From a virus: DNA of 22,654 bases. The position numbers and the translations under genes are program-made. Each line of letters opens with the position of its first letter. The stretch's first letter is position 1. Positions 1-22,654 of this stretch are shown here, one piece after another. Location of the stretch: IMG/VR virus record IMGVR_UViG_3300017969_000164, positions 1-22,654 of that record, one strand, 5' to 3'. The notes under the pieces are model-generated. The model made no database searches and was not told the DNA's origin. It worked only from the letters and a program-made list of their open reading frames with translations.

Positions 1-68
1 AATGCCTTTGCCAAACGCTTTGTTTTTGTTTTTGCGGGAATCAAATAGGGGGAAATGATATCTAAAAT

Positions 69-155
69 TTAATATATATCAGAACCAATCTCATTACTAC
101 AAACTTTTACCCGAAATAAAAAAACACCAAGCACATTACGGCTCGTTATTTTCAT
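69..155 (-). CDS. possible 28-residue leaderless small ORF
   Basis: The frame opens with ATG at 155-153 and ends at TAA 71-69, giving 28 residues that begin MKITSRNVLG. No function is recognised. The reason to list it is the upstream signal: TATACT (167-162) lies exactly 6 nt before the ATG, the same arrangement seen before several well-supported genes in this window, so a leaderless transcript would begin at this ATG. There is no Shine-Dalgarno sequence. It follows the glycosyltransferase gene after 36 nt. The peptide is short and low in complexity, so the promoter may really serve something beyond the window edge. Positions 1-68 hold nothing I can support. Confidence 0.25.
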   Translation of the reverse strand: MKITSRNVLGVFLFRVKVCSNEIGSDIY

Positions 156-167
156 AAGTTTAGTATA
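156..167 (-). promoter_or_regulatory. putative leaderless promoter, -10 TATACT
   Basis: TATACT occupies 167-162 and the spacer AAACTT occupies 161-156, followed directly by ATG at 155. The 6-nt spacing puts the expected transcription start on the start codon. No -35 hexamer is evident. Confidence 0.45.
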
Positions 168-191
168 TCGTTCTCTTCGTGCAAAAGTTTT

Positions 192-1019
192 TTATTCAGG
201 ATTAGGCTTCGCAACAGTTTGAAGAAAATCAAGCATACGACCAGAGTATCTCATGCGACCAAGATGCAACATATCAATAGCAGGATCAACCCAAACTTCA
301 CCACCAATATTCTGCCAGAATCTACAGAAACCATAATCTTCAGAAAGCAGACGACCATCTTCGTCAATGTAATCTGAGAAAAGATTATAAGTCCATTCCA
401 TCTCTTCCTTACTTAAAGAACCAGTGTCATCCTTGTATCTAAGATTAGGATAGTTCTCAATAAGTTTCAAGAAAACCTCACGCTTAATCAACATAAACCC
501 AGTGCCAGCATCATAGATTCTAATAGCTCCATTATCAACAATAACTTCACCACTACTGCCCTTAACAGGGTTAACAACATAACGAAGAGACTTTGACATC
601 AAACTAGAGGTCGGTTCACCACTCTTAACAAGAGAGGAGATCTTATCCCAATCAATGTTCTTAATAGGGTAAGAACCAGTAACAATGTCTTTGTCATGCC
701 ACAACATCTTCATGATATCAGCAGGATCAAAACCAATGTCCGCATCAATAAACATCAGATGGGTAAATTCAGGATTAGCAAGAAACTTAGCGACAAGGCT
801 ATTGCGACCTCTTGTAATCAAAGAATCAGAAACCGTGCTCACCGCAAAATTAAGACCATACTCTTTAAACTGCATCACAGATTTCATCATAGACATAAAG
901 AATGGCTCAGTAACTTGTTGATCGTAACAAGGAATAGCAATCATAGGATACCAAGAGCTAATTTGATCACTAGTAATCTCGATACTTTGTTCTTCTGTTT
1001 GAATTGGGGAATCGTTCAT
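192..1019 (-). CDS. GT-A fold glycosyltransferase (family 2-like)
   Basis: Predicted nucleotide-sugar-dependent glycosyltransferase of 275 residues. Near the N-terminus is a beta-strand segment, MIAIPCYDQQV, followed about 60 residues later by LMFIDADIGF, whose DAD is the metal- and nucleotide-binding DxD motif of GT-A enzymes. A second acidic region (ELxxEDYGFC-like, near the C-terminus) is where these enzymes usually carry their catalytic base. The open frame extends 36 nt further upstream, but that part lies inside the terminator hairpin at 1043-1067. I chose the ATG at 1019 because a TATACT box sits 7 nt before it and no Shine-Dalgarno is present, which fits a leaderless mRNA. It is cut off from the upstream operon by the terminator, so it is an independent unit. 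The acceptor is unknown: virion protein, host surface glycan or modified DNA base are all possible. Confidence 0.8.
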   Translation of the reverse strand: MNDSPIQTEEQSIEITSDQISSWYPMIAIPCYDQQVTEPFFMSMMKSVMQFKEYGLNFAVSTVSDSLITRGRNSLVAKFLANPEFTHLMFIDADIGFDPADIMKMLWHDKDIVTGSYPIKNIDWDKISSLVKSGEPTSSLMSKSLRYVVNPVKGSSGEVIVDNGAIRIYDAGTGFMLIKREVFLKLIENYPNLRYKDDTGSLSKEEMEWTYNLFSDYIDEDGRLLSEDYGFCRFWQNIGGEVWVDPAIDMLHLGRMRYSGRMLDFLQTVAKPNPE

Positions 1020-1032
1020 GCAGGCAAGTATA
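1020..1032 (-). promoter_or_regulatory. leaderless promoter for the GT-A gene
   Basis: TATACT at 1032-1027 is separated by TGCCTGC (1026-1020) from the ATG at 1019. It follows directly after the terminator of the preceding gene, exactly where a new promoter is needed. No ribosome-binding site lies in between. Confidence 0.6.
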
Positions 1033-1035
1033 CAC

Positions 1036-1071
1036 GAAAAAAGGGGCGGTCGCATTGCGACCGCCCCTTTT
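1036..1071 (-). terminator. strong intrinsic terminator (works on both strands in form)
   Basis: A perfect 11-bp stem, GGGGCGGTCGC (1043-1053) with GCGACCGCCCC (1057-1067), closes a 3-nt loop. Read on the minus strand it is followed by six T residues (complement of 1042-1037), giving a textbook rho-independent terminator for the gene ending at 1095. On the plus strand it is followed by TTTTC, so it could also stop antisense transcription. Confidence 0.92.
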
Positions 1072-1094
1072 CTTCGCTTTTTCTAAAAGTAAAA

Positions 1095-1430
1095 TTACTT
1101 AGCAGCAGCCTTCTTAGCAGCAGGCTTCTCTTCTGCAACTTCAGCGGTAGCAACAACAACATTGCCAGCCCGAGTAGCCTTGTAGTACAGAGTGCTATTG
1201 TCCTTGTCAAAGGAAATCATAACCTTCAAGTTATGCTTCTTAGCCTGAGTACGAATTCTCTGCTGCATTGAATTGTACACATTACCAGCCTCAACATTCT
1301 CAATTGAGAACACTTGACCCTTTTCAGCAGACTCAATAAGAGTATCAATAATCTGCTTCAATGCTTCACTTGCACGACTACGAGTAATCGTAGGGAAAGA
1401 GTCAACTGGCTTGATATTGAAAGTGTTCAT
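1095..1430 (-). CDS. small protein with HU/histone-like Lys-Ala tail, function unknown
   Basis: A protein of 111 residues. The body (residues 1-92) has a basic stretch, QQRIRTQAKKHNLKV, and ends in a beta-rich segment. The last 13 residues, EEKPAAKKAAAK and its flank, resemble the Lys/Ala/Pro tails of actinobacterial HU and histone-like proteins, which contact DNA. The core shows no HU beta-arm signature, so nucleic-acid binding is inferred from charge only. The start at 1430 is supported by AAAGGA 11-12 nt upstream. It has a long upstream untranslated stretch (1431-1653) and a strong terminator right after it, which suggests an abundantly made, separately regulated product at the end of the terminase operon. 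Confidence 0.75.
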   Translation of the reverse strand: MNTFNIKPVDSFPTITRSRASEALKQIIDTLIESAEKGQVFSIENVEAGNVYNSMQQRIRTQAKKHNLKVMISFDKDNSTLYYKATRAGNVVVATAEVAEEKPAAKKAAAK

Positions 1431-1653
1431 TACTTTTTCTATCCTTTGTTTTTTGGTTTTTATTTGTGTTTGGAATTGGAGATGCAGACCTCCAATCCGA
1501 CAGAGCCAGCCTAGCAGGTTTGAGTCAGGCGATTTGCCTATGTCCTACCTTTTTTCTGAATTTGTTTATCCAGCGGAGGACACGCCAACGAAATTGCTTT
1601 GAATACTCAGCCAGTTTAGTATGTGCTAATCAGGCGCTGACTCAGCTTGAGGC
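1431..1653 (-). other. 223-nt non-coding stretch with hairpins, possible structured leader
   Basis: No start-codon-led frame of note is found. Seen on the minus strand: a 9-bp hairpin with one bulged base, GGATTGGAG (1498-1490) with CTCCAATTCC (1481-1472) and an 8-nt loop; a small AGGC/GCCT hairpin near 1540-1528; and CATACTAAACT (1623-1613), which resembles the TATACTAAACT promoter at 167-157. If that box is used, the gene at 1095 would have a leader of about 180 nt. I tried to fold a tRNA on both strands and could not. Confidence 0.35.
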
Positions 1654-1815
1654 TCAGGAAAGATCTGAACCGGAATCAGGATCTTCGTTGTCACCATTAA
1701 TTTGAGCAACCAAAGTCTGCACTCTGGCTTGCAGAACAGAATTTTCTACAGTCAGCGCAGTAACCTTCTGAGCCAAATTGTTGATCACAGCATCAATATC
1801 TACTTGATTTTCCAT
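1654..1815 (-). CDS. 53-residue leucine-zipper peptide
   Basis: ATG at 1815-1813 overlaps the terminase stop (TAATG) and has a perfect GGAGG (1827-1823) 7 nt upstream; the frame ends at TGA 1656-1654. Residues 7-39 form an uninterrupted a/d heptad ladder: I7, I11, L14, V18, L21, N25, L28, V32, L35, I39, with alternating 4- and 3-residue spacing. The single Asn at an 'a' position is the hallmark of parallel dimeric zippers such as GCN4. The rest is an acidic Asp/Ser tail. No DNA-binding basic region precedes the zipper, so it probably dimerises or binds a partner rather than acting as a bZIP factor. Its position after the terminase large subunit suggests a packaging or head-assembly accessory role, which is inference. 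Confidence 0.75.
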   Translation of the reverse strand: MENQVDIDAVINNLAQKVTALTVENSVLQARVQTLVAQINGDNEDPDSGSDLS

Positions 1816-3545
1816 TATAATTCCTCCATAAAGTTTGTAAATTCTTCTGTATTATAATTTGTCTTAGAGAACCCGTCTTGGAACTCTCCAGTAGCAGTAT
1901 TCATAATCTGCACAGTTCCAAATTCAGGCATGTCATCATCGACCTCATCAGGATACCACAACTCGATATCGATTTCTTCCTCTGCAACCATATTTTGCGC
2001 AGTATTAAAAACAGAACCAGCAACAGCATCAGCCAAATCCTTTGTACCAGTACTAGGGTGGTCAATCTTATTATTACTAAACAATCTCAACTTAAGCAAC
2101 TCTTCTTCTACAAGTAGCTCATTCCAATAACCACGCAGTCTCTTGTCATAGATAGAAGTCATTAAAGTGTCATAGTCAGACTTCTTAACACTATGGAAGT
2201 CAGCATAAATACCTTGCGACCTAAGAGACTGAACCATCTCAACAGACTGCCATCGGTCAAACGTAACTTTTCTTACATCAAACTTACGACAAAGATCAAC
2301 GATCATCATTCTCACAGAAGCAAAGTTAATTTCTTCACCCGGACTTGCTTCCCAAGAATGAACAAAATCAACATTGATTACAGGTAAGGTTTCGACACCC
2401 ATAGAAGTTTTGATTTCCTTAAATCCAGTACAGTGACTCATCGCTAAAGCAGCACGGTCACGCTTTAAACCAAGGTCTACATGTATATAACGAGAATGAC
2501 CATCTGTGCTATTAAACCAAGGTTCAAAGTGACCTTCAGAATTAATAGGATTATCATGATAACTAAAAGCTTCACGAACAAGATCGGGGTTACGAAAATA
2601 AGCATCTTCCATATTTGGTGGTTCACATTCAAATCTAGCGCGTGCTTCCACCGGATTTCTGATATACTCGGATTCCAAGTCCTCCCGATTGATAGTCGGA
2701 TTGACTTCCCAAGTGGCAGCTTTGATAGACCAAGTTTTAGGTTCATTCTTTTCCCTAGAATTTATATATCTCTGCTGAATAAAGTCACCTTTATATCTTG
2801 GGAATGACAAAAGGATTACCTTACCGACCTCAGGGAAACGAGACATGACAGACAACTTACTCATATTGTAAATAGCAGAAGCAGAACCTTTTGATCTAGT
2901 TTCCCCTTTTAACTCCGCATCAGTTTTGAAAGCAGCAATCTCGTCAAGAATGATAGTTAAAACCTCATATCCCTCCCAACCTTCACTTTCAGAGTGACCT
3001 GAGAAGCATCGAACAGGTCTAGAGAAAAAGAAAATCTCAGAAACTCTAGGCTCAAAACCAACTTCATTAAAATAAGGAGATGACAACAACAAGTTTTTCA
3101 AAGGCTCAAAGAACACTCTTTGAGCTTGCTGGGCATTAACAGCAAGGTTCAACAGGTCAATATACACGCCCGTTGCCTTTCCGTAGTAATTCAAAGGATC
3201 ACGCAAACAATGAAGCTGATAAGCATTATAGGCAATAGAGATTCTAGCACAGTGGTCTTTGCCACTGCCTTTGCCAAGCATGCAGATAACTTCATTGTCA
3301 GTATATTTACTATACCACTCAGCACCAGCTTCTTCACCAAGAAGTTTCATCAAAGTCGGTTTCTTAAGTATTTGAGTGCTGTGCCGGACTACCTCCAATT
3401 GTATATCAGACAAAGGAGGCAAACCAAGAAACTTTTTATCTTGCACAAAAGTTTGAATTGGGACTACTTCTTCGCTCAATTCATCTTGTCTAAGCAGGCG
3501 ATCAAAATCATTAAACTCAAGATTCATCGACATGAAATCAGACAT
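1815..3545 (-). CDS. terL: terminase large subunit (packaging ATPase/nuclease)
   Basis: DNA-packaging motor protein of 576 residues, a usual length for the family. The ATPase half shows Walker A GKGSGKD (residues 91-97) and Walker B LTIILDE with D201-E202. The RNase H-fold nuclease half shows the acidic set D357 (HVDLG), D430 (VTFDRW) and D503/D507 (DLADAVAG). It acts at the procapsid portal, cutting the DNA concatemer and driving it into the head. Start: ATG at 3545, with GGAGG five bases upstream; the preceding mini-ORF stops directly before it (TGAATG). It follows the probable small subunit, with a 35-bp repeat block in between, and is translationally coupled (TAATG) to the zipper peptide. 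Confidence 0.95.
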   Translation of the reverse strand: MSDFMSMNLEFNDFDRLLRQDELSEEVVPIQTFVQDKKFLGLPPLSDIQLEVVRHSTQILKKPTLMKLLGEEAGAEWYSKYTDNEVICMLGKGSGKDHCARISIAYNAYQLHCLRDPLNYYGKATGVYIDLLNLAVNAQQAQRVFFEPLKNLLLSSPYFNEVGFEPRVSEIFFFSRPVRCFSGHSESEGWEGYEVLTIILDEIAAFKTDAELKGETRSKGSASAIYNMSKLSVMSRFPEVGKVILLSFPRYKGDFIQQRYINSREKNEPKTWSIKAATWEVNPTINREDLESEYIRNPVEARARFECEPPNMEDAYFRNPDLVREAFSYHDNPINSEGHFEPWFNSTDGHSRYIHVDLGLKRDRAALAMSHCTGFKEIKTSMGVETLPVINVDFVHSWEASPGEEINFASVRMMIVDLCRKFDVRKVTFDRWQSVEMVQSLRSQGIYADFHSVKKSDYDTLMTSIYDKRLRGYWNELLVEEELLKLRLFSNNKIDHPSTGTKDLADAVAGSVFNTAQNMVAEEEIDIELWYPDEVDDDMPEFGTVQIMNTATGEFQDGFSKTNYNTEEFTNFMEEL

Positions 3546-3615
3546 TCACGCCTCCAGACATATAACAGGCAAAAAAGCCCTCTCTTCCCCTGACATTACT
3601 TGCGAAAAAATCCAC
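3538..3615 (-). CDS. possible 25-residue GTG-start ORF across the repeats
   Basis: GTG at 3615-3613 has AGGAG six bases upstream and reads for 25 residues, starting VDFFASNVRG, to TGA at 3540-3538, overlapping the terminase start by 8 nt. The initiation context is better than that of the ATG mini-ORFs in the same stretch, and the overlap fits the style of this genome. Against it: it is very short, unrecognised, and lies wholly in a tandem repeat. It may serve only to bring ribosomes to the terminase gene. Confidence 0.25.
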   Translation of the reverse strand: MDFFASNVRGREGFFACYMSGGVNV

Positions 3616-3631
3616 TCTCTTCTCCTGACAT
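3546..3631 (-). other. relay of two mini-ORFs with TAATG/TGAATG junctions
   Basis: The small-subunit stop is part of TAATG (3633-3629). That ATG opens MSGEESGFFRK, which stops in a second TAATG (3598-3594). That ATG opens MSGEERAFLPVICLEA, whose TGA (3548-3546) directly precedes the terminase ATG at 3545. Both peptides begin MSGEE because they are copies of one repeat. The arrangement could let terminating ribosomes restart stepwise into the terminase gene. Expression of the peptides is not established. Confidence 0.35.
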
Positions 3632-3663
3632 TAATTGGGAAAATTCCCTGTCTCTTCATCTGG
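3559..3663 (-). repeat. three degenerate 35-bp tandem repeats
   Basis: Units are 3663-3629, 3628-3594 and 3593-3559 on the minus strand. Aligned by hand, units 1 and 2 match at 25 of 35 positions and units 2 and 3 at 23 of 35, with the first 24 positions (consensus TCAGGRGAAGAGAG then a T-run) best kept. Unit 1 is the last codons of the small-subunit gene (PDEETGNFPN-stop) plus the overlapping ATG. Units 2 and 3 keep the same frame (SGEESGFFRK-stop, SGEERAFLP...). Confidence 0.75.
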
Positions 3664-4230
3664 CACAACATCCACATCAATAGGTTCTTCTTCATCCATA
3701 ATTTCAAAAGCTATAGCCAGTTCTTTTCTAACCTCATCAGCAACTTCTGGGAACTTAGCAATAACATCACGAAGAACTCTAGATAAGATTCCATTAACAG
3801 ACTCCGCCTTCTGCATACGAGCAATATAATCTCCGTCAGAATTCTGAGTACCCAACAGCTTATGAAGCTGAGCTTTATTCTTAGCTAGCTCACCAGCTAA
3901 CTTGATGGCCTGAATCCTAGCAGACACCATGCCGTGATCAGTTGCAATAGAGATAGTCTCCCAAGCCTCTTTTGATAACTCATCAAACTCAGTAAGAGCC
4001 TTGATAGTGTTGTACTGAACCCTCTCAAGAAAATAAGGATCAGCCTCAGCCTGCTGATTAATAATCTTCTTGTACTCTTCAATGTTGTACTTAACTTCAG
4101 TAATATTAATACCCAAAAGGCTTGCGATCTCATTATTCTTATAACCCTTGATGTGAAGAAGACCAGTCTCTTCTACATCACGAACCTTGTCTATAATGGA
4201 CTTGCTGGGTGTTTTTTCGATATCGCTCAT
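3631..4230 (-). CDS. terS: probable terminase small subunit
   Basis: A protein of 199 residues immediately before the large subunit. Residues 26-55 form a helix-turn-helix (GYKNNEIASLLGINITEVKY) typical of the DNA-recognition domain of small terminase subunits. The middle is strongly helical (about 65-165), fitting the oligomerisation region, and the C-terminus is acidic (DEEEPIDVDVVPDEE), as is common where the subunit contacts the large subunit. The identification rests on position, size and HTH; there is no invariant family motif to confirm it. ATG at 4230 overlaps the upstream stop as TGATG with no clear Shine-Dalgarno, so expression probably depends on coupling. Its 3' end is duplicated in the repeat block. 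Confidence 0.7.
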   Translation of the reverse strand: MSDIEKTPSKSIIDKVRDVEETGLLHIKGYKNNEIASLLGINITEVKYNIEEYKKIINQQAEADPYFLERVQYNTIKALTEFDELSKEAWETISIATDHGMVSARIQAIKLAGELAKNKAQLHKLLGTQNSDGDYIARMQKAESVNGILSRVLRDVIAKFPEVADEVRKELAIAFEIMDEEEPIDVDVVPDEETGNFPN

Positions 4231-5300
4231 CAGTAAACCAAATCAATAATTGCGTTGTAGTAATCAACAGCTACGTCAGACCACTTGTAATTATTTCTAA
4301 TCAACCAAGCGCCCTGCATTGTGAAATCCTTGACTTCACTATGGTTCTTTGCTACATATAACATTTTATCACACAAATCATCAAAATTTGGTATAGCCCA
4401 CTCACCATTGCCAGCATAAATGCCAGACATATTGTCAGTACCCCAAGAATAATCAAGAGGAATAGAAAGATTCGCAAACTCTGTACAAGCAGTAGCATCA
4501 GTGCAAATAGTAGGAATGCCTTTAGCAATAGACTGGAACGGCATCATACCCCAACCTTCACCGCTGGTCGGATAAATAACACAATGAGCCTGATGATAAA
4601 AATCAGACAACTCCTGCTCAGACAGTTCGTAATCAACCACCTCTATCTGAGGATGCTGGCCAACAAACCCATAATTATGACCATCATAAATCAACCTCGC
4701 ATCAGGAGGCCCAGAACTCTTAAGAATCAAACGGTAGTCCATATTGCCGTCAAACAGCTTTAAAAACGCATCTACGGCCATCTGACTGTTCTTCCTAGTA
4801 GAAGGACCACCAATAGACATAAAAGTGAAAGGGGAGTCTGGATCGTCTATTTGCAACCCGAACGTCTTTGTGTCTACACCAAGATTAAAATCTAAAACAG
4901 GAACATCAACACCTGAGTCAATAAACACATCCCTAGCCCACTTGGAAGTAGTCCACACCTCATCCATCTGGTTTAACTCAGAAACAAAATGCATAGGAAG
5001 CCTAGTCGTTTCCCAATAACAGAAACCAACATTAAGACCTTCATAACCAAAAGGTTTAAGAAAATGAGCAGGTAACTGATTGTTGATAAGCACATCAACA
5101 AAATCAATATCAAACTTGATAAAATAACCCATACCCTCAGGCAACTTCGGAGGATTCAAGTCATCTAAATAATCCTCATGGGTATGAACCATCAAATTTG
5201 TTTTACTTAGCTCACGAATTAAATTTCGTGAAGCATAAGTGTAACCATTAGTGGTAGAAGAGTTTATATTATAGTTATCTATCCAAGCAACTTCAAACAT
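4230..5300 (-). CDS. GT-B fold glycosyltransferase (GT4-like)
   Basis: A glycosyltransferase of 356 residues. The C-terminal half has the GT4 signature: FTFMSIGGPSTRKN (glycine-rich, start of the second Rossmann domain), then a sugar-nucleotide site EGWGMMPFQSIAKGIP ending TDATACTEFA, including the E-x7-E-like acidic region. The N-terminal acceptor domain has WETTRLP and VWTTSKWARDVF, seen in phage and bacterial GT4 enzymes acting on surface glycans. The frame can be extended one TTG codon, but GGAGG lies only one base from that TTG and four from the ATG at 5300, so the ATG is preferred. It overlaps the cysteine-cluster gene as TGATG. It may decorate virion proteins or alter a host surface glycan; the substrate cannot be read from the sequence. 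Confidence 0.85.
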   Translation of the reverse strand: MFEVAWIDNYNINSSTTNGYTYASRNLIRELSKTNLMVHTHEDYLDDLNPPKLPEGMGYFIKFDIDFVDVLINNQLPAHFLKPFGYEGLNVGFCYWETTRLPMHFVSELNQMDEVWTTSKWARDVFIDSGVDVPVLDFNLGVDTKTFGLQIDDPDSPFTFMSIGGPSTRKNSQMAVDAFLKLFDGNMDYRLILKSSGPPDARLIYDGHNYGFVGQHPQIEVVDYELSEQELSDFYHQAHCVIYPTSGEGWGMMPFQSIAKGIPTICTDATACTEFANLSIPLDYSWGTDNMSGIYAGNGEWAIPNFDDLCDKMLYVAKNHSEVKDFTMQGAWLIRNNYKWSDVAVDYYNAIIDLVY

Positions 5301-6055
5301 CAATCCTCCGGGTTGAATCGTAATTCTCTACCAATAGACACAGCCTGCTCGTTAAGATGCTCAACAGCATAACCATGCTCCTTCACAAACTGAACACGAT
5401 AGTTAAACCAACCATCGGCAGCCTTCCAAAACTTTGGATCGGTCTTCTCAGCGAGAGCCTCAAGCTCATCGTCTGGAAGTAGAAAACTCAAAACACCCAG
5501 AGGCATATATACAACGACATCATAAGCCTCATTCTTGCCCTCAGCATACTCCTTCAAAGCATCCTGATATTGCTTAACGACCTTCTCAACAGCCCCACCA
5601 GTATAATAATCAATACCACCAGCAGCATTCCTAATGCGAGGACAGTAATTATCTACAGTAGTGATAGTCCCAAAAGTCCTGCACACCATAGGTCTGTAAC
5701 CATAAATAGTACAGCCATTCTTAAAGAATGCACACTTCTTATCACTCTCTCCACCCATCTTCCAGCTATCATCATACATCCGCTCCACCAATGCATCAGT
5801 AACATCTTTCATCCAAGAATCGGCAGCATCCTGCCCCTTATCCTCAAGAACCAAATAATATTCCTGCCTCAAACGAAAAGCAATATTCGCACACTCAGCC
5901 ATCGGTATAGTAAGACCAATACTACAGCACTCACCAGAACCAAGACACTTATACTTAGTCTCATTCTGCTTAGCCTCAATCACACGAACCTGATTATAAA
6001 TCATATCCAGCTTCGCAAACGTGTAAATATCTTTTGTTGAAACTGTCCGCTTCAT
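5300..6055 (-). CDS. YkgJ-type cysteine-cluster protein
   Basis: A protein of 251 residues with the conserved metal-cluster layout of the YkgJ/UPF0153 family: CLGSGECCSIGLTIP (about residues 37-51), then CAFFKNGCTIYGYRPMVCRTFG (about 109-130, with Cys spaced C-x5-C-x8-C), and a later lone Cys (YCPR). Family members are thought to bind zinc or an Fe-S cluster, but their reaction is poorly defined; some are linked to modification of surface or flagellar proteins. The C-terminal 100 residues are helical and charged. ATG at 6055 overlaps the preceding stop (ATGA). Being wedged between replication genes and a glycosyltransferase, it might help process a glycan or its protein carrier; that is inference. 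Confidence 0.75.
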   Translation of the reverse strand: MKRTVSTKDIYTFAKLDMIYNQVRVIEAKQNETKYKCLGSGECCSIGLTIPMAECANIAFRLRQEYYLVLEDKGQDAADSWMKDVTDALVERMYDDSWKMGGESDKKCAFFKNGCTIYGYRPMVCRTFGTITTVDNYCPRIRNAAGGIDYYTGGAVEKVVKQYQDALKEYAEGKNEAYDVVVYMPLGVLSFLLPDDELEALAEKTDPKFWKAADGWFNYRVQFVKEHGYAVEHLNEQAVSIGRELRFNPED

Positions 6056-6348
6056 CTTCCCATACCCTTCTTTCTTTTCTGAGTCATTTTACGTTGCTCC
6101 CTCCTACGCCTCTCAACCTCTTGTTGCATTGGGGACTTAGGTCTCCTATTCGACGTAGCAGCAAGGTTTCTTCCCTTACCACGATATTTTAACAAGTCAT
6201 ACTTCTTAACCCAGTTATAGACACCCTGAGGTGTCATCTCGATATTGTATGACTTCTTCAAAATCTCGCAAATCTTAGTTAAGTTCAACCGCTTCTTAAC
6301 ATAATGTTCGTACAGCCATGCCTTATCTTTGTACGGTTCCATAGCCAT
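6052..6348 (-). CDS. small basic helix-turn-helix protein
   Basis: About 98 residues. The segment NLTKICEILKKSYNIEMTPQ followed by VYNWVKKYDLL reads as a helix-turn-helix: conserved-looking first helix, a turn near YNIEMT and a recognition helix through VYNWVKK. The C-terminal 45 residues are extremely basic (RRPKSP, ERRRREQRK, QKRKKGMGR). It is probably a DNA-binding regulator or a recombination accessory. The start is uncertain: the frame can open at a TTG at 6372 or ATG at 6357, 6348 or 6342, all overlapping the RuvC gene and none with a good Shine-Dalgarno; I chose 6348 (MAMEPY). Its stop overlaps the next ATG as ATGA. Confidence 0.7.
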   Translation of the reverse strand: MAMEPYKDKAWLYEHYVKKRLNLTKICEILKKSYNIEMTPQGVYNWVKKYDLLKYRGKGRNLAATSNRRPKSPMQQEVERRRREQRKMTQKRKKGMGR

Positions 6349-6910
6349 GATCAACATAATACCACATGGCAATACCGATTGCGTCGTTTATGTCCTCATC
6401 TTCAGTTGAACCACCACAAAACCTATCGACAATCTTTTTCACACGATCTTTTCGTTCCTGTGTGAATCTCTTCTGTAAACCCTTTGGACCGTGCTCTTTC
6501 TCAATCCTCTTCTTATCCTCTTTTGTAACATTTCTGTATCCAATCTTATTCTTCCAGACAAGAGGGCTGCAATCAACAACGCTGTCACAATACTCATCTA
6601 ACACACCCCAACTGTAGCCAATAATGTAAGAAATAATCCTACTAGACTGAAAATTCTGAATGTAGACAGATTGTTCAATACAAGCCCTTCTGTAACCATA
6701 GTCTTCCCAAACATCTTGCAAACCCTTTCTGATAACTTTCAGCTTACTCGAAATCTCTTTCTTGTCCTTAAAATCAATCTTGCCAGTAGCCACAATATCA
6801 AACTTACCCATATCAAGATCAATAACACACCAAGCAAGAGAATGCGAAGAAGGATCAATAGAAATAAGCCTATTAGACTTCATAGAACTAACAAGCTTAC
6901 TTATACTCAT
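6323..6910 (-). CDS. ruvC: RuvC-like Holliday junction resolvase
   Basis: A nuclease of 195 residues with an RNase H fold that cuts four-way junctions, needed to debranch recombining or replicating DNA before packaging. Catalytic acids visible: D19 in LISIDPSS, E79 in ACIEQSV, and the C-terminal acidic run TEDEDINDAIGIA with D176 (family DDA-type motif). Residues 128-165 are rich in Lys and Arg, as expected at the DNA face. ATG at 6910 overlaps the upstream gene by 14 nt; only a weak AGAAG-type ribosome-binding site is present. A second, unrelated resolvase candidate lies at 8664-8963, so the phage may carry two junction-cutting enzymes. Confidence 0.85.
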   Translation of the reverse strand: MSISKLVSSMKSNRLISIDPSSHSLAWCVIDLDMGKFDIVATGKIDFKDKKEISSKLKVIRKGLQDVWEDYGYRRACIEQSVYIQNFQSSRIISYIIGYSWGVLDEYCDSVVDCSPLVWKNKIGYRNVTKEDKKRIEKEHGPKGLQKRFTQERKDRVKKIVDRFCGGSTEDEDINDAIGIAMWYYVDHGYGTVQR

Positions 6911-7220
6911 CTCTCAACTTCTTTTCATCCCACCCCCATGAGACAAGTCTTTTTATATAACGCTCCCTTTTACAACGCTCACAAATGTCTTCCTTATTAT
7001 AACGAGACAAGATAGTGCTGCAACCGTCAGTATCGCACACCCTAGAGGAGTTTTTACGCTCTTTAGCCTCGTAGTACTTTTCAAGCAACCTTTTGTTTGT
7101 GACGACTCTCCTGCAATCAGGGGAGCAAAACACCGCATTGTACGTTTTGGGGATGAAAGTGTTAGAGCACTCTTCATTACTACATTCTATCCTATCAGAA
7201 TGGCTCGTACTCCTGTTCAA
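6897..7220 (-). CDS. double zinc-finger-like small protein, TTG start
   Basis: 107 residues with two cysteine sets. The first is C13-x4-C18 followed by C32-x3-C36 (ECSNEECSNTF... FCSPDCRR), a pattern widespread in small phage proteins. The second is CDTDGC followed by ICERCKRE. Both look able to hold zinc, with a basic helical linker (LLEKYYEAKERK) between them. No in-frame ATG precedes the first Cys set. TTG at 7220-7218 has GGAG seven bases upstream and is the best start, overlapping the Cas4-type gene by 26 nt. Function is unknown; nucleic-acid binding is likely from family experience. Confidence 0.7.
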   Translation of the reverse strand: MNRSTSHSDRIECSNEECSNTFIPKTYNAVFCSPDCRRVVTNKRLLEKYYEAKERKNSSRVCDTDGCSTILSRYNKEDICERCKRERYIKRLVSWGWDEKKLRDEYK

Positions 7221-7956
7221 TTGAATTCTCCGACCAGCACAAAGACGCTAAATCACACTTAGCGCAGTGCTTTGAAGTCCGCTTGTATGGACGATCAGGC
7301 ATTACACCATCCTCAACAGACTTGTATATCTTTCTATACTTCTTAAACAGTTTATCAAGAAAAACATCGTCACGTTCGATATAAATAGGTAAAATTTGCT
7401 GATTATTTTTGTTTTCATAAATCACAAATCCACTATCTAAACCAAGACAATGCATATACAAATTAGCTTGACGAATATGATCGTCAGAAGGCTTGTGGTA
7501 CATCTGCCTATAATAGAAACCTTCAGCAGAAATCGACTTAAGCTCAATCAATTTGTGACCATCTAAATCAATAATTCCGTCAGCAGTACCCTGAATAGGA
7601 GGGTCATCATTAGAAACAGGCAACTCTTCCTCAACTAGAATACCCAGACCTCTAAAATAACCATACAAACGGTCATGAACAGCATGACCGTTATCAAAAA
7701 TACGATAAGTCTGAGGGGCGAACGAAGGTGTGTACTCTACCCCATCGAACATGTACCACCAATACCTAGCACACTGGTTAGTCGAACTAGGTCTAAAGTA
7801 GTCAACCTTCTTGTAGATAGGCTCATTTCTTTCCTCTAAGTGTTCATCAACCTTCTTACACAACAAATCTTCTAAGTCGCTACCAGTCAACTCACCGCCT
7901 TCTACAACAGCAGTCTTCTCTTCAACCTTGTTACGCAAAGCGTCTAATGATTTCAT
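7195..7956 (-). CDS. Cas4-type PD-(D/E)XK exonuclease with Fe-S cluster
   Basis: A nuclease of 253 residues in the Cas4/RecB family. Four cysteines fit a [4Fe-4S] cluster: C62 (STNQCARYW) and C231-x2-C234-x5-C240 near the C-terminus. The nuclease core shows H91/H94, D126 in GTADGIID, E138-x-K140 in IELKS, and Q163-x3-Y167 in QANLY. This is the complete Cas4 residue set. No CRISPR array or other cas gene is present, so it probably resects DNA ends for the phage recombinase rather than acting in spacer capture. ATG at 7956 has GGAG 7 nt upstream and overlaps the preceding stop as ATGA. Confidence 0.85.
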   Translation of the reverse strand: MKSLDALRNKVEEKTAVVEGGELTGSDLEDLLCKKVDEHLEERNEPIYKKVDYFRPSSTNQCARYWWYMFDGVEYTPSFAPQTYRIFDNGHAVHDRLYGYFRGLGILVEEELPVSNDDPPIQGTADGIIDLDGHKLIELKSISAEGFYYRQMYHKPSDDHIRQANLYMHCLGLDSGFVIYENKNNQQILPIYIERDDVFLDKLFKKYRKIYKSVEDGVMPDRPYKRTSKHCAKCDLASLCWSENSIEQEYEPF

Positions 7957-8276
7957 CCATGTACTCCATTTCTAGCCGAAAGTTTTAATACGTTAATATT
8001 CTCACCCAAAGCCTCATACATTGTTTTCCAAATGTCGTTAGTAAATTTATCATCACTATCCATTAAGGTAGACTTACGCTTAAAGATTTGTGACTTAATA
8101 ATCATAGTTGTCCTGTATGCAGCTAACTGATTAGCATACTTGATAGCCTGACCACCAACATAATGATCAGGGCGCTCAATAATATCCTGCACAATCTTCA
8201 TACATTCGACAAACTCTTCGGACTGATCGCCCATCATCTCAGCAATCCTGTCTATATCAATATAAAAGTTACTCAA
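7953..8276 (-). CDS. hypothetical 107-residue protein
   Basis: I do not recognise this family. The sequence is mostly helical and soluble, with an acidic N-terminal third (DQSEEFVECMKIVQDII), a central basic helix (YRTTMIIKSQIFKRK) and no Cys cluster or membrane segment. Its tight placement between a membrane protein and the Cas4-type nuclease, with ATGA overlap to the latter, suggests a partner of the nuclease or recombinase. TTG at 8276 with AGGA six bases upstream is my preferred start (8-nt overlap with the preceding gene); the ATG at 8237, with AGGA eight bases upstream, would shorten it by 13 residues and is a fair alternative. Confidence 0.65.
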   Translation of the reverse strand: MSNFYIDIDRIAEMMGDQSEEFVECMKIVQDIIERPDHYVGGQAIKYANQLAAYRTTMIIKSQIFKRKSTLMDSDDKFTNDIWKTMYEALGENINVLKLSARNGVHG

Positions 8277-8523
8277 AAGTTTTCCTATCTAATAGCACAG
8301 ACATAATGTCTGTTTTTCTCATCCTTGTAGGATGAATCAAATGCCAAGTCAGAATAGCCCAACCCAGCAAAACCGGAACGGAAGTTGTTTTTCTATACGC
8401 ACCATTCTTAAAAGCAGCAGACATAGTTTGCTTCTTGAAATGCAAAGCCCAATAGTCATAAGCAGAAACAATCAAAGCAGTTGCCACCCAACCAAGAATA
8501 CCGTGCTTCTCAAACTTCCTCAT
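8269..8523 (-). CDS. small membrane protein with two hydrophobic segments
   Basis: 84 residues from ATG 8523 (MRKFEKHG). Two hydrophobic stretches, about residues 8-26 (ILGWVATALIVSAYDYWAL) and 47-62 (SVPVLLGWAILTWHLI), are separated by a basic loop (HFKKQ...KNGAYRK), predicting a helical hairpin in the membrane. A further upstream TTG exists but would lie deep in the preceding gene. The gene overlaps the 57-residue gene by 14 nt and has no clear Shine-Dalgarno. Small two-segment membrane proteins are common in actinophage early operons; no function can be given. Confidence 0.7.
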   Translation of the reverse strand: MRKFEKHGILGWVATALIVSAYDYWALHFKKQTMSAAFKNGAYRKTTSVPVLLGWAILTWHLIHPTRMRKTDIMSVLLDRKTFE

Positions 8524-8683
8524 TACGACTACGACGCTCAAAGATTATGTCTTCAGCCCTCCCAAGAAAGAAGTAAACAAGTTCTTCCTCAGCGATATCG
8601 TCATAATCTTCCATACCACTAATCACACCAACAAGGTAGTAAAAAGCAGTTGAATACAGTTCTTCATTCGTAATCGGAGTCAC
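8510..8683 (-). CDS. 57-residue acidic protein, GTG start
   Basis: Found by reading the 150 nt between two stronger genes. GTG at 8683-8681 has AAGGA eight bases upstream; the frame runs 57 residues, beginning MTPITNEELY, to TGA at 8512-8510. It overlaps the upstream gene by 20 nt and the downstream ATG by 14 nt, the same pattern as its neighbours, and fills an otherwise empty gap, which is good evidence that it is real. The composition is acidic (EDYDDIAEEE) with a hydrophobic segment (TAFYYLVGVI) and a basic end (FERRSR). The family is not recognised. It could be an anti-host or accessory factor. Confidence 0.7.
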   Translation of the reverse strand: MTPITNEELYSTAFYYLVGVISGMEDYDDIAEEELVYFFLGRAEDIIFERRSRNEEV

Positions 8684-8963
8684 GGATCAGTTCCTTAAAT
8701 ACTTCCCAATCAATTATAGCAACCTTAGTATCGGAATCATCACCTAACACAACAGAAATGCAAGGATATCTGTACTGGCTTCGCCAAGCATCCTTACGAT
8801 GCTTTATCCACGCAGTCCTGCTAAGAGTGAAGCTGCTACCATTATGCTTATAGTCAAGCAGGAAACGATGAAAAGTCGCATCTCCCTTTCTAAAACCTCT
8901 ACCAGAGTTCTTAACCGGCTTTGCTTTATCCCTTTTTGCTTCTTGCCCTTCATCTCTTTTCAC
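8664..8963 (-). CDS. probable PD-(D/E)XK Holliday junction resolvase-like nuclease
   Basis: 99 residues. The basic N-terminus (KRDEGQEAKRDKAKP) leads to GRGFRKGDATFHRFLLDYKHNG, which has the look of the small archaeal/actinophage resolvase group: an arginine/glycine lead-in, an acid (D28), and a D-x-K pair in LLDYKHN, followed by SFTLSRTAW and a strand with C-I-S-V-V-L. These residues could form the D...(D/E)xK active site. The match is by pattern memory, so the nuclease call is moderate. GTG at 8963 overlaps the RecA stop as GTGA and has AAGGAG eight bases upstream. It shares the operon with RecA, Cas4-type and RuvC genes, which supports a recombination role. Confidence 0.55.
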   Translation of the reverse strand: MKRDEGQEAKRDKAKPVKNSGRGFRKGDATFHRFLLDYKHNGSSFTLSRTAWIKHRKDAWRSQYRYPCISVVLGDDSDTKVAIIDWEVFKELIRDSDYE

Positions 8964-9877
8964 CTAACTAACTCCTTATAGATTTCGTCAACCTGATCCT
9001 CAGTCAACTCAATATTAGAAGTACCATTCCACTTCTGCTCACCGTAAGAATACCAAGCACCCCTACGCTGAATGATGTCATTCTCAACAGCCATCTCAAT
9101 CAACTCCCTCTCAGCGTCAATTCGACCCTCCTGAGGAAGAACGTAGTAGTAACCTTGAGTACCAATAGTAGGTAACTGTTTCGTCTTCTCAATAGTCCAA
9201 GTAGCACGCTGACTCATAATCTTATTAGTACGATCCTCACGCTCCATCTCCTTTTGAGACATAGACAAGAAAAGCTTAATAATGTTATGCATATTGTGAT
9301 GCACTGTATTACCCATCTTAGCCTTCATCACAGCATACATACCACTCAAATCCACCGTTTGATGGGCAACAAACAACATGATATTTCTCTCCTTGTGAAG
9401 ATGGTTGACAAGCTTCTGCAAGAAGTAACCTTGCGAACGAGCCTGCAATCCCATAGCCTTACCGCCATCAGGCTTGTCGTAAAACTCTTCCTTAACGATA
9501 TTAGAAAGACTATCAAACAAGAAGATATGTTTCTCATCAGGATGATTCAGATATCCAATCAAATGCCGAAGAATGTCCTCAACCACAGTCGATTGAATTA
9601 AAACAACATCATCAACATCAATACCACACTTAGCAGCATACTCTTCTGAATACGAGTACTCTGAATCAACAATGATAGGTCTGTAACCCATCTTCTGCGC
9701 CTCAGCAACAATCCTAAAGCACATCGTCGTTTTACCCACAGAAGGCGTACCCCAAAACAAATGAGTAGCACCAGTATACAAACCACCACCCAAAGCACGA
9801 TTCAAACCAATACTAGGTGTAGGAATAACCTCATGGGTAGGGACAACATCCCCCTTACGCTTGTCAATAAATAACAT
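8960..9877 (-). CDS. recA: RecA-like recombinase
   Basis: ATP-dependent strand-exchange protein of 305 residues, shorter than bacterial RecA (about 350). Visible: Walker A GTPSVGKTT (43-51), the RecA-type glutamate in VDSEYSY (E73), Walker B IFLFDSLSN (D122), and a segment AHQTVD where RecA has its nucleotide-sensing Gln. The end, QGYYYVLPQEGRIDAERE followed by RRGAWYSYGEQKWNG, closely follows the RecA C-terminal motif (GAWYSY). ATG at 9877 has AGGAGG four bases upstream, located inside the 3' end of the preceding gene. With the Cas4-type nuclease and two resolvase candidates it makes a full recombination set. Confidence 0.88.
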   Translation of the reverse strand: MLFIDKRKGDVVPTHEVIPTPSIGLNRALGGGLYTGATHLFWGTPSVGKTTMCFRIVAEAQKMGYRPIIVDSEYSYSEEYAAKCGIDVDDVVLIQSTVVEDILRHLIGYLNHPDEKHIFLFDSLSNIVKEEFYDKPDGGKAMGLQARSQGYFLQKLVNHLHKERNIMLFVAHQTVDLSGMYAVMKAKMGNTVHHNMHNIIKLFLSMSQKEMEREDRTNKIMSQRATWTIEKTKQLPTIGTQGYYYVLPQEGRIDAERELIEMAVENDIIQRRGAWYSYGEQKWNGTSNIELTEDQVDEIYKELVR

Positions 9878-9878
9878 A

Positions 9879-10817
9879 TTACCTCCTGTAACTTTCTATT
9901 TCTTTAACCATCTTTTCAAACCACACATCATCATCCTCAACATGCCTTCTCACATCAAGACTGTCGATGTACTTCACGTCGTCCCCCTGCAAGATGACAT
10001 TGTGAACCGTGAGGTCTCCATGAATCATACCACCATTCATGAAGTCAGGTTTGGAAGCCGTACACATATCTACAATTTTATCGGCGCTAGGAACGACACC
10101 GCCCATGTCCAGAAACGTCCTCAAGTTGATCCCACGGTTCCAAAGGCGAATCGTTCCAGCCTTCATTATCTCTTTATGATAATAATCAGAATGGATATTT
10201 ATCTTTGTATCACGCAAAGGCGTACCAAGATAAGACTTCTCTAAAGTCTTCTTCTTGTGATGAGAAACAAAAAGAGTTCGCTCCGACCCATCAAGATGAG
10301 ACTTTGGTTTACCAAGAACCGTTGCTCCCTTAGGCACATAAGTATCTTTAACAATAGTCTGACCACAAGCCGGACCTTCCAAAGCAACCTCTGAAATTAG
10401 AACGTCACCCAAAGACACAAACGCATTTAAAATCTCTTCAAACGTACCGCCTTCAACATGATGCATGACAGACAAAGCAAGAACAAGATCAAAATGCTCA
10501 ACTTCAGCAAGGGCTTGAATATCTTGCAGAGTAAACTTCTTATCTAAAAGAATCACCCTGTCCTGCTTGTTCTCATCTAACACCTCCATCAACCAGTCAG
10601 TATAGATACTCTCAACAGCAACAACAGTACAGTCATACTCTTCAACAAGACGCAAAGAATAGTAACCAAGATTAGCACCAAAGTCCAACACCGTAAACGG
10701 CCTATGCCACCTATCGAACTCAGGTTTCATCATCTCCCATCTAGACTCACAGTCACGGATGCCAGCCTTCTTGACAGCACCGTTAACCCAAATGTCTTGA
10801 TATTGCTCTAATGTCAT
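9879..10817 (-). CDS. fused SAM methyltransferase-kinase-like protein (WbdD-like layout)
   Basis: 312 residues in two parts. Residues 1-150 are a class I SAM-dependent methyltransferase: motif I VLDFGANLGYYS (43-54), acidic end of strand 2 at E69, and FDLVLALSVMHHV (109-121). Residues 180-312 carry a kinase-type catalytic loop, MIHGDLTVHNVIL (H266-G-D-L-x3-N273), and a metal-binding IDSLD (D285), as in protein and small-molecule kinases. The N-lobe is compact or degenerate; KKKTLEKSYLG (188-198) may hold the ATP lysine. The same order, methyltransferase then kinase, occurs in WbdD, which caps O-antigen chains with methyl phosphate. ATG at 10817 overlaps the polymerase stop (ATGA). The substrate is unknown; a glycan end is an attractive guess given the two glycosyltransferases. 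Confidence 0.75.
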   Translation of the reverse strand: MTLEQYQDIWVNGAVKKAGIRDCESRWEMMKPEFDRWHRPFTVLDFGANLGYYSLRLVEEYDCTVVAVESIYTDWLMEVLDENKQDRVILLDKKFTLQDIQALAEVEHFDLVLALSVMHHVEGGTFEEILNAFVSLGDVLISEVALEGPACGQTIVKDTYVPKGATVLGKPKSHLDGSERTLFVSHHKKKTLEKSYLGTPLRDTKINIHSDYYHKEIMKAGTIRLWNRGINLRTFLDMGGVVPSADKIVDMCTASKPDFMNGGMIHGDLTVHNVILQGDDVKYIDSLDVRRHVEDDDVWFEKMVKEIESYRR

Positions 10818-13800
10818 GGCTTAATAAGCCCCTTTCTCTGAATGTAATTATCAATAGTAATAAGAGAGTTCTCGTTCTCCAAAGTATAAGAATCAAGTCT
10901 CGTAGCTGCCTCCAAGTCTTTAACATTCTTCAGCTTAGCAGCATGCCATCCAGTCTTACCAACCAAATGACGAATTTTGCCATGCAAGTAAGGGAACACA
11001 ACAATCTTCAAAGTGCGCTCACCATCCCAAGCATACAAGTTTGACATATCCTTACCCTTACCAGTTGTAAACTCCCTAGCAGAAAAGATATACAACAAGC
11101 TCCGTTCAGCAGAAGCGTCGCCCAGCCCAGTGTCATACAACCAAGAGTAATCATGCTCTTTACCCTTACGCATCAACATGGCAAGATCATACAGATCAGA
11201 ACCAACATAATCATACGCATCGCAATGCATATGCATCGTCCTATCACCAATCACAAAATAACCAAAATCACGATTAGCAATCTCAGTATTCCTGTCACAG
11301 AACACCGACACAGACGAGGACTGATCCTCAATCTCAACACGCAAATACTTCGGAGTCTTCTTAGTAGACCTGACCACACCCTTAATAATTCTCAAAGGCG
11401 AATAAATCTCATGAAACCCCTCAATAGGTTCCACAACCTGATCAATCTCATTATCACCCTCACCCATACCAATAGCAAAACCAAGGATAGGCAAATAATA
11501 ACGCTCATGATCAAAACCGCCATCATGACCGATACCAGATAACGCACCGACCTTAGTCAAACTCTCACGCAACGGAGCCTTGACATGACGCTTAGAACAC
11601 TTATTAATAAACTCATCATAAGACCCAAACGGACGATGTTTAAAAATCTCACTGATTGCACTATTACCGCAACCAGAAACATTCCTCAAACCAAACCGAA
11701 TACCAGCCTCATCAATAGTGAAATACTCCCCAGACAAATTAACGTCAGGAGGAAGAACCTGAATACCAAGACGCTTAGCCTCCATCAAATAAGCAGTAAT
11801 CTTACCCTTCTCAGATTCATTATACAACATCGACCACACAAACTCTTTAGGATAATGAATCTTTAACCACATCGTCTGATACGACAACATCGAATAAGCA
11901 ACAGCATGCGACTTATTAAACATATACAAAGACGCTAACTCAAACTCCGACCAAATCTTCTCAGACTGACGACGAGTCAAATAAGGATTACTACAAAACT
12001 TCTCCTTATACTCATCAAAACCAGCAGCATCACGTTTCTTACCAATAATCTTACGAAGCTTATCAGCCTCAGACCAAGAAAAATCAGCAAGCAACACAGC
12101 CATCTGCATCAACTGCTCCTGAAAAATAACCGTACCATACGTATCCTCCAAAATAGGCTTCACAACCTCATGCGGATACTTAGCAGTCGCCTCACCCTTC
12201 TTACAATCAATATAAGCCTGACCCTGAGACAACAACGCACCCGGACGCACTAACGCATTAGAAACAACCAAATCATTAAAATCATCAATACCCATACGAT
12301 CAATGAGGTTTCTATAAGCAGCTGCATCAGCCTGAAAAACACCCACAGTATTGCCCTCATTAAAATTCTGAAACACAGCCGGATCATCCAACCCAAGCGA
12401 CGCATCAGTAACATCAACACCGTACAACTCCCTAACCTTATCAATACAATCCTTGATAACAGAAACAGTCTTCAAACCAAGAATATCAACCTTAATCAAC
12501 CCAACAGACTCAGCATCCTCCATATCAAACGACGTAACAACAGCACGATTCTCAGACGACCCCTTACGAGTCTCAACAGGACACACCTCAGTCAAAGGAA
12601 CAGCAGACACAACCATACCAGCAGCATGAATACCAGTATTACGAATCCTACCCTCCAACTTCTTAGCAATAGGCAACACATCAGGATACTTCTTAATAAA
12701 CGTCTTGCCCTTATCCGTAGCCTGCAACTCTTCCAAAGTTTCAAAAAACGGAGTCACACTATTAGTCTCATCAAACGGAACCTGAAAAACCCTAGCAACA
12801 TCCTTCACAACAGACTTAGGCTTAAACACACCATACGTCGCAATAGCAGCAACATTATCAGAACCCCAACGCTCAACCAAATAATCCTTCACACGCTCAC
12901 GCTGCTTATCCTCAAAGTCCAAATCAATATCAGGATAATCATTACGATCAGGATTCAAAAAACGAGCAAACAACAAATCATACTTGATAGGATCAACCTT
13001 AGAAATATCAAGCAAAAACGCAACCAAACTACCACCCACAGAACCACGACCAGTCCCACGACCAACAGAATTACGATCACACCACTTAACCAAATCCCAA
13101 ACCATCAAAAAATAGTCAGAAAAACCAAGACGAGCAATAACAGAAAGTTCCTCATCCATACGACTCAAATAAACATCATTATCCAAACACAAATCAGTCA
13201 ACGCCGTCAAACACAACTCACGCAAATACTCATCAGAATCCAAAGCCTTCATATACTTAGGCAACAAATTCTTGCGCTTCTCCAAACGAGCAGCACACTT
13301 ATCCGCAACCTCAACAGTATTCTCCAAAAACTCAGGACGATCATAACCCTTCTCCTGAAACCAAGACAACACCTCACCAGCAGGAGCAACATACGGATTA
13401 ATCCGATCAAACCTCAAAAAACGATCAGGATACATACGATTCATCTTCTCAGTAACATCACCACCACCAGCAAGATTCTCCTTAGCATGACGCAACTGAG
13501 CAGCATTCAACGAAGGATACTGAGACACCATCAACAACACCTCTTCATCATGCCGATCATGAGCAGAAGGAAAATGACAATCAGCAGTAGCAACAACCTT
13601 CTTACCAAAAGACGAAGCTAAATCAATCAAACCATCATTCAACGAAGCAGGATTCCAAGCCTGAACCTCATAATAAAAATCATCACCAAAAATCTTAATA
13701 AACCGCTCAGACAACCTCTCAGCCTCAGCATGATCACCACGCTCCAAAGCCTTAGAAATCGCACCACCCATACAACCCGACAACGCAATCACATCACCAT

Positions 13801-14182
13801 CAACCAAATCCTCCAACAAATCAAAATCAAGACGAGGCTTATAATAGAAATTATCCCTCCACCCAACCTGATTAGCACGAAACAACTTCTGCAAACCCTC
13901 ATTAGACTTCGCCAGCAAAATCAAATGAAACCGCTCAGCCTTAGAATCAGAATCAGAACCAACAGACGGAACAAAATACGCCTCAATACCAAACAAAGGC
14001 CGAACATTGGCCTTATCACACGCATCCTGAAACTTCAAAACACCACCCATCGTACCATGATCAGTAATCGCAGCAGCAAACTGACCATTAGACGACGCAA
14101 TCGACGCAATATCCTCAGGACGAGACATACCATCCAACAACGAATACTCAGAATGACAATGCAAATGCACAAAATCAGTCAT
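10814..14182 (-). CDS. dnaE: DNA polymerase III alpha subunit (DnaE-type, C family)
   Basis: Replicative polymerase of 1122 residues, near the usual 1100-1200. An N-terminal PHP domain keeps its metal-binding residues: FVHLHCHSEYS (H-x-H), TDHGTM, FGIEAY, FHLILL and ADCHF, so it may still be a working phosphoesterase or proofreading site. The palm has GRGSVGGS (about 380-387) and the catalytic pair in YPDIDLDFED (about D418 and D420), then IHAAGMVVS, LIKVDILGLK and MFNKSHAVAYS. The C-terminus holds an OB-fold-like region. The frame extends one TTG codon, but ATG at 14182 with GGGAG seven bases upstream is the start. The gene lies in the strongly A+C-biased (plus strand) block. Confidence 0.95.
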   Translation of the reverse strand: MTDFVHLHCHSEYSLLDGMSRPEDIASIASSNGQFAAAITDHGTMGGVLKFQDACDKANVRPLFGIEAYFVPSVGSDSDSKAERFHLILLAKSNEGLQKLFRANQVGWRDNFYYKPRLDFDLLEDLVDGDVIALSGCMGGAISKALERGDHAEAERLSERFIKIFGDDFYYEVQAWNPASLNDGLIDLASSFGKKVVATADCHFPSAHDRHDEEVLLMVSQYPSLNAAQLRHAKENLAGGGDVTEKMNRMYPDRFLRFDRINPYVAPAGEVLSWFQEKGYDRPEFLENTVEVADKCAARLEKRKNLLPKYMKALDSDEYLRELCLTALTDLCLDNDVYLSRMDEELSVIARLGFSDYFLMVWDLVKWCDRNSVGRGTGRGSVGGSLVAFLLDISKVDPIKYDLLFARFLNPDRNDYPDIDLDFEDKQRERVKDYLVERWGSDNVAAIATYGVFKPKSVVKDVARVFQVPFDETNSVTPFFETLEELQATDKGKTFIKKYPDVLPIAKKLEGRIRNTGIHAAGMVVSAVPLTEVCPVETRKGSSENRAVVTSFDMEDAESVGLIKVDILGLKTVSVIKDCIDKVRELYGVDVTDASLGLDDPAVFQNFNEGNTVGVFQADAAAYRNLIDRMGIDDFNDLVVSNALVRPGALLSQGQAYIDCKKGEATAKYPHEVVKPILEDTYGTVIFQEQLMQMAVLLADFSWSEADKLRKIIGKKRDAAGFDEYKEKFCSNPYLTRRQSEKIWSEFELASLYMFNKSHAVAYSMLSYQTMWLKIHYPKEFVWSMLYNESEKGKITAYLMEAKRLGIQVLPPDVNLSGEYFTIDEAGIRFGLRNVSGCGNSAISEIFKHRPFGSYDEFINKCSKRHVKAPLRESLTKVGALSGIGHDGGFDHERYYLPILGFAIGMGEGDNEIDQVVEPIEGFHEIYSPLRIIKGVVRSTKKTPKYLRVEIEDQSSSVSVFCDRNTEIANRDFGYFVIGDRTMHMHCDAYDYVGSDLYDLAMLMRKGKEHDYSWLYDTGLGDASAERSLLYIFSAREFTTGKGKDMSNLYAWDGERTLKIVVFPYLHGKIRHLVGKTGWHAAKLKNVKDLEAATRLDSYTLENENSLITIDNYIQRKGLIKP

Positions 14183-14324
14183 CAACAGACTCCCTCATCG
14201 AAAACAAAAACAACACAACCCAACCAAGACCAACACGCCAATTCCACAAAAACATAAACACAACCGGCGACAAACCCAAAACAACACTAGCCCCAGAAGA
14301 AAGCCTATACGACTTACCTGCCAT
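14175..14324 (-). CDS. 49-residue two-segment membrane protein
   Basis: ATG at 14324 overlaps the nucleotidase stop region and has GGAGG nine bases upstream, inside the nucleotidase gene. The longer frame starting near 14393 lacks such support. Two hydrophobic segments, ASVVLGLSPVVFMFLW and GLGWVVLFLFSM, are separated by NWRV and end in an acidic tail (RESVDD). The last 8 nt overlap the polymerase start. It may be a membrane anchor or only a translational bridge to the polymerase; no family is recognised. Confidence 0.6.
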   Translation of the reverse strand: MAGKSYRLSSGASVVLGLSPVVFMFLWNWRVGLGWVVLFLFSMRESVDD

Positions 14325-14841
14325 CAACAACCACCTCCGACAAAGAACCAATAGTATCAAAATCATCCCAAAACTGAGAATTATACCAAGCACGCATCAA
14401 AAAACAATCCGTCCCAGCCTCAACAATCTTCCTAGCCTCATAAGGATTATCCTCAACCATAAACTCAGCACCCAACCTCTTCACCAAACCAGCCTTATCA
14501 CCCATATCAGTAAAAAACACATCAGAATACTGAACATTCCACATATCCAACCAAGGACGCACCCAACGCCTAGACACATCAGAATAACGAGCAGTCACAA
14601 AAAACACATCATGACCCACAGCCCACCAATCATTCACCGCATACCACGAATCAACAAACGGCTTCAAATTCTTCCAAAACACACCACGATGAAAAATCTC
14701 CCTCGTCAAATCATCCTCAAACACACCAACAATCCAATGAGCATAATCAAAATCAGACAAGCCACGAACATCTAGTTCTTTATTAATTCCGCCAACCAAG
14801 TCGGCAACGACCCCATCAAGGTCAAGACAAATAGTAGACAT
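14314..14841 (-). CDS. HAD-superfamily 5'(3')-deoxyribonucleotidase
   Basis: A phosphatase of 175 residues in the NT5C group. Motif I is CLDLDGVVAD with nucleophile D7 and D9; motif II is FFVTAR (T83); a lysine at about 116 (GDKAGLV) fits motif III; motif IV is MVEDNPYEA (E130, D131). Enzymes of this group remove the phosphate from dNMPs and can balance nucleotide pools or release host-derived nucleotides during phage replication. ATG at 14841 has AAGGG four bases upstream. A change in base composition falls inside this gene, at about codon 25: upstream of it (14770-14841) bases are ordinary, downstream the plus strand is A+C rich. Confidence 0.85.
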   Translation of the reverse strand: MSTICLDLDGVVADLVGGINKELDVRGLSDFDYAHWIVGVFEDDLTREIFHRGVFWKNLKPFVDSWYAVNDWWAVGHDVFFVTARYSDVSRRWVRPWLDMWNVQYSDVFFTDMGDKAGLVKRLGAEFMVEDNPYEARKIVEAGTDCFLMRAWYNSQFWDDFDTIGSLSEVVVDGR

Positions 14842-14854
14842 ACTACCCTTTCCG

Positions 14855-14890
14855 TTGGAGGTGGGGGGATTGCTCCCCCCACACAGCCAA
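14855..14890 (-). terminator. strong GC hairpin without T-run, possible terminator or mRNA stabiliser
   Basis: GTGGGGGGA (14861-14869) pairs perfectly with TCCCCCCAC (14874-14882) around a 4-nt loop, and TTGG (14855-14858) can pair with CCAA (14887-14890) outside it. On the minus strand it follows the SSB-like gene by 18 nt and precedes the nucleotidase. The bases after it are CTCCAACGG, not T-rich, so it may be a T-less terminator as described in actinobacteria or an RNA-stability or attenuation element. Confidence 0.5.
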
Positions 14891-14907
14891 CAATCGCACT
14901 GTTAAGA

Positions 14908-15549
14908 TTACCAACCGTCTACTTCAAGGTCACCAGTAGTCAAAAACTGCTTCTGCTTGTCATAACCCAAAGTCATGTAGACGTTATCAAGCTGATGCAT
15001 AGTTAAACCCTGAATAGAAGCATCAGGGTCGCTCGGGCCTAACGGAATCAAACTATAGTTAGTATCCTGAGCACCGGAACCAGTACGGCCATACTTGAAA
15101 GTCTGGTTAGTGATAGTGCCAAACTCCTTAGCGTATTCCATCAACATCATACCAACATGGCGCTGGTTAAAAGTGGTGTCAAGAATTCTAGGTTCCCACA
15201 CACCGTCAATCTCAACCGCAATGTTGATAAGAAGGTGAGGCTTCGGCTTCCAACGCCCATCCTGCGGAACCTGCTCAGTTGCCCAACAACGATAACCAAA
15301 TTCTTCCATGCTAGCAGTAGACGCACAACGCCACTTCCAGTTAATCGGTGAAGTAATAACCGGCACAATAATACCAGTACCAGCCTCTTCACTGTAATTA
15401 GTTGAATCCTCAGTCAACTCCTGACGGAAACGAATCTTATAAGTCTCGCCCGACTGAATGTTGAAGTACTTCTTAGCACCAGACTTGCCGGTTGTCTGAG
15501 GAATACTCTTCTCAATATCTTTCAATGTTTTAATGCTTGTAAATGTCAT
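14908..15549 (-). CDS. probable phage single-stranded DNA-binding protein
   Basis: 213 residues, beta-rich, with aromatic-rich strands typical of OB-fold ssDNA binders (KYFNIQSGETYKIRFRQEL; NWKWRCAST; YSLIPLG). It lies in the replication operon directly after the primase and starts at ATG 15549 with AGGAG nine bases upstream, one base after the primase stop. I call it SSB from context, size and an RNA/DNA-binder-like composition, not from a certain motif. Two Cys (WRC, YRCW) might bind zinc, as in T4 gp32, but no complete set is seen. The end, GDLEVDGW, is only mildly acidic compared with the DDDIPF-type tails of bacterial SSB. Confidence 0.5.
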   Translation of the reverse strand: MTFTSIKTLKDIEKSIPQTTGKSGAKKYFNIQSGETYKIRFRQELTEDSTNYSEEAGTGIIVPVITSPINWKWRCASTASMEEFGYRCWATEQVPQDGRWKPKPHLLINIAVEIDGVWEPRILDTTFNQRHVGMMLMEYAKEFGTITNQTFKYGRTGSGAQDTNYSLIPLGPSDPDASIQGLTMHQLDNVYMTLGYDKQKQFLTTGDLEVDGW

Positions 15550-15550
15550 T

Positions 15551-16498
15551 TTAATATTCTCCTATTATTATTTGCTTGCTTGTTATGGCTTGCTCTATTT
15601 GTTCAATTGTCATGTCGCCGGGGTCTTTCAACCCATCAGGAATCTGCACGGAGTACATCTCCTTCCCACGACACTGGTCAATTATAGCAGAACGGAGTTC
15701 CGCACCAGCGTCGTCATTGTCAGAAAAGATGATAATTGAGTCAAAAAACTTTCTCATCATTCCAGCCTGATTGCTTGACAGTTGAGCGCCTAGAGTAGCC
15801 ACAACATTCTTGAAACCAGCTTGAGCCACCCTGACCGCATCAAGGCTACCCTCGCATACAATAACGGAATCATACGCCTTTGCATTCTGGATATTGAACA
15901 GAACATCAGCACGTTTGAAACCCTTATTATATAGGTAACGAGGCTCCTGCCAGTCATGAATTGCCCTACCTATCAAACCCACAACCTTAAACTGTGAATC
16001 CCTTACAGGTATGACAACCCTATCTTTCACCTTAGAATACCCTATCTCAAACTCTTCTAAGACATCTAAAGTAAAACCCCTATCAACCATAGTCTGCAAG
16101 TTATCAACCTCATCAGAGCCATAGTCAATTTCAATAGCGTCAACAGTTAACTCTTCATCCCTAACCGGCTTGAGTGCTAAATCCAACTCTCTTTGCAAGT
16201 TAACAGGATCTAAGACCCACTCACGGCCATAAGTTTTACCAGTAAAGTGATGATATAACTGCCTAAAATTGCCTTTCTTACCACAGGAGGGATTGAAACA
16301 TTGCCATAACCCAGTCTTTACATTGATGTAAAAAGCAGGGCTATGAATGTTATCGTGAAAAGGGCAATAGATAGCTATCTCTGTGCTGGAGTGATTATGT
16401 ACCTCAATACCCTGCGAGTCCAGCAGGCTATATATTGACTTTGTTATATCACCTGTTGAAGCGAATTTCAAATCCAAAGATTTCTCTCTTTGCATCAT
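15551..16498 (-). CDS. dnaG: DnaG-type DNA primase
   Basis: 315 residues, half the size of bacterial DnaG; it lacks the helicase-interacting C-terminal domain. An N-terminal zinc-binding domain, YCPFHDNIHSP then LWQCFNPSCGKKGN (C45, H48, C67, C72), and a TOPRIM catalytic fold, VIVCEGSLDAVR (E about 216) and IIFSDNDDAG (D about 260), are clear. It makes RNA primers for the phage replisome. ATG codons at 16498 and 16495 begin the frame; using them gives a 50-nt overlap with the preceding gene and only a poor Shine-Dalgarno, so a later start (for example at the TTG before KFASTGD) cannot be excluded. Confidence 0.88.
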   Translation of the reverse strand: MMQREKSLDLKFASTGDITKSIYSLLDSQGIEVHNHSSTEIAIYCPFHDNIHSPAFYINVKTGLWQCFNPSCGKKGNFRQLYHHFTGKTYGREWVLDPVNLQRELDLALKPVRDEELTVDAIEIDYGSDEVDNLQTMVDRGFTLDVLEEFEIGYSKVKDRVVIPVRDSQFKVVGLIGRAIHDWQEPRYLYNKGFKRADVLFNIQNAKAYDSVIVCEGSLDAVRVAQAGFKNVVATLGAQLSSNQAGMMRKFFDSIIIFSDNDDAGAELRSAIIDQCRGKEMYSVQIPDGLKDPGDMTIEQIEQAITSKQIIIGEY

Positions 16499-16640
16499 AG
16501 TCGGTTATCAGATTAGTGGAAGAGAATCTACCGTGAGACTTCTTAACCTCATCTTCTATCCAAGGTCGGAGTCTAATAACTGTTTCAATATCAACAGCCT
16601 CTCCCTTTTCAACATGAAAGCAAACGTCACTCTTTGTCAT
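16449..16640 (-). CDS. hypothetical 63-residue protein between helicase and primase
   Basis: ATG at 16640 overlaps the helicase stop as ATGA; a longer Arg-rich upstream extension is just the helicase gene read in another frame. The protein has FHVEKGEAVDIETVIR and PWIEDEVKKSHGRF, a mixed alpha/beta pattern with no Cys cluster. No family is recognised. Its last 50 nt are shared with the 5' end of the primase gene. The position suggests a small factor linking helicase and primase, but that is only context. Confidence 0.6.
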   Translation of the reverse strand: MTKSDVCFHVEKGEAVDIETVIRLRPWIEDEVKKSHGRFSSTNLITDYDAKREIFGFEIRFNR

Positions 16641-17857
16641 CCTACGTCCCATTCTTCTTTCCATTCTCCTGTTTCTAAGTTCCATCTCAGGTAAAACCCG
16701 AAATGTGTAGCCCTCCGAACCTTTCTAGATACAATCTGGAACTGATCGGAGTTAAACTCTCTATGGATAGCCAGCACCAAGTCAGCGTCATAAGCTAACT
16801 GTTTTGACCAAGCGACTTCTTCTAATTCAGGTGGTCGATCACCATGACCATCAGACATTGTTACAGCAGCAACGTCAATAACCGGCACATTGTTCTTAAC
16901 AGCAATACGCTTAAAAGCTTTAGACAGGTTCTTAGCCTTCTCAGTCTCATTGCGAGCACCGCTAGCATCGTCAAACAAACCGTGATAGTCAAGAATCACC
17001 ATATCCGGCTGGTACTGATCGATCTTAGCCTGAACCATATTCTGATCAGCAGTCTCAAGACCCTCAGAGGTTACAAGATGAATAGCGTGCTTGCCAGCGA
17101 ATGTTGACTCAGCCCACGACTCGTAAGTGTCAACGATATCTGGGTTTGCTTTAATCAAGTCAGTATTCGTGAAATGACCCTCGCCGTTATTAAGCAGAGT
17201 GTCAAGCCTTTGACCCTCCTGCTTTTTGTTCATCTCAAGAGAGATAATCAGAGGTCTATAACCAGCCTTCCATGCGTTAACTGCAAATAGTCTTGCAATA
17301 AACGATTTACCAACTCCAGTCCAACCAAGGAGGACAACAAAGTCTCCTTCTTGCCACCCACCAAAGGTTTTATCAATTACATCAATACCACTAGGAATAC
17401 CAATGTAATTCTTGTCTGGATTAGCAGCACGCTCTTTCAAATCTTCAAAACGGTCACGCCACTCACCAACAAGATCTGTATCTTTGAGACTACTAGAGAA
17501 CTTGTACAGTTTAGATGTTGACTCCATCAACAAAGCTAGCGCCTCTTTAGCACCTGACTCACTCAAAGCCGTATGCGCCTTAGCAATAACCTGACGAGTC
17601 TGGTAAGCTAACGACTCCCCCTTAGCCTCATCAATATAATAAGCAATAGGCTCAGGAGTGCTAAAGAACTCAAAGTCTGAGAAGTGAGACTTAACTGTCT
17701 CCTTAGACGGAACCTTCTTGTGCTCATCGTGGTGATTTACAACAAAGTTCCATACATCTCTATATTCTACGAATACGTTTTCCACCCCCTCATTTACTGC
17801 GGTAACGAATTCGTTAGTGTCAATAATGGCATTTAATAATCTAAGTTCGTAGTTCAA
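16637..17857 (-). CDS. dnaB: replicative DNA helicase (DnaB-type)
   Basis: Hexameric RecA-fold helicase of 406 residues that unwinds the fork. The N-terminal 120 residues are helical, as in DnaB. The ATPase core starts at GIPSGIDVIDKTFGG, with Walker A GWTGVGKS (178-185), LIISLEMN (motif H1a, E208), Walker B MVILDYHGL (about 289), and the DnaB-type ELEEVAWSKQLAYDADLVLAI and arginine region near the end. The reading frame opens with TTG at 17857-17855, which forms TTGA with the preceding stop and has GGAA upstream; no ATG exists until well into the protein, so the TTG start is accepted. Confidence 0.92.
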   Translation of the reverse strand: MNYELRLLNAIIDTNEFVTAVNEGVENVFVEYRDVWNFVVNHHDEHKKVPSKETVKSHFSDFEFFSTPEPIAYYIDEAKGESLAYQTRQVIAKAHTALSESGAKEALALLMESTSKLYKFSSSLKDTDLVGEWRDRFEDLKERAANPDKNYIGIPSGIDVIDKTFGGWQEGDFVVLLGWTGVGKSFIARLFAVNAWKAGYRPLIISLEMNKKQEGQRLDTLLNNGEGHFTNTDLIKANPDIVDTYESWAESTFAGKHAIHLVTSEGLETADQNMVQAKIDQYQPDMVILDYHGLFDDASGARNETEKAKNLSKAFKRIAVKNNVPVIDVAAVTMSDGHGDRPPELEEVAWSKQLAYDADLVLAIHREFNSDQFQIVSRKVRRATHFGFYLRWNLETGEWKEEWDVG

Positions 17858-18165
17858 GAACTTTCCATTCTCTTGCGTGTTTCGGCTACGATATCTTGAA
17901 ACTTCGTCTTTGACTCAGTTTCATACTTTACTTTCTCTACGACATCTCTTGATTGGATTGCGAAGTCAAAAACAAGAAATGGTCCGCTGTTATTTTCAAC
18001 GTACCACCTGACTGCCCTCTCAAGCAATGTCCACTCGTAATGGCGTACAAGACTGTTAGCAATGTCGTCTTGTCGTGGAGAATCTGGAATAAACAGTTTA
18101 TGCGATTCGTTGCAACAAGTTTCGAATAACTGTATCAGAGATTTCCCAGTTTGATTCTGACTCAT
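17854..18165 (-). CDS. putative helicase-loader-like small protein
   Basis: 103 residues from ATG 18165, which has AAGGAGG six bases upstream. The frame can start 6 nt earlier at a TTG, but spacing favours the ATG. The segment LERAVRWYVENNSGPFLVFDFA resembles the WYxxxxxxPF region of small phage helicase loaders/inhibitors such as SPP1 G39P, and the C-terminal 40 residues are a charged helix. It sits just before the helicase gene and is coupled to it by TTGA. The loader role is inferred from size and position. Its first 68 nt are shared with the WhiB gene. Confidence 0.5.
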   Translation of the reverse strand: MSQNQTGKSLIQLFETCCNESHKLFIPDSPRQDDIANSLVRHYEWTLLERAVRWYVENNSGPFLVFDFAIQSRDVVEKVKYETESKTKFQDIVAETRKRMESS

Positions 18166-18400
18166 TGTCAACCTCCTTCCATGTCGTCATCAGGAATTCT
18201 ATCTCAGACATTCCGGCATTTACGCCGATAAATCCATTTTCTTTAGAAATTGCTGAAATAAGACACTCTGGTCTGACAGTACACTTCCTACAACCATCTT
18301 TAGCATAATTGATATCATCAATATCAGAAGAAAGCCATCTACTTGGAAAATCATCTCTACGGCATACAGCAGAGTAAGTCCAAGAGTTACTTTCCACCAT
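18098..18400 (-). CDS. whiB: WhiB-family regulator
   Basis: 100 residues. The four cysteines of the WhiB [4Fe-4S] cluster are all present: C13, C37-x2-C40-x5-C46 (GCRKCTVRPEC). They are followed by NGFIGVNAGMSEIE, in the place of the G[V/I]WGG turn that contacts the principal sigma factor; here the Trp is Asn and one Gly is Ala. WhiB proteins are transcription regulators restricted to Actinobacteria and their phages, so this is the best host indicator in the window. ATG at 18400 overlaps the upstream stop by 14 nt. The usual basic DNA-binding end is missing; the C-terminal tail is acidic and helical and overlaps the next gene by 68 nt. Confidence 0.88.
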   Translation of the reverse strand: MVESNSWTYSAVCRRDDFPSRWLSSDIDDINYAKDGCRKCTVRPECLISAISKENGFIGVNAGMSEIEFLMTTWKEVDNESESNWEISDTVIRNLLQRIA

Positions 18401-18590
18401 CGCTATCTAGCTCCCTAAGCTTCATTTCAATCTGCTCATCAACAGCAGCCCACAAACTCTGCCAAGCAGATTCGTCATCTTCAGATGAAGCCTGAACCTT
18501 TGCCCCTGCATCAAGACGGAGCGATTCGTAATTACCAAGATTCTTAGTAATACCCAAAGATGCCCAAATTTCAACCTTATGCTCTTGCAT
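18387..18590 (-). CDS. small conserved-looking protein, function unknown
   Basis: 67 residues beginning MQEHKVEIWASLGITKNLGN, then ESLRLDAGAKV and a Trp-containing acidic helix (DESAWQSLWAAVDEQIEMKL). The regular alternation in the first half suggests beta strands and the second half an amphipathic helix. I have the impression that this strand-helix layout is common in phage replication operons, but I cannot name a family or a function. ATG 18590 overlaps the MerR-type gene by 14 nt; no strong Shine-Dalgarno is seen. Placed between two regulators and before the helicase genes. Confidence 0.65.
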   Translation of the reverse strand: MQEHKVEIWASLGITKNLGNYESLRLDAGAKVQASSEDDESAWQSLWAAVDEQIEMKLRELDSDGGK

Positions 18591-19032
18591 TTACAAAACT
18601 CCTATTGCTCATTTTAACTTTTTGATTTAAATAATTCACTTTACTAGTGACAGGTTCAGATTCTTTAGTAGGTCTACCCGGAGACCTCTTAGAGAAAAAC
18701 TCAACCATTTCATACACATCAGAAGATGTATAGAACCTCCAACCCTTATATGAAGGGTACTCGTCATCAATAGAAAGAGGCTTAGGCAACAACCCTCTTC
18801 TCTCGTACTTCCTAATCGTATCCGGTCTACGCTCAACAATCCTAGCGACCTCACCGATAGTGTACACCCTTGAAAGCAGAACTTCTGCACCACCAAGAGG
18901 AATTCCAATTTCCTGACCATGCTTCAAATCTTGAATCACAACAGTTTTCTTGCCCTTCTGGATCTTTTTTACTTTATGTAAAACACCAGAGTATAGGTAG
19001 ATTTTATTGGTAATGACTTTATCTGTTAACAT
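18577..19032 (-). CDS. MerR-type DNA-binding protein with AT-hook-like tail
   Basis: 151 residues. An N-terminal strand-rich module (1-52, LYSGVLHKVKKIQKG, DLKHGQEIGIPLGG) is followed by a MerR winged helix, VYTIGEVARIVERRPDTIRK then YERRGLLP and WRFYTSSDVYEM (about 56-112). After it comes KRSPGRPTK, with the GRP core of an AT-hook, and a basic tail. It lacks the usual MerR effector/dimer helix, as excisionase-like phage regulators do. The frame extends to a TTG at 19047, but ATG at 19032 with GAGGG eight bases upstream, one base after the preceding stop, is preferred. The start lies in the centre of a 14-bp palindrome, a candidate self-operator. Confidence 0.75.
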   Translation of the reverse strand: MLTDKVITNKIYLYSGVLHKVKKIQKGKKTVVIQDLKHGQEIGIPLGGAEVLLSRVYTIGEVARIVERRPDTIRKYERRGLLPKPLSIDDEYPSYKGWRFYTSSDVYEMVEFFSKRSPGRPTKESEPVTSKVNYLNQKVKMSNRSFVNARA

Positions 19033-19038
19033 GTTAAC
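19025..19038. promoter_or_regulatory. 14-bp perfect palindrome at the MerR-type start codon
   Basis: GTTAACATGTTAAC equals its own reverse complement. It covers the stop of the zinc-ribbon gene and the ATG of the MerR-type gene. Such a site could bind a dimeric regulator. Part of the symmetry is forced by the stop and start codons, so chance is not excluded. Confidence 0.4.
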
Positions 19039-19216
19039 TACCCTCAATCTTTCTTAGAATCTTTTTAAATTCTTCAGCCTCAATAGTCTTTGAATGACCG
19101 CATCGAATGCAAGTAATATCTACATACCATTGAGCAGATTCATAATAGGGATCATCAATGTACTTAGCCCCTCCACAATGAGTACACTTCAACTTTAACT
19201 TAGTTTTAATGTTCAT
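19034..19216 (-). CDS. small zinc-ribbon protein, first gene of the replication operon
   Basis: 60 residues with CTHCGG (C11, C14) and, 22 residues later, CIRCGHSK (C36, C39), the two knuckles of a zinc ribbon. The rest is basic and beta-rich with a helical C-terminus. Probably binds nucleic acid or a protein partner. ATG at 19216 has no Shine-Dalgarno but stands 6 nt after TAAAAT, so the message is probably leaderless. Since no other clear promoter is seen until 1032, this start may head most of the replication operon. Confidence 0.75.
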   Translation of the reverse strand: MNIKTKLKLKCTHCGGAKYIDDPYYESAQWYVDITCIRCGHSKTIEAEEFKKILRKIEGS

Positions 19217-19231
19217 ATGGATATTTTACCA
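19217..19231 (-). promoter_or_regulatory. leaderless extended -10 promoter of the replication operon
   Basis: TGGTAAAAT (19231-19223), then spacer ATCCAT (19222-19217), then ATG. The TG one base ahead of the hexamer is the extended -10 element. The whole block from TGG into the coding region is nearly the same as at 20662-20640. Confidence 0.65.
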
Positions 19232-19248
19232 CACTTTCAATGCAGAGG

Positions 19249-19263
19249 GGCTTTGTACAAGCC
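19249..19263 (-). terminator. weak hairpin after the holin-like gene
   Basis: GGCTT (19249-19253) and AAGCC (19259-19263) pair around a 5-nt loop, just after the stop at 19268 and before the promoter at 19231. There is no T-run on the minus strand, so termination is only suggested by position. Confidence 0.35.
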
Positions 19264-19267
19264 GAAA

Positions 19268-19465
19268 TTACGACTCTGAGTTCTTACCGAACGAAGAATC
19301 GCCCGGATTCAAGAATCTCATAGCAACCGGAATCAGAGCAGCCCACAACGAGTTGAGAGCCATCTTCCAATCATTAGTTGCCGAATAAGTGGCAACAGCA
19401 GCACCAAGTACGCTTCGTGCATACGATGCAACCATTCTCTTATTTGCTTCCGAAAGCTTAATCAT
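19268..19465 (-). CDS. small holin-like membrane protein
   Basis: 65 residues. A hydrophobic segment RSVLGAAVATYSATNDW and a second, LNSLWAALIPVAMRFL, are followed by NPGDSSFGKN. The arrangement A-R-S-x-x-G-A, then a second helix ending in R-x-L-N-P-x-D-x-x-F-G, is a recurring form among actinophage holin-type proteins. Holins open the inner membrane to let endolysin through. ATG at 19465 has GGAGG seven bases upstream. No endolysin is found nearby, so the role is inferred. It is 12 nt after the metallophosphoesterase gene and in one transcript with it. Confidence 0.6.
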   Translation of the reverse strand: MIKLSEANKRMVASYARSVLGAAVATYSATNDWKMALNSLWAALIPVAMRFLNPGDSSFGKNSES

Positions 19466-19477
19466 TTCTTATCCTCC

Positions 19478-20647
19478 TTAGTCAAGCCAGCAGTTATATT
19501 CTGCTGTGACTATACCCTTTTCAGGGTGAACAAACATCAAAGGCTGAGAGGGTCTTCCAATAGCAGCAAGACTTTCAGCAGCATACGTGTTTGTAGACTC
19601 TGGGCTACCTGAAACTCTGACCTGAATAGTGTTAAAAGTCATCTTAGTAGGCGTATGCCAATGACCTAAATACACATCATCAAAGTCTTCTCCAAGCGCA
19701 CCAATCTTCCACCCGTAAACTTTCTTTTGGAAAGAGTACAAGGCAGACAAACCACTAAACTGGTCGCCGTGACATAGCAAAGAACTGTAGTTGCCAATAT
19801 GATCAACGGCAAACCAATGCTTTTCACCTCTACCATCAGGAATATCAAATGTAATACGAGGCTCATTCTCAAACATAAGGCTCATAATTCTATATAACAT
19901 TCTATCGGCATTAGTCTCTGGATCATGATCTCTACGACCACGACCACCAATAGCACCATGATTACCAATAACACCAGTAAAATGAACTTCCTCAAAGTTC
20001 TCAAGCATAACATTCAAGAAATCCCTAAGAATACGAGGACCATCAACTGTCACCTGACGATACAAACCGCCATCAATTAAGAATGACTGGCCGGGGAAGA
20101 TAAGTTCCCCCTCAACAATATCACCCAACGCCCAAACGTGGATCTTCTTAACAGGGTGATCTGCTCTCTGGATGTTAGTTAAATCAACAATCTTCTGAGC
20201 AAACTGCCCGATCCTTCTCTCGCATGTAGGAGAGTCGTAATCAGGAGTGACCTTAGCCAACTGCCAGTCAGCAATCACAGCAACAGCAACTTCTTCATTA
20301 GAAGTCCTGCGATCCTTCTTAGGTGGAGCAACAGGCTTCTGTGGTTCTGAGTCGGACATAATGTCAGTCACGGCACGATAAACAGCATCAGCCAAGTCAT
20401 TCTTCTTGTTCTTAATCTTTTCGTACTCCTGAACAAGCTTAGTATAAGCAATTCTTAGTTCAGAGTCTGAATCGATTGAACCGCTACCCAAAGCATCTTC
20501 GGGTATTTCAATCATACAGTTATCCTTTCTATACCGACAGATGCCCAAAGAGTCAATGCTCTTTCGACATGACGGAAACGCATACTTTTGATTAGGACTG
20601 TTAGGTTCGAATTCAATCGAACAGCCTTTACCTTCACAAATTTTCAT
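19478..20647 (-). CDS. calcineurin-like metallophosphoesterase with N-terminal Cys-rich domain
   Basis: 389 residues. Residues 1-50 hold cysteines C4, C9, C27, C37 and C44, likely a zinc-finger-type segment, followed by a charged linker. The catalytic domain (about 120-375) has VIADWQLAK (D127), LGDIVEGE (G175-D176), IGNHGAIGG (N229-H230), LLCHGDQFSG (H293) and LGHWHTP (H329, H331), the five metallophosphoesterase blocks. The first block is D-x-Q instead of D-x-H, an altered metal ligand. The family includes nucleases (Mre11/SbcD) and phosphodiesterases. Here it is a phage enzyme perhaps acting on DNA ends. ATG 20647 has no Shine-Dalgarno and follows a leaderless promoter. Confidence 0.85.
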   Translation of the reverse strand: MKICEGKGCSIEFEPNSPNQKYAFPSCRKSIDSLGICRYRKDNCMIEIPEDALGSGSIDSDSELRIAYTKLVQEYEKIKNKKNDLADAVYRAVTDIMSDSEPQKPVAPPKKDRRTSNEEVAVAVIADWQLAKVTPDYDSPTCERRIGQFAQKIVDLTNIQRADHPVKKIHVWALGDIVEGELIFPGQSFLIDGGLYRQVTVDGPRILRDFLNVMLENFEEVHFTGVIGNHGAIGGRGRRDHDPETNADRMLYRIMSLMFENEPRITFDIPDGRGEKHWFAVDHIGNYSSLLCHGDQFSGLSALYSFQKKVYGWKIGALGEDFDDVYLGHWHTPTKMTFNTIQVRVSGSPESTNTYAAESLAAIGRPSQPLMFVHPEKGIVTAEYNCWLD

Positions 20648-20662
20648 AGGGATATTCTACCA
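20648..20662 (-). promoter_or_regulatory. leaderless extended -10 promoter of the metallophosphoesterase gene
   Basis: TGGTAGAAT (20662-20654), spacer ATCCCT (20653-20648), then ATG. It matches the block at 19231-19217 at 13 of 15 positions, and the coding start after it (ATGAAAATT against ATGAACATT) is also alike. Confidence 0.65.
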
Positions 20663-20668
20663 CCTTTC

Positions 20669-20688
20669 GACTGGTCACCCACCCAGTC
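20669..20688 (-). terminator. hairpin at the end of the HNH gene
   Basis: GACTGG (20669-20674) pairs with CCAGTC (20683-20688) around an 8-nt loop that contains the HNH stop codon. No T-run follows on the minus strand. Its place between an operon end and the next promoter suggests a terminator or 3'-end stabiliser. Confidence 0.4.
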
Positions 20689-21118
20689 TAGGGTATTTCG
20701 GGGGGCGAAGTGCCTTCTTTCGAGGATTTCTTTTCATCTCCTGATTTCTTCTGTTCATGCTATCACGAAGAGCCTGCCTATGCTCCTGAGAGGGCTTGCT
20801 TCCCTCACGATGAATGGCACTATGTTCCTTAGCAGTACACAGATAGAGGTTCTCTACCCTGTTATCACACTTCACCTCATTTATGTGATGAACAGACTCC
20901 CAAGGGTGAAGCATCCTACCCACATACTCTTCAATAACAATGCGATGTTCATAAACATATCCTTTGATGTTTTTAGGGTGCTCTGGCATCAGAACACGAA
21001 CATAACCTTTGTCATCTATATACTTACCACCGCTATAGTTAGGATTACCTTCACCAACAGAAGCGACTTCTTTCCACTTAATGTCGTCACGCTTTGAAGC
21101 AAGACCTCTAGGTGGCAT
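20675..21118 (-). CDS. HNH endonuclease
   Basis: 147 residues. The HNH core runs from YEHRIVIEEYVGRML through ESVHHINEVKCDNRVENL to CTAKEHSAIHRE: His pair H77-H78, Asn residues in DNRVENL (N86, N90) and later His H99 and H103. The N-terminal part, with GKYIDDKGYVRV, is the usual beta module of free-standing phage HNH enzymes; the C-terminus (RRNQEMKRNPRKK) is strongly basic. It may be a homing endonuclease or a packaging helper. It is far from the terminase genes and next to a structural gene, which favours a free-standing homing type. ATG 21118 overlaps the preceding stop as TAATG. Confidence 0.88.
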   Translation of the reverse strand: MPPRGLASKRDDIKWKEVASVGEGNPNYSGGKYIDDKGYVRVLMPEHPKNIKGYVYEHRIVIEEYVGRMLHPWESVHHINEVKCDNRVENLYLCTAKEHSAIHREGSKPSQEHRQALRDSMNRRNQEMKRNPRKKALRPPKYPRLGG

Positions 21119-21792
21119 TACGTCCCGCCAGCATCCTCAGCATAAAATTCAACAGGAGCAGAGGTGCTTGACAGGATAGTGTAGCTAGGCGCATTAGTCA
21201 TATTGCTATTAACCTCTCTCTTTACCGAAACAAAATAGCTTTCAGAAGATAAGCCAGCAGAAGTTGTGTCAACAATAACAGAGTACTGGCCTGCGCCAAT
21301 ATAAGTACCCTGAGCAGCGCCATTGGATCTTACAGTTTGAGCCGTTTCAGCAGCATTTGCTGAAACATCTATAAAAGAATACACGGGAGGGCTAAAGTAG
21401 TAGGTTGCAAGAGTGTCAACAATATTGCCAGTATCAGTTCCCTGCTTAATCGATAGAACATATCTAGTATTCTCAGCACCTCTTGCTTGAATGCTAATAC
21501 CCGGAAAAGTCAGGACAAGCCTCATAAACCTGTTTCCATCTGCACTAACGGACAAGTCGTTACCGCCAGTTCCAGTTTCATCCTTCAACGCAACAATAAG
21601 GTTTTCAGTTGCATCGATGTCAGTAAAAGGAGAAAAAGTGCTTGTAACCTTCTTATATTTCAGTACACCCTGAGGCTTGTCGTCTGTAGCCTCTTTTACT
21701 TGCTGAATATTCGTTGACATCTGCTGCAAACGATCACCGGTCAATGGAGTACCGCTAGACCATGCAACAGAACTATAGTTTTCGTAGGCCAT
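21118..21792 (-). CDS. putative virion structural protein
   Basis: 224 residues. The start, MAYENYSSVAWSSGTPLTGD followed by RLQQMSTNIQQVKEAT, is a form often found at the N-terminus of small tail or head-decoration-type proteins of actinophages, and the remainder is beta-rich with many Ser, Thr and Gly (SVSADGNRF, FPGISIQARG, YIGAGQYSVIV), consistent with a virion surface beta-sandwich. No enzyme motif is seen. Its location near the tail-fibre end and holin-like gene fits. TATAAT lies 9 nt before the ATG without a Shine-Dalgarno, so it is probably expressed from its own promoter. Confidence 0.6.
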   Translation of the reverse strand: MAYENYSSVAWSSGTPLTGDRLQQMSTNIQQVKEATDDKPQGVLKYKKVTSTFSPFTDIDATENLIVALKDETGTGGNDLSVSADGNRFMRLVLTFPGISIQARGAENTRYVLSIKQGTDTGNIVDTLATYYFSPPVYSFIDVSANAAETAQTVRSNGAAQGTYIGAGQYSVIVDTTSAGLSSESYFVSVKREVNSNMTNAPSYTILSSTSAPVEFYAEDAGGT

Positions 21793-21807
21793 ACTGGTTC
21801 AATTATA
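21793..21807 (-). promoter_or_regulatory. near-leaderless promoter, -10 TATAAT
   Basis: A consensus TATAAT (21807-21802) is followed by 9 nt (TGAACCAGT) and then ATG at 21792. With a start site 6-7 nt after the box the 5' leader would be 2-3 nt. No -35 box at 16-18 nt spacing. Confidence 0.55.
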
Positions 21808-21816
21808 CACTATTTT

Positions 21817-22062
21817 TCATTCAGAAGCCGACTTCTTGTCAACTCTACGGAAAGCATCATTAATCTCATCCTCATCAAGAACACCATCATCCATGTAGGC
21901 CCTAGCGAGAGCCTCTGTGACGGTTGCCATACCGCCAATACCGGCCATTAAAGCAGCCTTCCATAATTCAACACCAGCAATAGCACCAGCACCCACAACA
22001 CTTAAAGCAGAAGCCGCAAAAACAGCAATTATTCTAGTTATTATAGACTTAAACTTTCCCAT
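21817..22062 (-). CDS. holin-like membrane protein with EF-hand-like tail
   Basis: 81 residues. One or two hydrophobic segments (IIAVFAASALSVVGAGAIAGV and WKAALMAGIGGMATVT) are followed by a cytosolic tail, ARAYMDDGVLDEDEINDAFRRVD. The tail follows the DGxLDxDEI part of an EF-hand loop but lacks the acids at loop positions 1 and 3, so calcium binding is not supported. Similar membrane-plus-short-tail proteins are annotated as holins in actinophages. ATG 22062 has no Shine-Dalgarno and stands 6 nt after TAAAAT. It follows the tail-fibre gene by 36 nt. Confidence 0.6.
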   Translation of the reverse strand: MGKFKSIITRIIAVFAASALSVVGAGAIAGVELWKAALMAGIGGMATVTEALARAYMDDGVLDEDEINDAFRRVDKKSASE

Positions 22063-22076
22063 ATAACTATTTTATA
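22063..22076 (-). promoter_or_regulatory. leaderless promoter, -10 TAAAAT
   Basis: TATAAAAT covers 22076-22069; TAAAAT (22074-22069) is followed by AGTTAT (22068-22063) and ATG at 22062. The spacing is the same as at 19216 and 20647. Confidence 0.55.
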
Positions 22077-22098
22077 CTTTAAAAGTTAATAAGTAAAG

Positions 22099-22654
22099 TT
22101 AATCAATTTCATGATCTGGTCTATCAAACTCTGTGATTAGCCTTCCATCGTCATCAGTGGCATCTGATTCTTTAATTTTATCGTCATTTCTCTCACCGAC
22201 AACTAACCAAGAAACAGTGGATTGAGATTTTGCATCTTCCGCCTCAATTGTTAAAATATTCCCGTTAACAAACCCCCTGACCGAACCCCAATCTGACTCG
22301 TTTGAAGTAAAACAAGAAACATTTCTACACAAAGCAACAAAGGTGCCATCCGTCATTCTAGCGAACTCATCAATGTTAACCTCAGCCCTGCCGTTCTTAA
22401 GTTTAGCAACACCTCTATAAATCAAATCAGCCAGCGGTGCCTCAACAGCTGTATGCCTCAATCTCATACCATCAAGAATAGGATGAGGTATCTCGAAAGG
22501 TTTTGTTCCAGTGGCAGTTAGATTACCATCGGCATTTACAGTTCCACAATTAACAGTCCTATATGCACTATCATTATGGTTTCGTATATACAAGACACCA
22601 AAGTTATAGCCAACTCTAAATTGTACCGTACCGGTGTCAGTACCGGCCCTGATA
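22099..22654 (-). CDS. tail-fibre/minor tail protein, C-terminal part (5' end outside window)
   Basis: The reading frame is open to the window edge, and the residues before the first in-frame TTG (22593) look coding (VQFRVGYNFGV), so the gene is cut here. About 184 residues are visible. Gly-rich repeats (GTVNADGNLTATG) lead to a conserved C-terminal module: KPFEIPHPILDGMRLRH, then VEAPLADLIYRGVAKLKNG, RAEVNIDEF and later SWLVVGERND. This matches the HP-LDP...EGPE...YRG layout found at the C-terminus of many phage tail-fibre and host-recognition proteins, where it trimerises or chaperones folding. Here the EGPE part reads VEAPLAD, a drifted form. The acidic final 25 residues (DATDDDG, DRPDHEID) are unusual. 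Confidence 0.7.
   Translation of the reverse strand, partial: IRAGTDTGTVQFRVGYNFGVLYIRNHNDSAYRTVNCGTVNADGNLTATGTKPFEIPHPILDGMRLRHTAVEAPLADLIYRGVAKLKNGRAEVNIDEFARMTDGTFVALCRNVSCFTSNESDWGSVRGFVNGNILTIEAEDAKSQSTVSWLVVGERNDDKIKESDATDDDGRLITEFDRPDHEID

Follow-up and report, generated by a model that had tools for sequence, protein, structure and literature searches.

Predicted leaderless promoters at operon heads in a family of aquatic actinobacterial phages, and an exonuclease gene that appears to alternate between leaderless and Shine-Dalgarno-led starts

How is expression initiated at a phage gene whose ATG directly follows a promoter-like hexamer and lacks a Shine-Dalgarno (SD) sequence? The question is raised by the gene for a calcineurin-type DNA repair exonuclease (SbcD/gp47-like; positions 19478 to 20647; phrog_284, 1.4e-45), which is preceded by TGG-TAGAAT (hexamer at 20659 to 20654) and the spacer ATCCCT, leading straight into the ATG (20647 to 20645), the whole (20645 to 20662) forming a putative leaderless promoter and gene start in one. 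A preliminary description had proposed that such hexamers recur in this phage as a transcription code that uses leaderless mRNA at operon heads. The stretch of DNA analyzed here, hereafter the window, comprises one IMG/VR record in full (22,654 bases; GC content, 41%). Every called gene lies on the minus strand, with short gaps, and all features given below are on that strand. The gene content comprises a terminase, a Cas4-type exonuclease, a RecA-like recombinase, DNA polymerase III alpha, SSB, a primase, a helicase, and the calcineurin-type exonuclease.

The preliminary description had assumed an actinobacterial host, and this is supported by several observations. A WhiB-family regulator, a marker of actinobacterial phages, is encoded at 18098 to 18400 (PF02467, 34.6 bits with the cut-off at 23.6) and has a match in 10 of 10 related contigs, compared with 1 of 14 control genomes, namely that of the actinobacterium Corynebacterium glutamicum. 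For the polymerase and terminase, the nearest isolated phages infect Streptomyces (37 to 42% identity), and the aquatic actinophage DSL-LC01 encodes a relative of the window exonuclease. Phage records contained no megablast match to the window as a whole, and a host search in a genome collection yielded nothing beyond distantly related polymerases and a single phage contig that had been assigned to a MAG named as an archaeon. The latter contig of 30,509 bases (L226, NZBO01000058.1, and L033; MAG title 'archaeon isolate ARS1334') belongs to the phage family of the window and is probably mis-binned. The window is part of a genome from a large, uncultured family of phages that infect aquatic actinobacteria, the host being known only as actinobacterial. 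Just past the contig end, two sequences that continue the window at its left end (L126, 3940 to 4100, and L127, 4540 to 4700) have a strong hairpin, GGCATTTGACGATACATCGTCAAATGCC, and contain GCAAAGTCTTTGT as tandem repeats, features that may explain where the window assembly stops.

The six spacings between a TANNNT hexamer and an ATG that had been described are all present in the sequence: TATACT-6 at 155, TATACT-7 at 1019, TAAAAT-6 at 19216, TAGAAT-6 at 20647, TATAAT-9 at 21792, and TAAAAT-6 at 22062. As candidate leaderless sites, five of these held up (19216, 20647, 22062, 1019, and 21792), each with a good -10 and no SD at a usable spacing. The sixth, TATACT-6-ATG at 155 (153 to 167), was rejected as a leaderless gene: it opens an ORF of only 28 codons, and in the near-identical L126 and L127 the T-run is one T shorter and the frame is lost. 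It is also the one unsupported ORF among the six, five of which had been called well-supported genes.

With operon heads taken as starts separated from the preceding gene by 20 nt or more (n = 10 in the window; the gene calling and this definition are our own), a good -10 ending 5 to 9 nt before the start was found at 5 of the 10 heads, at none of 23 internal starts, and before 15 of 553 other same-strand ATGs (Fisher, 7.5e-6 for heads against other ATGs). The motif is thus far from equally common before random ATGs (equal frequency had been named as telling against a promoter), and its absence from internal starts agrees with the earlier statement that operon-internal genes mostly use an SD or a stop/start overlap. 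It might be argued that TANNNT is common by chance in DNA of 41% GC, and the plain hexamer does stand 5 to 9 nt before 39 of the 553 unrelated ATGs. Even so, the excess at heads persists for plain TANNNT (5 of 10; 4e-4), the enrichment is limited to operon heads and to spacings of 6 to 7 nt, many orthologues conserve the arrangement, and the negative controls described below likewise speak against chance, which we find hardly credible as an explanation. An SD at a usable spacing is absent from all five motif heads, and SD-like sequence is found at all five heads without the motif (1430, 1815, 3545, 14841, and 15549). In-frame stops occur 12 nt upstream of 19216, 20647, and 22062, within the -10 itself (TAA at 19216 and 22062), and 9 nt upstream of 21792 (TGA). 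Because these stops lie just upstream and the first residues of the exonuclease (M1 invariant in an alignment of 8 relatives) and of the 21792 protein are conserved, the ATGs of the four genes are very probably the true starts.

The copies at 19216 and 20647 had further been noted to agree from TGG through the start codon to MATT. The agreement is exact for TGGTARAATATCCNTATG, continuing as AAMATT, and this sequence has two matches in the window and none in the reversed control. A shared operator was considered for this similarity and rejected; relatives do not keep the similarity as a pair. The predicted promoter and gene start at 19216 (19214 to 19231) consist of TGG-TAAAAT (hexamer at 19228 to 19223), the spacer ATCCAT, and the ATG (19216 to 19214). 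The ORF (19034 to 19216) encodes a 60-aa protein with a CxxC...CxxC (zinc-ribbon-like) pattern, for which orthologues were found and Pfam gave no match, and it heads an operon running on to the MerR-like and WhiB genes. Of the 10 distinct upstream regions of its orthologues, 9 carry TANNNT at a 6-nt spacing, and an SD is missing from all 10. The start region in the window, ATATCCATATGAACAT, is nearly palindromic around CATATG (the version of the relatives is ATATTCATATGGATAT) and could be a candidate operator overlapping the transcription start. With this near-palindrome and with WhiB and MerR-like genes in the window, one might suppose that the ATG-adjacent element is in general the site of such a phage regulator and not a -10. 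We consider this extremely improbable: the core common to the four unrelated genes is only TA-N-N-N-T, close to the TATAAT consensus and at a fixed spacing, and core and spacing together equal the -10 signature of the host.

At 22062, TAAAAT (22074 to 22069), the spacer AGTTAT, and the ATG (together 22060 to 22074) form the putative leaderless promoter of a gene for an 81-aa protein of unassigned function (21817 to 22062), with orthologues that are 75 to 94% identical; TANNNT at 6 nt is seen in 6 of their 8 distinct upstream regions. The element at 21792 (21790 to 21807) carries TATAAT at 21807 to 21802 and a 9-nt spacer before the ATG of a 224-aa protein (21118 to 21792) with a MAYENY N terminus, a start conserved in orthologues, and no match in Pfam. 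A good -10 at 5 to 10 nt is present in 66 of 72 distinct upstream regions of its orthologues, with spacings mostly of 6, 8, and 10 nt. In some relatives GGAG intervenes between hexamer and ATG, or the -10 lies 12 to 14 nt away and an SD is present. Judged from these arrangements, the gene ranges across relatives from leaderless to short-leadered, is probably near-leaderless in the window with its 9-nt spacing, and may, given the relatives with GGAG or with a distant -10 and an SD, be readable in both modes. Within the clade of the window, 21792 has a spacing of 9 to 10 nt, which also suits a reading in which the leaders are very short (1 to 5 nt), and not strictly absent, at all sites. We judge this very improbable, since at 19216, 20647, 22062, and 1019 the 6 to 7 nt set the A of the ATG at the usual start position, and at 20647 no purine lies nearer because of the pyrimidine tract.

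The head at 1019 adds a terminator to the arrangement. Its predicted leaderless promoter (1017 to 1032), made up of TATACT (1032 to 1027), the spacer TGCCTGC, and the ATG (1019 to 1017), precedes the gene for a glycosyltransferase-like protein (192 to 1019; the Anp1-like match is weak and below the cut-off). Directly upstream of the hexamer lies an intrinsic terminator (1037 to 1071) with a 15-pair stem and a T-run, a symmetrical element that may act on both strands. The longest ORF here begins at 1055, but this ATG sits within the terminator hairpin, which makes 1019 the better start; relatives of the gene also start directly after the -10, and the true start is most likely 1019, not 1055. 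A strict script found a -10 at 5 to 9 nt in 45 of 53 distinct upstream regions of the orthologues, and most of the other 8 were recognized by eye. In 41 of the 53 a hairpin with six or more G-C pairs occupies the same place, and typically the T-run of the terminator enters TG-TATAAT or TGC-TATAAT, with an ATG or GTG 6 to 7 nt further on. This joint looks like one compact boundary that closes one transcript and opens the next, and the terminator would insulate gene 1019 from readthrough. Terminator T-runs adjoining a putative leaderless promoter are also seen before some other genes, for example near 9614 in piece L414 of G007.

These features bear on the reading in which the -10s are real, yet most protein comes from longer readthrough transcripts by SD-independent or coupled initiation, leaderless transcripts being minor. 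That all window genes lie on one strand with short gaps, and that some 21792 relatives keep the SD-like GGAG, would fit such a scheme. We nevertheless think it quite improbable: there is no SD at 19216, 20647, 22062, or 1019, in-frame stops lie just upstream, the predicted terminator would block readthrough into 1019, and at the exonuclease gene SD and near -10 are mutually exclusive, as described below.

A large set of related viral contigs was gathered with four query proteins, namely the exonuclease, the polymerase, the glycosyltransferase-like protein, and the 21792 protein, and the family-wide analysis covered 8 contigs, seven of them of 70 to 109 kb (about 0.6 Mb with the window). The genome-wide motif search against shuffled sequence that the preliminary description had proposed bore out the pattern: a good -10 at 5 to 9 nt was found for 38 of 311 heads, compared with 11.1 +/- 3.2 in dinucleotide shuffles (maximum 20 in 300), where the counts include related sequences and the statistics are not independent. 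The spacings of the 38 peak at 6 nt (18 heads) and 7 nt (12 heads), and an SD accompanies the motif in just 2 of them; internal starts have a good -10 in 10 of 567 cases, against 14.2 expected. In the same analysis, actinobacterial chromosome pieces had TANNNT at exactly 6 nt for 106 of 640 heads, T4 and Staphylococcus phage 6ec showed no 6-nt peak, and DSL-LC01 had 4 of 59 heads at 6 nt, too few heads for more than a hint. The exact pattern TATAATN{5,8}ATG is in only modest excess over a reversed control across whole contigs because most matches fall inside genes. A generic sigma-70 promoter scan revealed no promoter excess, as expected if the -35 is missing. Upstream of the -10, the 21792 and exonuclease alignments hold little information, and a -35-like match was seen only at 22062. 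Sigma70_r2 (PF04542) had no match in 10 related contigs, which are maybe incomplete and in which divergent factors could escape.

The exonuclease gene, from which the question arose, also bears on the alternative to a leaderless start. An AAAGG about 16 to 20 nt upstream of 20647 is too distant for a good SD and is missing in the relatives L003 and L004. The 83 distinct orthologues never combine a near -10 with an SD: in 27 a near -10 stands without an SD, in 55 an SD stands without a near -10 (three of the 55, L208, L214, and L216, being ambiguous, with GGAG about 15 nt away), and in 1 both elements are missing. The upstream gene order is identical in 83 of 83, and the gap between the ATG and the upstream gene has a median of 52 nt in SD-led copies versus 32 nt in leaderless ones, about 20 nt more. 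A single clade of leaderless copies was rejected on the tree. On this tree, which was built without L116 (a broken sequence with a very long branch), the mode states require nine changes, at least seven of which are forced by well-supported branches. The simplest reading of these comparisons is that a leader of about 20 nt has repeatedly been gained or lost at this gene. In each of the 27 leaderless copies, positions -1 to -4 are exclusively pyrimidines, so that the A of the ATG is the nearest well-placed purine, and the tract would help to place the transcription start on this A. Between gene 21792 and the exonuclease gene lies an HNH endonuclease gene (20675 to 21118), with a homologue in the same place in all 83 orthologues, a positional stability that is unusual for a homing-type gene. 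The orthologues of 22062 are a possible second case of mode switching; in L314, L315, L320, and L322 translation seems to begin further upstream, at an ATG preceded by an AAAGGA SD, and the TATAAT then lies inside the coding region.

We are highly confident that the best explanation of these patterns is a set of leaderless operon-head promoters read by the host SigA, with the remaining genes SD-led and the exonuclease gene switching mode. Host RNA polymerase with the housekeeping SigA would recognize the TANNNT -10, sometimes extended to TGN-TANNNT, placed 6 to 7 nt upstream of the first codon in some operons. Transcription would begin with the A (or G) that opens the start codon to give an mRNA without a 5' leader, and the 70S ribosome would initiate on the 5'-terminal ATG or GTG, as in Actinobacteria; at 21792 the 9-nt spacing predicts a leader of about 1 to 3 nt. 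Operon-internal genes and about half of the heads would use SD sites instead, the 1019 promoter would be fused with the terminator that ends the upstream unit, forming a compact operon boundary, and the exonuclease gene would have switched several times in evolution between a leaderless start and a leader of about 20 nt with an SD site. SigA recognition, the exact 5' ends, and 70S initiation at these heads are what we infer from sequence, and SigA of the host is the likely reader in view of the hexamers, the WhiB genes of the phage family, the lack of a Sigma70_r2 match in ten relatives, and the equal host signature. The proposal of leaderless mRNA at operon heads thus gains support from the enrichment at heads, the conserved spacing despite differing flanks, and the reciprocal absence of SDs, and its match to actinobacterial usage from the WhiB host signature and the same 6-nt peak in actinobacterial DNA. 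As a 'code' it applies to five heads but is not the sole one, given that half of the heads are SD-led and the exonuclease gene switches; 155 does not belong to it. A further idea, tentative and in our view rather unlikely, is that leader loss and gain act as an adjustable translational switch, with leaderless genes being translated when SD-dependent initiation of the host falls during infection and the timing of the nuclease being retuned. If this were true, leaderless genes, some of them terminator-sealed, would be made only from their own promoters, and family members would retime the same nuclease through the gain or loss of 20 nt.

By comparing relatives, our analysis lends support to leaderless expression in a group of actinobacterial phages that is large, ecologically common, and uncultured; the earlier actinophage statements that we found in the openly licensed literature are single-genome predictions. 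It corrects start codons missed by gene callers, most likely 1019 in place of 1055. The exonuclease orthologues appear to be natural pairs of leadered and leaderless alleles with the same neighbors and protein, suited to test the role of the leader, and other phages can be screened for the joint of terminator and putative leaderless promoter, a compact operon boundary.

Leaderless (TA-led) genes are known from Actinobacteria (Zheng et al. 2011, PMC3160421), including Mycobacterium tuberculosis (PMC3898074) and M. smegmatis (PMC4633059). Orthologues exchange between SD-led and TA-led in Actinobacteria (Zheng et al. 2011, PMC3160421), and in mycobacteria a 5'-terminal ATG or GTG is necessary and sufficient for leaderless initiation (PMC4633059). 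The phage sites share with these genes a TANNNT with its first T about 12 nt upstream, no SD, an ATG or GTG, an operon-proximal position, and exchange between SD-led and TA-led; unlike them, they lie in genomes of about 40% GC, have near-consensus TATAAT or TAAAAT, and are predicted from sequence. Predicted leaderless SigA-like promoters PL1, PR2, and PL2 of cluster O mycobacteriophages (PMC4351075) similarly stand at phage operon heads and have their +1 predicted on the initial nucleotide of the start codon, but they serve other genes in high-GC mycobacteriophages and come without a comparative test of spacing or SD exclusion. The predicted leaderless P90 of gene 90 in mycobacteriophage Adephagia (PMC11373665) likewise belongs to an actinophage gene with a predicted transcription start at the start codon and a terminator-like structure nearby. 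It concerns, however, a single toxin-antitoxin locus, without reported family-wide conservation. The cI mRNA of phage lambda is leaderless, starting at the AUG. This is one repressor transcript in E. coli, whereas the window family has a recurrent predicted set in actinophages. Leaderless initiation in lambda is cited by Zheng et al. (PMC3160421). The window family is a well-supported, predicted phage example of a known expression mode; what is added here, earlier reports being possible beyond openly licensed papers, is family-wide comparative evidence, apparent alternation of SD-led and leaderless states at one gene, and the terminator-promoter joint.
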